Shown piece by piece: positions 1 to 64,000 of a DNA stretch of 64,000 nucleotides. This DNA comes from Bacteroidota bacterium. Its GTDB lineage: Bacteria; Bacteroidota; Ignavibacteria; Kapaibacteriales; UBA2268. The DNA lies in contig JAJXYC010000013.1 in assembly GCA_021780815.1 (NCBI GenBank), positions 124,001 through 188,000 on the forward strand, written 5' to 3'. How positions within the stretch are numbered: the stretch's first letter is position 1; the number at the start of each line of letters is the position of its first letter. A program made the translations under genes and the position numbers. A model generated the notes under the pieces. That model was not told the DNA's origin, did no database searches, and saw only the letters and a program-made list of their open reading frames with translations.

Positions 1-119
1 TGGAAATACACTTTGTAATACCACTTGCATTATATAATTATTACAACAAGATATTTCAGAATACTATATCTTCATTCCAATTGATAAAAATTCCTGAAAA
101 AATAAAAGATAAAAAATGA
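1..119 (+). CDS. 3' end of an upstream gene, 5' part outside the window
   Basis: The frame beginning at base 3 stays open for 38 codons and stops at TGA 117-119, while the other two forward frames stop within the first 40 bases. The visible tail is hydrophobic and aromatic and then ends in a charged, Lys-rich stretch (EKIKDKK). That fits the C-terminus of a real protein ending 35 bases before porX, possibly in the same transcript. Too little is left to name the family. An open stretch this short could also be chance. Confidence 0.45.
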   Translation, partial: EIHFVIPLALYNYYNKIFQNTISSFQLIKIPEKIKDKK

Positions 120-154
120 TAATTAATTTACTCTATTAATTAACAGAAGGTAAA

Positions 155-1723
155 ATGAGTAAAGGAAAGCTTCTTTGGATTGATGACGAAATTGAATTGC
201 TTCGTCCTCATATAATTTTATTAAAAGAAAAAGGTTACGATGTCGAAATAGCTTCCAATGGTGAAGATGGAATTGAATTAGTTAAAGCTAATCATTTTGA
301 CATTGTGTTTTTAGATGAAACAATGGTTGGTCTTACGGGATTAGAGACATTACCTGTAATAAAAAAAATTGACCCTGCAACTTCAGTTGTTATGGTTACA
401 AAGAATGAAGCAGAAAGTTTAATGGATGATGCTATTGGTAAATCAATAGATGATTATTTAACTAAACCTGTAAATCCAACACAAATACTGCTTACCTGCA
501 AGAAATTTATAGAAGAAGATAAAATTAAACAAGCCAGTTTTATCCAAAATTTTCTTTCAGGATTTAATCAATTATCACAAAAAATAACATTTTATCAAAA
601 CTGGGACGATTGGGTAGAAATATACCGGCAATTAGTAGATTGGACAATTGAATTAGACCGAATACAAGATACAGGTTTAGAGCAAAGTTTGTTTGACCAA
701 TGGAAAAATGCAAATTTGGAATTTTCAAAATATGTTGAAGAAAATTATAAAAGTTGGCTTACCGATAAGCCAGAGTATGGTAATCCGCCGCTTTCACCGC
801 ATCTATTAAATATGTATCTTGAACCAGCTTTAAAAAAAGGTGGTCCTGTCTTTTTTATTGTTATTGATGGTATGCGATATGACCAATGGCTTGTTATACA
901 AGATTTGTTAAATCCTTATTTTTCAACTAAAATTAATTTTTATTCTTCTATATTGCCAACTGCTACTCCTTATGCACGCAATGCAATTTTTGCTGGTCTT
1001 TATCCTTTGCAAATTAAGCAGTATTATTCACAATGGTGGAATGTTGATTTAAACACCGAAGATCATAAGCAAAATGCTTTTGAAAAAGATTTACTTGAAG
1101 CATGGGTAGATAGAAAAAAAATTAAATTGAAAAACAGATATAATTTTATTAAAGTTTTTGATACAGATTACGGCAAAAAAGTTGAAAGGGAATTTAATGA
1201 AAATATCAATAATCACTTAACTGCAATTGTTATTAATGCAGTTGATATGATTGCTCATTCAAGGTCTGATTATGCAATTTTGAAAGAAATTGCACCGAAC
1301 GAATCCGCTTACCGTTCTCTTACAAAATCTTGGTTTTCACATTCCAGTTTATTCTCTATTTTAAAATTAATTTCAGAAAAAAAAGATGCAACAGTTATAA
1401 TTACAACTGACCACGGCACAGTAAGATGTATGCGAGGAATACAAGTTTTAGGCGATAAAGATACATCAACAAATTTGCGATACAAATTCGGTAAAAATGT
1501 AAAAACAGATTCAAGAAATGCTATGTTAATTAAGAATTTGGAAGAAATTAGAATTCCTAAACAAGGTATTTCTGTTAGTAATTATATTGCCAAAGAAGAT
1601 GCCTATTTCGTTTATCCTACCGATTATCATTTTTATTTAAGCAAATACAGAGATAGTTTCCAACATGGCGGTATTTCATTAGAAGAAATGATTATTCCAG
1701 TTAATATATTAGAACCAAGATAG
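155..1723 (+). CDS. porX: PorX-type response regulator with PglZ effector domain
   Basis: 522 residues. The N-terminal receiver (about 1-120) has the acidic pair D10-D11, phospho-acceptor D54 in FLDETM, T82 and K104. After a helical linker comes a PglZ / alkaline-phosphatase-superfamily domain (about 205-520) with FFIVIDGMRYDQW and TTDHGT metal-site motifs. This two-domain build is that of PorX, which in Bacteroidota works with the kinase PorY and an ECF sigma factor to control the type IX secretion system; its PglZ domain is a metal-dependent phosphodiesterase. The ATG follows AGAAGG at 145-150. No kinase gene is adjacent, as is usual for this orphan regulator. Family assignment is firm; the T9SS role here is inferred. 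Confidence 0.9.
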   Translation: MSKGKLLWIDDEIELLRPHIILLKEKGYDVEIASNGEDGIELVKANHFDIVFLDETMVGLTGLETLPVIKKIDPATSVVMVTKNEAESLMDDAIGKSIDDYLTKPVNPTQILLTCKKFIEEDKIKQASFIQNFLSGFNQLSQKITFYQNWDDWVEIYRQLVDWTIELDRIQDTGLEQSLFDQWKNANLEFSKYVEENYKSWLTDKPEYGNPPLSPHLLNMYLEPALKKGGPVFFIVIDGMRYDQWLVIQDLLNPYFSTKINFYSSILPTATPYARNAIFAGLYPLQIKQYYSQWWNVDLNTEDHKQNAFEKDLLEAWVDRKKIKLKNRYNFIKVFDTDYGKKVEREFNENINNHLTAIVINAVDMIAHSRSDYAILKEIAPNESAYRSLTKSWFSHSSLFSILKLISEKKDATVIITTDHGTVRCMRGIQVLGDKDTSTNLRYKFGKNVKTDSRNAMLIKNLEEIRIPKQGISVSNYIAKEDAYFVYPTDYHFYLSKYRDSFQHGGISLEEMIIPVNILEPR

Positions 1724-1758
1724 GACTTCTGATAAGCTTGAAGAATTAAAGATAGAAC

Positions 1759-1788
1759 AACAGGTTGTCTTAAACAAGGCAACCTGTT
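1759..1788 (+). terminator. Terminator-like hairpin after porX
   Basis: A 13-base-pair stem (1759-1771 with 1776-1788, one G-T pair) closes on a 4-base AAAC loop, 35 bases after the porX stop codon. Only a short, mixed T stretch follows, so it may end transcription weakly or protect the 3' end of the message. Confidence 0.6.
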
Positions 1789-1872
1789 ATTTAAGTAAAA
1801 TAGTTAATGTAATCAGATAAAGGCTTTGATTGCTTTCTAATTGCATAACGTGGTGTTTTTTATGTTTTTTTG

Positions 1873-1880
1873 TAATTTTG
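1873..1880 (+). promoter_or_regulatory. Bacteroidota-type -7 promoter element before the LOG gene
   Basis: TAATTTTG fits the Bacteroidota -7 consensus TAnnTTTG and lies 25 bases before the GTG start at 1905, the distance seen for several other genes in this window. I see no good -33 TTG at the usual spacing. Confidence 0.4.
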
Positions 1881-1904
1881 TAAATTATAATATAAGAGTA
1901 TTAA

Positions 1905-2774
1905 GTGAAATTTAATAAACAAGACAAAATATTAACAAGCAATAAAGCCTATGACAATTTCGAGTTTATCCATAGCAGTGATGGACGAATAATGCGAATA
2001 ATGGCTGAATATATTTACCCTGAACAATATTTAAAAAGAAGGAATGTGAAAGGGGCAATAGTATTTTATGGTTCTGCAAGAACATTATCAAGAGATCATT
2101 ATGATGCTAAAATGAAACTTTTGCAAACAGAATTAAAGCAACAATCTTTATATCAGAGCAAACAAGAGATAAAAAATAAAATTTTGGCATTAGAAAAAAT
2201 TGAGGATATTACTAATTATTATGAGGAAGCCGTAGAGTTATCTAAAATGTTAGCAGAATGGTTAGCGAAAAATCCATCGACAAAAAATTATTTTATTACA
2301 TCTGGGGGCGGTCCTGGAATGATGGAAGCTGCGAATCTTGGTTCTTATCTTGCTCAACGTGATAATATTGGGTTTAACATCAGTTTACCATTTGAGCAAA
2401 AGCCAAATAAGTTTATCACTCCCGAACTTAACTTTGAATTTCATTACTTCTTTATGAGGAAATTTTGGTTTGTATATTTAGCAAAAGCAATCGTAACTTT
2501 GCCTGGAGGATTTGGAACATTAGATGAGTTAATGGAAATATTAACTTTACGGCAAACTGCCAAAGTTACAAAACCATTGCCTATTGTACTTTATGGCGAA
2601 AGTTTTTGGAAGAAATTAATTGACATTGATTTGCTTGTTGAAAAGGGAATGATTGAAGAAAAAGATTTAAAATTATTTAAATATTGCAATACTCCACAAG
2701 AGGCATTCGATTATATTACAACTGAATTAGAAAAAACGTTCACAAGGAAGGATACACATTTATCTCTTAAATAA
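1905..2774 (+). CDS. LOG family protein (lysine-decarboxylase-like Rossmann fold)
   Basis: 289 residues with a GTG start at 1905. The core carries the two LOG signatures: a glycine-rich GGGPGMMEA near residue 133 and PGGFGTLDE at 200-208. LOG proteins bind nucleotides; the family includes cytokinin-activating phosphoribohydrolases and PpnN-type nucleotide hydrolases. This one is longer than plain LOG proteins because of about 60 helical, charged residues between the first beta strand (IVFYGSAR) and the glycine-rich motif. No purine or cytokinin gene is nearby, so the substrate is unknown. The next gene starts 58 bases later. Confidence 0.8.
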   Translation: MKFNKQDKILTSNKAYDNFEFIHSSDGRIMRIMAEYIYPEQYLKRRNVKGAIVFYGSARTLSRDHYDAKMKLLQTELKQQSLYQSKQEIKNKILALEKIEDITNYYEEAVELSKMLAEWLAKNPSTKNYFITSGGGPGMMEAANLGSYLAQRDNIGFNISLPFEQKPNKFITPELNFEFHYFFMRKFWFVYLAKAIVTLPGGFGTLDELMEILTLRQTAKVTKPLPIVLYGESFWKKLIDIDLLVEKGMIEEKDLKLFKYCNTPQEAFDYITTELEKTFTRKDTHLSLK

Positions 2775-2832
2775 GAAATGGCATTATTTTTGCTTATTTA
2801 GTATATAATATATAAAAAATATAGGTGTATAA

Positions 2833-3195
2833 ATGTTAGAGTGGTATAAATGTAAAGGTGATGTTTGGTGTGATTTATTTAAAGTAGATTTAAATCACCC
2901 AGCAATTAAAGAAACCAATGGTGTGTTTGTAATTTGGTATGGAAAAGATGAAGCAAGGAGAGTTTTAAAGGTTGGGCAAGGTAATATCTATCAAGAGCTA
3001 ATAAAGTTACAAAATGATTTAACATTTAAAGCATTTTCGGGGCATGGTGTATCGGTTTCTTGGGCATTGGTTCCTCCTTTGAAACGACCAGGTGTGCTTG
3101 TTTATCTTATTAATTCGCTTTCACCAGCAATTTTAGGGGATACCCCGCCTCGAGCAATCCCAATTAAAGAAAATTTCCCTTGGGATGAACTCTAA
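2833..3195 (+). CDS. Small protein of unknown function, GIY-YIG-like
   Basis: 120 residues. The segment NGVFVIWYGK...LKVGQGNI near residues 29-52 resembles the two beta strands and the glycine turn of a GIY-YIG nuclease domain, but the Tyr and Arg residues needed for cleavage are not clear. The C-terminal half (VSWALVPP, VYLINSLSP, ending FPWDEL) looks like a conserved partner region. I infer a degenerate GIY-YIG fold, probably without nuclease activity. ATG start at 2833. It lies alone between the LOG gene and the convergent TPR gene. Confidence 0.55.
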   Translation: MLEWYKCKGDVWCDLFKVDLNHPAIKETNGVFVIWYGKDEARRVLKVGQGNIYQELIKLQNDLTFKAFSGHGVSVSWALVPPLKRPGVLVYLINSLSPAILGDTPPRAIPIKENFPWDEL

Positions 3196-3217
3196 TACTC
3201 CTGAATTTAAAATCTTT

Positions 3218-3243
3218 TTATTAATTTCAATTATTAATTTCAA
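3218..3243. repeat. 13-base tandem duplication between convergent genes
   Basis: TTATTAATTTCAA occurs twice head to tail (3218-3230 and 3231-3243) with no mismatch, in the short AT-rich gap between convergent genes. No hairpin terminator is visible in this gap. Confidence 0.8.
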
Positions 3244-3322
3244 GTTTTTTATTTGTTTTTTATTAAAATTTGCTAAAACTTAATTTAATAAAAATAGAAT
3301 GAAAGTTTTAATAGAAGGTTCT

Positions 3323-5155
3323 TTAAGATTTTTCTTTCTTATTTCTAATTTCACGAATTAATTTACGAGCATCCTCATAGTAGATTGATTTTGGATGGTT
3401 CATAATAATTTTAGTTAAATTTTCAACTGCATCATCTGTTCTTCCTAATAAATTATATTCTTTCCCTATTTCAAAATAAATAAAATCATCAAATATAGTA
3501 TTTGGGAATTTATCTAAAATGGCTTTATAATCATCTATACTTTGTTCATATTGATTTAAATTGAAATGAATATTTGCAATTTTCATTAATGCTTGTTGTG
3601 CTAAATCGCTTTGTTCGGCTGCTTCAGCTGCTTCATTATATTTATCAATCGCATTTTTATAATCTTTTTTAAATTCAAGGAATTCAGATTGCGAATATAT
3701 TTCTAAAGCCTTTTTATAACTGATATTAGTTGTTAAAAAGTTCTTTAATTCAAGTGCATCATTTACTGATGTTGTGTTTGAAGCAATATTTATTTTATTT
3801 AAATACACATTTGTGCTGTCAAACTTATTTTCATAAAAATATAGTTTTGCAATTTTGAAATTTGCTTTGTCAACAATTTCTTGATAATTTGAAGAATATT
3901 TTGCAGGAATTGCACTAAGCAACTGTGCATAAATTTTAAGCGATTTATCAAGATTATCGGTCTTTGCATATAAATCAGCTAAAGTGAATTGTGAATTTAC
4001 AAAAATTTCATTTAATCCAAATTTAGCAGTAATTTTATTTAAATAATCTATGGCTTTTTCATTGTCTTTGTCATAATTCATTGAAATGAGTGCAAGTTGG
4101 TAATAGGCATCATATTCATTAGTTGTATTGGGGAATTGCTTAATCATCTTTGAATAAATATCTTTGATTTCATTTAAATTATCTTTCGACAAAGTATTAT
4201 TGAAAATAGCTTTTTGTTGCATTGTTCGAGCAAAGCCATATAATGTAGAAGCTAAAAGTGAAGGGAAATTCTTATTTTTTGCATTGTCTATAATATAAGA
4301 ATAAGACTTCAAAGCGACGTCAAACTGATTATCATTTAAAGATTGTTGTGCAAAATTTAAAATTTCTCTAAAATCGGCATTGACTAATTTATCATATATT
4401 ACTATTTCGTCAAAAGCTTTGTTATAATCACTAACAGAACGTAAGAACCATACATACAAATAAATTAGCTCAATATTATTTGGATTTTGTGCTAATCTTT
4501 TTTCTATGCCTAATCTAACCGTCTCTTTGCCTTGTTGGTTTAACATAAGAGCGTATAAACGACCTTCTGTTAATGATATATTTCTTGTTAAATTGTAATT
4601 AATTAAAATTTCATTTACTGCATTACTATAGTCGCCTAACAAAGTGTAAATCTTAGACAATTCATCAGCAAAAATATTAGGGTTACCCATTTCTTTCCGT
4701 GCTTCTAAAAATATATCTCTGACTTTATCATATTGTCTTAAATCAAATAAACTTTGAGTTAAGAGTAAAAAGTTTTCTTTGGTTTTTGCTAATTTTTTTG
4801 CTTTGTCCCAAGCATCATTTGCTTCATTAGGAAAACCTTTTAACCAATAAGCTTCTCCAAGCAATATATTGGTAATTAGATTTGGAGTTTGTTGAATTCT
4901 TTCTTTTAAATAATCTAAATAATCTGTATATTTATTTAGTTCTTTTATAGTTCTTGCCCAATTTTCCAAGTAAGCATCTTCTTTAAGATTGTTTTGTGCT
5001 AATTCAAGGTAGAGACGTGCGGCATTCTCTAAATCGCCATTTTGTTCATAATTCTTTGCAAGTTCATATTTTCGTGCTTCGAGTGTTTGAGAAAAACTTT
5101 CTGTTGTCAAAATAATAATGAACAAAAAAAGTGCTGCAATATATTTTATATACAT
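3323..5155 (-). CDS. Periplasmic tetratricopeptide-repeat protein
   Basis: 610 residues with an N-terminal signal peptide (hydrophobic AALFLFIIILTT, likely cut after SFSQ near residue 23). Nearly all of the rest is helical TPR-type repeats, with recurring patterns such as A..YLELAQ, GEAYWLKG, ALISMNYDKD and a C-terminal pair (YEQSIDDYKAILDKFP, AVENLTKIIMNHP) like those of CpoB/YbgF and BamD-like envelope proteins. It is probably a scaffold on the periplasmic side of the envelope. No lipobox is seen, so it should be soluble or bound through a partner. It is transcribed away from pheT; the partner is unknown. Confidence 0.75.
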   Translation of the reverse strand: MYIKYIAALFLFIIILTTESFSQTLEARKYELAKNYEQNGDLENAARLYLELAQNNLKEDAYLENWARTIKELNKYTDYLDYLKERIQQTPNLITNILLGEAYWLKGFPNEANDAWDKAKKLAKTKENFLLLTQSLFDLRQYDKVRDIFLEARKEMGNPNIFADELSKIYTLLGDYSNAVNEILINYNLTRNISLTEGRLYALMLNQQGKETVRLGIEKRLAQNPNNIELIYLYVWFLRSVSDYNKAFDEIVIYDKLVNADFREILNFAQQSLNDNQFDVALKSYSYIIDNAKNKNFPSLLASTLYGFARTMQQKAIFNNTLSKDNLNEIKDIYSKMIKQFPNTTNEYDAYYQLALISMNYDKDNEKAIDYLNKITAKFGLNEIFVNSQFTLADLYAKTDNLDKSLKIYAQLLSAIPAKYSSNYQEIVDKANFKIAKLYFYENKFDSTNVYLNKINIASNTTSVNDALELKNFLTTNISYKKALEIYSQSEFLEFKKDYKNAIDKYNEAAEAAEQSDLAQQALMKIANIHFNLNQYEQSIDDYKAILDKFPNTIFDDFIYFEIGKEYNLLGRTDDAVENLTKIIMNHPKSIYYEDARKLIREIRNKKEKS

Positions 5156-5305
5156 TATTTTACGCTATTGAAAAGTTATTAATTTGACGAAATAGATGTT
5201 TGAATATTTATTCTTAATTTTGATAAAAATTTGTGTCTTATTTCTGTAATTTCCCAATTCGTGAAATATTTAGTGAATTTATGTATTTATAGCAATTCAA
5301 AGGAA

Positions 5306-5334
5306 TTGTAAAATTGCAAATTGTTTTATATTTG
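5306..5334 (+). promoter_or_regulatory. Bacteroidota-type promoter (-33 and -7) before pheT
   Basis: A -33 TTG at 5306-5308 and a -7 TATATTTG at 5327-5334 are 18 bases apart, matching the Bacteroidota housekeeping sigma consensus. A second -7-like TAATTTTG lies at 5349-5356. Use of the first would give a leader of about 110 bases before pheT, possibly containing control signals, although I see no clear leader peptide. Confidence 0.5.
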
Positions 5335-5451
5335 CTTAAAAAATTACTTAATTTTGTTTTAAATTATAAAAGTTATAAGCAAAATTCTTAATTTTGAAAT
5401 TCTTTTCATTTAATTTTATAATATTTTAAAATTTAATCAAGTTGGGAAAAA

Positions 5452-7869
5452 ATGAAAATATCATTGAAATGGTTAAAAGAATTTGTTAATATTGATGTAA
5501 CACCGTCAGAAATAGACAAAGTTTTAACAGATTTAGGAATTGAAGTAGAAAAAATTATATACAATCGGGAAAAATACAATAATTTTTTCATAGGGGAAGT
5601 GTTAAAAAGCGAATTTGTAGAAGGTTCCGACCATTTGCATTATTGCGAAGTAACAACAGGCAAAGAACAACACAAAGTAATTTGTGGCGCTCCTAATGTT
5701 GCCGTTGGTCAAAAAGTGATAATTGGAATTGCTGGTGCAATAGTTCCTGTAAATGGTTTAAAACTTGAAAAAAGAAAAATCAAAGGTTACGAATCAAATG
5801 GTATGATATGTTCTCAATATGAATTAGAAATAAGTGAAGACCATAGTGGAATTTGGGTATTACCTAACGATGTAAAAATTGGTATGCCTCTTTATGAATA
5901 TTTAGATGAAGATGACGTGATTTTTGAAATTTCAATTACTCCTAATCGTGGAGATTGTTTATCTCATCTTGGAATTGCTAGAGAAATAGCGGCATTTTAT
6001 AAGAAAGAAATTACGTTCCCATCTGTTAATCCAATCAATTCAAGTGAGGATGTTTTTAAATATGTAAATGTGATTATTGAATCGAAAGAGTTAAATCCTC
6101 GATATACTGCTAAAGTTGTTAAAAATGTAACTGTAAAAGAATCGCCTGATTGGTTAAAGAAAAAATTAAATTCAGTCGGTCTCAGACCGATTAACAATAT
6201 TGTAGATGTAACTAACTTGATTTTAATGGAAATCAATCAGCCTCTTCACGCTTTTGATTTAGACCGTATAGCAAACCATACAATTATAATACGTCATCCA
6301 CAAGATGGTGAAAAATTCATTACTTTGGATAGCAAAGAAAGAGTTCTTGATAGCGAAATGTTGATGATTTGTGATAATAATAGTCCAATAGCAATTGCAG
6401 GGGTGATGGGCGGAGAAAACACAGAAATTTCCGAAGGGACAAAAAATGTATTAATTGAATCGGCTTATTTTAATCCAAGTTCAATCCGCAGAACTTCTAA
6501 AAAATTAGGAATCCAAAGTGAGGCGGCATATCGATTTGAACGTGGTGTTGATTATGATATGATTGATTATGCCGCTAATCGTGCTGCTGAACTCATCGCT
6601 GAATTAAGTGGTGGAGAAATCGTTAGTGGAATTATTGATGTAAAAGCTAAAATTGTTGGAAAAAACTCAATTAATTTAAATATTGCGAAATCTAACAAAA
6701 TCATTGGTCATTATATTTCAAAAACTCAAGTAATTGATTTACTTCATAGATTAAACTTCAAAATTACAGAAATTGATGAAGATAATTTAATTGTAGTTCC
6801 TCCTTCTTATAGGAATGATATAGAAATAGAAATTGATGTTATAGAAGAAATTGCTCGACTTTATGGTTATGATAATATAGAACCTCAATATGTATCTCAA
6901 ATTGATTCAAACTCCCAAGGGATACCTGCCGCACTTTCTTTACCTAAAAGCCGTAATATTATTAGGAACTTTTTTGCTAATCGTGGATTTAACGAGATTT
7001 TAACACAAAATATGATTGAACCTAAAATTGCTATGCAGTTTACTAATAATTTGATTGAAATTGCCAATCCTTTGGGTGAAGAACTTTCTATTATGAGACC
7101 TTCTATGTTGCCTTCTGTTTTGAAATCCATTTCAAATAATATCCGGGTTGGGAATAGCTCTATTAAATTCTTTGAAATTGGGAAAATTTTCTTGCCTTCT
7201 GAAAATCAGAAGAACTTTATTAAAGAAATTAGCGAAGAGGAAAATTTAATTGTTGCTCTTTATGGTGAAAATACAAATAAGCAATGGGGAATAACAAACC
7301 GTAACTTTGATTTTTTTGATATTAAAGGCATTGCAACTGAACTTTTTGATTTTTTGAAAGTTAATAAATTTAAATTTACTTCAAACGATGAACCTATAAA
7401 AGGTTATTCTCCTAATTCTTTATTTATATCGGTTAATAAACAAAATATTGGTGTTATTGGTGAAGTCGCCAAAGATTTACTTAAACAATATGATATAGAA
7501 AAGAAGGTTTATATTTTTGAATTGCAATTGAATAAATTCTATGAGTTAAAATTTGAAGAAGCAAAATATCAAAAAATTTCGCCTTTCCCACCGATATTAA
7601 GGGATTTAGCTTTTATTGTTGATAAAAATATTCCTGCTGGACAAATCTTTAGTGAAATTAACTCTCTGGGTGGTAATTATTTGAAAGAATTAAATTTATT
7701 CGATTTATATGAAGGTAAATCTATTTCAGAAGGTCAAAAAAGTATTGCGTTTAATTTAGTTTTTTCTTCTGATGCCAAAACTTTAACAGATGCGGAAATT
7801 GAGCCATTGATGTTGAAAATTATTGCAAAAATTGAAACAAAATTCCATGCAACTTTAAGAAAAATATAA
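5452..7869 (+). CDS. pheT: Phenylalanine-tRNA ligase, beta subunit
   Basis: 805 residues, the full length of bacterial PheT. The order is: an N-terminal domain (MKISLKWLKEFVNID), an EMAP-like tRNA-binding domain about 40-150 (KVICGAPNV, GYESNGMICS), the B3/B4 editing domain with RPINNIVDVTN and GVMGGENTE, the B5 domain, a catalytic-like core (RPSMLPSVLKSI) and the C-terminal anticodon-binding FDX-ACB domain (FPPILRDLAFIV, about 710-805). It forms the alpha2-beta2 enzyme that charges tRNA-Phe in the cytoplasm. pheS is not adjacent, so the two subunits are encoded apart. Confidence 0.97.
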   Translation: MKISLKWLKEFVNIDVTPSEIDKVLTDLGIEVEKIIYNREKYNNFFIGEVLKSEFVEGSDHLHYCEVTTGKEQHKVICGAPNVAVGQKVIIGIAGAIVPVNGLKLEKRKIKGYESNGMICSQYELEISEDHSGIWVLPNDVKIGMPLYEYLDEDDVIFEISITPNRGDCLSHLGIAREIAAFYKKEITFPSVNPINSSEDVFKYVNVIIESKELNPRYTAKVVKNVTVKESPDWLKKKLNSVGLRPINNIVDVTNLILMEINQPLHAFDLDRIANHTIIIRHPQDGEKFITLDSKERVLDSEMLMICDNNSPIAIAGVMGGENTEISEGTKNVLIESAYFNPSSIRRTSKKLGIQSEAAYRFERGVDYDMIDYAANRAAELIAELSGGEIVSGIIDVKAKIVGKNSINLNIAKSNKIIGHYISKTQVIDLLHRLNFKITEIDEDNLIVVPPSYRNDIEIEIDVIEEIARLYGYDNIEPQYVSQIDSNSQGIPAALSLPKSRNIIRNFFANRGFNEILTQNMIEPKIAMQFTNNLIEIANPLGEELSIMRPSMLPSVLKSISNNIRVGNSSIKFFEIGKIFLPSENQKNFIKEISEEENLIVALYGENTNKQWGITNRNFDFFDIKGIATELFDFLKVNKFKFTSNDEPIKGYSPNSLFISVNKQNIGVIGEVAKDLLKQYDIEKKVYIFELQLNKFYELKFEEAKYQKISPFPPILRDLAFIVDKNIPAGQIFSEINSLGGNYLKELNLFDLYEGKSISEGQKSIAFNLVFSSDAKTLTDAEIEPLMLKIIAKIETKFHATLRKI

Positions 7870-7957
7870 AATTGTGTTGTTTTTTTGAAACAATTTCTCT
7901 TAATTTTCTTTTTCTTTTCTTTTTTTTTATTAATTTGACTTTTTTTTTATATCAATT

Positions 7958-9337
7958 ATGTTAAATGATTTTTCCCAATCTGAAATTAAAAGTGAAAAAC
8001 TAAAAAATTCCATTTCAAAAATTTGGGAGATTGTTAATTTATTACTTTCGCAACTGAAAGATTTAATTACTAAAAATCAAAATCTATCTTCTACGATTGC
8101 CTCAATTAAAGAAGAATTAACTTCAAAGAATTTATTAATTGATAAACTTCAAAACAACTTATTAATACTCCAAGAAGAAGTAAAATCTTTAAATGGATAC
8201 AGCAAAGCTTTAAATGCAAAGAATTTGCAAATCACTAATGAAAACAATGCTTTAATAGAACAATATAACATATTGAAAAATATTGAAGTGGAAAGAACGG
8301 AATTGGAAGAAAAATTTGTTGAGTTAAAAAATCAATTAGAAAACAACAATTCTTTGAAATTAAATTTTGAGGCAGCAAAAAAATCAATTAGTGAAAAAAA
8401 TAATTTGCTTTTAACAAAAGATGAAGAAATATCCAAGTTGAAAAACAATATTGCTCAACTTGAAAGTAAAATTATCAATTTTAGTAGAATTGAAAATAAC
8501 TATATCATCACCTTAAACCAGTTAAACCAATTAGAAAATAGTTATAACGACACTTTAAACAGACTTAAAATTAATGATAATGAACTGCTTAAAATAAAGA
8601 ATGAATTATCATTTAAAAATGAGCAATTAACACAATTTGTTCAAAAAATAAATGAATTGCAAACAGAAAAAGAAAGTTTAATAAATTCAATTGCTGAAAA
8701 GGATAATGAAATTTTCTTAATACAAACGGAATTAGAGCAAATTGAAAGCAATTCCTTTGAAAACATCAAACAAATAAATGAATTAGAACAAAAGATAAAA
8801 GCAGACATTTCTGATAAAATACATTTGACTAATTTAATAAAAACTAAATCCAACGAATTCAAGAACTTATCTGAACTTAAAGAACAAATAGAAATAGAAT
8901 TAGATAATTCTCGTAATTTATTAATAAATAAAGAATATGAAATTGACAGATTAAAAAAGGAACTAATCAGTAAATCTAATGAAATGATTAATCAACAAGA
9001 GAAGTTTAGCACATTAGATTTAAAATATAAACAGCTCAATTTCAATTATAATCATTTGCAAAATACGATGGAAGCCTTTACTAATGAAAATGTTAAGAAT
9101 TTAGAAAGTCAGTTAAATAATTTAAAAATTAAGTTGCACGAAGTAAGTGAAAATGAGAATAAATTACAAAATGAATTGTTAGAACAAAAAAAATTATTAA
9201 ATTTAAAAAATGATAAGTTGCAAGAATTAGAAAACTCTTTGCAAGAAGAAAAATCAAATATTAATATGCAAAAGAACTTAATAAAAAATAAATTGCTTGA
9301 TTTGAAAAAATTATTATTAGATAAGAGAGTATTATAA
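7958..9337 (+). CDS. Long coiled-coil protein between pheT and zapA
   Basis: 459 residues, almost entirely heptad-like helix rich in Leu, Asn, Lys, Glu and Ile, from about residue 20 to the C-terminus (KIWEIVNLLLSQLKDLITKNQ at the start, ENSLQEEKSNINMQKN near the end). There is no signal peptide, membrane segment or catalytic motif, so it should be a cytoplasmic filamentous or spacer protein. It sits directly before zapA. In proteobacteria ZapA works with the coiled-coil protein ZapB, and position suggests a similar Z-ring partner; no sequence identity supports this. ATG start after a long T-rich tract (7897-7957). Confidence 0.6.
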   Translation: MLNDFSQSEIKSEKLKNSISKIWEIVNLLLSQLKDLITKNQNLSSTIASIKEELTSKNLLIDKLQNNLLILQEEVKSLNGYSKALNAKNLQITNENNALIEQYNILKNIEVERTELEEKFVELKNQLENNNSLKLNFEAAKKSISEKNNLLLTKDEEISKLKNNIAQLESKIINFSRIENNYIITLNQLNQLENSYNDTLNRLKINDNELLKIKNELSFKNEQLTQFVQKINELQTEKESLINSIAEKDNEIFLIQTELEQIESNSFENIKQINELEQKIKADISDKIHLTNLIKTKSNEFKNLSELKEQIEIELDNSRNLLINKEYEIDRLKKELISKSNEMINQQEKFSTLDLKYKQLNFNYNHLQNTMEAFTNENVKNLESQLNNLKIKLHEVSENENKLQNELLEQKKLLNLKNDKLQELENSLQEEKSNINMQKNLIKNKLLDLKKLLLDKRVL

Positions 9338-9466
9338 TAGAAATATTCTTAAAATGTTAAAAATAAAAGATATATTTAAATCGTTTAATTAAGATAATTC
9401 AAAAAAACATAAATAAACAAAAAAAAATTTTTTAATATAGATATAAGAAATTATTGAAAAAAGGAA

Positions 9467-9760
9467 ATGCAGGAAACAATCAATTTTGAAATAGGTGGTC
9501 AAACATACAAATTAATAGGCAATAATAAAGAAATGACGGCAAAAGCAGCTAATCTTGTAAATAATAGATTTACAGCGATTACAAGCAAAAGTGCGGCAGC
9601 CTCAAACAGGGAAATTGCTTTTATGTTAACAGCATTAAATTTAGCAGAAGAACAATTGAATCAATCTGAAACAGCTAAATTAGATGAGGAGTCAATTTCG
9701 AATGAAGTTAATCGTATTATTAATTATGTCCAAAATGAAATTTCAAAATTGGTACAATAA
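9467..9760 (+). CDS. zapA: Cell division protein ZapA
   Basis: 97 residues, normal for the family. The N-terminal part (INFEIGGQTYKLIG) is the ZapA beta-hairpin head, followed by the helix KEMTAKAANLVNNRF and a C-terminal coiled coil (AFMLTALNLAEEQLNQSE ... IINYVQNEISKL). ZapA forms tetramers that crosslink FtsZ filaments at midcell. The order coiled coil, zapA, 6S RNA, rny supports the call. In Escherichia coli, too, zapA lies just before the 6S RNA gene. Confidence 0.88.
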   Translation: MQETINFEIGGQTYKLIGNNKEMTAKAANLVNNRFTAITSKSAAASNREIAFMLTALNLAEEQLNQSETAKLDEESISNEVNRIINYVQNEISKLVQ

Positions 9761-9790
9761 GAAGTTCTTATAAATAACAAGCAAAAAAAT

Positions 9791-9979
9791 TGCTGCATTA
9801 TCCTAAAAATTATATGCAAGAACTATAGTAGTTCTATACGGGATTTAGTTCTGATTATCAATAGCAGGCCTCAACCGAAAGGTTTAGATGGAAACTAGCG
9901 ATAGTTTGGCTAATTTTACCCAATTGTGCCAGACAAGCGTTCTTGAGCACGTAGTAATGGATAATGCAGTTTTTTTTTG
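9791..9979 (+). ncRNA. ssrS: 6S-like RNA
   Basis: About 185 bases of noncoding sequence between zapA and rny fold into one long closed structure. The ends pair perfectly over 11 bases (9793-9803 with 9959-9969). A second stem pairs 9817-9823 with 9939-9945. The apical part holds two tetraloop hairpins, one GAAA-capped (9873-9876 with 9881-9884) and one GCGA-capped (9892-9897 with 9902-9907). A T10 run directly follows the closing stem, as in a terminator. 6S RNA is a rod of about this size with an open central bubble that mimics a promoter and holds RNA polymerase. Location and shape agree; I could not test the consensus directly. Confidence 0.72.
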
Positions 9980-10036
9980 TTTTTTGAATAATGAATAAAT
10001 TACTTAGTTTTTATAATTTAACAAAGGATTATTATA

Positions 10037-11599
10037 ATGGAAACAACAGTTTATAGCTTAATTGGGCTAATCGTAGCAGCAATTGTAGGATATTTCTTTG
10101 CCTTATCAGTGGGTAAAAAAACTTCTGCTAAATTAATAAATGATGCTGAATTAAAATCAAAAGAAATTTTAACAAGTGCGGAAAAAAATGCTGAACATAT
10201 TAAAAAAGAAAAATTACTTGAAGTTAAAGAAGAATGGCATAAACGTAAATCAGAATTTGAACAAGAAAGGCATAATAAATTACAGAAAATCACTGCTTCT
10301 GAAACTCAATTAAAAAAACGCGAAGAAAATATTGAAAATAGGATGGATTTGATTTTAAAACGAGAAAAGCAAATCCAAGATACCGAAGCATCTTTTAAAA
10401 AATTACAAGAGGATATTAACCGTAAGACAGAAGAAGTGAAGAAATTACATCAACAGCAAATACAAAAATTACAGGAAATATCAGGTTTGTCTCGTGAAGA
10501 AGCAAGACGAATACTTTTTGATGGTTTGATTAATGAAGTGAAAGAGCAATCTGCAAATAAAATAAAACAAATCAGAGAAGAAACAAAACAAAAAGCAGAA
10601 AAAGAGGCTCAAAGTATTATCATTCAAGCCATTCAAAGGACAGCAACTGACCATAGCATTGAATCAACAGTATCGGTTGTGAATTTAGATAGCGATGAAA
10701 TGAAAGGTAGGATTATAGGAAGAGAAGGTCGAAATATACGTGCATTTGAATCAGCAACAGGAATAGATTTGATTATTGACGATACTCCGGAAGCGGTTGT
10801 TATATCAGGGTTTGACCCATTCCGTAGAGAAGTTGCTAAAAAAGCATTAGAAAAACTTATGCTTGATGGTCGTATCCACCCAGCTCGTATTGAAGAAATA
10901 GTTGAAAAAACAAGAAAAGAACTTGAAGAAGAAATTATGACTGTTGGGGATAACGTTTTACTCGAATTGGGTATTAAAAATATGCACAAAGAATTAATTA
11001 GGCTTGTTGGTAAAATGAAATATAGAAGTAGCTACGGACAAAATTTATTAACTCATTCCATTGAAGTTGCAAAATTAGCCTCAATTATGGCTTCTGAATT
11101 AAATTTAGATGTAAATATGGCTAAACGTGCCGCTTTATTACATGATATTGGTAAATGTGCTGATGATGCGGAAGGTCCTCATGCTCTTGTTGGTTACGAA
11201 ATTTCTAAGAAGTATAAAGAAAACCCAATTGTTTGCAATGCTATTGGTTCGCATCACGAAGACATTGAAATGGAAACTCCTATTGCTGTTATTGTCCAAG
11301 CAGCTGATAGTATCAGTGGTGCAAGACCTGGTGCAAGACGCGAATCTCTTGAAACTTATATTAAACGATTAGAAAAATTAGAAGAAATTGCTACCAGCTT
11401 CGATGGTGTTGGAAAAACTTATGCTATTCAGGCAGGACGTGAAATTCGTGTTATTGTTGAACCTGAAAAGATTGATGATTTTACTGCTGACCAAATGGCA
11501 ATTGACATTGCTCAACGTATTGAAAACGAAATGGAATATCCAGGTCAAATAAAAGTAACTTTAATTCGTGAAAAAAGAAGTGTGGCACTTGCTAAATAA
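10037..11599 (+). CDS. rny: Ribonuclease Y
   Basis: 520 residues, the usual length. It has an N-terminal membrane anchor (about 5-25, [16 protein letters not shown]), a long charged coiled coil (about 30-190), a KH RNA-binding domain (about 200-270; [17 protein letters not shown]) and an HD phosphodiesterase domain (about 335-430; [26 protein letters not shown]). RNase Y is a membrane-tied endoribonuclease that starts mRNA decay. The M48 gene starts 18 bases downstream, which suggests one transcript through rsgA. Confidence 0.97.
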
Positions 11600-11617
11600 T
11601 TTAAATAATTAGAAATT

Positions 11618-12463
11618 ATGAAAAAATTATATTTATTTAAAGTTTTCACTTATTTAAAAATTGTATTAGTTTTTACACCTGTATTTTTTCTGGTAAGTTG
11701 TGATAATTCAACTAATCCTTTGGATTTTAATCTGTTCTCTACGCAAGAAGATGTTCAATTAGGACAACAACTTGATAGTGAAATTGTTAGCAATCCAAAG
11801 GATTATCCTATTTTGAATTCACCGCAACATACACAATATGTTCAAAATATTGTTAATGAAATTATTCAATCACCTTTAATTCAATATAAGAGCACATTTG
11901 TGTATAAAGTTAAAATTATTAATACAAGTACCGTTAATGCTTTTGCTGCGCCAGGTGGTTATATTTATGTTTATAAAGGCTTATTACAATTTGTTGATAA
12001 CCAAGCAACATTAGCAGGCGTTCTCGCACACGAAATTGCACATGCGGAACGCAGACATGCTTCTAAAAGAATGAGCAAGCAATATGGAATTAGTTTGCTC
12101 ACAAGTATTTTACTTGGTAATAATCCTTCGGCATTAGAAGAACTTGCCTCAAACTTATTAACAGGTCTTGCTTTGCTAAAAAATAGCAGAGATGACGAAT
12201 ATGAGGCTGACCAATATTCTTTTAAATATTTGCAAACTTCAAGATGGTACCCCGGAGCAATTAAGTTGTTCTTTGAAAAGATACAAGCACAACAACAAAC
12301 TAATCCAAGTGATTTAGAAGAATTGCTCTCTACACATCCTCTTGATAGTAAAAGAGAAACGCAAATTGATGACTTATTAAAAAGCAATAATGTGCCTGCA
12401 CCAAGTGAAACTAATTTGTTCCAAAACGATTATCAAAACTTTAAAAATAGTTTGCCAAATTAA
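11618..12463 (+). CDS. M48-family metalloprotease lipoprotein
   Basis: 281 residues. A lipoprotein signal peptide ends in FLVSC with the lipidated Cys at residue 28. The zinc-protease motif is H138-E-I-A-H142 (LAHEIAHAERRH), and the third ligand is probably the Glu in DDEYEADQYSF near residue 196. This is the BepA/LoiP-type periplasmic M48 group, which trims or clears misassembled outer-membrane proteins. No C-terminal TPR domain is present, so it resembles LoiP/YcaL more than BepA. It is the second gene of the rny-M48-pyrF-rsgA run, with a 14-base gap to pyrF. Confidence 0.88.
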   Translation: MKKLYLFKVFTYLKIVLVFTPVFFLVSCDNSTNPLDFNLFSTQEDVQLGQQLDSEIVSNPKDYPILNSPQHTQYVQNIVNEIIQSPLIQYKSTFVYKVKIINTSTVNAFAAPGGYIYVYKGLLQFVDNQATLAGVLAHEIAHAERRHASKRMSKQYGISLLTSILLGNNPSALEELASNLLTGLALLKNSRDDEYEADQYSFKYLQTSRWYPGAIKLFFEKIQAQQQTNPSDLEELLSTHPLDSKRETQIDDLLKSNNVPAPSETNLFQNDYQNFKNSLPN

Positions 12464-12477
12464 ACTTTTTATTTTTT

Positions 12478-13269
12478 ATGAAAGCTATTGAAAAATTAAG
12501 AAAATCACAAGAGAGGTTAAATACCTCTCTTTGTGTAGGAATTGACCCTGATTTTAATAAAACACCTTCCATTTTCCCTAAATCTGCCAAAGGAATTGAA
12601 GAATTTTCTTTGAAAATTATAGATGCAACTAAAGATTTTGCTTCGGCTTATAAAATAAATTTTGCTTTCTTTGAATATTTTGGTTCCAAGGGATTAGAAG
12701 CATTAGAAAATATATTCAACAACATTCCAGATAATATATTTACAATTGCCGATGCAAAACGTAGCGATATAGGTAATTCTTCACAATTTTATGCGAAAGC
12801 AATTTTTAATCATTTTAATTTTGATTCTGTTACTGTCAATCCATTGATGGGGAAAGATTCGTTAGTTTCTTTTTTTGAATTTACCGATAAAATGATTTTT
12901 TTGCTTGGAATTACATCAAATTCAGGTGCTGATGATTTTTTAAAATTATACTTTAATGATAAACATTTATTTGAAATAATAATAGAAAAATCTCAATTAT
13001 GGTTTGAGCAAGATAATTTGGGTTTTGTTGTTGGAGCAACTCAAATTAATGAATTTAAAACAGCACGACAACTTGCACCGAATAATTATTTTTTAATCCC
13101 CGGTATTGGTTCACAAGGTGGTGATTTTAATAAATTAAAAGAATACAAACTTAATCCTTCCATAATCAATGTTTCTCGTGATATCCTTTTTGCTTCTTCT
13201 CAAATTGATTTTGCTGAAAAAGCGAACAAAAAAGCTCAAGAATATTTCAATTTATTTTCTTTGTTTTAA
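12478..13269 (+). CDS. pyrF: Orotidine 5'-phosphate decarboxylase, PyrF type 2
   Basis: 263 residues. It converts OMP to UMP, the last step of pyrimidine synthesis. The catalytic Asp/Lys array is D92-A-K94-R-S-D97-I-G, with the substrate motif CVGIDPD near residue 19 and the phosphate-binding end IPGIGSQGGD. Its length and the early GIDPD motif match the longer type 2 branch found in Bacteroidota, actinobacteria and Myxococcus. It has close spacing on both sides (14 and 5 bases), so it is probably in an operon with the M48 gene and rsgA. Confidence 0.93.
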   Translation: MKAIEKLRKSQERLNTSLCVGIDPDFNKTPSIFPKSAKGIEEFSLKIIDATKDFASAYKINFAFFEYFGSKGLEALENIFNNIPDNIFTIADAKRSDIGNSSQFYAKAIFNHFNFDSVTVNPLMGKDSLVSFFEFTDKMIFLLGITSNSGADDFLKLYFNDKHLFEIIIEKSQLWFEQDNLGFVVGATQINEFKTARQLAPNNYFLIPGIGSQGGDFNKLKEYKLNPSIINVSRDILFASSQIDFAEKANKKAQEYFNLFSLF

Positions 13270-13274
13270 AAACT

Positions 13275-14330
13275 ATGAGTAAAAACAAAAATAATGATAT
13301 ATTTGATGGTTTTTTCTTCACACCTCAACCTAAAAAATCAGGCAAGAGAATATTAATTAAAGAAACCAAACTTAATGAAAAACAAGTTGTCTCTTCGTTA
13401 CACGCAAGAGTTACGATGATAATTTCTAAAAGTATTTTTGTGGAAACCGAAGATGGGCAAATTTACAATGTTACAATTAGCGGTGTTTTAGTTTCTGAAC
13501 ATTCTCATAGTTCTATTGTTGCTGTTGGAGATTTTGTTCTTATTAAACCAAATTCAGGTTCTTTTACCGAAGAAGGTGTTCCTATCGCAACAATAATAAA
13601 AATTGAGCCAAGAACAAAAGTTTTTTCCCGAAAAGCCAATGGCTATTTACCTTATGAGCAAATTTTAGCTAGCAATATTTCTGATGTATTGATTTTATCG
13701 TCTGTTTTGTCGCCTGTTTTTAATACAAGATTGATTGATAGAATTTTAATTGTAAGTGAATTAAATAATTTAAAACCTGCTATTTGTATTAATAAATATG
13801 ATTTAATAGAAAAGGACAAGCAAGCGATTTCGATACTTAATGAAAGCTTTGAAATTTATCGGGCTTATGGTATACCTCTTTTCACAATTTCAGTAGCTAA
13901 GAATTATAATATTGCTCAATTAATTGCTTATTTAAAAGGTAAAGAAACTGTTCTAATTGGTCAATCAGGGGTAGGGAAATCCTCTTTGATTAATCTACTG
14001 TCTGGAAAAGAATTACAAAAAGTCAATCAAATTAGTTCTCAAACGCAAAAGGGGAAACATACCACGAGTTTTATTAGCCTTTTTAGCTATAACGATGAAT
14101 TTAAATTGATTGATACGCCAGGAATAAGAGAATTTGGAATTTGGGGGCTTGATAAACAAGATTTACCTTTTTATTTTCCTGAATTTTCTTCGTTTTCAAA
14201 TCAATGCAGATACCAACCTTGTTCTCATATCCATGAACCAGATTGTAAAGTTATTGAGGCGATTGAAAATGGTAAAATTTCTGGAGAACGTTATCAAAGT
14301 TATCTTAATATTTACGATTCATTAGATTAA
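13275..14330 (+). CDS. rsgA: Ribosome small-subunit GTPase RsgA
   Basis: 351 residues. The N-terminal OB fold (about 30-110) precedes a circularly permuted GTPase domain in which the NKYD (G4) motif comes before the P-loop GQSGVGKSS and the DTPG motif. The C-terminal zinc knuckle has CRYQPCSHIHEPDC. RsgA checks late 30S assembly and releases RbfA. The family start is extended here by about 30 basic residues (KPKKSGKRILIK). It begins 5 bases after pyrF. Confidence 0.95.
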   Translation: MSKNKNNDIFDGFFFTPQPKKSGKRILIKETKLNEKQVVSSLHARVTMIISKSIFVETEDGQIYNVTISGVLVSEHSHSSIVAVGDFVLIKPNSGSFTEEGVPIATIIKIEPRTKVFSRKANGYLPYEQILASNISDVLILSSVLSPVFNTRLIDRILIVSELNNLKPAICINKYDLIEKDKQAISILNESFEIYRAYGIPLFTISVAKNYNIAQLIAYLKGKETVLIGQSGVGKSSLINLLSGKELQKVNQISSQTQKGKHTTSFISLFSYNDEFKLIDTPGIREFGIWGLDKQDLPFYFPEFSSFSNQCRYQPCSHIHEPDCKVIEAIENGKISGERYQSYLNIYDSLD

Positions 14331-14383
14331 TTTTCATAATTTTGAAAATATATAATTGACAATTATTAAAAAATAAGGTAAAG

Positions 14384-15472
14384 ATGAAAAAGACACGTTT
14401 TTACGATATCCATCAATCGTATAATGCAAAAATGGTGGAATTTGCTGGTTTTATTATGCCTGTACAATATCCACATGGAATAATTCACGAACATCAAGTT
14501 GTTCGTAGCACTGTTGGAGTATTTGATGTTTCTCATATGGGAGAATTTGTAGTAAAAGGAAAAGATGCTCTTTCTTTTATTCAAAAAATTTCAATTAATG
14601 ATGCTTCAAAACTTAATGTTGGTCAAGCTCAATATTCTGCTATGGCTTACCCTCACGGCGGATTAGTTGACGATATGTTAGTTTATAATATTGGTGAGTA
14701 TTATATGCTTGTAGTTAATGGTGCAAATGTGCAAAAAGATTGGGATTGGGTTATTAAAAACAAAAATGGTTTTGATGTTGAATTAACAGATGAAAGTGAT
14801 GATGTTAATTTACTTGCTGTACAAGGTCCTAAATCTTTAGATACTTTACAAAAATTAACAGAAACCAAATTATCAGAAATTGAATACTACCATTGCAAAT
14901 TAGGCAAAATCGCTGGATTTGATGCTATTATTTCTCGCACTGGATATACAGGCGAACTTGGCTTTGAAATTTATTTTATGGGAAATAACGATGTAACATC
15001 AAAAATGTGGCAATCTATTTTTGATGCAGGCAAAGAATTTGGGATTGAACCAATTGGTTTAGGTGCCCGTGATACATTACGATTAGAAAAAGGCTACTGC
15101 CTTTATGGAAATGACATTGATGACACTACTAATCCTATTGAAGCAAGTTTAGGATGGATTACTAAATTATCAAAAGGTCAATTTAATGGTAGTGATGTTA
15201 TTGCGAAAGTTAAAGAAGAAAAACCAAATCGCAAATTAGTTGGATTTATCAGTGATGCTGATAAATTTATTCCCCGCCATCATTATAAAATCCTTTCTAT
15301 AAAGGGTAATGAAATTGGGCATGTTACAAGTGGAAACATCTCGCCAACTTTAAATAAACCAATTGGAATGGGGTATGTCGCATCAGAATTTGCCGCTCCT
15401 GGTACTGAAATTTTGATTGAATCACGAGGAAAACAATTTAAAGCAATTGTTTCTAAAGTACCATTCTTATAA
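14384..15472 (+). CDS. gcvT: Aminomethyltransferase, glycine cleavage T protein
   Basis: 362 residues, the standard length. Family motifs include VGVFDVSHMGEF near residue 45, the folate-site region DDMLVYN, SRTGYTGELGFEIY, GLGARDTLRLEKGYCLYG and the C-terminal TSGNISPTL. The enzyme passes the methylene group of glycine to tetrahydrofolate in the glycine cleavage system. Genes for the H, P and L proteins are not adjacent. A TAATTTTG -7-like box lies at 14337-14344, 40 bases upstream, and a strong terminator follows. Confidence 0.96.
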   Translation: MKKTRFYDIHQSYNAKMVEFAGFIMPVQYPHGIIHEHQVVRSTVGVFDVSHMGEFVVKGKDALSFIQKISINDASKLNVGQAQYSAMAYPHGGLVDDMLVYNIGEYYMLVVNGANVQKDWDWVIKNKNGFDVELTDESDDVNLLAVQGPKSLDTLQKLTETKLSEIEYYHCKLGKIAGFDAIISRTGYTGELGFEIYFMGNNDVTSKMWQSIFDAGKEFGIEPIGLGARDTLRLEKGYCLYGNDIDDTTNPIEASLGWITKLSKGQFNGSDVIAKVKEEKPNRKLVGFISDADKFIPRHHYKILSIKGNEIGHVTSGNISPTLNKPIGMGYVASEFAAPGTEILIESRGKQFKAIVSKVPFL

Positions 15473-15517
15473 AATTTTGAAATAATTAAAATATTATAAG
15501 AGATATTGCAGAAATAG

Positions 15518-15552
15518 AAAAAGAGGTTATCTTTGTTAGATAGCCTCTTTTT
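15518..15552. terminator. Bidirectional terminator between gcvT and ridA
   Basis: A 15-base-pair stem (15518-15532 with 15538-15552, one G-T pair) has a 5-base loop. It starts with an A run and ends with a T run, so it can stop transcription from gcvT on the plus strand and from ridA on the minus strand. Confidence 0.92.
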
Positions 15553-15693
15553 GTGTTTAAAAATGATATATGCTCATAAATAAATTTTATAACGATTTTT
15601 TTTATGTACAAAATAAAACAATTCTGTTCATATAAAAATATAATTTTATATTGAGAAATCCTTTTATTTTACTTAAAAAAAAAGGAATTATTG

Positions 15694-16071
15694 CTAAAAA
15701 ATTGCAATAGCTTCTATTTCAATTAAAGCATCTTTTGGTAAACGAGAAACTTCAAAAGCGGCACGTGCAGGTTTGCTATTGGCAAAATAGCTTTCGTAAA
15801 CAGCATTCATTTTTCCGAAGTCTGATAAATCTTTCATCAAAACAGTAGTTTTTACAACATTTGATAAAGTTAACCCTGTTTGTTTTAAAATTGCTTCAAT
15901 ATTTTTAATTGATTGATGAGTTTGTTCTTCAATAGTATTTCCGGGCAAAACACCAGAAGGGGTTAAAGGGATTTGTCCCGAAATAAAGAGCATCTTTCCT
16001 TCTGCAATAATACCTTGTGAATAAGGTCCAATTGGTGCAGGAGCATTTTCAGTATAAACGAATTCTTTCAT
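15694..16071 (-). CDS. ridA: RidA family enamine/imine deaminase
   Basis: 125 residues, typical length. Signature features are the N-terminal [20 protein letters not shown], and the C-terminal [22 protein letters not shown] with the conserved active-site Arg. RidA hydrolyses reactive 2-aminoacrylate made by PLP enzymes, protecting them from damage. It is a single gene read toward the shared terminator. A possible -7 box on its strand (TATTTTTG) lies at 16128-16135. Confidence 0.95.
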
Positions 16072-16194
16072 AATAAATCTCCAATTGAATTAAAAAATTC
16101 AAATAAAAATATAAAAAATAGTAATTACAAAAATACGAAATTATCTAATAATCCTTAATAAATTCGTAATTTTGCTTCAAAATGAAAGGATTAT

Positions 16195-17121
16195 ATGAAG
16201 ATTTGTATAACAGGAGGAGCAGGTTTTATAGGTTCTTCGATAGCAGACAAGTATATTGAACTTGGTCATGAAGTAGTTGTGATTGATAATTTATCATTAG
16301 GATTTAAATCTAATATCCCCAAAGAAGCAAAATTTTACGAAATGGACATTAATGATAAAAACATTATTGATGTTTTTCAAGAAGAAAAGTTTGATGTAGT
16401 AACACATTTTGCAGCTCAAATGAGTGTTAGACATTCTGTTGCTTCTCCATCAAATGATGCTTTAACAAACATTATGGGTGGAATAAATATTTTTGATTCA
16501 GCTTCAAAAAGTGGGGTGAAAAAAATAATTTTTGCTTCATCGGCAGGAACTGTCTATGGCGAACAAAATGAATTTCCTTGCACTGAAACACATCAAAATT
16601 TACCAGTTTCTCCGTATGGTGTTTCAAAATTTGCAGAAGAAAAATATCTACAATATTATCATACAGTTTTTGGTTTAAATTATACTATTTTTCGCTACAC
16701 AAATGTTTATGGACCAAGACAAAATCCGTTTGGAGAAGCAGGAGTAATTGCGATTTTTGCTTTAAAGATGCTTAAAAATGAAGATACCTATCTTACAGGT
16801 TTTGGAAAAATTACCCGTGATTATGTATTTATTGAAGATGTAGTTGCGGCAAATGTTCTTGCTCTTTCACCAGAAATTACAGGTATTTTTAATATTGCGA
16901 CTGCTATTGAGACAGATTTAGATTACATCTACGATAGCCTTGCAAAATTGACACATTACAATAAAGAAAAAGTTTATATCGCAGAAAAAATTGGTGAACA
17001 AAAACGAAGTGTTTGTTCTTCTGCCAAATTCCAAAAATTAACAGGTTGGCAACCAAAGACCTTTTTACCAGAAGGTTTGCCTAAAACTGTTGAATTTTAT
17101 AAATCTCTTGTGCAAAAATAA
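16195..17121 (+). CDS. NAD-dependent sugar-nucleotide epimerase/dehydratase (GalE-like)
   Basis: 308 residues, extended SDR family. The NAD-binding GGAGFIGS is at residues 7-14, the catalytic Ser is in ASSAGTVYGE, and the YGVSK pair follows. RYTNVYGPRQNP is the substrate-side motif common to UDP-glucose 4-epimerase and UDP-glucuronate-type enzymes. The exact sugar cannot be read from sequence. The ROK kinase gene begins 8 bases downstream, hinting at a shared role in sugar use or glycan building. A TAATTTTG -7 box at 16167-16174 lies 21 bases before the ATG. Confidence 0.85.
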   Translation: MKICITGGAGFIGSSIADKYIELGHEVVVIDNLSLGFKSNIPKEAKFYEMDINDKNIIDVFQEEKFDVVTHFAAQMSVRHSVASPSNDALTNIMGGINIFDSASKSGVKKIIFASSAGTVYGEQNEFPCTETHQNLPVSPYGVSKFAEEKYLQYYHTVFGLNYTIFRYTNVYGPRQNPFGEAGVIAIFALKMLKNEDTYLTGFGKITRDYVFIEDVVAANVLALSPEITGIFNIATAIETDLDYIYDSLAKLTHYNKEKVYIAEKIGEQKRSVCSSAKFQKLTGWQPKTFLPEGLPKTVEFYKSLVQK

Positions 17122-17129
17122 GTTTTATT

Positions 17130-18080
17130 ATGAATAATACTTTGGATGATAAATTCCTTGGAATTGATATTGGAGGAACTAATATCAAATTTGCGGTAAT
17201 TAATGGTAAGAATGAATTGATTTATGAGAAATCAATCAAATCACCAGTTAGTTTGAGCGGATTACAGATATTAGATACAATAAATAATCAAATAACAGAA
17301 ATTTTAAAAGCAAATTCAAATATCCGAAGTATTGGTATTGGTTTACCAGGAGTGGTAAATAAAGAAGGTATAGTAATAGTTTCACCAAATATTAAACAAT
17401 TTGATAATTTAAATGTCAAAGATTATTTTACCCAAAAGATTAATTTACCTGTTTCAATAGATAATGATGCAAATGTAGCTGCAATAAGCGAGATGGTTTG
17501 TGGTGCAGGACAAACATTAGATAGCTTTGTTTATATTACACTTGGAACAGGAGTTGGTGGTGCAATAATTTTAAATAAATCAATTTGTCATGGAACTAAT
17601 GGATCCGCAGGAGAAGTCGGACATTTAATTTTAAATCCCTTTGACGAAATTGATAGTGAAGCACCCTACCGCACTGGAGTTTTAGAAACGTATTTAGGTA
17701 AATCGGCAATAATTAGAACGGCAAAAAATTTATCTCGAAAATACCAACGTTCACCAATAGTTTTGAATAATAAATTTGATGTAGCCTCTATTTCTTATTT
17801 TGCAGATTTGGGCGACTTACTTTCTATCGAAACAATGAAATTAACAGGCTATTACTTAGGATTAGGAATAGTTTCTATTGCCAACATATTAGATATTGCT
17901 GATTTTATCATTGGTGGAGGAATTTCTAAATCTTCTCAAATTTTATATGACTCTGCAAGAGAAACTGCTTGTATGAGAGTTTTACCTCATCTTAGAAATT
18001 TAATTAATATTCAACACGCAAAATTTATTGATAAAGCAGGTGTGATTGGTGCTGCCTTGTTTGGTAAATCAAAGTTATAA
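17130..18080 (+). CDS. ROK family sugar kinase (glucokinase-like)
   Basis: 316 residues. The N-terminal phosphate loop LGIDIGGTNIKF, the IGIGLPGVVN segment, the catalytic-Asp region DNDANVAA and TLGTGVGGAI identify a ROK-type hexokinase without a DNA-binding domain. The usual ROK zinc motif (Cys-x-Cys-Gly-x2-Gly-Cys) after the GH of GHLILN is missing: the segment here reads DSEAPYRTGVLETYLG, with no Cys. Some kinases of the family lack it too. The substrate is likely glucose or another hexose. The gene is coupled to the epimerase upstream. Confidence 0.85.
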   Translation: MNNTLDDKFLGIDIGGTNIKFAVINGKNELIYEKSIKSPVSLSGLQILDTINNQITEILKANSNIRSIGIGLPGVVNKEGIVIVSPNIKQFDNLNVKDYFTQKINLPVSIDNDANVAAISEMVCGAGQTLDSFVYITLGTGVGGAIILNKSICHGTNGSAGEVGHLILNPFDEIDSEAPYRTGVLETYLGKSAIIRTAKNLSRKYQRSPIVLNNKFDVASISYFADLGDLLSIETMKLTGYYLGLGIVSIANILDIADFIIGGGISKSSQILYDSARETACMRVLPHLRNLINIQHAKFIDKAGVIGAALFGKSKL

Positions 18081-18110
18081 TAGTTATTTTGAGTTATTTA
18101 ACTATTATAA
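18075..18110 (+). terminator. AT-rich hairpin at the end of the ROK kinase gene
   Basis: A perfect 12-base inverted repeat (18075-18086 with 18099-18110) with a 12-base loop overlaps the stop codon. The stem has only two G-C pairs and no T run follows, so it is a weak terminator candidate. Confidence 0.4.
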
Positions 18111-18385
18111 CAATATTAATCTGATGGAAGTAAATGCAAATAAATATTGCAAGAAGTTTTTATCTATATGATTGATAATTAAGCATTTACGCAGAATAAA
18201 GACCGAAACATGTAATATATTGTCAAATTAATTGTTATTATGAACATAATTTCATAAAAGTGTAAATTTTTCTATACACTGTTAAAAAAAACTTGTTGCT
18301 ATTAAATTTTTTTTTGTTATCTTACAAAAAGTAAAAATGCAAAAATGAAAATTTTAATATTTTTGAACTAAAAAAGCGAGATGAC
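18111..18385. other. Intergenic region before nlpC, no gene seen
   Basis: No open frame of useful length and no tRNA-like fold is present. It holds an 8-base inverted repeat (18130-18137 with 18183-18190) and a long T run (18307-18316), probably promoter-proximal sequence for the hydrolase gene. No element fits the TAnnTTTG consensus exactly. Confidence 0.6.
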
Positions 18386-19213
18386 ATGAAGGAAAAAACA
18401 ATTAAAAACAGTAAATACACAATATTTTTTATTTTGATAATTAGTTTAATATTTATAAATTTTATAGATGCTTCTGCTGCTAAAAAGAGAAGAAGCAAAA
18501 AAATTACTCATAAACATCGCTATTATAACCCCAGTGCAACTAAAAAAATGTCAATTAATATATTGAGGCAAAATCAAGACCTTGCAGAACTTGCAAATTT
18601 AAATCCTCTTGACCCAGATTCAGTAGATGTTTCCGTAGATAAAAACAATAAAATTATTGGTGAATACGGGGAAGATATGAATGACCTTGAAAAAGAAGAT
18701 AATTTTACTTATGATGCCGAAAATTTCAAGATGTTGCTTTTATCTATGTCAGACGATGAATATACTTATGGTGGTGTTAGTAAAACAATGCTTTTAACAG
18801 AAGCAATGGATATGTTTGGAACTCCATATCGTTTTGGCGGAATTACAACAAAAGGAATTGACTGTTCAGCATTTACTCGTTTAATTTATTATCGCGCCGC
18901 AGGTATTGCACTCCCAAGAACAGCCCGTGAACAAATTGAATATGGCAAGCCAATTAAAAGTATCAAAAGTTTACAATTTGGAGATTTAATCTTTTTCCAC
19001 ACTTATTCTAAAAGATTTGCCTCACACGTTGGAATTTATTTGCAAGATGGTTTATTTATGCACTCAGGAACAAGATATGGAGTAGCAGTTGCTTCATTAA
19101 CATCAGAATATTATCAAAAACGTTTTATCGGTGGTCGAAGATTATCTGAAAAAGATATAGAAAATCTGAAAATCAATAAAGAGCAAACAACAGTATTGAA
19201 AGCCGCAATGTAA
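18386..19213 (+). CDS. NlpC/P60 cell-wall hydrolase
   Basis: 275 residues with a signal peptide or anchor (about 12-31, IFFILIISLIFINFIDA). It then has a basic stretch (KKRRSKKITHKH) and, from about 140, an NlpC/P60 papain-like domain with catalytic Cys160 in GIDCSAFTRL, His214 in SHVGIY and a third polar residue around His226 (MHSGTRYG). Such enzymes cut the D-Glu/diaminopimelate peptide bond in peptidoglycan. The 100-residue region between the basic patch and the domain has no recognised fold. A terminator overlaps its stop codon. Confidence 0.9.
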   Translation: MKEKTIKNSKYTIFFILIISLIFINFIDASAAKKRRSKKITHKHRYYNPSATKKMSINILRQNQDLAELANLNPLDPDSVDVSVDKNNKIIGEYGEDMNDLEKEDNFTYDAENFKMLLLSMSDDEYTYGGVSKTMLLTEAMDMFGTPYRFGGITTKGIDCSAFTRLIYYRAAGIALPRTAREQIEYGKPIKSIKSLQFGDLIFFHTYSKRFASHVGIYLQDGLFMHSGTRYGVAVASLTSEYYQKRFIGGRRLSEKDIENLKINKEQTTVLKAAM

Positions 19214-19229
19214 AGCGGCTTTTTTTTTT
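19199..19229 (+). terminator. Rho-independent terminator of the NlpC/P60 gene
   Basis: A perfect 8-base GC-rich stem (19199-19206 with 19215-19222) encloses the stop codon and is followed by T10 (19220-19229). The last codons of the gene form the left arm. Confidence 0.92.
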
Positions 19230-19327
19230 ACCATTTTTTTATTAATACTTTATTCGAAATTCAAATTTTCTTCAGATTTGTTGTTTATATTTGTTCTATT
19301 TGGATAATTTATAATATTATTAATATT

Positions 19328-20005
19328 ATGCGGTTGTTAATTATTGAAGATGAGCGTGAATTAGCAAAGTCAATTGCAAAGTATTTGAGCAAAGAAAACT
19401 ATATAATTGATATTGCAAATAATTTTAAAGAAGCAGACCAAAAAATTGGAGATAATGAGTATGATTGTGCTTTAGTTGATTTAATGTTACCTGACGGAAA
19501 TGGTATGGATATTGTAAAAGTAATTAAAGACGAGCAACCAGTTTGTGGAATAATTATAATTACAGCAAAAGATACTTTAGATGATAAAGTTTTGGGATTA
19601 GAAATTGGTGCCGATGATTATATAACTAAGCCTTTTCATCTTGCTGAACTTAATGCAAGATTGAAATCTTTGATAAGGAGAAGAAATTTTTCAGGTAGTG
19701 ATGAAATTAAATTTACTGATTTAACAATTGATATTGATAAAAGAGAAGTTAAAGTTTATGGGAAATTAGTGGATTTAACAAAAAGAGAATACGATATTTT
19801 ATTATTTTTTATTAGCAATAAAGAACGTGTTGTAACAAAAGAAACAATTGTTGAGCACGTTTGGGGCGATGATTCTAGTGTCTTTGATAACTTTGATTTT
19901 GTTTATACACACATAAAAAATTTAAGAAAAAAAATAACTGAAAATGGAGCTAAAGATTATATTAACTCTGTTTATGGTATTGGATATAAATTTAGTGTCA
20001 AATGA
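19328..20005 (+). CDS. OmpR/CusR-type response regulator
   Basis: 225 residues. The receiver has E7-D8, phospho-acceptor D51 (ALVDLMLPDG), ITAKD and the Lys in ITKPF. The C-terminal winged helix (about 130-225; LTKREYDILLFF, VYGIGYKF) binds DNA. It overlaps the sensor kinase gene by 4 bases (ATGA), so the pair is translationally coupled. Its target may include the small secreted protein gene that follows, judging by position only. Confidence 0.94.
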   Translation: MRLLIIEDERELAKSIAKYLSKENYIIDIANNFKEADQKIGDNEYDCALVDLMLPDGNGMDIVKVIKDEQPVCGIIIITAKDTLDDKVLGLEIGADDYITKPFHLAELNARLKSLIRRRNFSGSDEIKFTDLTIDIDKREVKVYGKLVDLTKREYDILLFFISNKERVVTKETIVEHVWGDDSSVFDNFDFVYTHIKNLRKKITENGAKDYINSVYGIGYKFSVK

Positions 20006-21282
20006 AACTTACTAATAAAATTAGTCGCTATTTTTTGTTTAGTTCATTATTTTTGTTTATAATTATATATTTTGGATTGTTTTACATTATAGAGCAATCC
20101 ATTCGTAAAGAAGCTGATGCACAGCTTAAGCATATTACGGCAAAAGTACTAAATGAAGTAAAAATGGGTAATGTTGTTAATTATCCTCCTTATATTGAAA
20201 TAAATCCAATCAATCCAGATTCTATTGAATCTAAAAAGCCTTACTACGAAGATGTCTTAATTGATTTTGAAAATGGTGATGATAATGAACCTTTTAGACA
20301 AAGAATTTCTTATGTGCAATTAGGAGATTCTACTTACGAAGTTATTGCTCGTATTTCTATGAAAGAAAAAAATTCTTTGTTTGAATCAATTTCTATTGTT
20401 ATTTTTTCGGGAATCTTCTTGTTTTTAATTGTAATGTTCTTCATTAATCGCCTTTTGTCTCGTAGAATTTTTAACGATTTTTACCAAACTTTAGATAAAA
20501 TTTCTGCTTTTTCTTTGGTAAGTATTGAAGAAATTCAACTTAATAAGTCAAATATTGAAGAATTTGAAAAATTAAATACCGCTATAAAATTTTTAGCAAA
20601 CAAAGCACAAAATGAATATAAAAGTTTAAAAGAATTTACAGAAGAATTAAATCACGAAATTCAAACTCCTATTGCTGTAATTAAAGCAAAGTTGGAACTC
20701 CTTATCCAGAATATGAATTGGGACGAAGATGATTTGTCTATTTTGGAAATTGCTCTAAGAAATTTAACTAAATTGGAAAAGATTAATAAATCCATCTTAC
20801 TTTTAAATAAATTAGAAAATATCAATTCTTATGAAATAAATGAGATTAATTTAAAAGATGAAATTCAAACAGTATTGGATTTCTATGCGGACTTTATCAA
20901 TGCTAAAGATATTAAAGTTAAGACTAAGGAAACAACCCACAATAAGCCTAAATTTAGCGCTAATTCATCTTTGTTTAACATTTTGCTAAACAATTTATTT
21001 TCAAATGCAATTAAACATAATGTTGTAAGTGGAGACATTATTATTAAATTTGATGATTCAAAGCAAAATACCACAGAATTAATAATTTCCAATACAAGTC
21101 TTCCACCTAAAAATGATACAAAAAACTTTTTCAAGAGATTTTATAAAGAATCTGATTCGCCCGAATCTATTGGATTAGGGCTTACTATTGTCAAAAAGAT
21201 TTGTGAAATTTATAAAATTAAAATTAATAACTCCTACAAAGACGGATTTTACTTTACACAACTACTTTTTCCTAAAAAATAA
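20002..21282 (+). CDS. Membrane sensor histidine kinase
   Basis: 426 residues. Two membrane segments (about 10-31 and 128-150) flank a periplasmic sensor of about 95 residues. The HisKA domain has phospho-acceptor His218 in ELNHEIQTPIAVIK, and the ATPase domain has NLFSNAIKHN (N box) and SIGLGLTIVKK (G box). It should phosphorylate the regulator encoded upstream. There is no separate HAMP motif that I can recognise. The signal is unknown; the sensor region is rich in acidic and polar residues. Confidence 0.92.
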   Translation: MKLTNKISRYFLFSSLFLFIIIYFGLFYIIEQSIRKEADAQLKHITAKVLNEVKMGNVVNYPPYIEINPINPDSIESKKPYYEDVLIDFENGDDNEPFRQRISYVQLGDSTYEVIARISMKEKNSLFESISIVIFSGIFLFLIVMFFINRLLSRRIFNDFYQTLDKISAFSLVSIEEIQLNKSNIEEFEKLNTAIKFLANKAQNEYKSLKEFTEELNHEIQTPIAVIKAKLELLIQNMNWDEDDLSILEIALRNLTKLEKINKSILLLNKLENINSYEINEINLKDEIQTVLDFYADFINAKDIKVKTKETTHNKPKFSANSSLFNILLNNLFSNAIKHNVVSGDIIIKFDDSKQNTTELIISNTSLPPKNDTKNFFKRFYKESDSPESIGLGLTIVKKICEIYKIKINNSYKDGFYFTQLLFPKK

Positions 21283-21431
21283 TAGATTAAAAAAAATTCA
21301 AATTTCTTCAGATTTTCTTCAAAATTTCATATTAATTTTGTAACAGAAATTAATTGTAATTTTAAATAACTTTTTTGCAATTAATTATGTTTGTAAAAAA
21401 TATTTTTAAACTAAAATTTTTTGAGGTTAAA

Positions 21432-21695
21432 ATGAAATTCAAAGTATTGTTGATTGCTCTTATAGCAATGTCAATGACAGTATTTGCTCAAACAGCAACT
21501 ACTACTCCAGCTAAAAAAGCTACTAAGAAAGTAGAAAAAACAATGAAAGCTGAAAAGAAAGAAGCTCCAGCAGTTGAAAAGAAAGAAGCAAAGAAAATTA
21601 AAAAGCATGCTACTACTCCTGCTGAAAAACCAAAGACAGTAAAAAAAGTAAAAAAAGTAAAAAAAGCTAAAAAAGCTAAAACTGAAACAAAGTAA
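21432..21695 (+). CDS. Small secreted Lys/Ala-rich protein
   Basis: 87 residues from the ATG at 21432, which follows GAGG at 21423-21426; an in-frame ATG further up at 21375 has no such site and would spoil the signal peptide. The signal sequence ends AMSMTVFAQ (residue 20). The mature part is almost only Lys, Ala, Thr, Pro, Glu and Val, with KKVEK, PAEKP and a terminal KKVKKVKKAKKAK. It is a very basic, disordered peptide in the periplasm or outside the cell. It has no family I know; Lys/Ala repeats like these resemble histone-H1 tails. It lies directly after a two-component pair and is followed by a strong terminator. Confidence 0.7.
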   Translation: MKFKVLLIALIAMSMTVFAQTATTTPAKKATKKVEKTMKAEKKEAPAVEKKEAKKIKKHATTPAEKPKTVKKVKKVKKAKKAKTETK

Positions 21696-21718
21696 TTAAT
21701 CCTGTTCCTCTGAGATTT

Positions 21719-21751
21719 AAAAAAGGTAGGCAAAAAGCCTGCCTTTTTTTT
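21719..21751 (+). terminator. Rho-independent terminator after the Lys/Ala-rich protein gene
   Basis: The stem GGTAGGC pairs with GCCTGCC (one G-T pair), is extended by flanking A and T runs, and has a 5-base A loop (21732-21736). T8 or more follows at 21744-21751. Confidence 0.92.
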
Positions 21752-21815
21752 GTATTTATATCCAAACTTTCAAAAAAGTTTATTTGAACAAATACTGTAA
21801 AATAATATAATTGCT

Positions 21816-21823
21816 TAATTTTG
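21816..21823 (+). promoter_or_regulatory. Bacteroidota-type -7 element that fixes the start of the C1 peptidase gene
   Basis: TAATTTTG lies 21 bases before the ATG at 21844, the commonest distance in this window. An in-frame TTG at 21811 would sit before this promoter element, which argues against that start. Confidence 0.45.
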
Positions 21824-21843
21824 ATTTTTTTATTGGTGGAAAA

Positions 21844-23064
21844 ATGTTTAAAAAACTTATTATTGTATTTTTACTAGCATCATCTTTTACTTTTGCACAA
21901 GTATTAAAGCAAGATACCTTACAATTTATTGATTACAAAAATCCTTTTTGGGAAGAAATTCAAAAATCTAGTGAAGATTTCCTCAAAAAACCAGTAGTAA
22001 AACAACTAACTCTAAAAATGGATTTTAAGGGTAAAGATATTCCTAAATCAATAGATGAGTTTACAAAAGTTTGGTATAACGACCCTGTTTCGCAAGCTTG
22101 GACAAACACTTGTTGGGACTTCTGTACAACTTCTATGTTTGAATCAGAAATTTTCCGTATTCATAATAGAAAAGTAAAACTATCTGAAATGTGGACTGCT
22201 TATTGGGAATTTATTGAAAAAGCTAAGCGTTTTATTCAAGAACGTGGTAATTCTTTGTTTGCAGAAGGAAGCCAATCTAATGCTGTAAATAGAATATGGA
22301 AGAAATATGGAGTTGTACCAGAAGAATCATATACAGGATTACTTCCAGGTCAAAAATTTTTAGATCAACATAAAATGTTCGAAGAAATGTCTAATTATTT
22401 GGATTATGTAAAAAAGAATGATTTTTGGAATGAAGAAGTTGTTCTACAAACTTTAAAAGATATTATGAATCATTATATGCTTACTCCACCTGATAAGTTT
22501 ACATATCAAGGAAAAGAATATACTCCGAAAACATTTCTTAATGAAGTTGTAGATTTAAATCTTGATGATTATGTTGATGTGATTTCTATATTAGAACCAG
22601 GCTATTGGAAACAAATTGCTTACGATGTACCTGATAATTGGTGGAAAGATAGTTCTTATTACAATGTTCCATTGGACGCTTTTATGGATGCAATAAAAGG
22701 GGCAATTAAAAAAGGTTATAGCGTTGCTCTTGGCGGTGATGTTTCCGAACCTGGCTTGTATTCATATGAAAATGTTGCAATGATTCCTGATTGGGATATT
22801 CCAAGTAAGTATATTAATGATAAATCTCGTCAATTCCGTTTTAGCAATGGAACAACAAGCGACGACCACGGTATTCATTTAGTAGGATATGAAATAAAAG
22901 ATGGAGCATGGTGGTTTTTAATTAAAGATTCTGGCTCTGGGGCAAGAAACGGTAAGGCAAAAGGTTATTACTTTTTCCATGAAGATTATGTTAAATTGAA
23001 AATGATGGTTTTCCAAGTTCATAAATCAGCAATTGAAGATTTACTTAAAAAATTTAAAAAATAA
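21844..23064 (+). CDS. Secreted C1-type cysteine peptidase (bleomycin-hydrolase-like)
   Basis: 406 residues from the ATG at 21844. The signal peptide ends in ASSFTFAQ. The papain-fold centre is visible: oxyanion Gln84, catalytic Cys90 (NTCWDFCTTS, with the family spacing of 6) and a catalytic His at 345 or 342 in DDHGIHLVGY. The usual Asn after the His (VKNSWG in most relatives) is Asp362 here (LIKDSGSG). Overall build follows the PepC/bleomycin hydrolase branch common as secreted aminopeptidases in Bacteroidota. Whether the Asp form is active is open. mraY follows after 25 bases. Confidence 0.85.
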   Translation: MFKKLIIVFLLASSFTFAQVLKQDTLQFIDYKNPFWEEIQKSSEDFLKKPVVKQLTLKMDFKGKDIPKSIDEFTKVWYNDPVSQAWTNTCWDFCTTSMFESEIFRIHNRKVKLSEMWTAYWEFIEKAKRFIQERGNSLFAEGSQSNAVNRIWKKYGVVPEESYTGLLPGQKFLDQHKMFEEMSNYLDYVKKNDFWNEEVVLQTLKDIMNHYMLTPPDKFTYQGKEYTPKTFLNEVVDLNLDDYVDVISILEPGYWKQIAYDVPDNWWKDSSYYNVPLDAFMDAIKGAIKKGYSVALGGDVSEPGLYSYENVAMIPDWDIPSKYINDKSRQFRFSNGTTSDDHGIHLVGYEIKDGAWWFLIKDSGSGARNGKAKGYYFFHEDYVKLKMMVFQVHKSAIEDLLKKFKK

Positions 23065-23089
23065 ATTTAATCAAAAACAAAGGTAATAA

Positions 23090-24220
23090 ATGCTGTATTA
23101 TCTTGCTTTATTAATTGAAAAGACTTTAAGACCTCCTGGTTTTGGTGTTTTTAGGTATATTACTTTTCGTTCTGCTGCTGCGGCGATTACTGCTTTGTTT
23201 ATAAGCTTTTTGTTCGGACCTATGATAATTAGGGCTTTGAAAAAAAAACAAATAGGCGAGCAAGCAAAACAAGAACTTCAGCAAGTTGGTAACCACGTGA
23301 ACAAAGCAGGGACTCCTACTATGGGTGGTTTGATTGTTTTACTCTCTGTAATTCTTCCGACATTGCTTTGGGCTGATATTAATAATTGGTTTGTTATTTT
23401 AATTGTGCTTACCACTTTATGGTTAGGAGCAGTTGGGTTTCTTGATGATTATCTGAAAGTCATTAAAAAATATTCAAAAGGATTAATCGGAAGATATAAA
23501 ATTGTTGGACAAGTAAGTATTGGGCTTATACTGGGTGGTGTTGTTTACTTTTTCCCCGATTTCTTCTTTTCTTCTTTTCACAAAATTAATACTTTAACCA
23601 CAGTGCCTTTTGAAAAGAATATGAATTTTGACTGGGGAATATTGTATATTCCTGCTGTTATTTTTATTTTGACTGCAACTTCAAATGCAGTAAATTTAAC
23701 AGACGGATTAGATGGGCTTTCTATCGGCACTGTCGGAGTTGCTTCTATATCGTTAGCTTTGATTGCTTACTTTACTGGTAATTTTACTTTTGCTAATTAT
23801 TTAACAATCATTCATCTACCAGGTTCGGGCGAATTAACAATTTTTGCGTCTTCGCTTGTTGGAGCTTCACTCGGTTTTCTTTGGTTTAATTCTTATCCTG
23901 CCAAAGTATTTATGGGAGACACGGGTTCATTAGCACTTGGGGGGGCTATTGGTGGACTTGCTATTTTGCTTAAAAAGGAATTTTTACTGCCTATTTTGGG
24001 TGGAGTATTTTTTGCCGAAACAATTTCTGTTATTATACAAGTAAGTTTTTTTAAATATACTAAAAAGAAATATGGTGAAGGACGGAGGATTCTTTTGATG
24101 GCTCCACTTCATCACCATTTTGAGAAAAAAGGTTGGCATGAATCTCAAATTGTTACTCGCTTTTATATAATAGCTATTATTTTAGCAATTATTACAATGG
24201 CTACATTTAAGGTAAGGTAA
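23090..24220 (+). CDS. mraY: Phospho-N-acetylmuramoyl-pentapeptide transferase
   Basis: 376 residues with about ten membrane helices. Catalytic motifs are present: the N-terminal KAGTPTMGG, the Asp pair in GFLDDYLK, LTDGLDGLS, FMGDTGSLALGG and the HHHFEKKGW loop. It moves phospho-MurNAc-pentapeptide to undecaprenyl phosphate, making lipid I on the inner face of the membrane. Unlike most genomes, it is not inside a division and cell-wall cluster; its neighbours are a peptidase gene and a convergent M49 gene. Confidence 0.97.
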   Translation: MLYYLALLIEKTLRPPGFGVFRYITFRSAAAAITALFISFLFGPMIIRALKKKQIGEQAKQELQQVGNHVNKAGTPTMGGLIVLLSVILPTLLWADINNWFVILIVLTTLWLGAVGFLDDYLKVIKKYSKGLIGRYKIVGQVSIGLILGGVVYFFPDFFFSSFHKINTLTTVPFEKNMNFDWGILYIPAVIFILTATSNAVNLTDGLDGLSIGTVGVASISLALIAYFTGNFTFANYLTIIHLPGSGELTIFASSLVGASLGFLWFNSYPAKVFMGDTGSLALGGAIGGLAILLKKEFLLPILGGVFFAETISVIIQVSFFKYTKKKYGEGRRILLMAPLHHHFEKKGWHESQIVTRFYIIAIILAIITMATFKVR

Positions 24221-24237
24221 TTGACATTGAATCATCT

Positions 24238-24319
24238 GTTATTCTGAACTCAGTAGGGACAGAACAAAGTTCTGTCCCTACTGTAGATTCTTCGGTCGCT
24301 ATCGCTCCATCAGAATGAC
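24238..24319. repeat. Palindromic extragenic element (REP/MITE-like)
   Basis: An 82-base element of higher GC than its surroundings lies between convergent genes. A perfect 15-base inverted repeat (24251-24265 with 24269-24283) has an AAA loop. Outer arms pair 24238-24247 (GTTATTCTGA) with 24310-24319 (TCAGAATGAC) with one G-T pair. The right part includes ATTCTTCGGTCGCTATCGC. Sequences of the type TCATTCTGA...TCAGAATGA next to TTCG are known dispersed repeats in many genomes. No transposase is present, so it would move, if at all, by one supplied elsewhere. Confidence 0.75.
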
Positions 24320-24413
24320 ACACCATATAACAGGCGAGGCACATCTGGAAATAAAAGCCTTCCGAAAGTTTATTAATTTAAAGCATTTTTTTAACAAGTG
24401 CATTTGTAATCTA

Positions 24414-26084
24414 TTAATACATATATTTTGAATCAATATCTCGAGGTACGTTTTTAAGGGATTGAATAACTTTTTCAATTTCAGGAGTTACAACGGCATA
24501 TTTAGCAAGGAGTTCACCTGCTTTATTGTAATCGCCAGTAGCTTCAATAGTTAAAAGGGCATTTGCAAGTGATTTAACACCATCCCAGAACTTATCTTCA
24601 TCAATGAGGTATTTTCCATCTTGATTTTGTACAATAGCCCTACTTTCTCTTAAAAAATTAAGTTCAATTAAATTTGCTTTTGCATGAGCAGCTTCAGTTC
24701 CAAATCTAATGCTTCTATAAAGACCAGCTAAATAAGTTACTTGTGCTTTTTTTATATAATCAGGGGTATATTTTTTTAAATCAAGTAAATTTTTATGGTT
24801 ATACATACTTAAAATATCGGCTTTACATTCTTCAATAGCAGAGAATCTTTCTTTTAATGCAGTTCGTACTTCCAAATTATCATTGCCAAAAACAAATCCT
24901 CTTCCCAATGTATGTGAAAATTCATGCAAAGTAACAAATGAAGTAAAAGCTTTTTTATCAACAAAAGGTAATAAATCTTTCGCTAGAACAATATTAGCAA
25001 TAGGTAATAAGATTTTATCAAATTTTGCTTCCATCATATTTTTATACATATTATTTTTCCCACCTTTTGCATCTCGGACTTTTGGGTCATTAGGTAAGGA
25101 AGCGGCGATTGTTTTAGTTCCTTTTTGGCAATCTCCACCAAAATATACAACATTGACAATATTTAATTGAGTTTCGGAACTAAATTTCTCTCTAATAAAT
25201 TTAGGGTCTGCTGGTAAATGTTTTTCAAAATAGCTTACTAAGCTTTTAAACATTTCAAATTCTTTTGTTGCTTCAATGTCTTTAACCATAACAACGGCTT
25301 CATACGATGCTTTATAACCAAAAAGAGCGTCTTGATAAGTTTCAATAGGTCCAATGACAATATCTATATTCCCTTTTACATCCATCCAAGCCATATCACT
25401 ATCGAAATAATCATCAGTCATTACAGATTTTGCTCTTAATTCCAAATATTTTTTTAAAGATGGTTCATCTGCTAAAACGGAAGCTTCTAATAATTTTTGA
25501 GATAAAGCTACAACTTCCTTGTAATATTGATGATAAGGGATAGCAACTAAATTACCATCTTTCCTTACAATTACTGTATATTGGCTTTGAAAGGCATCTT
25601 TAATGTCGGGATGAGTTTTGATATATTGTTCAAATTCATTTTTTGTTAAATCTTGTGGATAAAAACCTGCACCACTAAAACGAACTTTTGGTTCACCTGG
25701 GAGAAATCGTTCGTTGCCAAATATAACATCGTAAGGACCATAATTAATGCGTACATATTCTCTGATTTCTTCGTCTTCTGGCTTATTTAATTTACTTAAA
25801 GAATCTCTGACAGAAACTGCATCTATTGCTGATTGATGCCAAAAAATCTGGTCTGCAATTTTACCTGCTTCTGCTAATTTTTCAATTAATTTCTTTTCTT
25901 TGTCTGAAAATTTTGATAAATCTGCAGTTATTTGAACAGGTGCATACGATTTAATTCTTTCTTTTACTAATTCGTGTGTTGCTGAATTATTAGTATTAGT
26001 CATAGTTTTTTCCTTTTGATTACAAGAACTAAAAAACATTGCTCCAATAATGAAGATCGTAAGTATTAATGATTTCATTTTCAC
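24414..26084 (-). CDS. M49-like dipeptidyl peptidase III lipoprotein
   Basis: 556 residues. The signal peptide ends in FFSSC, with the lipidated Cys at residue 21. The zinc site is H387-E-F-S-H391 with a downstream EECKAD (E418-E419). Most M49 peptidases have the hexapeptide HExxGH; a pentapeptide HExxH form is known from Caldithrix abyssi DPP III. Regions such as NYGPYDVIFGNERF and the GPIETY motif fit the M49 fold. It probably removes dipeptides from peptides at the cell envelope. It converges on the palindromic repeat. Confidence 0.82.
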   Translation of the reverse strand: MKMKSLILTIFIIGAMFFSSCNQKEKTMTNTNNSATHELVKERIKSYAPVQITADLSKFSDKEKKLIEKLAEAGKIADQIFWHQSAIDAVSVRDSLSKLNKPEDEEIREYVRINYGPYDVIFGNERFLPGEPKVRFSGAGFYPQDLTKNEFEQYIKTHPDIKDAFQSQYTVIVRKDGNLVAIPYHQYYKEVVALSQKLLEASVLADEPSLKKYLELRAKSVMTDDYFDSDMAWMDVKGNIDIVIGPIETYQDALFGYKASYEAVVMVKDIEATKEFEMFKSLVSYFEKHLPADPKFIREKFSSETQLNIVNVVYFGGDCQKGTKTIAASLPNDPKVRDAKGGKNNMYKNMMEAKFDKILLPIANIVLAKDLLPFVDKKAFTSFVTLHEFSHTLGRGFVFGNDNLEVRTALKERFSAIEECKADILSMYNHKNLLDLKKYTPDYIKKAQVTYLAGLYRSIRFGTEAAHAKANLIELNFLRESRAIVQNQDGKYLIDEDKFWDGVKSLANALLTIEATGDYNKAGELLAKYAVVTPEIEKVIQSLKNVPRDIDSKYMY

Positions 26085-26149
26085 CTCAATTAAAAAATAG
26101 TTTTTTTTAAATTGTAAATTAATAATTTTGTTTTAATTAATACGTTAAA

Positions 26150-27034
26150 ATGAAAATTGTGAATTATTATAGAAAAGAAAATATAAATACATTTTTATTA
26201 ATACTACCTTGGATAGTAGTATTATTTTTATTTTGGCTTTATCCATTAATTTATGCTGGGTATTTAAGTTTAACGAAATACAAAACATTAACTAATCAGA
26301 CGACTTTTATAGGTTTCCAAAACTACATAAGGATGTTTCAAGATGAGCTTTTTTGGAAATCATTATGGAATACAGTGTATTTTTCAATAATAACGGTTCC
26401 CGTTACATTAATTATTTCGTTAATTTTAGCAGAGTTAGTCAATAATAAGATAACAAGATTTAAGAATTTTTTTCAGTCATCATATTTTTTGCCTTCCATC
26501 ACTTCGCTTGTTGTGATTTCGTTGATATTTACAAATTTATATTCTCCGAGTGGCTACATAAATATGTTGTTAAGATATTTGCATATTCATACAAGTGCAA
26601 GGGGTTTTTTGCTCAGCAAATCGACAGCGTTAAATTCAATAATAGCAATGGATATATGGTTGTCCGTTGGTTATTATATGGTTTTACTATTAGCTGGGAT
26701 GCAAACAATTTCGCAAGATTTGTATGATAATGCAAAACTTTCAGGGGCGAACTTCTGGCAACAATTTATTTATATTACTATTCCAAATTTAAGAAATACA
26801 ATAGCCTTTGTTTTAATGATAGATTTAATAAAGTCGTTTCAAGTGTTTATTGAGATTTTGGTAATGACCAAAGGAGGTCCTTTATACTCAACAACAACAA
26901 TGGTTTATTATATATTTGAAAATGCTTTCAATAAAGAAGATCTAATGGGTTATGCTTCTGCTATTGCTTACTTTTTGTTTTTTCTCTTATTAATATTATC
27001 ATTTTTTCAAATTAAATTAGCAGACAAAAAATGA
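26150..27034 (+). CDS. ABC transporter permease, MalF/UgpA type
   Basis: 294 residues with six membrane helices. The coupling loop carries the EAA-type motif in DNAKLSGANFWQQF...IP near residue 200, where the ATPase docks. This belongs to the sugar or glycerol-3-phosphate permease branch (LTKYKTL, GFQNYIRMF). No binding protein or ATPase gene is adjacent. It overlaps plsY by 4 bases (ATGA). A MalG/UgpE-type partner gene lies at 53463-54281. A TAATTTTG box at 26123-26130 lies 20 bases before the ATG. Confidence 0.87.
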   Translation: MKIVNYYRKENINTFLLILPWIVVLFLFWLYPLIYAGYLSLTKYKTLTNQTTFIGFQNYIRMFQDELFWKSLWNTVYFSIITVPVTLIISLILAELVNNKITRFKNFFQSSYFLPSITSLVVISLIFTNLYSPSGYINMLLRYLHIHTSARGFLLSKSTALNSIIAMDIWLSVGYYMVLLLAGMQTISQDLYDNAKLSGANFWQQFIYITIPNLRNTIAFVLMIDLIKSFQVFIEILVMTKGGPLYSTTTMVYYIFENAFNKEDLMGYASAIAYFLFFLLLILSFFQIKLADKK

Positions 27035-27654
27035 TTATATCATTGATATTTATAGCTATAATTAGTTATTTAATAGGTTCAATTCCTTTTGCTTTAATTT
27101 TATCTAAAATATTTGCAGGATATGACATTAGACAAGAAGGCTCAAAAAATATTGGGGCAAGAAATAGTTACGAAGTAACAGGTAAAAAATGGATTGGTCT
27201 TTCAGTATTATTGCTTGATATGAGCAAAGGTTTGCTCCCAGCATTTTTATCAAAATTTCTTAATGGTTCAATTGATTGTGCTTTATTTGCCTTGCTTTTT
27301 GCAGTAATTGGGCATAATTTTAGTGCTTTTATTAAATTTAAAGGTGGTAGGGGACTTTCCACTGCCTTTGGCGGATTTCTTTATATAGCGCCATTAGTGC
27401 CAGTTATATGGCTTTTGCTTTATCTGATAGCCAGAATTATTAAAGATGATGTTCATTTTAAAAGTGCTTTTGCTACAACTCTTGTTCCTTTGATATTATT
27501 TATTCGTTCTGATAAAATTTTTAGTGAATACAACTTTCAAGGTTTATTTGCTTTGAAATATTATCCATATATTTCAATTTTAATATGTCTGGTAATTTTG
27601 CTTAAACATATAGAGCCAATTAAGAACCAAATATTAAAAATCAATCAAAAATAA
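27031..27654 (+). CDS. plsY: Acyl-phosphate:glycerol-3-phosphate acyltransferase
   Basis: 207 residues with about five membrane helices. Family motifs are present: the first loop GSIPFALILSK, GSKNIGARNSYEVTGK and the GHNFSAFIKFKGGRGLSTAFGG loop. PlsY makes lysophosphatidic acid from acyl phosphate and glycerol-3-phosphate, the first step of phospholipid synthesis. Position 46 in SKNIGARN differs slightly from the usual SGNIGATN. The start overlaps the permease stop (ATGA), so translation is coupled. Confidence 0.95.
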   Translation: MIISLIFIAIISYLIGSIPFALILSKIFAGYDIRQEGSKNIGARNSYEVTGKKWIGLSVLLLDMSKGLLPAFLSKFLNGSIDCALFALLFAVIGHNFSAFIKFKGGRGLSTAFGGFLYIAPLVPVIWLLLYLIARIIKDDVHFKSAFATTLVPLILFIRSDKIFSEYNFQGLFALKYYPYISILICLVILLKHIEPIKNQILKINQK

Positions 27655-27669
27655 AATTTTTCAATAATG

Positions 27670-27706
27670 ATTTGTAATTCTAAATAAGTTTAAAAGAATT
27701 ACAAAT
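27670..27706. terminator. Hairpin between plsY and the deaminase gene
   Basis: A perfect 12-base inverted repeat (27670-27681 with 27695-27706) with a 13-base loop lies 16 bases after the plsY stop. No clear T run follows. Confidence 0.5.
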
Positions 27707-27729
27707 TTAGATAAGCGTTAACCAGATTA

Positions 27730-27761
27730 TTGTTTTTATTGCCAATAATTTCATATTTTTG
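27730..27761 (+). promoter_or_regulatory. Bacteroidota-type promoter before the dCMP deaminase gene
   Basis: A -33 TTG at 27730-27732 is followed 21 bases later by the -7 box TATTTTTG at 27754-27761. The ATG comes 24 bases after the -7 box. Confidence 0.55.
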
Positions 27762-27784
27762 TATTCTTTGAAAAGTAGATAACG

Positions 27785-28333
27785 ATGAAAAGACCAGATT
27801 GGGACCAACTTTATATAACATTATGCTATTTAATTGGAATGCGTAGCAAAGACCCAATGACGCACGTAGGTTCTGTTATTGTAGATTCCGATAATGTCCT
27901 TGTTTCTACTGGTTATAATTCTTTACCACGAGGCGTTGAAATTGACCGAGAAGCAAAAAGAACCAGCAGAGAGGACAGTGAAAAATATTATTGGATAGAG
28001 CATGCCGAAAGAAATGCAATTTATAACGCCGCACGAAGAGGTACAGTTTTAAAAGGGTGTAAACTATATGTTCCTTGGACACCATGTGCTGATTGTGCCC
28101 GTGCTATTATCCAAACTGGTATTGACGAAGTAATTATCCATCAAAATGGTCAAGACTTTTACGACCAACATACAGATGGAAAATGGAAAAATGCACACCA
28201 AAGAACATTGACTATGTTCTTAGAATCAGGTGTGAGAACTCGTTTTGTAACTTGTGAAGTTGTGAATCCTGAAATTTATATGAATGGGAAAATTCTGCCC
28301 GCCAATATATTTTTAAATTATAAAGGAGATTAG
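27785..28333 (+). CDS. Deoxycytidylate (dCMP) deaminase
   Basis: 182 residues. The zinc deaminase signature is H73-A-E75 followed by PWTPC101-ADC104. The N-terminal MTHVGSVIVD and the asparagine in GYNSLP match dCMP deaminase family proteins. It supplies dUMP for thymidylate synthesis, or acts on a related cytosine nucleotide. It stands alone with its own promoter. Confidence 0.9.
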   Translation: MKRPDWDQLYITLCYLIGMRSKDPMTHVGSVIVDSDNVLVSTGYNSLPRGVEIDREAKRTSREDSEKYYWIEHAERNAIYNAARRGTVLKGCKLYVPWTPCADCARAIIQTGIDEVIIHQNGQDFYDQHTDGKWKNAHQRTLTMFLESGVRTRFVTCEVVNPEIYMNGKILPANIFLNYKGD

Positions 28334-28403
28334 TTATTTTATAATTTTTATATATTGATTTTTAAGATTTTCACAAATTAAAAAAAAATACTTGCAATAG
28401 AAT

Positions 28404-28754
28404 TTATTTTTTTGGTCCTCGTTTTCCATGCCTCATTTGTTTTCCTTGACCACCTTTCATACAATTAGAATTTGGGATACATTGATGTTGCCCATTATTT
28501 TTTTGTAGACCCATTCCACGTCCGCATCGGTTATCATTAATTCCATCACCATCTTTATCAATAAAAACATCATTTGGTGAGTTTTGGGTTGGAGTATTTA
28601 TTCTAGATGTATCGGCTACTGGTAACTGCTTTTCAATTTTTTTTGCCGCTTCTTTATTTTGGGCTAAATTCTCTTGCCCAAAAGCATTTGAATTTAACAC
28701 AAAGTTAAATAGCATACAAATGATGATAATTCCAAAATAATTTTTCCTTTTCAT
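28404..28754 (-). CDS. Small secreted protein with a DxDxDG metal-binding loop
   Basis: 116 residues from the ATG at 28754; a strong site GGAGGA at 28762-28767 fixes this start. The signal peptide ends SNAFGQ. The mature protein has an acidic loop DKDGDGINDN (EF-hand or thrombospondin type 3 style calcium site) followed by a tail rich in Gly, Gln, Met, Cys, His and Lys (CGRGMG, HQCIP, NCMKGG, MRHGKRGPKK). The tail could bind transition metal. It lies downstream of the sensor kinase and sigma-54 activator genes on the same strand. A TAATTTTG box on the same strand lies at 28791-28798. I know no family for it. Confidence 0.7.
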   Translation of the reverse strand: MKRKNYFGIIIICMLFNFVLNSNAFGQENLAQNKEAAKKIEKQLPVADTSRINTPTQNSPNDVFIDKDGDGINDNRCGRGMGLQKNNGQHQCIPNSNCMKGGQGKQMRHGKRGPKK

Positions 28755-28884
28755 TTTTTCGTCCTCCAAATGGGACATAAATAATATTACCAAAATTATA
28801 CCAAAAATTTTAATTATTTATTATATCGTTTATTATCAATATCTTAAAACGAAAATCTTGCTTTTCTATTAAGCAAATTAGTAT

Positions 28885-28925
28885 GACAATTTTGTCGCAA
28901 AAACAATCAAGCCGACAAAATTGTC
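28885..28925. terminator. Inverted repeat after the sigma-54 activator gene
   Basis: A perfect 13-base inverted repeat, GACAATTTTGTCG (28885-28897) and its complement (28913-28925), spans 41 bases. The right arm is itself a near-palindrome, CCGACAAAATTGTCGG at 28912-28927. Read on the minus strand it is a hairpin followed by a T run, so it can end the regulator transcript. Its symmetry also fits an operator for the small-protein gene downstream. Confidence 0.6.
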
Positions 28926-28930
28926 GGTTC

Positions 28931-30307
28931 TTATTTTTTTAATTTAGATAATTTATATCTTAAAGTTCTTTCTGAAATATTTAAGAGTTCGGCAGCTTTG
29001 GTTTGGTTACCATTAGTTTCTTCTAAAGCTTTGAAAATCAAAGTCTTTTCTAGATTATCGACCTTTTCGTTTAAATCGCCAATTTCTATTTCATCAAGAA
29101 TATTGTTTTTGTTATTACTTTTTGATAAAAGATAATTTGGCAAATCTTCTACTTTAATAGTATTATCACGTGTTAGAACAACAGACCTTTGAATTAAATT
29201 TTCTAATTCACGGATATTCCCGGGAAATTCATATTTCATAATTGTATCTAATGCTTCCGATGAAATATTAGTTACTTTTTTGTTATTTAAATTAGAATAA
29301 TATTCAATAAAATGTTTAACTAACATAGGGATATCTAATTTACGATTTTTTAAAGGAGGTAAAGTTAAAGATACAACATTTAATCGGTAAAAAAGATCTT
29401 CACGAAACTCATTGTTTTGTATCATTTGTTCTAATTTACGATTAGTTGCAGAAATTATTCTAACATCTAATTTAATAATTTTATTATTACCGAGCCTTTG
29501 AATTTCACCGAATTGTAAAGTACGGAGTAATTTTACTTGAATAGAAAGTGGAATATCGCCGACTTCGTCAATAAATAAAGTTCCTTTATCAGCTTCTTCA
29601 AATTTTCCAACTCGAGAAGAAATTGCACCAGTAAAAGCACCTTTTTCAAATCCGAAGAGTTCACTTTCAAAAAGAGTTTCAGGCAAAGCAGCACAATTAA
29701 CAACAACAAATGGCTTTTCTGCTCTATCGGAAGAAGAATGTATAGCACGTGCAATTAATTCTTTACCTGTTCCACTTTCTCCACGTAGAAGAACTGGTGC
29801 TTTTGATTTTGCTACACGTCCGGCAGTATTGATGACTTCTTCCATTTCTCTACTATTGGAAATAATTAAGTCAAAAGAATACTTCTCCCTCAAAGTTTGC
29901 TTGATTAATTCATTTTCCTTAATTAAAAATTGAGTTTCTTTTAAATTTCTTATCAATTCAAGTAATTCAAGTAAATCTATAGGTTTGGTAAGATAATTAT
30001 AAGCATTTTTTTGCATTAATCTTACTGCATTTTGTATTGTTCCAAAAGCAGTAATAATAACAATTGGAATTAAAGGATTTATCAATTGAATTTTTTCTAA
30101 TACTTCTTCACCGGTAATATCAGGCATTTGGTAATCTGTTAAAACTAAATCTATTTTGTTGTTTTGACAAATATCAACTCCGTCTGTGCCATTTGCCGCA
30201 GTGAAAATTTTAAATCCTTTCTTTGTCAAGAAATCATTTAATAAAGTCCTTTGACTTTCTTCATCATCAATAATTAAAATATTGAAATTTTGTAACAAAT
30301 TGCTCAT
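28931..30307 (-). CDS. NtrC-family sigma-54-dependent response regulator
   Basis: 458 residues from the ATG at 30307; a GTG two codons earlier is also possible. The receiver has phospho-acceptor D58 (LVLTDYQMPD). The AAA+ domain has the Walker A GESGTGKE, the sigma-54 contact loop GAFTGA and FIDEVGD. A Fis-type helix-turn-helix ends the protein (NQTKAAELLNISERTLRYK). It opens sigma-54 promoters when phosphorylated, most likely by the kinase encoded 7 bases upstream on the same strand. Confidence 0.95.
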   Translation of the reverse strand: MSNLLQNFNILIIDDEESQRTLLNDFLTKKGFKIFTAANGTDGVDICQNNKIDLVLTDYQMPDITGEEVLEKIQLINPLIPIVIITAFGTIQNAVRLMQKNAYNYLTKPIDLLELLELIRNLKETQFLIKENELIKQTLREKYSFDLIISNSREMEEVINTAGRVAKSKAPVLLRGESGTGKELIARAIHSSSDRAEKPFVVVNCAALPETLFESELFGFEKGAFTGAISSRVGKFEEADKGTLFIDEVGDIPLSIQVKLLRTLQFGEIQRLGNNKIIKLDVRIISATNRKLEQMIQNNEFREDLFYRLNVVSLTLPPLKNRKLDIPMLVKHFIEYYSNLNNKKVTNISSEALDTIMKYEFPGNIRELENLIQRSVVLTRDNTIKVEDLPNYLLSKSNNKNNILDEIEIGDLNEKVDNLEKTLIFKALEETNGNQTKAAELLNISERTLRYKLSKLKK

Positions 30308-30314
30308 AATCACT

Positions 30315-32327
30315 CTAACTTAAATTATGTGAGTTTGGTAAAGTAATTTCAAATGTTGTTCCTTTATTTATAGAACTACTACAAACAATTTCGCCATTGT
30401 GTTCAGAAACAATTTGATGAACAATTGCAAGCCCTAATCCATTGCCATTCTTTTTGGTTGTATAATATAAAGAAAATATTTTGTTCTTTTTGTCTTCTGG
30501 AATACCTTTCCCACTATCAGTTATTTTAATAATAGTTTGTTCCAAAGTTTGTTGTGTGCTTATTACAATATCTCCGCCATCAGGCATTGCTTCAATTGAG
30601 TTTTGTATTAAATTTATTAATACTTGTTTTATTTTGTTCGCATCAATTTCTGAAAAAGTATATTGTTCGTAATTTTTATATATATTAATTTTGTATTTTT
30701 TTGCTTGATTTTCCATCAAAGAAGTAATTTCATCAACTATTTCATTTAAATTTACTCGCTGAAAATTTAATTTGGGAGGGCGAGCAAAACTTAGAAATTG
30801 CTCAATGATATTATTAATTCTTTTAATTTCATTTTTTAATATTCTGAGCATACGTTGGAACTCTTCGTCGTTAGCTTTGACTTCAAATTCTATCTGAAAT
30901 CTTTGAATTATAATATTAATTGCGTTTAAAGGGTTACGTATCTCATGAGCGATGCCTGATGCAAGTTCTCCAATAACAGATTGTTGTTCTTTAACTTCTA
31001 ATTGCTTTTGAACTTTTAATTGATCAGTAATGTCTTTAATTAAAATAATTATAGTTTCAAGACTATTTTCATTAAAGATGATGTTTGTAGTTGAGGAAAG
31101 AAATCGTTCAATTGAATCGATAGTAATATATTTAACTTTTTCTAATAAAATTGATTTTTTAGTAGCAAGTGCTTCTTTTACATTGAACAAGTCAATATTA
31201 AATAAGTTAAAGTAATCTTGATTTAAGGCAACATTTTGAGAAATATTGAGTGTTTTAGCTATTGCATCATTGAAAACGATTATTTTCATTTCAGAATCTA
31301 ATGCAATAACTCCATCAGCAATATTGCTTAAAATAAAATTTAAATGTGCTTTGATTTTTGAATGCTCAATATTTAATGTAGTAAGTTTCTTTCTTGTTAA
31401 AATATAGGACATTAAAACAACCAAAATCACGAAGGTTAAAATCGCTGCGAACAAAATTCTTTCGGAAGAACTTTGCCGAACTTCTTCTATTTGAACAAGA
31501 CTAAACCCAATACGAGTAAGGATTTCATCATTATTATTAATAGAAAATGGCTTAATGATTTCCAATACTTTTTGACCACGATATTGACTAAATCTGGTAT
31601 CCATTGATTGATTAGAGAAGGAATGGAGTAAAAAAGGATCACTTTGAATCGAAGGAGTTTCTAAGTAGTTATCTGACGCGGCATAAATACCATTTTTATC
31701 TTGTAAAATAATATATTTTATATCAGAGTTTTTTAGAAATTCTGCAATTTTTGCACCAATCCCAAAACTTCTTCTTAATTCAATTAAATTGCGATTTTTA
31801 ATACCGATTAATATGAAACCTTTGGACTGTGTTCTTTTTCGTAACAATAAATACATTGTATTGTTTGTATAAGGATTTTCCATTGTGCCTAAATCAAGAT
31901 AAGAAACATTCGCATCTTTGAGATAGTTTATATAATTAAGAAGTTCGTTTGAAGGTGATTTAGAATGAATTGAATCTGCATTTGAAATTTGTAAGTTCCC
32001 ATTATTGTCCAAGTATTCAATATTTGTAATTTCAAATTCATCGGCTATACTTTTTATTTGTTTTAAACTTGGATTACCAGTATTATTAATATGGTCAGCA
32101 AGAGCAGCTGCTGTATTTAACTCATTGATAATAAAATCTTCTAATTGAAGATTAGATTCAAGAGTATGTTGAAAATCTAAATTAATAGTAGTTATAATAG
32201 AGTTAGCTTGTGTTATTTCAATTTGGTCTAAATTGTCCTGATTTTGATAATAATCAAAAACTAAAAATGAAATTATCACAATGCTTGAAAGTAGGACTAA
32301 AACGATTATGAGTTTGATTTTGTTCAT
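30315..32327 (-). CDS. Sensor histidine kinase with extracytoplasmic and PAS domains
   Basis: 670 residues. A membrane helix (7-27) and a second (about 294-313) enclose a large periplasmic sensor of about 260 residues that resembles a Cache-type fold (YIILQDKNGIYAASDN). A PAS domain follows (about 325-440; ADGVIALDSEMKIIVFN), then HisKA with His461 in GIAHEIRNPLNAI and a HATPase domain (NLIQNSIEAMPDGG, GNGLGLAIVHQ). It should act on the sigma-54 regulator encoded next. recX ends 16 bases upstream, so the three genes may share a transcript. Confidence 0.93.
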   Translation of the reverse strand: MNKIKLIIVLVLLSSIVIISFLVFDYYQNQDNLDQIEITQANSIITTINLDFQHTLESNLQLEDFIINELNTAAALADHINNTGNPSLKQIKSIADEFEITNIEYLDNNGNLQISNADSIHSKSPSNELLNYINYLKDANVSYLDLGTMENPYTNNTMYLLLRKRTQSKGFILIGIKNRNLIELRRSFGIGAKIAEFLKNSDIKYIILQDKNGIYAASDNYLETPSIQSDPFLLHSFSNQSMDTRFSQYRGQKVLEIIKPFSINNNDEILTRIGFSLVQIEEVRQSSSERILFAAILTFVILVVLMSYILTRKKLTTLNIEHSKIKAHLNFILSNIADGVIALDSEMKIIVFNDAIAKTLNISQNVALNQDYFNLFNIDLFNVKEALATKKSILLEKVKYITIDSIERFLSSTTNIIFNENSLETIIILIKDITDQLKVQKQLEVKEQQSVIGELASGIAHEIRNPLNAINIIIQRFQIEFEVKANDEEFQRMLRILKNEIKRINNIIEQFLSFARPPKLNFQRVNLNEIVDEITSLMENQAKKYKINIYKNYEQYTFSEIDANKIKQVLINLIQNSIEAMPDGGDIVISTQQTLEQTIIKITDSGKGIPEDKKNKIFSLYYTTKKNGNGLGLAIVHQIVSEHNGEIVCSSSINKGTTFEITLPNSHNLS

Positions 32328-32343
32328 TTCGTAAATTTAAAAT

Positions 32344-33015
32344 TTACTCAAAATCAGCAGGATTTTCTAATTGGTCTGCTTTAAAATCAAATTTACCGAG
32401 TGTTTTTCTAATTATTATGCTCGAAATACCCCTTGTTTTTAGTAAGTTATATGCATAAGAATAACGATTTGTAGGTTTTTTGCTTAAAATATTTTTTTTC
32501 TTTTTATCAATTAATCTTTGAGCAATTTTTTCTTCATCTTCATCGTTTTCTATTGTAGTGTTGAGGACTTTGTTTATAATTTCTTGTTCAATGCCCTTTT
32601 TGAGTAATTCTTGTTCTATTCTGTGCTTCCCATAATTTTTTCTATTTGCATAAAATTGAATAGCAATTTTTGCAAATTTGAAATCATCAATTAACTTATA
32701 TTCATTTAAAAAGTCAATTGAAGTATTAATTTCTTCTGGTGTGTAATGTTTCTGTTGCAAATAATCTAATATTTGCTTTTTGCTCCGAACTCTTCGAGAG
32801 GCAAAATTAAAAGCAACTTTTTTAATTTCCAAGATACTGTTATCATCAATAATTGTTTGATATAGTTCTTCTGAAAGTTTTTCGCCCTTTTTAAGAGAAT
32901 ACTTTAGGACAATATCTAAATTTAACAAGAGACTCTCGCCATCAGTAAATTCAATCACTGTTTTGTTCTGTTGGTTTGCTTTTTTTATTAAAGAAATAGT
33001 TTTTGTTAATCCCAT
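32344..33015 (-). CDS. recX: RecX family regulator of RecA
   Basis: 223 residues, longer than the usual 150-200. Three-helix RecX repeats are visible: AFNFASRRVRSKKQILDYLQQK, then INTSIDFLNEYKLIDDFKFAKI with the FA(K/R) pattern, and a second ring RYSYAYNLLKTRGI. About 60 residues lead in before the first repeat. RecX blocks extension of RecA filaments. recA itself is not in the window; recX instead starts a kinase operon. Confidence 0.88.
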   Translation of the reverse strand: MGLTKTISLIKKANQQNKTVIEFTDGESLLLNLDIVLKYSLKKGEKLSEELYQTIIDDNSILEIKKVAFNFASRRVRSKKQILDYLQQKHYTPEEINTSIDFLNEYKLIDDFKFAKIAIQFYANRKNYGKHRIEQELLKKGIEQEIINKVLNTTIENDEDEEKIAQRLIDKKKKNILSKKPTNRYSYAYNLLKTRGISSIIIRKTLGKFDFKADQLENPADFE

Positions 33016-33220
33016 AAATCAATTTAACCCATTGAATTTTTTTTAATTTTAAATTAAATAAATAGAATTCCTGTTAAATATAATAACGAACGAATTGAAT
33101 TTTTGTTACTTTAATTTAGTAAATATTCATTTGCAATAAATTTTACTTAATTTTGTTTTTATTAAAACATTCAAAATTAAAAAAATAATTATAAAGAACA
33201 AAACAGAATATAGAAAATAA

Positions 33221-33973
33221 ATGTTATCAATAAAGCAATATATGTTTAGTCATAAATTATTAATAGTGGCGCATAGAGGTTCTTCTGGAACTGCTCCTGA
33301 AAACACACGTGCCGCATACTTAAAAGCATTAGAATTACAAGTTCCTGCTATTGAAATTGATGTTCATTTGACTAAAGATTTTGAAGTTGTTGCTTTTCAT
33401 GATGATTTTTTAACAAGAACTTCGCAGTCTGATTTATCTATCAACCAAATAAATTTGAATGACTTGGAAAATTACGAAATCGGTTCTTGGTTTAGTGAAG
33501 AATTTGCAAAAGAGCGTATTTTAACTTTAGATAATGTTTTGCAATTAATTGTCAATAAAGCCTATTTAATTGTTGAAATTAAGCCATCAAACTACTTCCC
33601 CGAATTATTAATACAAAAAATACTTGAAACTATTGAAAAATATAAATATTCACAGAAAACAGTTCTTGTTTCTTTCGATTTTGAATTAGTTAAAATAATA
33701 AAAAATATAAATAAAAAATATCTTACTGCGGCAATTAAAATTCCCGAATTTGATTTGTTGCCGGCAAAAATTCAATCTATCTCAAATTGTGATGCTGTAA
33801 TTTGTTCTTTTTCTGAATTAACTGATAAGTTTATGGAAAATGCAAAACAGAACAATATACCGATTGGGATTTATGATGTTGATTCAAAAGATGAATTTTT
33901 CGTAGCAATAAATAAAGGTGTAATTGGAATTGGTACAAATTATCCTGAAATTATGTTAAAATTAATAGAATAA
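33221..33973 (+). CDS. Glycerophosphodiester phosphodiesterase
   Basis: 250 residues, cytoplasmic (no signal peptide). The catalytic motif is HRGSSGTAPENT near residue 18, the metal-binding pair is in IEIDVHLTKD and the second His is in AFHDDFLTR. It hydrolyses glycerophosphodiesters to glycerol-3-phosphate and alcohol, which could feed plsY. A TAATTTTG box lies at 33148-33155, and DUF971 follows after 5 bases. Confidence 0.92.
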   Translation: MLSIKQYMFSHKLLIVAHRGSSGTAPENTRAAYLKALELQVPAIEIDVHLTKDFEVVAFHDDFLTRTSQSDLSINQINLNDLENYEIGSWFSEEFAKERILTLDNVLQLIVNKAYLIVEIKPSNYFPELLIQKILETIEKYKYSQKTVLVSFDFELVKIIKNINKKYLTAAIKIPEFDLLPAKIQSISNCDAVICSFSELTDKFMENAKQNNIPIGIYDVDSKDEFFVAINKGVIGIGTNYPEIMLKLIE

Positions 33974-33978
33974 AGACT

Positions 33979-34356
33979 ATGAATAATCAAAAACCAAAAA
34001 AAATTTACAGACCAAAACCTTATTTAATATCTGTAGAATTTGAAGATGGATCTAAATTTACAATTAAATTACAATCATTAAGAGATAATTGTCCTTGTGC
34101 TGAATGTATAGGCGAAGAATTTCCAAGTATTGATGGAAAGAAGCGAATCACCGTTCCTGGATTAAATACAATGAAGCCCGGAAAATACGAATTAAAAGAA
34201 CTTAATGTTGTTGGGAATTATGGCATTCAGCCTGTTTGGGGTGATGGACACGATTCCGGTTTGTATTTGTGGGAGCAAATACGGGAAATTTTTGAAAAGA
34301 ATAATTTAATCGAAGAAGAAATTCAAAAGTTAGAAAACAAGTATAATAAGAATTAA
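33979..34356 (+). CDS. DUF971 domain protein
   Basis: 125 residues. It has the compact DUF971 fold seen at the N-terminus of gamma-butyrobetaine hydroxylase: VEFEDGSKFTI, LRDNCPCAECIGE with a Cys pair, ELNVVGNYGIQPVWGDGHDSGLYLWEQIREI. The Cys/His set (CPCAEC, GDGH) probably holds a metal. As a standalone protein it is often found near Fe-S cluster genes, though not here. Its function is unknown. It is probably cotranscribed with the phosphodiesterase. Confidence 0.85.
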   Translation: MNNQKPKKIYRPKPYLISVEFEDGSKFTIKLQSLRDNCPCAECIGEEFPSIDGKKRITVPGLNTMKPGKYELKELNVVGNYGIQPVWGDGHDSGLYLWEQIREIFEKNNLIEEEIQKLENKYNKN

Positions 34357-34372
34357 AAAAATATTTAATATT

Positions 34373-34396
34373 TATTATAACAACTATTATAACAAC
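34373..34396. repeat. 12-base tandem duplication upstream of hutU
   Basis: TATTATAACAAC occurs twice head to tail with no mismatch in the 173-base gap before hutU. The rest of the gap shows no gene and no clear terminator hairpin. Confidence 0.8.
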
Positions 34397-34529
34397 AAAA
34401 TTATCTTAAATAAATTTTACCAATTAGTTCCATTTCGTTTAATTAATTTGGCAAAGGATAGTTTTGCTGTTTGGTAACAATGATTATTATTAGCAAATGT
34501 TGTGAAATAAAAATGATTATAAAAGTATT

Positions 34530-36530
34530 ATGAACAATTTATCATTTCAAGAAGAAATTTTACAAGGTATTCCTGATTATTTGCCTGAGATGCAGTCGTT
34601 TGATGCGAATATAAGTAGAGCGCCAAAAAGGAAAGATATTTTAACTAACGAAGAAAAGAAATTAGCCTTAAAGAATGCTTTACGCTATTTTAATCCAAAA
34701 TTCCATAAAGAATTAGCCGAAGAATTTGCAGAGGAACTTCATATTTATGGTAGGATTTATATGTATCGTTTCAGACCTATTCACAAAATTTATGCTCGTT
34801 CAATTGATATATATCCAGCAAAATCTATGCAAGCCGCATCAATTATGTTGATGATACAAAATAATTTAGATAGTGATGTTGCACAACATCCTTATGAACT
34901 TATAACTTATGGTGGAAATGGTGCAGTATTCCAAAATTGGGCACAATATCGTTTAACGATGAAGTATCTTGCCGAAATGACCGATGAACAAACGTTGTCA
35001 ATGTATTCAGGACATCCAATGGGACTTTTCCCTTCACATAAAGAAGCTCCACGAGTGGTTGTTACTAATGGGATGGTGATTCCAAATTATTCATCAAAAG
35101 ACCATTATGAAAAATTTAATGCTCTCGGTGTTTCTCAGTATGGACAAATGACAGCAGGTTCGTATATGTATATTGGGCCACAGGGAATTGTCCATGGGAC
35201 TACAATTACTTTGCTTAATGCAGAAAGATTACGGACAGGTGAAGATTTAAGTGGGAAAGTATTTGTTACCTCGGGATTAGGTGGAATGTCAGGAGCACAA
35301 GCAAAAGCTTCTGTAATAAGTGGGGCAGTAGGTGTTATTGCTGAGATTAATCCTAAAGCATTGTTTAAAAGATATTCGCAAGGCTGGCTTACGGAATACT
35401 ATGAAGATTTGGATAAATTACTTGCTCGTGCAGAAATTGCCAAGAAAAACAAAGAAGCAATTTCAATAGGGTATTTGGGAAATATTGTTGATTTATTGGA
35501 GAAAATGGCAGAATCTAATTTTGCAGTTGAACTTGGTTCTGACCAAACATCTCTGCATAATCCGTATTCAGGTGGATATTATCCTGTTGGCTTGACTTTT
35601 GAAGAGTCAAACAAAATGATGGCGGAAAATCCTGATGAATTCAAAAAGTATGTTCAAACTTCTTTGAAAAGGCAAGTTCAAGCAATTAATAAACTTGCTT
35701 TACGTGGTATGTTCTTCTGGGATTATGGTAATGCTTTTTTATTAGAAGCAAGTAGAGCAGGTGCAGACATTATAAATGGGAATAAATTCAAATATCCTTC
35801 TTATGTTGAAAATATTATGGGACCGCTTTGTTTTGATTATGGCTTTGGTCCATTCCGTTGGGTTTGCACGTCAGGTAATCCGAAAGATTTAGCAAAAACT
35901 GATGAAATTGCGTCTAATATTATTCAAGAAATGCTTAAAGATGCTCCGAAAGACATTCAACAACAATTAAGAGATAATTTAAAATGGATTCAAGAAGCAG
36001 GCAAAAATAATCTTGTTGTTGGTTCACAAGCTCGTATTCTTTATGCTGATGCAGAAGCAAGAATTAAGATTAGCAAAGCTTTTAATGATGCAATTGCCAA
36101 TGGTGATATTACTGCTCCTATTGTGTTAGGTAGGGATCACCATGATGTTTCAGGGACTGATTCACCTTATCGTGAAACTGCGAATATTTACGATGGTTCT
36201 GCTTTTACTGCCGATATGGCAGTGCAAAATTTTGTTGGTGATAGCTTTCGTGGTGCTACATGGGTTTCCTTGCATAATGGTGGTGGTGTAGGCTGGGGTG
36301 AAGTGGTTAATGGCGGTTTTGGTCTTGTATTAGATGGTTCAAAAGATGCTGAACGAAGATCTAATGCTATGCTCTTTTGGGATGTAAATAACGGTATTTC
36401 AAGACGTAGTTGGGCAAGAAATTCCGGAGCGACGACTGCAATTGAAAGGGCTATGCAGAGTAATCCAAATTTAAAAATTACTTTGCCTAATGTTGCTGAT
36501 GATGAATTAATTAATGGGCTAATTCGTTAA
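34530..36530 (+). CDS. hutU: Urocanate hydratase
   Basis: 666 residues, the longer form of urocanase seen in Bacteroidota rather than the 550-residue enterobacterial one. Conserved blocks include ELITYGGNGAVFQNWAQYRL, MYSGHPMGLFPS, VTSGLGGMSGAQAKA (NAD binding) and GRDHHDVSGTDSPYRET. It converts urocanate to imidazolonepropionate in histidine breakdown, using NAD as a tightly bound cofactor. No other hut gene lies near it. Confidence 0.95.
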   Translation: MNNLSFQEEILQGIPDYLPEMQSFDANISRAPKRKDILTNEEKKLALKNALRYFNPKFHKELAEEFAEELHIYGRIYMYRFRPIHKIYARSIDIYPAKSMQAASIMLMIQNNLDSDVAQHPYELITYGGNGAVFQNWAQYRLTMKYLAEMTDEQTLSMYSGHPMGLFPSHKEAPRVVVTNGMVIPNYSSKDHYEKFNALGVSQYGQMTAGSYMYIGPQGIVHGTTITLLNAERLRTGEDLSGKVFVTSGLGGMSGAQAKASVISGAVGVIAEINPKALFKRYSQGWLTEYYEDLDKLLARAEIAKKNKEAISIGYLGNIVDLLEKMAESNFAVELGSDQTSLHNPYSGGYYPVGLTFEESNKMMAENPDEFKKYVQTSLKRQVQAINKLALRGMFFWDYGNAFLLEASRAGADIINGNKFKYPSYVENIMGPLCFDYGFGPFRWVCTSGNPKDLAKTDEIASNIIQEMLKDAPKDIQQQLRDNLKWIQEAGKNNLVVGSQARILYADAEARIKISKAFNDAIANGDITAPIVLGRDHHDVSGTDSPYRETANIYDGSAFTADMAVQNFVGDSFRGATWVSLHNGGGVGWGEVVNGGFGLVLDGSKDAERRSNAMLFWDVNNGISRRSWARNSGATTAIERAMQSNPNLKITLPNVADDELINGLIR

Positions 36531-36587
36531 TATTGGTAATAATTACTTATTTTTTATATAGTTTTTTTTTAATTTCTTTGTGATTGA

Positions 36588-36956
36588 ATGAAAGGGCTAT
36601 TTGCTTTATTGCTTTTGATAATTTCCAATACATTTATGACATTTGCTTGGTATGGACACTTAAAATTTCAAGAAATGAAAGGTTGGAATAAGTTGCCACT
36701 ATTTTCTATTATTTTAATTAGTTGGGGAATTGCCTTTTTTGAATATATCTTTCAAGTTCCGGCTAATAGAATAGGTTATCACGATTATGGTGGTCCTTTT
36801 AATCTTGTTCAACTTAAAGTAATACAAGAAGCGGTTTCTTTAACAGTTTTTGGTGTTTTTACTTTTTTCATTTTCAAAAATGAGACAATTAAAACCAATC
36901 AAATTATAGGTTTTGCTTTATTAATTTTTGCAGTGTATTTTATTTTTAAAAAATAA
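36588..36956 (+). CDS. DUF486 family four-helix membrane protein
   Basis: 122 residues with four membrane helices. The start (LLLIISNTFMTFAWYGHLKF), the centre (FEYIFQVPANRIGY) and the end (IFKNETIK ... GFALLIFAVYFIFKK) match the DUF486 family, a small-multidrug-resistance-like (DMT) group. A transport role is assumed from topology; the substrate is unknown. A bidirectional terminator separates it from topA. Confidence 0.9.
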   Translation: MKGLFALLLLIISNTFMTFAWYGHLKFQEMKGWNKLPLFSIILISWGIAFFEYIFQVPANRIGYHDYGGPFNLVQLKVIQEAVSLTVFGVFTFFIFKNETIKTNQIIGFALLIFAVYFIFKK

Positions 36957-37001
36957 AGTCAAATAAAGTCAAATAAAGTTTTTTTAAGACTTTATTTGAC
37001 T
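36951..37001. terminator. Tandem 10-mer repeats forming a bidirectional terminator
   Basis: AAATAAAGTC is repeated two and nine-tenths times (36951-36980), overlapping the DUF486 stop codon. The last copy pairs perfectly over 13 bases (36967-36979) with 36989-37001 to make a hairpin with T8 in its loop. It likely separates the convergent DUF486 and topA genes. Confidence 0.7.
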
Positions 37002-37068
37002 AATAAATTTAAATAGAAATAGAGATTATGGTTTATTTCCTCTATAATTTTAAATTTAAGGGGTTAAC

Positions 37069-39441
37069 TTATAAATCTTTTTCTTCAATAATACTTTTGC
37101 AAGAAGGACACTGGATATATTTTTCCCATTCCTCGCCTTTTTTTCGGAAATGATATTCCAAATAATAGTTGCCGCAATTAGGGCATTTACTATCAATAGG
37201 TTCATAATTTGTAATATAATTACATTTTGGGTAATTTGAACAAGACCAGAATTTCTTTTTCCGTTTCGGTGAATATCTTTCGACAAGATGACCTTCATGG
37301 CATTCAGGACATTTAATATTTGAAGGGTATGGTAAAATGCCTTTGCAAGTAGGGTAATCGATGCAACCTAAAAAACGTCCGAATTTCCCTTCTCTAACGG
37401 CCATTTCTTTGCCACAAATAGGGCATTTAACATCAGGATATATTTGAACAGGTGCTTTTTCTTCTTGTTTTACTTCATTTTTACCATTAATTTTTGGAAG
37501 TGATTGAGTATAATCACAGTCTGGGTATGACGAACAGCCAAGGAAACGACCTCTTCTACTGACACGAATGATAAGTGGTGAACCACATTTAGGACAAATT
37601 AAGTCAGAATTTTCCGCATGTATTTGTTCAGCTTTTTTCAGTGTTTGCTCAAAAGGTTGGTAAAACTCTTGCATAATTGTTAAATATGTTTTATCACCAG
37701 TTGCAATTGAATCAAGTTCTTCCTCCATTTTTGCTGTGAAAGTTACATTAAAGATATTTTCAAAATGTGCAATTAGAACATCATTGACAATAATTCCAAG
37801 TTCAGTTGGGCGAAAAGATTTACTTTCTAAAATCACATATTTTCTATCGAGCAAAGTACTTACAATTGTTGCATAAGTGCTTGGTCTTCCAATTCCTAAT
37901 TCATCTAATTCTTTGATTAAACTTGATTGATTGTATCTTGCTGGTGTTTTTGTAAAAGCCTGTTTTTTAGAAGCAAGTAGTAATGAAAATTTATCGCCTT
38001 TATTGATACCCGGAGGTAGCAAAGAATTACTATTTTCGTCATCAACATTTTCATCATCTTTTCCTTCTTCATAAATTTTCAAAAATCCATCGAATATAAC
38101 AGCAGAACCTGTAACTCTGAAAGTTAAATCGTCTCCCACAATGTCAATAGAAGTTTGCTCTAACTCTGCAAATTTCATTTGAGATGCAACAAATCTTTGG
38201 TATATTAATTTATATAAAGCAAATTCTTCCGAAGATAGATAACTCCTTATTTCGTCTAAACTAATCTCTAAATTTGTTGGACGAATTGCTTCGTGAGCAT
38301 CTTGTATATTTTGATTTTTAGTGGTATATGTATTTGCAACATCAGGCAAATAATTTTGTCCGAAAGATTTACTGATAAAACCTCTAACTGCCTCTATTGC
38401 CTCTGGGCTAATTCTTACAGAATCGGTACGCATATAAGTAATCAAGCCCATTTCACCATTTTTCCCTAATGAAACACCTTCATATAATTTTTGAGCAATT
38501 TGCATTGTCTTTTTATTTGACATACCTAATTTGCGGGACGCTTCTTGTTGCAAAGTACTTGTAGTAAATGGTGGTTCAGGTTTCCTATTAATTTTTTTTA
38601 TGTTTTTTGAAATTACTTCAAAAGAATTTATTTGTTTAATTCTTTTAATTAATTCATCGGCTTCGTTTTCATCTTTTATATAATGTAACTTTGATAATTT
38701 ATTTAATATTTCCTGAGTTTCTTTTTCTGTTTTGCCTTTTTTTGAACCATCGGGTTTTTTAATTAATTTATTGTTATAGCCAATTAATTGAGTTTTTAAT
38801 TTTTTAATTTCAGAATTTTTAAAATCTGCAAAAATATTCCAATATTCAATTGGTTCAAAATCATTGATTAAATTTTCTCTTTCACAAATTAATCTTAGAG
38901 CAACAGATTGAACACGACCAGCGGATAAGATTTCAGTAGTTTTGCCAATTAGTGCATTAGAAAGAAATGGCGATACTTTAAATCCAATAATTCTATCCAT
39001 AACTCTGCGAGCTTGCTGGCTCATAAACAAATCTTCATCAACTTGGCGAATTTCTTTCAATCCTTTTTCTATACCAGTTTTGGTAATTTCGTTGAATATA
39101 ACTCTTCGGATTTTTGTATTTACTTTTTTAATTTCGTCAGCAAGATGAAAAGCAATTGCTTCCCCTTCACGGTCAGGGTCGGTTGCGATTAATACATCTT
39201 CACTTTCTTTTGCTTTATCTTTTAAATTTTTTATGACTGGTGCCTTGCCTTTAATCGTTATATATGTTGGTTTAAATCCATTTTCTATATCTACACCTAA
39301 TTTGTAGTTTGACAAATCTTTTATATGCCCAACAGAAGCTTCTACTATATATTTATTACCAAGATATTTATTGATTGTCTTTGCTTTTGATGGAGATTCC
39401 ACTACAACTAATGTTTTCGTCATTTTCTTTGTTGTACTCAT
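37069..39441 (-). CDS. topA: DNA topoisomerase I
   Basis: 790 residues. The TOPRIM domain (LVVVESPSKAKTI, ATDPDREGEAIA) precedes the cleavage domain with catalytic Tyr336 in LITYMRTDS. The C-terminus carries four Cys4 zinc ribbons (CPKCGSP, CPICGKEM, CPECHEG, CPNCGNY) that help bind single strands. The enzyme relaxes negative supercoils. A TAATTTTG box on its strand lies at 39472-39479, 31 bases before the start. Confidence 0.97.
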   Translation of the reverse strand: MSTTKKMTKTLVVVESPSKAKTINKYLGNKYIVEASVGHIKDLSNYKLGVDIENGFKPTYITIKGKAPVIKNLKDKAKESEDVLIATDPDREGEAIAFHLADEIKKVNTKIRRVIFNEITKTGIEKGLKEIRQVDEDLFMSQQARRVMDRIIGFKVSPFLSNALIGKTTEILSAGRVQSVALRLICERENLINDFEPIEYWNIFADFKNSEIKKLKTQLIGYNNKLIKKPDGSKKGKTEKETQEILNKLSKLHYIKDENEADELIKRIKQINSFEVISKNIKKINRKPEPPFTTSTLQQEASRKLGMSNKKTMQIAQKLYEGVSLGKNGEMGLITYMRTDSVRISPEAIEAVRGFISKSFGQNYLPDVANTYTTKNQNIQDAHEAIRPTNLEISLDEIRSYLSSEEFALYKLIYQRFVASQMKFAELEQTSIDIVGDDLTFRVTGSAVIFDGFLKIYEEGKDDENVDDENSNSLLPPGINKGDKFSLLLASKKQAFTKTPARYNQSSLIKELDELGIGRPSTYATIVSTLLDRKYVILESKSFRPTELGIIVNDVLIAHFENIFNVTFTAKMEEELDSIATGDKTYLTIMQEFYQPFEQTLKKAEQIHAENSDLICPKCGSPLIIRVSRRGRFLGCSSYPDCDYTQSLPKINGKNEVKQEEKAPVQIYPDVKCPICGKEMAVREGKFGRFLGCIDYPTCKGILPYPSNIKCPECHEGHLVERYSPKRKKKFWSCSNYPKCNYITNYEPIDSKCPNCGNYYLEYHFRKKGEEWEKYIQCPSCKSIIEEKDL

Positions 39442-39732
39442 ATTTTCTTGTAATTAATTAAATGCAAAATTCAAAATTAACATATATTTTGTTAATTATT
39501 GTTTTTCTTAATTATTATTAATTCGTGATTACGTTACATATATTATTTGAAGTAATTGATAATCTAAATTACCAATTTTCTTATACAAAGACGAAATAGT
39601 AAGTTTCTAGATTTTAAATTAGTTTTTTAGGGAATATTTTAGTCTTTAAAAACATTAAACATTTTTTCTATTCTTTTATTTTCCTTAATTTGTATTTTTA
39701 ATAGTAATTTTTTAATAATAATAATATTGAAA

Positions 39733-42700
39733 ATGGAATTTTCAGAAGAACAACTTGCAACTTTGGTTAATGATAGGCATCAAATTGTAATTGCCAATGC
39801 TGGGTCAGGAAAGACTACAATTTTAGTTGAAAAATTTTTTAATTTAATTTTAGATTTTGATATAGAAAAAATTAATCGTGTTGTGGCTATTACCTTTACG
39901 AAAAAAGCTGCGTCCGAGATGAAAGAAAGGCTAATTAAAAGGCTGAGCGAAGAAATTGACAAGTTAAAAGAAAACAAGTTAGAAGATATTGATTTTTTGA
40001 TGAAATACAAAAAATTAATGAATTACAGAGAGCATATTTCTTCAGCAAAAATTCAAACAATTCATAGCTTTTGCAAAGATATTTTTAGTGAATATTCAAC
40101 TGATTTGGGTTTTAATCCAAATTTTAATATTATTGATGAACCTGAACTGAAAATATTGGTTGATAATTATTTTAATGAAATACTAGAAGAACTTTTAACT
40201 AATCCTAAATCTTATTCTTTTAATATTGCGGAATCTTTCGATTTTATTAGTAATGACTTGTTAAGCAAATTAGTGTATTTCATTATTGAAAATCCAAATG
40301 TTTATGAATATCTCTTGAATAGTTTAAATGGTTTTATAGGAGGCTATCTTGATTTTGAAACTGATTACTATCGGAAAGTTGTTAAGTATGCAGAAAAACT
40401 ACATAATGAAAGTTTGAATTATTTCCCAGAGCAAATGGTTGAAAGGCTATCTTCGGAAGGCAAAAGTCAAATTTTTATAGAAAATATCAATAAATTAAAA
40501 GAAATTGATTTTAAAGAAATAGAGCATCCAAAAGATTTCCTCAATTATTTATTTAATTTATGGAGCGATACAGTAAAAATAAAATTCGGGAGAAAAACTT
40601 GTAAAAGTTATTTAGATAAAGAAGATAAGAAAAATTTTGAGAACAATCTATCTTCTATCGAACTATGTTCAAAAACAGAATATTTAAAAATATATTATTC
40701 TCTTTTACAAAATATATTTAGTTTTTCTAAAATTATTAATGATAAAATAGAAGATTATAAAAAAGAAAATTCGTTGATTTCATATAATGATATGTTGTGG
40801 AAAACTTACAAAATTTTGCAAAACGATGAAATTTTAAAGAAAGTTCAAGCGGAATTTGACTATATTTTAATTGATGAGTTTCAAGATACAGACAATATTC
40901 AATATTCTATAATGAAAAAAATAATCCCATCGTTGCAGAATGAAATACATAATTCAAAAATATTTGTAGTTGGCGATCCAAAGCAAAGTATTTATGGATT
41001 TAGAAATGCTGATGTTCGTGTTATAAAAACAACTTACGATGAGATTCAGTCAATAAATGATAATTTAATAAAACAAGGCAAGCTTTCAGCAAATTCTTCT
41101 TTAAAAATGTATCAACAAAATGGGGAAGCTTTTGTACTTAAAGGAAAAACTCAATTTGGGTTAAATGAGTTAAAAATTAGTCATAGGCTTAACCTTGTAA
41201 ATACAGTTTTTGTAAATTATTTATTTACAAACTTAATGGATAATAATGACTTTGAATATTCAGTTAATTACAACGAGTTAATATTTGCAAGGAAAAACCC
41301 ATATCTTGAAGAATTTAAAGAGGTTGAGATTGTTGATATTACAAACGATAAAAATGTAATAGAAAAATATGGTTCTGTTGAATTTTTATTTACTTTGATT
41401 GAAACAAAAAAGCAAAAAGATATTTCTGATAATTCAAATGAAACAGAAACAAATAATGGAATTAACGAAGAAGATGATGAAATTGATTCTCCAACAGAAG
41501 CACAAAACGTTGTAAATTACATTAAAAAACTAATTAATGCTAACACAAAAATTTTTGATTCGAAAGTTAATACCTTAAAAACATTGAAATTCAAAGATAT
41601 ACTGATTTTAGCTCGTAAAAGAAATGGATTATCAAATTTATTGCAAGAATTCAATAAAAATAAAATCCCTTATGTCTTAAATGATAGTGATAACTATTTT
41701 GATACACAAGAAGTTATTGATATTATAGTATTTTTTAAGTTTTTATTAAACCCAAATAACGATTTAACTTTTGCGGCATTATTAAAATCTAATTTCTTTG
41801 GATTATCTGATTTTGATATATTTAAAATTCGTAACTTTAATAAAAATAAGTCTTTATGGAGTTCATTTGAAAGTTTATTCATAAATAATGATGAAATTGT
41901 AAAGTTGCAGGTTAATAAATACTCTTTATTAAAAGATATTTACAATTTAATAATTGAAGTTAAAACCAAGTTTTTGAATTTGAATTTATCAGATTTTTTA
42001 AGTGAGTTTTTCTCAACAACTAATTATTTATCTACTTTTCAAAACAATATCATTAAAGATGTAATATATTCAAATGTAAATAACTTTATAAAATTTATTC
42101 AAAAAGCTATTTTAGCAGGGAAAATAACTCTAAATGATTTATTACAAGAAATTGATAAATATAAAGATAGTGGATCTGGTGATAGTGAAAATCAAATTTC
42201 TAATGAAAATGGTGTAAATATTTTAACTATACATAAAGCAAAGGGTTTAGAATATCCAGTTGTGATTTTATATAATGCAAATCATCGTGTTCCTAATATC
42301 AGCAATATTGTTTTTGATGAAACTAATGGTTTATGTTTTAAATTCTCAATTTTCAACGAACAAGGACTAAAAGAAGATATCAAATTACCTTTGCTTGACT
42401 CTGCGGTCAAATTTCAAATGCAGAAAGAATTTGAAGAAAGCAAAAGATTGTTATATGTTGCTCTTACTCGTGCAAAGGATTTGTTAGTAATTTCGTCAAC
42501 TTTAAAACTGACCCAGGCGAAAGATATTGAGGGTACAGAAACTGCTAATATTATTCGTGAATCTCCCAAAGGATTGATGAAATTAATAATGGAAGGATTG
42601 AAATTAAATATTGATGGTTTGAATGATATAGTAATTAAGAACACATATAAATTAAGACAGTCCTTAAAAATATATATTAATAAAGAGTATAAAGAAAAAC

Positions 42701-43605
42701 AAATTACCTTTAATATTCCTATGATTACAGAAATGGAAAGTCAAGAAATTGGTGGAGAAACAGAACCAAATCTATTGCAACAAGAAGCAAAAGATAGCAA
42801 TTTTGATATTTTGTTTATGTTAAATGAATTAAATCAAAAAGAGCCAAATGTTCATCATTCTGCAACAAAATTTCAAAAGTTAATTGCAGATGAAAAACAA
42901 TATGTTGAACGTTATTTGATGAAATTTCCGGAACTAATGTATGAAAGTGATGCGGCGATATATACAGACCAAATTTCAGGTAAAGATAGAGGTTTAATTA
43001 TCCATTCATCAATTGAAAACATTAAATCTTGGATTAATGAAAATAAAACTATAAATATCAATAAGTTAGAATCTATAATTAATAATAAAATTTGTGATTT
43101 AAATATTAATATATCGGGTGAACAAAAGTCTTTAATTATCAATGAATTAATAAATATAGTTGATTCTTCTTTTATAAAAGAACGTCTTGAAGATTTATTA
43201 AAAGCAAATTTTGAATTTGTCCTTCAAATGCCTTTAGGTGGAGATATTTTAAAAGTAATTTATGATGTCTTGCTTTTTAATTCGACAACAAATGAATATG
43301 AAATTTGGGATTGGAAAAATAACGTGATTACTAATGACACAAAGAAACAAAAATTAGCGAAATATTACGAGTTGCAAATGAAAATATATTGTTATGTTCT
43401 TTCATATCTTTATCCCGACCAAAAAAACTATCAAGCAAAAATATTTTTTATAAGATTATCTGGAAATTTATCTGAAAGGAATGAATGGATACATACTTAT
43501 TTATGGACAAAATCAGAATTAAAACAATTTTACAACGAATTAGTTGAATTATCTGATAAAACAAAAAATTTAAAAATTTTGTTAAACTATATTAATGATA
43601 TTTAG
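39733..43605 (+). CDS. addA: AddA/RecB-like helicase-nuclease (UvrD type)
   Basis: 1290 residues from the ATG at 39733. Helicase motifs include Walker A ANAGSGKTT (Lys27), the SFCKDIF region, DEFQDTD (Walker B), GDPKQSIYGFR, LTIHKAKGLEYP and ALTRAKD. The C-terminal RecB-type nuclease domain has DVLLFN...IWDWK and the QxxxY motif (YYELQMKIYCY). It should unwind and trim double-strand ends for RecA. Genomes usually carry addB next to it; here neighbours are topA and accC, so the partner must be elsewhere or absent. A long inter-motif insertion is low-complexity and acidic (NETETNNGINEEDDE). Confidence 0.88.
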   Translation: MEFSEEQLATLVNDRHQIVIANAGSGKTTILVEKFFNLILDFDIEKINRVVAITFTKKAASEMKERLIKRLSEEIDKLKENKLEDIDFLMKYKKLMNYREHISSAKIQTIHSFCKDIFSEYSTDLGFNPNFNIIDEPELKILVDNYFNEILEELLTNPKSYSFNIAESFDFISNDLLSKLVYFIIENPNVYEYLLNSLNGFIGGYLDFETDYYRKVVKYAEKLHNESLNYFPEQMVERLSSEGKSQIFIENINKLKEIDFKEIEHPKDFLNYLFNLWSDTVKIKFGRKTCKSYLDKEDKKNFENNLSSIELCSKTEYLKIYYSLLQNIFSFSKIINDKIEDYKKENSLISYNDMLWKTYKILQNDEILKKVQAEFDYILIDEFQDTDNIQYSIMKKIIPSLQNEIHNSKIFVVGDPKQSIYGFRNADVRVIKTTYDEIQSINDNLIKQGKLSANSSLKMYQQNGEAFVLKGKTQFGLNELKISHRLNLVNTVFVNYLFTNLMDNNDFEYSVNYNELIFARKNPYLEEFKEVEIVDITNDKNVIEKYGSVEFLFTLIETKKQKDISDNSNETETNNGINEEDDEIDSPTEAQNVVNYIKKLINANTKIFDSKVNTLKTLKFKDILILARKRNGLSNLLQEFNKNKIPYVLNDSDNYFDTQEVIDIIVFFKFLLNPNNDLTFAALLKSNFFGLSDFDIFKIRNFNKNKSLWSSFESLFINNDEIVKLQVNKYSLLKDIYNLIIEVKTKFLNLNLSDFLSEFFSTTNYLSTFQNNIIKDVIYSNVNNFIKFIQKAILAGKITLNDLLQEIDKYKDSGSGDSENQISNENGVNILTIHKAKGLEYPVVILYNANHRVPNISNIVFDETNGLCFKFSIFNEQGLKEDIKLPLLDSAVKFQMQKEFEESKRLLYVALTRAKDLLVISSTLKLTQAKDIEGTETANIIRESPKGLMKLIMEGLKLNIDGLNDIVIKNTYKLRQSLKIYINKEYKEKQITFNIPMITEMESQEIGGETEPNLLQQEAKDSNFDILFMLNELNQKEPNVHHSATKFQKLIADEKQYVERYLMKFPELMYESDAAIYTDQISGKDRGLIIHSSIENIKSWINENKTININKLESIINNKICDLNINISGEQKSLIINELINIVDSSFIKERLEDLLKANFEFVLQMPLGGDILKVIYDVLLFNSTTNEYEIWDWKNNVITNDTKKQKLAKYYELQMKIYCYVLSYLYPDQKNYQAKIFFIRLSGNLSERNEWIHTYLWTKSELKQFYNELVELSDKTKNLKILLNYINDI

Positions 43606-43679
43606 GAAAAATAAAGTAATTTTGCTTTTTAGAAAAAATTTTTTTAATATTAGTTAAGATAAATAAATTAAGTATATTT

Positions 43680-45176
43680 ATGGTAAAAATACAAAAAGTA
43701 CTCATTGCTAATAGAAGTGAAATTGCAGTAAGAGTAATAAAAGCATTGAAAGAACTTGGAATAAAATCTGTTGCAGTTTATTCCGAAGTGGATAAAAATT
43801 CATTGCATAAACAATTAGCAGATGAATCTGTATATATAGGACCAGCACAGGCATCGGAATCGTATTTAAATCAAGAAAAGATAATTCAAGCGGCAAAGTC
43901 AACAGGTTGTGATGCCATACACCCAGGTTACGGATTTTTATCTGAAAAATACGAATTTAATAAAAAAGTTAGAGATTCAGGGTTAATTTTTATTGGTCCA
44001 AATCCGGAATCAATGAAATTGTTAGGCTCAAAAGTGCAATCACGCATAAAAATGATTGAGGCGGGTATTCCCGTATGTCCAGGAATGAAAGGAAGTTCAA
44101 AGGATTTTGAGGAATTTGAAAATGTTGCCAAAGAAATTGGATTTCCCGTTTTAGTTAAAGCTTCTGATGGAGGTGGTGGCAAAGGAATGAGAATTGTTCG
44201 TGAGATGAAGGATTTAAAGTCAAGCGTTGAAGCAGCTATGCGTGAATCAATTTCAGCTTTTGGTAGTGATGAAATATTTCTTGAAAAATACATTGAATCG
44301 CCAAGACATATTGAATTCCAAGTCGCTGGCGACAAATTCGGCAATGCTATTCATATTTATGAGCGTGAATGCTCAATTCAAAGGCGACATCAAAAGATAA
44401 TTGAAGAAACTCCTTCGCCAATTATGACGCCTGAATTGCGAAAAAAAATGGGTGAAACTGCTGTTAAAGTTATTCAAGCTTCTAATTATGATAATGTTGG
44501 AACTGTTGAATTCCTGGTTGCACCTGACAAAAACTTTTATTTTCTTGAAGTTAATGCAAGAATTCAAGTTGAGCATCCTATTACGGAAATGACAACAGGA
44601 ATAGATTTAGTCAAATTACAAATTCATATAGCAGAAGGCAATGAATTACCTTACAAGCAAAATGAAATTCAACAAATTGGGCATGCGACAGAGTGCAGAA
44701 TATATGCGGAAGATTATGAAAATTCTTTTATGCCATCGCCCGGTAAAATTCACTTCTTGCAAGAGCCAACTGGTATTGGTGTTCGTTATGATTCTGGTAT
44801 TGTTACAGGCAATGATGTTTCTATTTTTTATGACCCAATTTTAGCCAAATTAATTACCTGGGGGCAAAATAGAGAAGAATCAAGGAAAAGAATGGTTAAT
44901 GCTCTAAAAAGTAATGTAGTTATGGGTGTTAAAACTTCTATTCCATTTTTAATAAATGTTCTAGAAAATCCTGAATATATTGCAGGAAATATTAATACTA
45001 ATTTTATTAATGAGCATTTCCAAAATATGCCTGAAATCAATAAAGACGATTTAAAAACAGCTCTCTCTTTGGCAGGGTTGGTATTACATAATAAAAGTAA
45101 CCAACAAATTACAAATAATATAACTAAGGAAAGCAATCCTTGGTTGGAAATTGGAAGTTGGGAACTCTTTAAATAA
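43680..45176 (+). CDS. accC: Biotin carboxylase subunit
   Basis: 498 residues. The ATP-grasp enzyme has the N-terminal KVLIANRSEIAVRVI, the glycine loop KASDGGGGKGMRIV, the Arg/Glu block FLEVNARIQVEHPITE and the C-terminal domain (YDPILAKLITWG). It carboxylates biotin with bicarbonate and ATP. The carrier protein gene follows 15 bases downstream. A TAATTTTG box at 43617-43624 is 56 bases before the ATG. Confidence 0.95.
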   Translation: MVKIQKVLIANRSEIAVRVIKALKELGIKSVAVYSEVDKNSLHKQLADESVYIGPAQASESYLNQEKIIQAAKSTGCDAIHPGYGFLSEKYEFNKKVRDSGLIFIGPNPESMKLLGSKVQSRIKMIEAGIPVCPGMKGSSKDFEEFENVAKEIGFPVLVKASDGGGGKGMRIVREMKDLKSSVEAAMRESISAFGSDEIFLEKYIESPRHIEFQVAGDKFGNAIHIYERECSIQRRHQKIIEETPSPIMTPELRKKMGETAVKVIQASNYDNVGTVEFLVAPDKNFYFLEVNARIQVEHPITEMTTGIDLVKLQIHIAEGNELPYKQNEIQQIGHATECRIYAEDYENSFMPSPGKIHFLQEPTGIGVRYDSGIVTGNDVSIFYDPILAKLITWGQNREESRKRMVNALKSNVVMGVKTSIPFLINVLENPEYIAGNINTNFINEHFQNMPEINKDDLKTALSLAGLVLHNKSNQQITNNITKESNPWLEIGSWELFK

Positions 45177-45191
45177 AAAATAGGGGATAAA

Positions 45192-45692
45192 ATGAAAATC
45201 AAACATAATAATAATTTTTATGATATTGAAAGTAAATTAATTGATAATAAAATATATTCAGTTATAAACGACGAAAGTATGGAGATTAAGGCAGAGAAAA
45301 TCTCCGATAATTTATTTATGGTTGAAAATGTTAATGGAAAAAATTTCATTACCTTTTTTAATAATGAGAAAAATATATATGTATCGGTCAATGGCTATAC
45401 ATTTCAATTTGAAAAAGTTGATGAAAATACTGAAAGTAACTATGAATTAGAGAAAAAAACTTTAGATAAAGAAGAAATAAAACCCCCAATGCCGGGTAAT
45501 ATTATAAAAGTTTTAGTAAATATAGGAGATGTAATAGAAGAAGCAACTCCTGTCATAATTGTAGAAGCAATGAAAATGGAAACAACACTTTATTCATCAA
45601 TAGCAGGTGAAATTACGCAGATTAACGTTAAAGAAAAGGAACAAGTGGATTCAGACCAAATACTGTTAGTAATTGATAAAATTAAAGGTTAA
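45192..45692 (+). CDS. Biotin carboxyl carrier protein
   Basis: 166 residues. The C-terminal 75 residues form the biotinyl domain with the target Lys128 in EAMKMET. The N-terminal 80 residues, like those of propionyl- or methylmalonyl-CoA-type carriers, form a beta-rich domain. With accC upstream it forms the carboxylation half of an acyl-CoA carboxylase. No carboxyltransferase gene is in this cluster, so the acyl-CoA substrate cannot be told. Confidence 0.9.
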   Translation: MKIKHNNNFYDIESKLIDNKIYSVINDESMEIKAEKISDNLFMVENVNGKNFITFFNNEKNIYVSVNGYTFQFEKVDENTESNYELEKKTLDKEEIKPPMPGNIIKVLVNIGDVIEEATPVIIVEAMKMETTLYSSIAGEITQINVKEKEQVDSDQILLVIDKIKG

Positions 45693-45785
45693 GACAAATA
45701 ACAGATAATAGTTCAAAATAAAGAAGTAAATTTCTTTGTTTATTTATTTTATTTTATAATAACAAAAATTTCAAATAGGTGTAGT

Positions 45786-48065
45786 ATGAAGATTAGACCA
45801 GAGGATGCTTTAAACTACCATAGTATGGGTAGAAAAGGTAAAATTGAAGTAATAACAACTAAACCCTGTGAAACCCAATGGGATTTGTCTCTTGCTTATA
45901 CTCCGGGTGTTGCAGTTCCTTGCTTAACAATTGAAAAAGAACCAGAGACAGTATTTGAATATACAGCCAAAGGTAATTTAGTTGCAGTAATTTCTAATGG
46001 TACCGCTGTTTTGGGTTTAGGTGATATAGGTCCAGAAGCTGGTAAACCAGTTATGGAAGGTAAAGGTGTTCTATTTAAAAGGTTTGCTGATATTGATGTC
46101 TTTGATATTGAAGTTAATGAGCATAACCAAGAGAAAATGGTGGAAATAGTGAAAGCAATTTCACCTACTTTCGGAGGGATTAATTTAGAAGATATAAAAG
46201 CACCTGAATGTTTTTATATTGAAGAAAAATTAAAAGAATTATTAAATATCCCAGTGTTTCACGATGACCAACACGGCACAGCTATTATAAGTGGTGCCGC
46301 ATTATTAAACGCAGTAGAAATTACAGGTAAAGATATTTCTAAAGTAAAGGTAGTTTATAATGGTGCAGGAGCCGCAGGAATTGCTTGTGCTAAATTCCAT
46401 ATTTCATTAGGAGTGAGTAAAGAAAATGTTATTTTCTGTGATACTAATGGAGTTATTTACAAAGGTAGAACTAAAGGTATGAATCCTTTCAAAGAAGAAT
46501 TTGCTATTGAGACCGAAAGAAGAACACTTGAAGAAGCATTAGTTGGTGCTGATATTTTTGTTGGTCTGTCTATCGCCAATTTACTTACCAAAGAAATGGT
46601 TCAATCAATGAATAATGACCCAATTATCTTTGCTATGGCAAATCCAGACCCAGAAATTACTTATGAAGCAGCTTTGGAAGCAAGACAAGATGTGATTATG
46701 GCAACTGGACGTTCAGATTATCCTAATCAAGTAAATAATGTGCTTGGTTTTCCATTTATTTTCAGAGGTGCATTAGATGTCCACGCAACTGCCATTAATG
46801 AAAAAATGAAAAAAGCTGCTGCTTATGCGCTTGCTAACCTTGCAAAAGAAGATGTTCCTGAATCTGTGAAATTAGCTTATGGTGGTGCTGATTTGAAATT
46901 TGGACGTGAATATATCATTCCTAAACCATTTGACCCGAGAGTTCTTACTTGGGTTGCCCCAGCTGTTGCAAAAGCTGCCATAGAAACAGGAGTTGCTAGA
47001 ACTAAAATAGATGATTTTGAAGTTTATAAAACTCAACTTGATATTAGAATGGGTCGCTCTATTTCTATTATGTCGAATGTATTTAGAAAAGCTGAAAAAG
47101 GAGAAAAAACTAAAGTTGTAGTTTATGCCGAAGGTGAAAATCCTCGTATTATTAAAGCTGCTCAAATTTCATTAGAAAGAGAACTTGCAAAACCATTGCT
47201 TGTAGGTGATAAAAATAAAATACAAAGCATTGCACTGAAAAATAATATTGATGTTGATGGCTTAACTATTATTGACCCTAATAATTGCGAGAAGTTTGAA
47301 CATTATGTTCAATTTTACTATGACATTAGACAGAGAAAGGGTGTTACTTATGATGCGGCAGTAAAATTATTCAAACAAAGCCCTAATCATTTTGCTTCCA
47401 TGATGGTTAAAAATGGTGATGCCGATTCAATGCTTTCTGGTTTAGGTTTCCATTATCCAGAAACTATTCGCCCAGCATTAGAAATTATCGGTAAAGATCC
47501 AAGATATGAAGTTGTATCTGGTCTATATATAGTTTCAACTAAAAGAGGTGTATATTTCCTTGCTGATACCACTGTCAATATGGACCCAACACCTTCACAA
47601 ATTGCCGATATTACTATTCAATCTTCCAATTTTGTTCATAATTTTGATGTTGTTCCAAATGTTGCTTTGTTATCTTATAGTAATTTTGGTTCTGCAAAAG
47701 GAGAAACTGTTGAGAAAATGCAAAAAGCTTTAAAAATTATTAAAGATAGAAATCCTCATTTAATTGTTGATGGTGAAATTCAAGCAAATGTTGCATTAAA
47801 TCCACAAGTTATTGCTGATACATTTCCATTTTCGCAGCTTAAAGAAAATGGTGCAAATATATTAATATTCCCTAATTTGGATTCAGGAAACATTGCTTAT
47901 AAATTATTGCATTCCATTGGAGGAGCAAGAGTTATTGGACCTATTTTGCTTGGATTAACAAAATCTGTGCATATTCTTCAACGTGGTGATGATGTAAGTG
48001 ATATTGTTAATATGACTGCAATTGCTGTCGTAGATGCACACAGAAAGGAAAGTTTGATAAATTAA
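45786..48065 (+). CDS. maeB: NADP-dependent malic enzyme fused to phosphotransacetylase-like domain
   Basis: 759 residues. The N-terminal malic enzyme domain (about 1-425) has the substrate Tyr/Lys region [24 protein letters not shown] and the NAD(P) fold [12 protein letters not shown]. The C-terminal domain (about 430-759) resembles phosphate acetyltransferase ([29 protein letters not shown]) and is known to regulate rather than catalyse in MaeB. It decarboxylates malate to pyruvate and supplies NADPH. A strong terminator follows. Confidence 0.96.
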
Positions 48066-48086
48066 AATATTTAATTACAAATAATA

Positions 48087-48126
48087 AAAAAGGCTGTTTT
48101 GTATTTACTTACGAAACAGCCTTTTT
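48087..48126. terminator. Bidirectional terminator between maeB and the SPT-like gene
   Basis: A 16-base-pair stem (48087-48102 with 48111-48126, one G-T pair) starts with an A run and ends with T5, with an 8-base loop. It serves both converging genes. Confidence 0.92.
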
Positions 48127-48144
48127 ACATTAGTCTAAAAAAGA

Positions 48145-49341
48145 TTATTTATAAATATAGTCTAATTCTTTACCAATTTCGATGAAACCTTCAAGAATTT
48201 CATCTAAATGCTCTTTTGTATGAGTAGCCATAAAAGAAGTGCGCATCATACTCATATTAGGAGGAACTCCTGGGGGAACGAAAGCATTTACATATATTCC
48301 ATGGTCAAATAAATATCTCCAAGTTGTTAAAGCTTTGTCTACATCTCCAACAATAATAGGTATAATTGCAGATTCGTTTTCTTCAATTTTAAAGCCGTGT
48401 TCTACAAACTTTTTCCTCAAATATTTAACATTACTTTGAAGTTTATCAACTAATTGTGGTTCTTTTTCAAGAATATTAAGTGCTTCCAAAGCAGCAGCAA
48501 CAGATGGAGGAGTAGGACTTGCACTAAAAATCAAAGCATGGGAATGATGTTTAATATAATTAATTACGCGTTCTGGACCTGCGACAAACCCGCCAAGTGA
48601 TGCAAAAGTTTTAGAGAAAGTTCCTAATATTAAGTCAATCTCTTGGTTGCAGTTAAAATGACTGGCTGTGCCTCTTCCACCATTTCCGATTACACCAACG
48701 GAATGGGCATCGTCAACCATAACCTTAGCGCCATATTTATGGCTAATACGAATAAGCTCAGGTAAATTAACAATTTCACCCGTAACCGAAAAGACACCAT
48801 CGGTAACAACTAATTTGCCTGTATTTTCAGGTAAATGTTTCAAAACATTTTCTAAATCAGCGAAATCAGAATGTTTAAATCTTTTGAATTCAGCCATTCC
48901 ACCTTTTGCTAACAAACAGCCGTTCATTATACTGGAGTGATTTTCTTTGTCAGAAATCACATAATCACCACGTTGTACAAGAGTAGATATTACACCTAAT
49001 GCACTTTGGAAACCAGTACTAAAAAGTAATACGGCTTCTTGATTTAAGAATTTAGCTAAACGAAATTCTAACTCATTATGCATATCTAATGTGCCTGTCA
49101 AATATCTTGAACCAGAACAACCTGTACCATACTTTTCGATGGATTTTATAGCTGCTTCTTTAACACGAGGGTCAGCGGTTAAACCTAAATAATTATTTGA
49201 CCCTGCCATTAAAAATCTTCTGCCTTCAATATGTACAACAGGTCCTTCATTTTCTTCAATTGGGTGAAAATATGGATAAAGTCCCACCGCTTTTATTTCC
49301 TCTGCTCTTTTAAAATCAAAGCATTTTTGAAATATATCCAA
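48145..49341 (-). CDS. Alpha-oxoamine synthase, serine-palmitoyltransferase-like
   Basis: 398 residues, PLP fold type I. The catalytic Lys is K244 in GTFSKTFASLGGF. Other motifs are SNNYLGLT, YGTGCSGSRYLTGTLDMH, the Asp/His pair VMVDDAHSVG and the C-terminal MRTSFMATHTKEH. The opening FDFKRAEEIKAVGLYPYFHPIE and the MATHTKE end match the Bacteroidota serine palmitoyltransferase lineage, which makes 3-ketosphinganine. BioF or Kbl activity is possible but less likely; no biotin or threonine gene is nearby. Confidence 0.82.
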   Translation of the reverse strand: MDIFQKCFDFKRAEEIKAVGLYPYFHPIEENEGPVVHIEGRRFLMAGSNNYLGLTADPRVKEAAIKSIEKYGTGCSGSRYLTGTLDMHNELEFRLAKFLNQEAVLLFSTGFQSALGVISTLVQRGDYVISDKENHSSIMNGCLLAKGGMAEFKRFKHSDFADLENVLKHLPENTGKLVVTDGVFSVTGEIVNLPELIRISHKYGAKVMVDDAHSVGVIGNGGRGTASHFNCNQEIDLILGTFSKTFASLGGFVAGPERVINYIKHHSHALIFSASPTPPSVAAALEALNILEKEPQLVDKLQSNVKYLRKKFVEHGFKIEENESAIIPIIVGDVDKALTTWRYLFDHGIYVNAFVPPGVPPNMSMMRTSFMATHTKEHLDEILEGFIEIGKELDYIYK

Positions 49342-49429
49342 ATTAATTCCTCTATATTTTAGTTTTTAGATTATATCTAATATGTATTAATGCTATTATT
49401 TATTAATAATTATGATTTTTGAAAATTAG

Positions 49430-49756
49430 TTAAAAAATTAAATGTTCGTTTGGGTCCCAAAAATATTCCTTTATTATCACATTTTCTCCTGAAAATTTTA
49501 TTCCTTCTGCAATTAACAATTCTTTCATTAAAAATGGTGTTAAAAAGTGATATTTGCCAGTTAATGTACCATCTCTATTGACTACACGATGAAAAGGTAA
49601 AGTTCTATTTAAAGCATTTTTACTAAGAACCCAGCCTACCATCCTTGCCGAAGATTTTGTTCCGCAAAACTTTCCAATCGCTCCATAAGTTGTAACCTTC
49701 CCAAATGGAATATTTTCAACCACGTATAAAACTTTTTCTATAAATTCATTTTTCAT
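49430..49756 (-). CDS. Alkyltransferase-like (ATL) DNA-binding protein
   Basis: 108 residues, the short ATL form of the MGMT fold without an N-terminal domain. The helix-turn-helix (GKVTTYGAIGKFCG, ARMVGWVLS with the Arg finger) is complete. The active site, normally PCHRV in methyltransferases and PWHRV in most ATLs, is P54-F55-H56-R57-V58: no Cys, so no alkyl transfer. ATL proteins flag O6-alkylguanine for nucleotide excision repair. A TAATTTTG box lies at 49770-49777, only 14 bases from the start codon. Confidence 0.9.
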   Translation of the reverse strand: MKNEFIEKVLYVVENIPFGKVTTYGAIGKFCGTKSSARMVGWVLSKNALNRTLPFHRVVNRDGTLTGKYHFLTPFLMKELLIAEGIKFSGENVIIKEYFWDPNEHLIF

Positions 49757-49910
49757 TTTTTATTAAAAGCAAAATTACAAAAAAAAACGAATTTTTGTTC
49801 ACTTTTTATTATGAAAAATCAATAAAAATAAAAACTTATTCTAACAAAATTTAAATTAATTTTTTTCGTTTTAAATTACAAGTTTGTCTATATTAAACGA
49901 GAATGACAAT

Positions 49911-50660
49911 ATGAAAATTGCTTTTATAAATTTTTGTCCTACAATACAAATTTACAACGATAAGAATAAGCAAAACAATAGTGATAAAGATTATTCATCA
50001 AGAATAATTGTAAATAAATTAAAAGAGAATCTAATACAGAACGAACATATCATCAACGAAATTAATGTCCACGAAATGACCATAAATGCTTGTCTGGGGT
50101 GTACGGAAGATGTTCTATTTCAACCTAAGCCGTATTGTGACCAAGATGATGATATGAATGCAGTTTATCCTATTTTACGAGAATCTGATATTTGGGTTTT
50201 TGCTGTGAAGCAAAATCATTCCAATATACCTGAACATTTCCATAATTTCCTTGATAGATTAGAACCACTTTTTAATGAATTTTCAGAAAATGCAGAAAAT
50301 GATTTATTGAATTTGTCTTTTACAGAGCAAGGACGAGTATTTTTAATGGCTTTTTCGGAACATTTTGGCAAAGAAGTGTTTAACGAACTTTCTTACCAAA
50401 TTCAATCTGCGGCTTTTTTGTTTAGAAGAAGTTATTACGGTGAATTTTTAAGACCACATCTTTCTTTTTTTATTGATAAATATTTAAAAGATAATGATTT
50501 TTCCAGCGAAGTTGATAAACAAATTAACAAACTTGCTCAAGATTTGCTTACTCATAATTCAGATACAAATGGTTACCTCGATAGTTTATCACAGGCAGTT
50601 GTTAGCAGGCAAGAATATGAATTTTTTCTTTCTGATACATTAAGTAAAATCATTCATTAA
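49911..50660 (+). CDS. Flavodoxin-fold NAD(P)H-dependent oxidoreductase family protein
   Basis: 249 residues from the ATG at 49911. The start (MKIAFINFCPT), the region NACLGCTEDVLFQPKPYC and DDMNAVYPILRESDIWVFAV give the pattern of FMN-dependent NADPH reductases, where the SCxGC segment lies near the flavin. The usual phosphate loop after the first strand (G/S-x-R-x) is not clear, so flavin binding is uncertain. The C-terminal helical 100 residues are unlike the common 190-residue reductase. It heads a redox-flavoured cluster with thioredoxin and DUF1858. Confidence 0.6.
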   Translation: MKIAFINFCPTIQIYNDKNKQNNSDKDYSSRIIVNKLKENLIQNEHIINEINVHEMTINACLGCTEDVLFQPKPYCDQDDDMNAVYPILRESDIWVFAVKQNHSNIPEHFHNFLDRLEPLFNEFSENAENDLLNLSFTEQGRVFLMAFSEHFGKEVFNELSYQIQSAAFLFRRSYYGEFLRPHLSFFIDKYLKDNDFSSEVDKQINKLAQDLLTHNSDTNGYLDSLSQAVVSRQEYEFFLSDTLSKIIH

Positions 50661-50812
50661 TGTGTTGATTTGTTTATTATTTTACAATTACTTGCATCAA
50701 TTTTATAGAAATATTTTTGAAACAATTTGCAAGTTATCTAAAATAATAATATCTTACAAACGTTTATATTGCTAATTAGTAATATTTTATTTAAATTAAT
50801 CAGGAGATATAA

Positions 50813-51166
50813 ATGGAATTTCTCACAAAAGAAACTTTCTTATCAAAGGTATTTAATTACGAACAAAATGAAGAATGGAAATTTCAAGGCGAATTACCAT
50901 GTATTATTGATTTTTATGCAGACTGGTGTGCACCTTGTAAAATGATTGCTCCGATAATGGAAGAATTGTCGAGTGAATTTGATGGACGAGTAAATATTTT
51001 TAAGATAGATACAGAAGACCAACAAGAGTTAGCTGCTGTATTTGGAATTCGCTCAATTCCTTCAGTTCTTTTCTGTCCAAAGGAAGGACAACCAAGAATG
51101 GCTGTTGGGGCTATGCCGAAAGAAGGCTATATTAAAGCAATTGAAGATATTTTCAATGTTAAATAA
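50813..51166 (+). CDS. trxA: Thioredoxin
   Basis: 117 residues. The active site is WCAPC rather than the classic WCGPC, in DFYADWCAPCKMIAP. The cis-Pro loop is IRSIPSV, and the end is AVGAMPKEGYIKAI. It is a cytoplasmic dithiol carrier. Its N-terminal 25 residues (TKETFLSKVFNYEQNEEWKF) extend the common start. DUF6132 begins 10 bases later. Confidence 0.93.
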   Translation: MEFLTKETFLSKVFNYEQNEEWKFQGELPCIIDFYADWCAPCKMIAPIMEELSSEFDGRVNIFKIDTEDQQELAAVFGIRSIPSVLFCPKEGQPRMAVGAMPKEGYIKAIEDIFNVK

Positions 51167-51176
51167 AGCAAAATAA

Positions 51177-51407
51177 ATGAAATTCAGTCAAAAACAATGG
51201 ATTTTGTTATTGATTTCCGGGGTAATAGGCGGACTTATTGGGTATGCTTATTATTATTTTATTGGATGTAATTCAGGGCATTGCCCTATTACATCCAACT
51301 GGAAATTGACTACATTGTATGGACTTGTTGGTGGACTTATTATTGGGTTCCCATCAAAGAAAAAAAGTAATAAAGAAGATAATAACAACAATAAAGAAAT
51401 TAATTGA
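51177..51407 (+). CDS. DUF6132 membrane protein
   Basis: 76 residues, one or two membrane helices (LLISGVIGGLIGYAYYY and LYGLVGGLIIGF). The Cys pair in GCNSGHCPITSN is the family hallmark and could bind metal or form a disulfide. It lies between thioredoxin and DUF1858, with a 9-base gap on each side. The low-complexity tail (KEDNNNNKE) is hydrophilic. Function unknown. Confidence 0.8.
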   Translation: MKFSQKQWILLLISGVIGGLIGYAYYYFIGCNSGHCPITSNWKLTTLYGLVGGLIIGFPSKKKSNKEDNNNNKEIN

Positions 51408-51416
51408 TGCTGTTTT

Positions 51417-51692
51417 ATGGAAGAAAGCCAATTCATTGACAAAAACATTACTATTGAAGATTTAGTAAATATTGTTCCCGAAGCCATTAATTATTTGATG
51501 AAAGAAGGAATACGTTGTATTCGCTGTGGCGAGCCAATTTGGGGAACACTTGAATCTGCTTCGCTTGAAAAAGGTTTTAACCAAGACGATATCCAAAGAT
51601 TTGTTAATGAAATTAATCAAATTATAGCTAACCCGTATTCACTTCATAATCAAAATATTCGTAAAATTTCTACCGACGAGATTAAACCGTAA
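51417..51692 (+). CDS. DUF1858 redox-disulfide protein
   Basis: 91 residues. The DUF1858 / hybrid-cluster-associated domain shows NIVPEAINYLMKEGIRC-IRCGEP, with the CxxC pair. Such small proteins occur next to hybrid cluster proteins and thioredoxin-like genes and are thought to carry electrons or bind a ligand. It closes the thioredoxin cluster; a terminator-like inverted repeat follows. Confidence 0.85.
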   Translation: MEESQFIDKNITIEDLVNIVPEAINYLMKEGIRCIRCGEPIWGTLESASLEKGFNQDDIQRFVNEINQIIANPYSLHNQNIRKISTDEIKP

Positions 51693-51730
51693 TAATTAAA
51701 TAAAAATATCACGATTTTTAATTTTAAATT

Positions 51731-51789
51731 AAAATAACTTTTAAGTACAAATAAGTACAAAAAAATATTTCTAAAAGTTATTTTTTTTG
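51731..51789 (+). terminator. Inverted repeat with T run between DUF1858 and dacB
   Basis: A perfect 13-base inverted repeat (51731-51743 with 51772-51784) is followed by T8 in total at 51781-51788. The 28-base loop holds a perfect 10-base tandem duplication TAAGTACAAA (51742-51751 and 51752-51761). The stem is AT-rich, so strength is doubtful. Confidence 0.6.
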
Positions 51790-51825
51790 TATTTTGCTTT
51801 TTATAAAAATACAATTGGGGGAATT

Positions 51826-53454
51826 TTGAATTTAAAAAGGTTATTGGAACGCTTTCTTGTCTTTTTTATCGTTATTATACTGACTAACCAATTTCAAGTT
51901 GCATTAGGAAATGAACAATCTAACTTGGGATTACAATCTTATAATTCAAATGTAGAACGTTATTTTACAAATAAATTTGATTCAATTCTAAGCAATAAAA
52001 ACTTAAAAAATACTAAATTTAGTGTTTGTGTTTATTCCCCAGATGATGGTAAAATTATTTATCAAAAAAATCCTTTTTTGTTTTTAAAGCCGGCATCGGT
52101 AACTAAATTATTAACAACATATACAGCCTTAAACTTATTAGGGCAAAATGCAAACTTATCTACAAATATTTATACTGATGATTTAAATATTAGTGATGGA
52201 GTTGTAAACGGAAATTTATATATTCAAGGATTAGGTGATTGTTTGATGACGCTTTCGGATTTAGATGAACTTGTTAGGCAAATTTCTAATTTAGGAATAA
52301 AAAAAATTTATGGTAACATTATTGCTGATGGAACTTTCTTTGACAATAATAATAATAGATTTAGATATAGTGAGGATTTGGACGAAGTAGAACCTGTTGC
52401 TCCTATTACGGCTTTATCAATTGAAAAAAATTTGATAAAAATCAATGTCAATACCAAAGTACAAGGAAATGAACCAAAAATTCAAATTATTCCTGATGCT
52501 TCAAATTTTGTGATTGAATCAAATTTAAAAATGAGTAATGCGAGGAGTTTGCGTACACAAAAAGCATTAAGTAAGAAAACTAATAATAAAAATTTAAGAA
52601 ACAATCCGAAATATTTAAAGAACTTAAAATCCAAACGGCGATTCACTCAATTGCAAAGTAATCTGTATTCCGTTAGGCTTTCTGTTCATTCAATTTTATT
52701 AGAAAATGGTTATCAAAAATTAATTTTAAATGGTAGAGTAAATCCGAATTCTTTCTATTCTATTAAAGAATTTGATATGTCCCCGGAATTAACTGTTGCT
52801 AGTTTAATGAGGAAAAGATTAATAGATAACGGGATTGCTGTTGTAGGTTCATTCCATAAACTAAATGTGAAAGACAATAAAATAGATTATACTAAACTTA
52901 CCAAAATTGCTTTTATAGAAAGACCTTTAAAAGATTTAATTACTGAAATGAATAAAAATAGTGATAACTATTTAGCAGAAAATTTATTTAAAATTAATGG
53001 TGCAAACTTTAAATATGATGCCAATTTAGCAAAATCAGCAAGAAAAATACTTGATAGTTTGACAAAGCCTTTGAACGAAGCACAAGAAAATATTATAGTA
53101 AATGATGGTTCCGGACTTTCTCGGAGAAATAGAGTTAGTTCGCAAGTAATTGTTAATTTGCTAAAAATATCTATGAAAAAAGATTATTTTCCTGTTTTAT
53201 TAAATTCTTTGCCGATTGGAGGAATAGATGGAACACTGGAAAAAAGATTTAAAAACTCTGATGGAGAAAATGCAATTTTTGCTAAAACTGGTACTCATAA
53301 AGATGCAAGCGCATTAGCCGGTTATGTAAGAGATAATGATGGTAAAATTTATGTCTTTGCTTTTATCTTTAATGGCGGAAGTGTAGGTTTATATAAAACA
53401 ATAGAAAACAATTTAGCTTTAATTTTAGCAAGTTTTTCTAAAAATAAATTATAG
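51826..53454 (+). CDS. dacB: D-alanyl-D-alanine carboxypeptidase / PBP4-type
   Basis: 542 residues from a TTG start at 51826, chosen because GGGGGAA sits at 51817-51823 and a signal peptide follows (FLVFFIVIILTNQF). The three serine-hydrolase motifs are S91-V-T-K94, S379-D-N381 and K487-T-G489, in PBP4 order. PBP4 trims peptide side chains of peptidoglycan in the periplasm. Between the first and second motif there is a very basic insert at about residues 236-272 (LRTQKALSKKTNNK, KSKRRF) that is uncommon. The permease gene follows 8 bases later. Confidence 0.92.
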   Translation: MNLKRLLERFLVFFIVIILTNQFQVALGNEQSNLGLQSYNSNVERYFTNKFDSILSNKNLKNTKFSVCVYSPDDGKIIYQKNPFLFLKPASVTKLLTTYTALNLLGQNANLSTNIYTDDLNISDGVVNGNLYIQGLGDCLMTLSDLDELVRQISNLGIKKIYGNIIADGTFFDNNNNRFRYSEDLDEVEPVAPITALSIEKNLIKINVNTKVQGNEPKIQIIPDASNFVIESNLKMSNARSLRTQKALSKKTNNKNLRNNPKYLKNLKSKRRFTQLQSNLYSVRLSVHSILLENGYQKLILNGRVNPNSFYSIKEFDMSPELTVASLMRKRLIDNGIAVVGSFHKLNVKDNKIDYTKLTKIAFIERPLKDLITEMNKNSDNYLAENLFKINGANFKYDANLAKSARKILDSLTKPLNEAQENIIVNDGSGLSRRNRVSSQVIVNLLKISMKKDYFPVLLNSLPIGGIDGTLEKRFKNSDGENAIFAKTGTHKDASALAGYVRDNDGKIYVFAFIFNGGSVGLYKTIENNLALILASFSKNKL

Positions 53455-53462
53455 ATAGAGAA

Positions 53463-54281
53463 TTGAAAAAAATAGCGAATCTGTTAATTTATTTATTTTT
53501 GATAATCATAGCATTGGGAATGATATTTCCTATGTTTTGGATGTTATTGCTATCACTTAAAGAATATCCTGAAAGATATTCAAATTTTATTCATTTAATT
53601 ATATCAAAATTTACATTGCTTAATTACAAAGATGCTTTGAAATCGGATTCTTTTGATATTTATTTTTTCAATTCTTTATTAGTGGCAGTATTTGTAACAC
53701 TCGGTAATGTTTTGTTTTGTATGATGGTTGGATATGCATTAGCAAGAAAAAATTTTAAAGGAAAAGCCATTTTTACCTCGTCAATTCTGGGAGTATTAAT
53801 CATTCCATCACATGTAATTATGATACCGCTATATCGCCTAATGGTAAAATTATCATGGATAAATACATATTGGTCATTGATATTGCCCTGGGTTGTAACT
53901 CCATTTGGAATATTTTTAGTTTGGCAATATTTAAAATCAGTGCCGATTGAGTTAGAGGAAGCGGCAAGAATTGATGGAGCAAGTTTTTGGAAAATTTTTT
54001 TCTTAATTATAATTCCTGTTTCAAGGCCTATATTAACAGTACTTGGTATTTATACTTTTTTAGGTAATTGGAATTCATTTTTATTTCCTTTTTTATTTAC
54101 AAATAGTGAAAGTTATAGGACTTTGCCAGTAGGATTAACTTTTTATTTAGGTAAACAATCAATTGATTGGGGACATTTGATGGCAGGCTCTTCAATTTCT
54201 GCATTGCCGATAATTATTCTTTTTTTAATTTTCCAAAAACAAATTATAAAAGGTTTAATTGCAGGTTCGTTAAAAGAATAG
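53463..54281 (+). CDS. ABC transporter permease, MalG/UgpE type
   Basis: 272 residues with six membrane helices. A TTG start at 53463 keeps the first helix; it lies 8 bases after the dacB stop. The EAA motif reads EEAARIDGASFWKIFF...IP near residue 165. It is the inner-membrane partner of a MalF/UgpA-type permease, and the only such gene in the window is at 26150. No ATPase or binding protein gene is adjacent. The substrate may be a sugar, glycerol-3-phosphate or an oligosaccharide. Confidence 0.87.
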   Translation: MKKIANLLIYLFLIIIALGMIFPMFWMLLLSLKEYPERYSNFIHLIISKFTLLNYKDALKSDSFDIYFFNSLLVAVFVTLGNVLFCMMVGYALARKNFKGKAIFTSSILGVLIIPSHVIMIPLYRLMVKLSWINTYWSLILPWVVTPFGIFLVWQYLKSVPIELEEAARIDGASFWKIFFLIIIPVSRPILTVLGIYTFLGNWNSFLFPFLFTNSESYRTLPVGLTFYLGKQSIDWGHLMAGSSISALPIIILFLIFQKQIIKGLIAGSLKE

Positions 54282-54291
54282 TTTTTTTTAT

Positions 54292-54299
54292 TAATTTTG
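54292..54299 (+). promoter_or_regulatory. Bacteroidota-type -7 element before the receiver-CheD gene
   Basis: TAATTTTG lies 21 bases before the ATG at 54320, supporting that start over open sequence further upstream inside the permease gene. Confidence 0.45.
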
Positions 54300-54319
54300 T
54301 AAATTTTGAGAAGAGAGCA

Positions 54320-55279
54320 ATGGAAAATAAGAAGATTAAAGTACTCATAGTGGATGACCAACCTCTTGTGTTAGATATACTATCTAAAGGTTTGATAAAA
54401 GATGCAGAAATTGATGTTATAGGGACTGCCACAGATGGTTATTTAGCTTTAAATATGATAAACAGAGAATCGCCAGATGTTATTATTCTTGATATGGAAA
54501 TGCCAAGAATGAATGGAATTCAATTCCTGCATCAATTAAATGCTGATAATCCAATTCCAACAATAGTTTTAAGTGCTTTAACAAATGCAGATTCTCAAAT
54601 AACCAAAGATGCTTTTGATGCAGGTGCTGTTGATTTTTTAAAGAAGCCTTCTTCTGGTGCCAAAGGATTGCTTGAATTGATAACACAATTATGGATTAAA
54701 ATAAAAATAGCTGTTACGCAAGATGTTTCATATTTAAAAACGCCATTAAAAGATTACAAACTCCCATCTAATGTGTTAGACAGGAAAGCAAAGACTGATA
54801 ATGTTATACTTGGAATGGGTTCAATGGCAGTAACCGCTAACCCCGAAGAAAATTTGAAGATATTTGCTCTTGGCTCTTGCATTGGATTAGCTTTATTTTG
54901 CCCTTCTAAAAATGTTGTTGGCTTATCGCATGTTGCTTTACCTCTGGCTAAAACAGATTCACAAAAAGCAGTTGATTTACCCGGTTATTTTGGGGACACC
55001 GCTGTTCCTGCATTGCTCAATAAAATGTCTGAATTTGGTTGTACTCAGAATATGATATATGCAAAAATTGCCGGTGGTGCTAAAACCAAAGTGGAACTTG
55101 GTGATTTTTTTAATATCGGTCAAAAAAATGCTATTTCTGTTAAAAGCTCATTGATTAAATACCAAATTAAACTCCTTGCCGAAGATATTGGAGGAGAAAT
55201 TTCTCGTACGGCTATTTTAAAAGGTGGCGAGAAGTTTTTAACCTTACATCACCCGGTTAAAGGGACATGGCAAATTTAA
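54320..55279 (+). CDS. Response regulator with C-terminal CheD domain
   Basis: 319 residues from the ATG at 54320. The receiver has D12-D13, phospho-acceptor D58 (ILDMEMPRMNG) and KKPSSG, very close to CheB receivers. Instead of the methylesterase domain, residues about 155-319 form a CheD glutamine deamidase: ALGSC187-IG, LSH204-VALP (spacing 17 as in characterised CheD), GDTAVPALL, AKIAGGAK, NIGQKNA and LLAEDIGGE. The Thr that lies six residues before the Cys in Thermotoga CheD is Ile here. It may tie phosphorylation to deamidation of chemoreceptors or related proteins. No other che gene is in the window. Confidence 0.88.
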   Translation: MENKKIKVLIVDDQPLVLDILSKGLIKDAEIDVIGTATDGYLALNMINRESPDVIILDMEMPRMNGIQFLHQLNADNPIPTIVLSALTNADSQITKDAFDAGAVDFLKKPSSGAKGLLELITQLWIKIKIAVTQDVSYLKTPLKDYKLPSNVLDRKAKTDNVILGMGSMAVTANPEENLKIFALGSCIGLALFCPSKNVVGLSHVALPLAKTDSQKAVDLPGYFGDTAVPALLNKMSEFGCTQNMIYAKIAGGAKTKVELGDFFNIGQKNAISVKSSLIKYQIKLLAEDIGGEISRTAILKGGEKFLTLHHPVKGTWQI

Positions 55280-55370
55280 ATTTGTTTTTTTCCCCCTTTT
55301 TTTCTTTTTTTTTAAAAATTTTGCCCCTAACTGTAATTTTTTTCTGCTTTATGTGTTATATATATTTAGA

Positions 55371-55961
55371 ATGGCAGAATTTGAAAAATATAGTGACCAA
55401 GAATTAAGTTATCTATTTCTCTCGCAAGATAAAAAGGTAGCAAAAGGATCATTCGATGAGTTTTATCGTCGTCATGCACCTAAATTATATACTTTTTGTT
55501 ATAAGTTATTAAAGGATAAGAACAAAGCGAGAGATGTTTTTCAAGAATCTTTTGTTCATCTTTTTGAAAGGATTGAACAGAGAGGTGAGCCGATAGAAAA
55601 TTTAAGCAGTTATTTATTTAAAATTGCAAAAAATATGATTCTAAATATTCAAAGAAAGAAGGTATTACAAGAAGTGCCAATAAAAGGAGATAGATGGTCA
55701 GTCTTTCAAGAATCGTTAGAAGATAAACAACAAAAAGAATTATTAGATATTGCTATAAATCAATTACCTGAAAATTTAAAAGAAGCGTTAATTATGAAAG
55801 AATACTTAAATTATTCTTATAGCGAAATAAGCGATTTGATGAATATATCCCGTGATTCTGTTGCTGTGATGATTTTTAGAGCAAAAAAGAAATTAAAAGA
55901 TTTGTTAAAACCTATTCTAAATGAATTGGAAATAAAGGAGCAAGATAAATATGGAAGATAA
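55371..55961 (+). CDS. ECF-family RNA polymerase sigma factor
   Basis: 196 residues from the ATG at 55371. Region 2 (EFYRRHAPKLYTFCYKLLKDKNKARDVFQESFVHLF) and region 4 (LPENLKEALIMKEYLNYSYSEISDLMNIS-RDSV) are clear and no region 3 is present. Region 4 ends with AKKKLKDLL. It should direct polymerase to envelope or stress genes when its anti-sigma partner lets go. It overlaps the next gene by 11 bases. Confidence 0.93.
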   Translation: MAEFEKYSDQELSYLFLSQDKKVAKGSFDEFYRRHAPKLYTFCYKLLKDKNKARDVFQESFVHLFERIEQRGEPIENLSSYLFKIAKNMILNIQRKKVLQEVPIKGDRWSVFQESLEDKQQKELLDIAINQLPENLKEALIMKEYLNYSYSEISDLMNISRDSVAVMIFRAKKKLKDLLKPILNELEIKEQDKYGR

Positions 55962-57225
55962 TTATAAAATGGATTATTTAAATAAAATTAACGAATTTCT
56001 CGATGGGGAATTACCTCCTGAGGAAAGCAAAGATTTATTTAATAAACTTGCTGAAAATCCTGAGCTTCAGGAAGAGTTGAGGGGATTCGTTACTTTAAAG
56101 AATATGTTCCATCAAGAATTGCTTGAACCGCCTAAAATTGTGAAAACTAACCTTTATGCAAAATTTAATTTGCAAAGAAGTGCCATCTTTTTATCTATGT
56201 TATATGCAATTGGAACATATTTACGAAAAGCTATTTTAAACCCCGTATTTGCAATTACTATTGTCTCATTGCTTTTATTTACAATGGGGTATTTTATTAA
56301 TCAAAAAGAAAATCCTGTAAAATTTAATGCAACACAAAAACAAGAGGTTATTTCTAATAACAATTTACCAAATAAAGCGATTCAAAATAACAAATTAAAC
56401 AATAATGCGACAAACTTTAATAATAAAATACCTATAATCAGTTCTATTGAAAAAAGTGAAGATAAAAAAGCACCGAAAGTATCAAAAGTATCTAATGTGA
56501 CTAATTTGAACAAGAACAGAAATATTGCTGAATTTAATACAGACAATCAAATTGCAAATGCTTCTTCACAAAATTCAGAAGAAGTAAATTTACAACAAAG
56601 TAATGCACAAAATAATATTCAAATACCCCATAGAACAATAGAACCAAGTTTATTTGTAAGTGATTGGAATTTTAATTTTGAAAATTATAAAAATTCAGTT
56701 TCTATAACAAGTCCCGATTATGATTTGGTCCATTTTCTTGAAAGATTTAATATAGGAATATTTAAATCTAATTCAAAATCAACTATTTCAACTAATCTTG
56801 AACCATTAAGCAATCCGTTACTAAATGACTATAATTTTGAGTTAAGTTATTCAGTGAATGAACATAGTTCATTTTCCCTTGAATTAGGTCAAGAAAATTT
56901 CGTCCAACAATATACAGGAACAATAGATAAATCGCAGGCAAATATTACTCAGGTATATACTGCACAATTTTATGGTTTAGGTTATCAATATAATTTTCCG
57001 GAAGTTCGCAGTTTTATGAATATAAGCCCTTATATTAAAATTTTTGGTGGTGGAACAAACGTCGGTCCATTAGCAAAATTATCTACTGGTTTGTTTTATA
57101 GAGTTAATGAAAAATTAGCTTTGCAACTTGGATTTGAAAACTCTTATTTGTTCTATAATTTCCAGAACAATTGGTTTTCTTCGAGCAAATATGGTTTGAT
57201 ATATGGAGTTCAATTAGGATTTTAA
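55951..57225 (+). CDS. Membrane anti-sigma factor with C-terminal outer-membrane-like domain
   Basis: 424 residues. Residues 9-60 (INEFLDGELPPEESKDL, ENPELQEEL) resemble the helical sigma-binding part of zf-HC2-type anti-sigma factors, without zinc ligands. One membrane helix spans about 98-115. Residues about 118-235 are an Asn/Lys/Gln-rich, disordered linker. Residues about 290-424 alternate aromatic and polar residues in hairpins (NFELSYSVNEHSSFSLELG, AQFYGLGYQYNF, LSTGLFYRVNEKLALQLGF), ending in Phe as outer-membrane barrels do. It overlaps the sigma gene by 11 bases, a sign of paired control. The barrel-like end is inference from pattern. Confidence 0.75.
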   Translation: MEDNYKMDYLNKINEFLDGELPPEESKDLFNKLAENPELQEELRGFVTLKNMFHQELLEPPKIVKTNLYAKFNLQRSAIFLSMLYAIGTYLRKAILNPVFAITIVSLLLFTMGYFINQKENPVKFNATQKQEVISNNNLPNKAIQNNKLNNNATNFNNKIPIISSIEKSEDKKAPKVSKVSNVTNLNKNRNIAEFNTDNQIANASSQNSEEVNLQQSNAQNNIQIPHRTIEPSLFVSDWNFNFENYKNSVSITSPDYDLVHFLERFNIGIFKSNSKSTISTNLEPLSNPLLNDYNFELSYSVNEHSSFSLELGQENFVQQYTGTIDKSQANITQVYTAQFYGLGYQYNFPEVRSFMNISPYIKIFGGGTNVGPLAKLSTGLFYRVNEKLALQLGFENSYLFYNFQNNWFSSSKYGLIYGVQLGF

Positions 57226-57257
57226 TTTACGGGTATGAACTATTAAAAAGATAAAAA

Positions 57258-58019
57258 ATGCACTATTTCAATCATAAAATATTGATAATTATTTTTTCGG
57301 TAAGTTATTTACTAATTTATTCTTGTAGTTCACCGTTAGATGTTCCTGCAAATCGTAATATTGAAATTAAAGATGGACCATACAAAAACCCACAAATTAG
57401 CCTTAATCCTACATTTGTTAATTTTGATTTTGTTCTTCCTGATTCAACAAAATTAATGACAATGACCGTTTCTAACAATTTAACAACAAAAATTCTTATT
57501 ACCGATTATTCTTTATATTTTAATGATAGTTATTTTTTATTATTTAATAAAAATGTTCCATTTGTATTAGATGCAAAAGGAGGTGCAAATTCTACTGTGG
57601 AAATTCAACTTGGATTTAAAGGAATTTCGTCTGGAATTTATCAAGATACATTGTTATTTTCAGGAATATTTTATCCGACAGGTTTACTTGAAGCAAAAGT
57701 TCCATATATTTATGCAAATTCAGTTAATTTAGGGAATATCCCTTTAAACCAAAATAGTGAAGGACAAATTATTATTAATAATTTGAGTGAAAGTTCTGCA
57801 ACTATTTCCAAAATTAGATTTTCAAACTTTTCCAATTATTTTAAATTTAAAAATGGTTTTCCAATAGTAATTCAAAGAAATTCCAAAGATACACTTTCTT
57901 TCATTTTTACTCCTTTGACACAAGGTAAATTTCAAGAGAATTTAACTTTTGAAATTACTACTCAGGCACAAAGGAAACTCGTTGATAGTGTGGCTACGAT
58001 ACAGGCTATCGTGAATTAA
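57258..58019 (+). CDS. Lipoprotein with ASH/DUF1573-like immunoglobulin repeats
   Basis: 253 residues. The signal peptide ends LLIYSC, with the lipidated Cys near residue 23. Two beta-sandwich units follow (ISLNPTFVNFDFVLPDS...MTMTVSNN and VNLGNIPLNQNSEGQIIINNLS) with the pattern of ASH or choice-of-anchor D domains, ending in TLSFIFTPLTQGKFQENL. It is probably exposed in the periplasm or on the surface. It lies 32 bases after the anti-sigma gene and may be its partner or a target of the sigma factor. Confidence 0.72.
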   Translation: MHYFNHKILIIIFSVSYLLIYSCSSPLDVPANRNIEIKDGPYKNPQISLNPTFVNFDFVLPDSTKLMTMTVSNNLTTKILITDYSLYFNDSYFLLFNKNVPFVLDAKGGANSTVEIQLGFKGISSGIYQDTLLFSGIFYPTGLLEAKVPYIYANSVNLGNIPLNQNSEGQIIINNLSESSATISKIRFSNFSNYFKFKNGFPIVIQRNSKDTLSFIFTPLTQGKFQENLTFEITTQAQRKLVDSVATIQAIVN

Positions 58020-58081
58020 TCTACCTCTCAAATTAATACTTTTTTTTCTTTAATCGTCTAAATTTGAAAATAATGTAAAAG

Positions 58082-58729
58082 ATGAAGTTCCAAGAGTTTC
58101 AGGATATGCTATCGTCTGGGGAAGGTGTTACTGTTGAATTCAAACGTAAGTGCAAATCACCAGAGAAAATTGCCAAAGAAATTTGTGCCTTTGCAAATAC
58201 AAAAGGTGGAACTTTATTAGTTGGAATTGATGATGATGCTTCTGTTATGGGAATAAAAAGCGAGAAAAGCGAAATTGATATTGTTGAAAAAGCATGTTCT
58301 TTTTATATTTTTCCTGAAATTTATCCCAAATTTGAAATTTTTGAAATTGAAGGCAAAGATATTCTTTGCGTAATAATTAATGAAGGCAATAAAAAACCAT
58401 ACAAAGCATTAAATTATTACGATGAGCAAGGGAACAAGCATTTTCAAGCATTTATTAGAGTTGGAGAAAATTCAGTTCCTGCAAGTTCTGAAATGACAAG
58501 ATTGTTGAAAAGTCAATCGGACAATAAACCTTTAATATTGAGTATTGGTGATAAAGAAAAGAGACTATTTGAATATCTTGAAAAATATGAGCGTGTTTCG
58601 GTTAAAAATTTTGCTGATTTAGTTAATATATCAAATCGCAGAGCTGAAAGATTGCTTATTAGGCTTGTGAGAGCAGGTGTTTTGCAAATCCATACTGATA
58701 CTCACCACGATTACTTTACTTTGATTTAA
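58082..58729 (+). CDS. AlbA_2 (Schlafen-type) domain protein with winged helix
   Basis: 215 residues. The N-terminal AlbA_2 domain (about 1-125) shows GEGVTVEFKRKCKSPEKIAKEICAFANT-KGGTLLVGIDDD, with the conserved Glu and a glycine loop. The C-terminal 70 residues form a winged helix (LFEYLEKYERVSVKNFADLVNISNRRAERLLIRLV). Such proteins are usually called transcription regulators or ATP-binding proteins. A TAAATTTG -7-like box at 58059-58066 suggests its own promoter. A weak hairpin (58723-58730 with 58741-58748) lies at its end. Confidence 0.82.
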   Translation: MKFQEFQDMLSSGEGVTVEFKRKCKSPEKIAKEICAFANTKGGTLLVGIDDDASVMGIKSEKSEIDIVEKACSFYIFPEIYPKFEIFEIEGKDILCVIINEGNKKPYKALNYYDEQGNKHFQAFIRVGENSVPASSEMTRLLKSQSDNKPLILSIGDKEKRLFEYLEKYERVSVKNFADLVNISNRRAERLLIRLVRAGVLQIHTDTHHDYFTLI

Positions 58730-58749
58730 ACCCATTTTTATTTAAATCA

Positions 58750-59346
58750 TCATTTGCTTCTAACACTAAAAAATAAAAATACTGAAAGAACTGAGGCTGT
58801 TATTACAATTGCAGGTTCAAAGATTTCATCAAAAAAACTTTTCTTTACTGGTGGAAATTTACCTTTTGTAAATGGGAAATTGTTGTCTTCTATATAAGGG
58901 AAATTATCATCTGATATTTTATCTGTATAGGTATTTTTGCTGAATACAATTTCTTTGATTGAACCATCTTTTTCAACCTGAAAAATTGAAATATTAAGTG
59001 CAATAGTTCTATAAATTAAATTTGATACATTTTCATATTTAATTTCAAAGTTACTTACAAAAAATTTAAAATACGGATACGGCTCATCTTTTGTGTTTTC
59101 AAGTTGTATATTTGAATTGTCAAGTATTTTTTGGAGAGTAAAATTTAAAAAATAATCATTAGAATTATCTTGGGCTGTCATCTTTAATTCTTTCAAACCT
59201 GTTGTTTGTAATTGAGAAAGAAATTGATGTGAGACTGAAGTTAAAATAGAATCAATAATATTTTTGTTAGTTTCTACCGAAACATTAGACCAACTGATTG
59301 AAATAGACAATAAAAAGACAAAGAAAAGCAATGCAACTTGTTTCAT
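58750..59346 (-). CDS. Secreted, membrane-anchored protein of unknown function
   Basis: 198 residues. A signal peptide (LLFFVFLLSISISW, cut after about 20) precedes a mixed alpha/beta region of 140 residues without known motifs. A membrane helix near the C-terminus (about 176-194, FEPAIVITASVLSVFLFF) is followed by RSK. The soluble part should thus face the periplasm. It overlaps the upstream gene by 4 bases, so the two proteins are probably made together. Confidence 0.7.
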   Translation of the reverse strand: MKQVALLFFVFLLSISISWSNVSVETNKNIIDSILTSVSHQFLSQLQTTGLKELKMTAQDNSNDYFLNFTLQKILDNSNIQLENTKDEPYPYFKFFVSNFEIKYENVSNLIYRTIALNISIFQVEKDGSIKEIVFSKNTYTDKISDDNFPYIEDNNFPFTKGKFPPVKKSFFDEIFEPAIVITASVLSVFLFFSVRSK

Positions 59347-59837
59347 TTCTTTAATATCGTTTTAATTTGATAAAATGTTCTTAAAAGTTCTCTTTCATTG
59401 TTATATATTGATGGATTTATTCGAATAGACCGATATTTAGAAATTTTTAATTTAATTAACCTTGTTGTTCTATTTTTATTAAAAGGATTTCTAATTAATG
59501 AAATTTTCAACACTTTTTCCCAAGGAATTGCTCTTGTTCTTTCTCTATTAGAAAAAATAATTTTGTCTATTGATAATATTAATTCTTGTTTAAACCATTT
59601 TTGATAAATTAAAGAGCCAAATGTGATAACAATAAATAATAAAAGGATAATTATAATGGGGTGGTAAACTGCATGAATTATTTTGCTATTTGAAATGGAT
59701 TCTTTAATTAACAAAAAAGCACTTAAAATAATTAAATAAATGCTCAATGCTTTCCAATAATAATCCTTTCGTGTGGAAAATACTTGTGGAACAGATAAGT
59801 TGTTTTTTTGATTATTGTTGTTAGTTTCAATATCCAT
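59343..59837 (-). CDS. Two-helix membrane protein with PH-like domain
   Basis: 164 residues. Two membrane helices (about 30-46 and 55-75) precede a C-terminal beta-rich region of about 85 residues (LILSIDKIIFSNRERTRAIPWEKVLKISLIRN) that reads like the bacterial PH domains of YdbS/YcxB-type proteins, with the W-x-x-V turn. The domain would be cytoplasmic. A TAATTTTG box on its strand lies at 59871-59878, 34 bases away. It is coupled to the gene at 58750-59346. Function unknown. Confidence 0.68.
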   Translation of the reverse strand: MDIETNNNNQKNNLSVPQVFSTRKDYYWKALSIYLIILSAFLLIKESISNSKIIHAVYHPIIIILLLFIVITFGSLIYQKWFKQELILSIDKIIFSNRERTRAIPWEKVLKISLIRNPFNKNRTTRLIKLKISKYRSIRINPSIYNNERELLRTFYQIKTILKK

Positions 59838-59938
59838 AAAATCAAATCACTTCGAAAATTTTCATAAAATCAAAATTACAAATAAAATTTTAACAAAATA
59901 TAAAAATAAAATTATTCATTCTATAAAAAGAATCTATT

Positions 59939-61042
59939 TTAAATTTCACCCTCTAAATATTTAACAATATAATTTGCAATATCTGAGGCAGCTTGAGGTT
60001 TAGCTAACCTTTTGGTACAAAGTTCCATTTCTTTTAATTTATTTGGATTACCAATTAAGTCAGAGATTGTATTGAATAAAGTAACTGATATTGAGTTTTG
60101 ATTTAATACAACAGAAGCACCTGTTTTTTCAAAATAACGAGCATTATATTCTTGTTCGTTATTAGAAGCGATAGCTAGTGGAATGAAAATTGCAGGTTTG
60201 CCAACCAGAGCAATTTCAGACAAAGTAGATGCGCCAGACCTTGAAACTACTAAATCCGATGCACTGTAACAAGTTGCCATATCGTCAATAAAATTAAATT
60301 GTAAAATCCCTTTTGGTAAATCAGAACTTGACTTTTGGGAATAAGTATCACCTGTTTGCCAAATAATTTGAATATCATTATTAATAAATTTATCCAAATT
60401 ATTTTCAACAACATCGTTAATTGCTTTTGAGCCAAGACTTCCACCAAAGATAAATACAACTTTTTTATTCGGGTCTAAATTGAGTTTTAAACAAGCTTCT
60501 TCTTTACTTAAAATATTCTCAAAAGTATTTCGAATAGGATTGCCAGTGTAAATCAATTTACCAACAGGTTTGTTTTGAAAAAAATCTTTAGTTTCTTGAA
60601 AAGAAGTGAAAATAGCAGTTGCATTTTTTGCTAAAATAGAAATCGTTTTTCCTGGATTAAAGTTTGATTCCATTAAAAATAAAGGCACGTTACTTTTAAC
60701 TCCTGCAATACTTGGGGGATAACTTATATAAGCCCCCGTTGCAATTACTGCATCAATATTATATTTTTTGATAAGTTTTTTAACAATATTTTCACTTTGT
60801 TTGATTTTAAAAGGTAAAAGGATATTTCTGATTGAAAATAAACTTTTGATACCTTCAATTTCAATTGGGTGAAACTGATAACCAAGAGAAGGGATTATTT
60901 TCCCTTCTAATTTATCTTTTCTACCGCAAAAATGGAAAGAAAAATCTTTTGAAAGTTTTGAAAGTTCTTCTACAACAGAAATTGCAGGGAAAAGATGTCC
61001 ACCTGTTCCACCAGCTGCTATTAAAAAATTATAGTTTTTCAT
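59939..61042 (-). CDS. murG: UDP-N-acetylglucosamine transferase MurG
   Basis: 367 residues. The first glycine loop AAGGTGGHLFPA, the second FIFGGSLGSKAIND and the donor-site SRSGASTLSEIALVGKPAIFIP mark MurG, a GT28 enzyme. It adds GlcNAc to lipid I, giving lipid II, at the inner face of the membrane. It stands alone rather than in a division cluster. A TAAATTTG -7-like box on its strand at 61064-61071 lies 22 bases before the start. Confidence 0.97.
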   Translation of the reverse strand: MKNYNFLIAAGGTGGHLFPAISVVEELSKLSKDFSFHFCGRKDKLEGKIIPSLGYQFHPIEIEGIKSLFSIRNILLPFKIKQSENIVKKLIKKYNIDAVIATGAYISYPPSIAGVKSNVPLFLMESNFNPGKTISILAKNATAIFTSFQETKDFFQNKPVGKLIYTGNPIRNTFENILSKEEACLKLNLDPNKKVVFIFGGSLGSKAINDVVENNLDKFINNDIQIIWQTGDTYSQKSSSDLPKGILQFNFIDDMATCYSASDLVVSRSGASTLSEIALVGKPAIFIPLAIASNNEQEYNARYFEKTGASVVLNQNSISVTLFNTISDLIGNPNKLKEMELCTKRLAKPQAASDIANYIVKYLEGEI

Positions 61043-61159
61043 TTTATTATTTTAAAAACAGAGCAAATTTACTAATTTTTTTACTATTTTTAAATTTTAT
61101 TTGATATTTATTCGTTTAAATACCAGTTTATTATTTTTTCAAAATTAAGGATTAGTTTA

Positions 61160-61873
61160 ATGAAAAAGTATTTTGCAGTATTAATGCTTTTCTTCGTATC
61201 GGTAGGTTTTGTATTTGCTCAACCTAAGCTTGAAATCGTTGGAGGAAATACTTATGATTTTGGCAAATCTAACCCAAAAAATTCGCCATTAAAAGTAACA
61301 ATAAAGATTAAAAATGCTGGAACAGAACTTCTTAAAATTAAAGAAGTAAAACCAGGTTGTGGTTGTACAAATGCACCTATTAAGAAAAATGATTTGGCAC
61401 CAGGTGAGATAACTGATTTAGATGTTACTTTGAATATTTCTACATATACAGGAGATATAACAAAGTCTATTCGTATTACTTCAAATGATCCTAAAAATGC
61501 TGATACATACTTGTATCTTAAAGCATTTGTGTATCGTCCAGTTGTAGTTGAACCATCTCAATATTTGGGTAAAAGCATTATTTACGTTAACGAACCGACT
61601 GTTTTTAATTATCAGCTTGCAAACAAAACTGATAAACCTGTTACCATTACTGGAGTGAAAACTTCCCCTGATGATGCTACTCTTGATATTAAACAAGGTG
61701 ATGTAATACCTCCAAATTCTGAAAAGAAATACACAATCCAATATATTGCAAAGCAAAAAGGTAGATTAAATGGAAGTCTTGTAATTTCAACAAATCAACC
61801 TGATACCAAAGAAGTTCAAATATATTTTTATGGGAATATAATTCCTCGTGATGAGCAAAAACAACCTAAATAA
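61160..61873 (+). CDS. Secreted DUF1573 protein
   Basis: 237 residues with a signal peptide ending GFVFAQ. The DUF1573 domain (about 25-120) has YDFGKSNPKNSPLKVTIKIKN and the conserved GCGCTNAPI Cys pair, then NDPKNADTYLYLKAFV. A second immunoglobulin-like unit follows (YVNEPTVFNYQLANKTDKPVTI). These proteins are abundant in Bacteroidota envelopes, but their roles are mostly unknown. cinA starts 29 bases after it. Confidence 0.88.
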   Translation: MKKYFAVLMLFFVSVGFVFAQPKLEIVGGNTYDFGKSNPKNSPLKVTIKIKNAGTELLKIKEVKPGCGCTNAPIKKNDLAPGEITDLDVTLNISTYTGDITKSIRITSNDPKNADTYLYLKAFVYRPVVVEPSQYLGKSIIYVNEPTVFNYQLANKTDKPVTITGVKTSPDDATLDIKQGDVIPPNSEKKYTIQYIAKQKGRLNGSLVISTNQPDTKEVQIYFYGNIIPRDEQKQPK

Positions 61874-61902
61874 GCCAATAAGAAACAATAAACACACAAA
61901 AT

Positions 61903-63165
61903 ATGCTAAAAGTTTCTTTAATTACGATTGGCGATGAAATCCGAATAGGTCAAATTATTAATACAAATGCCGCCTGGTTAAGCAATGAATTAACCAGGCT
62001 TGGTGTTTTTGTATCTAAACATATTACAATTGGTGATGATTTTGAATTAATGATAGAAGTGATTAATGAACAAATTCGGCATAATGATTTTGTTATTACA
62101 ACAGGTGGTTTGGGACCTACGCATGACGATATAACAAAACCTGTTTTACTGAAAATCTTTAATGATGAACTTATTGAAGATAAAACTACAATAAATTACC
62201 TTGAAGAATTTTTTAGAACAAGGAATTGGGCTTTAACGGAACGTAATAGGCAACAATCTTTAGTTCCATCAAAAGCCAAATTACTTCCTAACAAAATTGG
62301 AACAGCACCTGGTTTACTTTTTGAAAAAGAGGGTAAATATATAATTTCTTTACCGGGTGTTCCGTCCGAAATGAAATATATAACTACGAACTCCATTTTA
62401 CCTTTAATAAAGCAGAAAATGGAAGAAAAAAATGAAAACGTAGTTTTGTATAAGACTTTGAATGTTGCTGGCATATTTGAATCTAACCTTGCGGATTTAA
62501 TCGGAAATCCAAACATCTTTTTAGGAGAAAAATCATCTCTTGCTTTTTTACCAAGCTATCAAGGAATAAAATTGCGAATCGGGACTATTCAAGATAATTT
62601 TGAATTTGCCAAAAAAGAAATAGAGCGTATTAGAAAAATCTTGTATGATAAAGCAGGTAGTTATATTTGGTCAGAAGATAAAGAAAATCTTGCAGAAGTT
62701 TTAGGACAGTTATTATTGCAAGAAAAAAAGACGTTATCTGTTGCCGAATCTTGTACAGGTGGTTGGTTAGGGCGCGAAATTACAGCAGTTGCCGGTTCAA
62801 GCGAATATTTTCTTGGGGGTATAATTTCGTATTCAAATGAAGTAAAAATTAACCAATTAAAAGTTTCCAAAGAAACAATTGAACGATACGGTGCAGTAAG
62901 TCAACAAACTGCATTTGAAATGGCAAAGAATGTTCGTGAAATATTTTCAAGTAATTACAGCATTGCCATCACAGGAATAGCAGGGCCATCTGGTGGTACA
63001 GTTGATAAACCAGTAGGTACAGTTTGGATAGGTCTTGCTACGGAAGATAATGTGCAGACTTTCAATTATAATTTTGGTAATGAAAGAAGCATAAATCGTG
63101 AAAGAGCAGTTGGCACTTCTTTACTCCTCCTTTTACAAGCAATAAAAAATAACAAAAAATTGTAA
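61903..63165 (+). CDS. cinA: CinA family protein (nicotinamide-nucleotide amidohydrolase)
   Basis: 420 residues. The N-terminal MoaB-like domain has LITIGDEIRIGQIINTN, TTGGLGPTHDDITK and SLPGVPSEMKY. The C-terminal PncC-type deamidase domain has TLSVAESCTGGWLGREIT and ITGIAGPSGGT. The full-length form recycles NMN to nicotinate mononucleotide and may act on ADP-ribose. It is transcribed with, or soon after, the DUF1573 gene. Confidence 0.94.
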   Translation: MLKVSLITIGDEIRIGQIINTNAAWLSNELTRLGVFVSKHITIGDDFELMIEVINEQIRHNDFVITTGGLGPTHDDITKPVLLKIFNDELIEDKTTINYLEEFFRTRNWALTERNRQQSLVPSKAKLLPNKIGTAPGLLFEKEGKYIISLPGVPSEMKYITTNSILPLIKQKMEEKNENVVLYKTLNVAGIFESNLADLIGNPNIFLGEKSSLAFLPSYQGIKLRIGTIQDNFEFAKKEIERIRKILYDKAGSYIWSEDKENLAEVLGQLLLQEKKTLSVAESCTGGWLGREITAVAGSSEYFLGGIISYSNEVKINQLKVSKETIERYGAVSQQTAFEMAKNVREIFSSNYSIAITGIAGPSGGTVDKPVGTVWIGLATEDNVQTFNYNFGNERSINRERAVGTSLLLLLQAIKNNKKL

Positions 63166-63240
63166 ATAAAATTCTTTTTTTTTGTAATTTTATTTTTTTT
63201 ATAAATCACTTTTTATTTATTTTATAAACAGGAATATTTT

Positions 63241-64000
63241 ATGGGAAGTGTAATATTATCAGCGGCGAGAACGCCGGTAGGTTCTTATTTAGGAACATTG
63301 TCAAGTTTGTCAGCTCCTCAGTTAGGTGCAACTGCAATAAAAGAAGCAGTAACGAGAGCAAAAATTAATAAAGATGCAATTAACGAAGTAATAATGGGAA
63401 ATGTATTGCAAGGTGGAGTAGGGCAAGCACCTGCAAGACAATCTGCAATTTATTCAGGATTAAGTGTTCATGTAGAATGTATGACAGTAAACAAAGTATG
63501 TGGAAGTGGGCTTAAAGCTGTTATGCTTGCTGACCAAGCTATTAAAACAGATGATGCTGAACTTATTGTTGCTGGTGGTATGGAATCTATGAGTAATGCT
63601 CCATATTTCCTTAAAAAAGCTCGTAATGGCTATCGTATGGGTCATGGTGAATTAATTGATTTAATGATTCATGATGGACTTTGGGATGTTTACAAAAATA
63701 TACATATGGGTATGGCAGGTGAACTATGTTCCGAAACATACAATATATCAAGAGAAGAACAAGATGAGTATGCAATAATGAGTTATAAAAGGGCTATTGA
63801 AGCTACTGAAAATGGAAATTTCATTGATGAAATTATTCCTGTCGAAATTCCTGCTAAAACTGGTTCAATTAAAATTGATAAAGATGAAGAACCTTTTAAA
63901 GTAAATTTTGATAAAATTAAAAGTTTAAAACCTGCTTTCAAATCTGATGGAGTAATTACTGCGGCAAATGCTTCTTCAATTAATGACGGTGCTTCTGCAT
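63241..64000 (+). CDS. Acetyl-CoA acetyltransferase (thiolase), 3' end outside the window
   Basis: The first 253 codons are visible and open to the window edge; the rest lies outside. The N-terminal motif is LSAARTPVGSYLG; the acyl-binding catalytic Cys is C87 in NKVCGSGLKA; GGMESMSNAPY and MGMAGELCSETY follow, and ANASSINDGASA ends the visible part. These match biosynthetic thiolases that join or split acetyl-CoA and acetoacetyl-CoA. The gene has an upstream gap of 75 T-rich bases. Confidence 0.95.
   Translation, partial: MGSVILSAARTPVGSYLGTLSSLSAPQLGATAIKEAVTRAKINKDAINEVIMGNVLQGGVGQAPARQSAIYSGLSVHVECMTVNKVCGSGLKAVMLADQAIKTDDAELIVAGGMESMSNAPYFLKKARNGYRMGHGELIDLMIHDGLWDVYKNIHMGMAGELCSETYNISREEQDEYAIMSYKRAIEATENGNFIDEIIPVEIPAKTGSIKIDKDEEPFKVNFDKIKSLKPAFKSDGVITAANASSINDGASA

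Follow-up and report, generated by a model that had tools for sequence, protein, structure and literature searches.

A receiver–CheD fusion as a predicted response regulator with CheD output in one order of uncultured bacteria

The gene and its domains

The window analysed here is a stretch of DNA of 64,000 nucleotides from the genome of a Bacteroidota bacterium, and the fusion gene, its parts and the permease gene before it lie on its plus strand. At 54320..55279, an open reading frame and its Pfam matches define a gene for a protein of 319 amino acids (aa), in which a receiver is fused to a CheD domain. Translation is taken to start at the ATG at 54320, which matches the equivalent ATG in relatives. 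A longer mechanical reading frame from a TTG at 54167 was rejected, since it overlaps the upstream gene and relatives begin with the ATG equivalent to that at 54320. A sugar-type ABC transporter permease, recognized by Pfam and NCBIfam at 53463..54281, ends 38 bases upstream of the fusion gene, and co-transcription of the two is possible. Permease homologues lie upstream of the fusion in six of the 13 loci compared, the window included (directly upstream in genomes G001, G002, G004, G014 and G020); several of the other loci are cut by contig ends. On the downstream side, at 55353-58729, an ECF-type sigma factor is followed by an unrecognized protein and two more genes, a block that G004 and G018 also have beside the fusion.

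The protein is composed of a CheB-type receiver (residues 6-131; 54335..54712), an interdomain linker (residues 132-160; 54713..54799) and a CheD domain (residues 161-319; 54800..55276). Pfam places Response_reg at residues 8-113 with 86.9 bits, far above the cut-off, and CheD (PF03975) at residues 207-300 with 75.3 bits against a cut-off of 25; no Pfam match to CheB_methylest is present in the fusion protein. In NCBIfam the top match is the CheB N-terminus, followed by CheD equivalogs, all of them below the full-protein cut-offs, so that the N-terminal half is nearest CheB and the C-terminal half nearest CheD. The receiver of the fusion in G002, a genome of the same genus, shares 52% identity with the receiver of the window genome's CheB, encoded on contig C18.

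Alignment of 15 fusions shows no variation at D13, D58, S85 or K109 of the receiver, and the acidic pair D12/D13 is present, D12 being Glu in one relative. The fusion thus carries the acidic pair, phospho-acceptor Asp, Ser/Thr and Lys by which a response regulator is recognized from sequence, and the invariant D58 (54491..54493) is its predicted phosphorylation site. The predicted catalytic residues of the CheD domain, C187 (54878..54880; aligned with T. maritima CheD among others) and H204 (54929..54931), are likewise invariant in these 15 proteins.

Linker length varies among the fusions. Within the family of the window's genome (36 genomes, G000-G035), the KP-to-GxG distance is 56 in nine of the 12 complete fusions and 59-84 in the other three; in five fusions of a second type it ranges from 70 to 120, and the linker there is both long and variable. 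A LPSN-LDR stretch recurs in the linker of most fusions of the window's family, despite the low model confidence in this segment, and might be a docking element.

Predicted structure and active site

AlphaFold2 predicts two domains with confidence (mean pLDDT 91.3) and, between them, a linker of low confidence at residues 145-157. The receiver superposes on the T. maritima CheB receiver (3T8Y_B; Z 23.4, 1.5 Å, 137 residues) and the CheD part on T. maritima CheD (2F9Z_C; Z 26.5, 1.8 Å, 154 residues). Together with the Pfam matches, these superpositions uphold the initial annotation, which had described a CheB-like receiver with CheD in place of the methylesterase. It had also left room for a CheD active site that cannot form; the model predicts a normal CheD fold. 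With a pTM of 0.56, the model gives no firm packing of the two domains, and, given this loose packing and the long, variable linker of the second type, a CheB-like occlusion of the CheD domain by the receiver is hypothetical.

C187 and H204 are separated by 17 positions, which agrees with the annotated spacing: the same distance is found in all 66 CheD rows examined and between Cys27 and His44 of T. maritima CheD (PMC7022378). The replacement of the conserved Thr by Ile was likewise read correctly. The residue equivalent to Thr21 of T. maritima, which is Thr in most CheDs, is I181 (54860..54862) in the window's protein, and alignments show Ile in all 13 fusions from the window's family against Thr in all five of the second type. 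Standalone CheDs have Thr in 44 of 48 cases and V, A, K or S in the remaining four, in a survey that is partly biased because one of its two search patterns fixed I or T at this position; among the Pfam-found standalone CheDs of the phylum sample (n = 10 in the tree), eight have T, one K and one S. Because V, A, K and S are also tolerated in standalone CheDs, the Thr is no absolute criterion for CheD, and I181 weakens the case for full deamidase activity but not the case for CheD homology.

The exchange removes the third residue of the proposed catalytic triad. In NTAN1, which has the same fold, the S69A variant retains about a fifth of the activity and C75A and H92A retain none, and CNF1 is described as using a backbone carbonyl instead of a third side chain (PMC7022378). 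Since replacement of the NTAN1 Ser costs about fivefold activity, I181 is predicted to weaken catalysis, which need not be lost. A more radical reading, which we consider rather unlikely, is that CheD of the Ile lineage has lost meaningful deamidase activity and, as a binding protein, tunes CheA by attaching to receptors under the control of phosphorylation. The consistent Ile in the window's family as opposed to the Thr of the second type would fit such a protein, and in B. subtilis the binding role of CheD is reported to outweigh its deamidase role (PMC3513319), but the invariance of C187 and H204, their constant spacing and the residual activity of NTAN1 S69A, set against the inactive Cys and His variants, all argue for retained catalysis.

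Distribution of the fusion

The sample of the order comprises 123 genomes, of which 25 have CheD. Their 26 matches divide into 23 within frames of at least 320 aa, one cut by a contig end (G005) and two standalone (the second copy of G001, and G465). A receiver was confirmed by alignment in 15 of the 23 long frames, and also in the named loci L064-L071, which partly duplicate genomes of the order sample; the other long frames were assigned by their length. In a wider sample of the phylum, 33 of 395 genomes have CheD and six have it in frames of at least 320 aa, all six belonging to this order. Among the 80 named loci listed of 587 matching stretches, no receiver–CheD fusion was found beyond L064-L071, and the named fusion relatives among the matches listed are Candidatus Kapabacteria, Kapaibacterium, Ignavibacteria (L069) and one Chloroherpeton. 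The longer CheD frames of L135 and L137 (270 aa) and L115 (331 aa) were rejected as fusions, having no receiver match; their extra length may be a start-codon artefact, as these frames overlap the CheB frame. One genome of the same genus as the window's, G001, also has a second, standalone CheD of 167 aa (L030; G001:C377), next to a different CheB; the cluster there also includes a CheA, CheW, CheR and MCP of its own.

Receiver–CheD is a conserved family in one order of uncultured bacteria. An origin in misassembly or misannotation is hardly conceivable: fusion-sized frames number 23 in the 123 genomes, the named contigs come from several assemblies, and the aligned fusions all keep the functional residues of both domains. 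The initial annotation had allowed that many such fusions might already be characterized. Homologues are indeed many within the order, but no paper describing a receiver–CheD fusion was found in the full-text literature covered, which takes in few subscription journals and lies outside the Galperin response-regulator censuses; those censuses, or domain databases, may list the architecture.

Chemosensory genes and genomic context

The window's genome (2.63 Mb, 20 contigs, 99% complete) gave in family searches one MCP (971 aa, contig C8), four CheW-domain, three CheR and two CheB matches, and also a FliG match. A CheA-CheW-CheR-CheB cluster is located on contig C18, beside a PAS hybrid kinase that adjoins its CheB; besides the fusion, the genome thus encodes a CheB that does carry a methylesterase domain. 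The methyl-accepting protein and cheA for which the initial annotation had suggested a search are thus both present. Whole-genome family searches gave no match to CheC or CheX. Among the matches listed, which include two of the four for CheW, MCP, CheR and CheW/CheA lie on contigs other than the window's. These searches and a scan of the neighbours agreed with the earlier observation that no other chemotaxis gene is near the fusion; one CheB-domain gene is on the same contig (C7:76893-77414), about 47 kb before the window. The only MCP found carries Glu-Gln pairs, for example in GATEQAAS and SSNEQAQA, which fit the general consensus of methylation-type motifs. Substrate Gln would therefore be available, and the genome's MCP has candidate sites for deamidation; the pattern used for the hairpin-tip motif gave no match in this MCP.

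Of the 36 genomes in the window's family, 13 carry the fusion (G000, G001, G002, G004, G005, G013, G014, G015, G018, G020, G023, G025 and G026), counting G005, where only the CheD end is on the contig. A C18-type cluster, that is a CheA next to which lie CheW, CheR and CheB, all highly identical to their counterparts in the window's genome, occurs in the same 13 genomes and in none of the 23 others. The contigs of G015 and G018 stop short of the full cluster, and CheA is truncated in G002 and G005 by the fetched stretch or the contig. Over the aligned part, the cluster CheA of the fusion genomes is 49-77% identical to that of the window's genome, compared with 26-43% for the other CheA types fetched. 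Five of the 23 fusion-less genomes have a different cluster type (CheA identity 26-36%) and G012 has a flagellar-type CheA (41%), while the remaining 17 were judged by match lists only. Under random presence, such identical sets have a probability of 4e-10, a value that overstates the case because kinship among the genomes makes the counts phylogenetically non-independent. No match to CheD, MCP, CheW, CheR, CheB or FliG is present in G003, of the same genus, and none to CheD, MCP, CheW or CheB in G034, though sister species of both have the fusion, CheW and MCPs; these genes are thus lost together. Besides the window's genome, the family has 12 fusion genomes, and ten of them gave MCPs near that of the window's genome (50-69% identity in the compared part); G005 and G020 each gave one fetched MCP of another type (38% identity).

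In the three genomes of sister family f7 that were examined (G041, G049 and G056), the genes for CheA, MCP, CheR, CheB and the fusion follow each other in a row, CheA of G056 being cut by the contig start. FliG gave no match in these three genomes, so the chemosensory pathway there probably drives no flagellum. The order CheR-CheB-fusion is also found in L070. At L069:7056-9053 the fusion stands directly after cheR with no cheB between them, and receiver–CheD may there be in CheB's place. The fusion gene of the window's family lies apart from the cluster, and shared expression is therefore not required; its solitary position in the window suggests that it was moved later.

From this isolation the initial annotation had suggested a target other than a chemoreceptor. 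A CheD part that deamidates something else would suit a gene placed away from che genes and behind an ABC permease homologue in six of 13 loci, but we regard this as very improbable, because the fusion keeps company with the C18-type cluster (13 of 13 genomes against 0 of 23) and lies inside the cluster, directly after cheB, in f7. The window's genome has CheA, CheW, CheR, CheB and FliG, together with an MCP bearing candidate Gln sites.

The identity of the kinase is a separate question. A hybrid histidine kinase with PAS domains and two receivers is encoded directly upstream of the fusion in G023 (L032:9105-13424), and a similar receiver-bearing frame of 1422 aa precedes the fusion at L066:1-4269, so another kinase could feed it. 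Phosphorylation by a kinase other than the C18-type CheA, whether a hybrid histidine kinase or a flagellar CheA, would link that pathway to the receptors. Receiver signatures by themselves do not name a kinase, and the PAS hybrid kinase beside CheB on C18 would suit this possibility, but we judge it unlikely given the CheB-type receiver, the full co-occurrence with the C18-type cluster and the gene order in f7. A conserved neighbour kinase in the window's family was considered and rejected: of the genes of 1400-1439 aa near several fusions, those of G001, G002 and G020 form one family whose two scanned members (G002 and G020) are subtilase-like, and the G023 gene is the only hybrid kinase among them.

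Origin of the fusion

Outside the order, CheD is, in the loci surveyed, a separate protein of about 160 aa. Of 84 standalone CheD loci, 40 have the gene immediately behind that for CheB; by the test used, the other 44 are not directly behind CheB. CheA-CheW-CheR-CheB-CheD clusters are common there, for instance in Desulfuromonadales and others. The CheD parts of 18 fusions form one clade in the CheD tree (support 100/99), and in the receiver trees the fusion receivers fall among CheB receivers. A first receiver tree of 65 rows set the f7 receivers apart from those of the window's family; in a second, from which ten of the 65 rows had been dropped (five CheBs of another cluster type, one divergent CheB and four CheY-like proteins), 15 fusion receivers tentatively group on one side of a branch (93/73). 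The simplest and most likely account is a single event, in which a cheD directly behind cheB would have gained a receiver of the CheB type; in the window's family the fusion would later have moved away from the cluster.

Proposed function

The fusion is, in our assessment, probably a response regulator with CheD output that arose from a cheB-adjacent cheD, is phosphorylated by CheA and tunes access to receptors. A sensory CheA, presumably that of C18, would phosphorylate D58, and phosphorylation would alter the access of the tethered CheD domain to chemoreceptors. Receiver–CheD would in this way couple kinase activity back to receptor adaptation, in parallel to CheB and CheR. The earlier proposal that the fusion puts deamidation under phosphorylation control gains in plausibility from these features. 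To our knowledge, CheD regulation is known mainly via CheC and CheY-P, and control of CheD in CheC-less bacteria is poorly understood. This natural fusion points to a way in which CheA could act on CheD directly, and it offers a single protein in which phosphorylation control of CheD can be tested, and the natural Thr and Ile versions in sister families make the question of enzyme versus binding protein directly testable.

In B. subtilis, CheC has an about sevenfold higher affinity for CheD in the presence of CheY-P, which draws CheD off the receptors. A Met-Phe pair of CheD (M101/F102) contacts CheC; several CheD-bearing bacteria without CheC exist, and the CheDs of CheC-less species are also described as lacking this pair (PMC3513319). 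By alignment, K255-T256 (55082..55087) of the fusion occupy the place of the Met-Phe pair of B. subtilis and T. maritima CheD. CheC-dependent control was rejected for the window's genome, which has no CheC or CheX match, though other fusion genomes have CheC-like (G005, G013 and G014) or weak CheX-like matches (G005, G013 and G025). As CheC was not found and the contact residues on CheD are changed, the receiver in the same chain could take the place of CheC, and receiver–CheD would do in one chain what CheC and CheY-P do for the separate CheD of B. subtilis. A fuller scheme, which we advance tentatively and with less confidence than the reading of a CheA-phosphorylated regulator, has CheA driving two sister effectors with related receivers, CheB and receiver–CheD, in self-contained replacement of the CheC/CheY-P/CheD loop, the Ile lineage being a switched, catalytically weakened receptor modulator. 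One kinase would in this scheme govern two distinct chemistries, demethylation by CheB and deamidation or binding by CheD. Through the fusion, CheD tuning of environmental sensors could be set directly by the sensory kinase.

Comparison with known systems

Each part of the protein is already known, and the rationale for combining them is clear. With the CheDs of T. maritima (2F9Z_C) and B. subtilis, the fusion shares the fold, the Cys/His pair with its spacing and the genomic tie to chemosensory genes; it differs from them in its receiver, in the Ile for Thr of the window's family, in the missing CheC-contact Met-Phe and in a genome with no CheC match. Like CheB, it has an N-terminal CheB-type receiver followed by a receptor-modifying enzyme, and it is encoded beside cheB in f7, but its output is CheD, of the cysteine hydrolase fold, instead of a methylesterase, and the genome has a separate CheB. 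The CheC-CheD-CheY-P loop of B. subtilis resembles the scheme proposed here in that kinase output would control the action of CheD on receptors, whereas here CheC has no match and the receiver is part of the same chain. CheV, a CheW-like domain with a receiver (PMC3513319), is similar in joining a receiver to another component of chemosensory adaptation; its partner domain is a CheW-like coupling domain and not CheD, and it is a different protein with the receiver on the other part.

Follow-up and report, generated by a model that had tools for sequence, protein, structure and literature searches.

The closest described systems are the Dma anti-sigma factors, a family reported in gut Bacteroides from 2024 to 2026 in which an N-terminal anti-sigma domain, a membrane helix, a disordered tether and a C-terminal barrel follow one another, with an ECF21 sigma factor encoded adjacent (PMC13088901, whose reference for Dma1 is Pardue et al., 2024, PNAS e2321910121). 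According to that paper, which for Dma1 is a citing source, loss of Dma1 or Dma2 frees the respective ECF21 sigma factor. In B. thetaiotaomicron, the species studied, loss of Dma2 (BT_1558) raises das2 by 4.5 and the adjoining bt_1557 by 6.0 log2 units, the vesicle phenotype of Dma2 depends on das2, and the architecture is reported as confined to Bacteroidota (PMC13088901). Signalling through FecR and TonB-dependent receptors likewise puts a cytoplasmic ECF sigma factor under the control of an outer-membrane barrel, across the envelope, but there the receptor and the anti-sigma factor are separate proteins in contact within the periplasm, whereas the protein described here is a single chain in which Pfam finds no FecR or STN domain. 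The anti-sigma factors RseA and RsiW, whose C-terminal parts are periplasmic or extracytoplasmic, soluble and not outer-membrane barrels, resemble it in that a single membrane helix comes after a helical head, and differ from it in that it ends in a predicted outer-membrane barrel.

The protein is encoded in a 64,000-nucleotide stretch of a Kapaibacteriales genome (the window), as the second of three genes in the order ECF sigma factor, anti-sigma factor, lipoprotein (Table 1). An earlier note on this DNA knew of no described anti-sigma factor with this layout; that none is described is not supported, since the Dma family shows exactly this order of parts (PMC13088901). Its proposal that an ECF sigma factor is encoded just before the anti-sigma gene is borne out by Pfam matches (Sigma70_r2, E 5.9e-12; Sigma70_r4_2, E 1.5e-14) and by the related loci described below; the top NCBIfam match of the sigma factor, TIGR02985, lies under the cut-off of that family. 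Because the GTG start listed for the sigma ORF (55353) falls within the promoter box, the likely start shifts to the ATG given in Table 1. The Ig domain of the lipoprotein corresponds to PF22544 (E 2.9e-6). Directly upstream of the operon, positions 54317-55279 (+) hold one ORF that combines a response-regulator receiver domain (Response_reg, E 1.4e-24) with CheD (E 5.1e-21).

Table 1. Features of the sigma, anti-sigma and lipoprotein operon, in positions of the window; residue numbers are those of the anti-sigma protein.
Feature	Position	Strand	Basis or remarks
ECF-type promoter box TGTAATTTTTTTCTGCTTTATGTGTTA (GTAA-N18-GTTA)	55332..55358	+	immediately upstream of sigma gene
ECF sigma factor gene, 196 aa from ATG 55371	55371..55961	+	Sigma70_r2, Sigma70_r4_2
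Anti-sigma gene	55951..57225	+	424 aa; sequence ends ...YGVQLGF
Anti-sigma-type head, probably cytoplasmic	55954..56109	+	AlphaFold2 helices 2-17, 23-35, 37-53; PDB profile search
Amphipathic helix, residues 76-93	56176..56229	+	hydrophobic moment, family comparison
Predicted inner-membrane helix, residues 94-116	56230..56298	+	Kyte-Doolittle 2.15; AlphaFold2 helix 98-116
Disordered Asn/Lys/Gln-rich tether, presumably periplasmic, residues 117-262	56299..56736	+	composition, pLDDT
Predicted eight-stranded OmpA-like barrel, residues 266-424	56746..57222	+	AlphaFold2, Foldseek, VIA-align
Lipoprotein gene, third gene of the operon	57258..58019	+	lipobox Cys23; Hydin/ASH-like Ig domain near C-terminus

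The order of parts, the predicted fold, the conserved gene order and the conserved promoter spacing together support, with a probability of about 0.8, the reading that this is an anti-sigma factor of the Dma type, which links the outer membrane to the sigma factor encoded upstream and whose release of that factor leads to transcription of its own operon. In this model, the head would bind and inactivate the ECF sigma factor encoded directly upstream, the single helix would serve as inner-membrane anchor, the tether of about 145 residues would span the periplasm, and the C-terminal barrel would be inserted in the outer membrane, probably beside the lipoprotein encoded downstream. A change at the outer membrane, either in occupancy or assembly of the barrel or in the state of the lipoprotein, would then be relayed along the tether; the most likely route is a cut in the periplasmic stretch followed by intramembrane proteolysis, after which the freed sigma factor would transcribe the sigma, anti-sigma and lipoprotein operon from the box at 55332. 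Proteolytic release of this kind is possible judging from gene content, as two M50 site-2 proteases are encoded in the genome of the window, and such proteases are also present in 14 of 14 control genomes.

The N-terminal domain, which the earlier note had described as helical and of anti-sigma type, is indeed predicted to form a three-helix head (residues 2-53). Full-length AlphaFold2 prediction, run with a two-sequence alignment in which the second sequence was a relative (L004) of 25% identity, gave the five helices entered in Table 1 and eight strands between residues 266 and 423. The first three matches of the head in a PDB profile search, all weak, are the anti-sigma factors RsiW (E 0.016), RseA (E 0.039) and DdvA (E 0.26), and some relatives of the protein match RseA_N (best E 6.4e-6). 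A scan of the window protein against Pfam returned no family at E up to 1, neither a barrel nor FecR nor STN. A zinc-type anti-sigma head was ruled out, as the protein is devoid of Cys and the motif is found in no relative.

A single membrane helix had been proposed at about residues 98-115, and this agrees with both the sole Kyte-Doolittle segment (94-112) and the AlphaFold2 helix; nearly all relatives carry one strong membrane segment at the position corresponding to residues 94-116. If residues 77-92 formed a second membrane helix before one at 95-115, the C-terminus would be cytoplasmic and the protein would not be a trans-envelope regulator at all. Residues 77-92 are moderately hydrophobic, with R and K on the flanks, and this hydrophobicity is shared by the closest orthologues and restricted to them among 33 relatives. 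The segment is, however, short and amphipathic here, with a hydrophobic moment of 0.33 where the membrane helix has 0.05, and most relatives have a polar stretch in its place; basic residues lie at the cytoplasmic end of the membrane helix, and the domain that would be left in the cytoplasm is predicted to be an outer-membrane barrel. This topology is therefore extremely improbable.

The disorder foreseen for the linker is supported by AlphaFold2, but its length was underestimated: it comprises about 145 residues (117-262) rather than 120. The pLDDT is 22-40 across the tether, structure is absent over residues 117-258, and N, Q, S, K, D, E, T and P make up 69% of residues 117-230. According to calculation, the linker has a contour length of about 53 nm and an end-to-end distance at rest of 6-9 nm, and a worm-like-chain estimate gives a tension of roughly 4-12 pN for bridging a periplasm of 20-25 nm, so that, by arithmetic alone, a mildly tensioned tether across the periplasm is possible. 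The same exposed and disordered stretch could be a target of proteases, and sigma regulators of the FoxR type are known to cleave themselves; the linker might thus be cut soon after export, leaving the outer-membrane barrel and the inner-membrane head to function independently of each other or to interact non-covalently. We regard this as unlikely, because the linker alignment of the relatives shows neither a conserved cleavage motif nor a folded domain for cleavage and because linker length stays at 118-175 residues throughout the family, which suggests that its reach matters.

The C-terminal barrel with a terminal Phe, put at 130 residues in the earlier note, was recovered as an eight-stranded domain, although a larger one of about 160 residues (266-424). 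Prediction of residues 230-424 alone yielded the same eight strands, with a mean pLDDT of 72 and most barrel blocks at 70-90, and neither AlphaFold2 nor Foldseek nor VIA-align pointed to the soluble beta sandwich that had been named as the alternative fold. Foldseek with the barrel model ranked OmpA first and NspA within the top four, and VIA-align superposed the model on NspA (Z 16.8, rmsd 2.5, 142 aligned) and OmpA (Z 16.7, rmsd 2.6, 153 aligned). A profile of the barrel found no sequence match in the PDB. Based on these models, the domain is best described as an OmpA-like barrel that would reside in the outer membrane. Soluble eight-stranded barrels (PsbO and designed proteins) also match the model, which might suggest a conventional anti-sigma factor of the inner membrane whose sensor is a soluble periplasmic barrel. 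Such matches reach a Z of about 11, whereas the best matches, all outer-membrane barrels, lie at Z 14-17; moreover, the strands alternate strongly in hydrophobicity, 30 of 33 relatives end in F, Y or L, and outer-membrane barrel Pfams are found in 24 of the 25 Bacteroidales counterparts. A soluble sensor is accordingly quite improbable.

This layout is not a product of chance, given that the barrel residues E315, G372 and G419 do not vary among 33 aligned relatives, that the linker keeps its length and that a sigma gene is found at all 66 related loci. At each of these fetched loci, an ECF sigma gene adjoins the relative on the same strand, at most 50 bases away where measured. The genome of the window contains five paralogues, each directly behind an ECF sigma gene; three were obtained with P0001, one lies on contig C16 and one on contig C17. 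Matches were found in 57 of the 60 genomes searched, comprising the genome of the window and its relatives, with up to 33 matches in a single genome, a number in which one gene can count repeatedly. No relatives were found in viral contigs, and a broad alignment (A2) proved too heterogeneous for pattern searching. Among named genomes, the nearest to contain a relative is a metagenome assembly of Candidatus Kapabacteria; at NCBI, taxid 976, the phylum Bacteroidota, has Candidatus Kapaibacteriota among its synonyms. A literature search returned no paper joining anti-sigma factors and Kapabacteria and no experiment on a Kapabacterial member. Genomes of the same class (e.g., G397, G352 and G226) also encode ORFs of about 160 residues that match the head and the membrane helix and end before the tether and barrel; they may represent the ordinary anti-sigma type that gave rise to the long form, or the long form may have come first.

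The window protein shares with Dma1 and Dma2 the order of parts, an ECF sigma gene directly upstream and a third gene directly downstream. In the dma2 operon the third gene is BT_1557 (DUF4943), which is a lipoprotein in the orthologues examined. Autoregulation of the operon has been shown for Dma2 (PMC13088901) and is likely for the Kapabacterial operon. For comparison, DUF4943 (PF16301) was used to locate Dma2-type operons in two genomes, and the set was then enlarged to 25 aligned Dma proteins of the Bacteroidales type, of which 24 match PF13568, a family of outer-membrane barrels, with E values no higher than 0.1, unlike the window protein, which has no Pfam barrel match. The similarity between the Kapabacterial and Bacteroidales barrels is weak (hhalign 61%, E 8e-5 in a single comparison), with an alignment that runs to the extreme C-terminus; the heads show no detectable similarity (profile probability below 2%). 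The membrane helix of the window protein lies at about 94-116, that of the Bacteroidales set at about 45-80. A tree of the sigma factors groups those associated with Bacteroidales Dma proteins in a clade with support 100 and leaves the Kapabacterial ones outside, but an AU test leaves a joint clade unrejected (p 0.585). Because the Dma layout is combined with weak barrel similarity, no detectable head similarity and sigma factors that group separately in the tree, the window protein is probably a diverged version of the Dma kind. One Bacteroidales locus (L127, 1132-2880) contains a 582-aa ORF with a membrane helix at 167-185 and a C-terminus of barrel type; a sigma ORF overlaps the beginning of this ORF, whose product is possibly a sigma-fused protein of Dma3 type.

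A lipoprotein gene follows the anti-sigma gene in 47 of 51 distinct related loci with enough downstream sequence; by the same lipobox test, 3 of the 46 window ORFs of at least 150 aa pass, including the operon's own lipoprotein. The types of lipoprotein recur by paralogue group: orthologues of the window protein go with CSSPLDVPANR, a second group with CTDTLGTDPN and CKDSLGIEPN, and a third with CECVPDINTPK. In rank Mantel tests on 47 loci, with species relatedness left in, sigma distances correlate with head distances when the barrel is controlled for (0.43, p 0.001), but not with barrel distances when the head is controlled for (0.06, p 0.16). Lipoprotein distances correlate with barrel distances when the sigma factor is controlled for (0.34, p 0.001), but not with sigma distances when the barrel is controlled for (0.06, p 0.18). 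This pattern hints at a contact between head and sigma factor and another between barrel and lipoprotein, but linkage along the gene order could also produce such a chain.

A single chain that reaches from a cytoplasmic sigma factor to the outer membrane is a recent discovery, and its near-universal, multi-copy occurrence in the searched genomes of the little-studied Kapabacteria, where it has a distinct head and comes with a matched lipoprotein, suggests a general role there in wiring the outer membrane to transcription. Whether the lipoprotein is the input of the barrel, and whether the layout was built once or twice, thereby become directly testable questions. Tentatively, and with less confidence than in the Dma-type assignment itself, the many cassettes of Kapabacteriales can be pictured as parallel wires from the outer membrane to promoters, each with its head matched to its sigma factor and its barrel to its own lipoprotein as sensor input; the lipoprotein could then be a plug, a ligand or an assembly partner of the barrel, and the layout may have arisen separately from that of the Dma proteins in Bacteroidales, with another anti-sigma head as its base.

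A scan of regions upstream of sigma genes brought up a dyad, GTAA-N18-GTTA, which is present in 16 of 56 related upstream regions, that of the window operon included, against 0.34 expected, and spacings of N10-N17 and N19-N21 have 0 or 1 occurrence each. Such a promoter of fixed spacing fits autoregulation by the ECF sigma factor, which would itself read the box. A genome-wide search for the box gave six sites, namely the window's own, three in or at a dispersed repeat, one apparently intragenic and one before a gene for an exported protein; no regulon is claimed from these. At the last of these sites (L175, about 1501-1560), the box is accompanied by a second half-site and lies about 33 bases upstream of the gene for a 489-aa exported protein, a possible regulon member on the strength of this site. 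The dispersed repeat has a length of about 400-500 bases and includes a (GGCTTTAT)n tract (L173, 1501-1990; L174, about 1090-1529 on the minus strand; L176, near 1501). The genome of the window has about 15 longer copies, on contigs C5, C9, C12, C13, C17 and C18, and none was found in the window; most copies begin at the -10 part of the box. Three places at or in the repeat carry TGTAAT-N16-TGTTATATATA, which is nearly identical to the box of the window's sigma operon. The repeat may be transcribed by the window's sigma factor, or the operon promoter may have been derived from the repeat.
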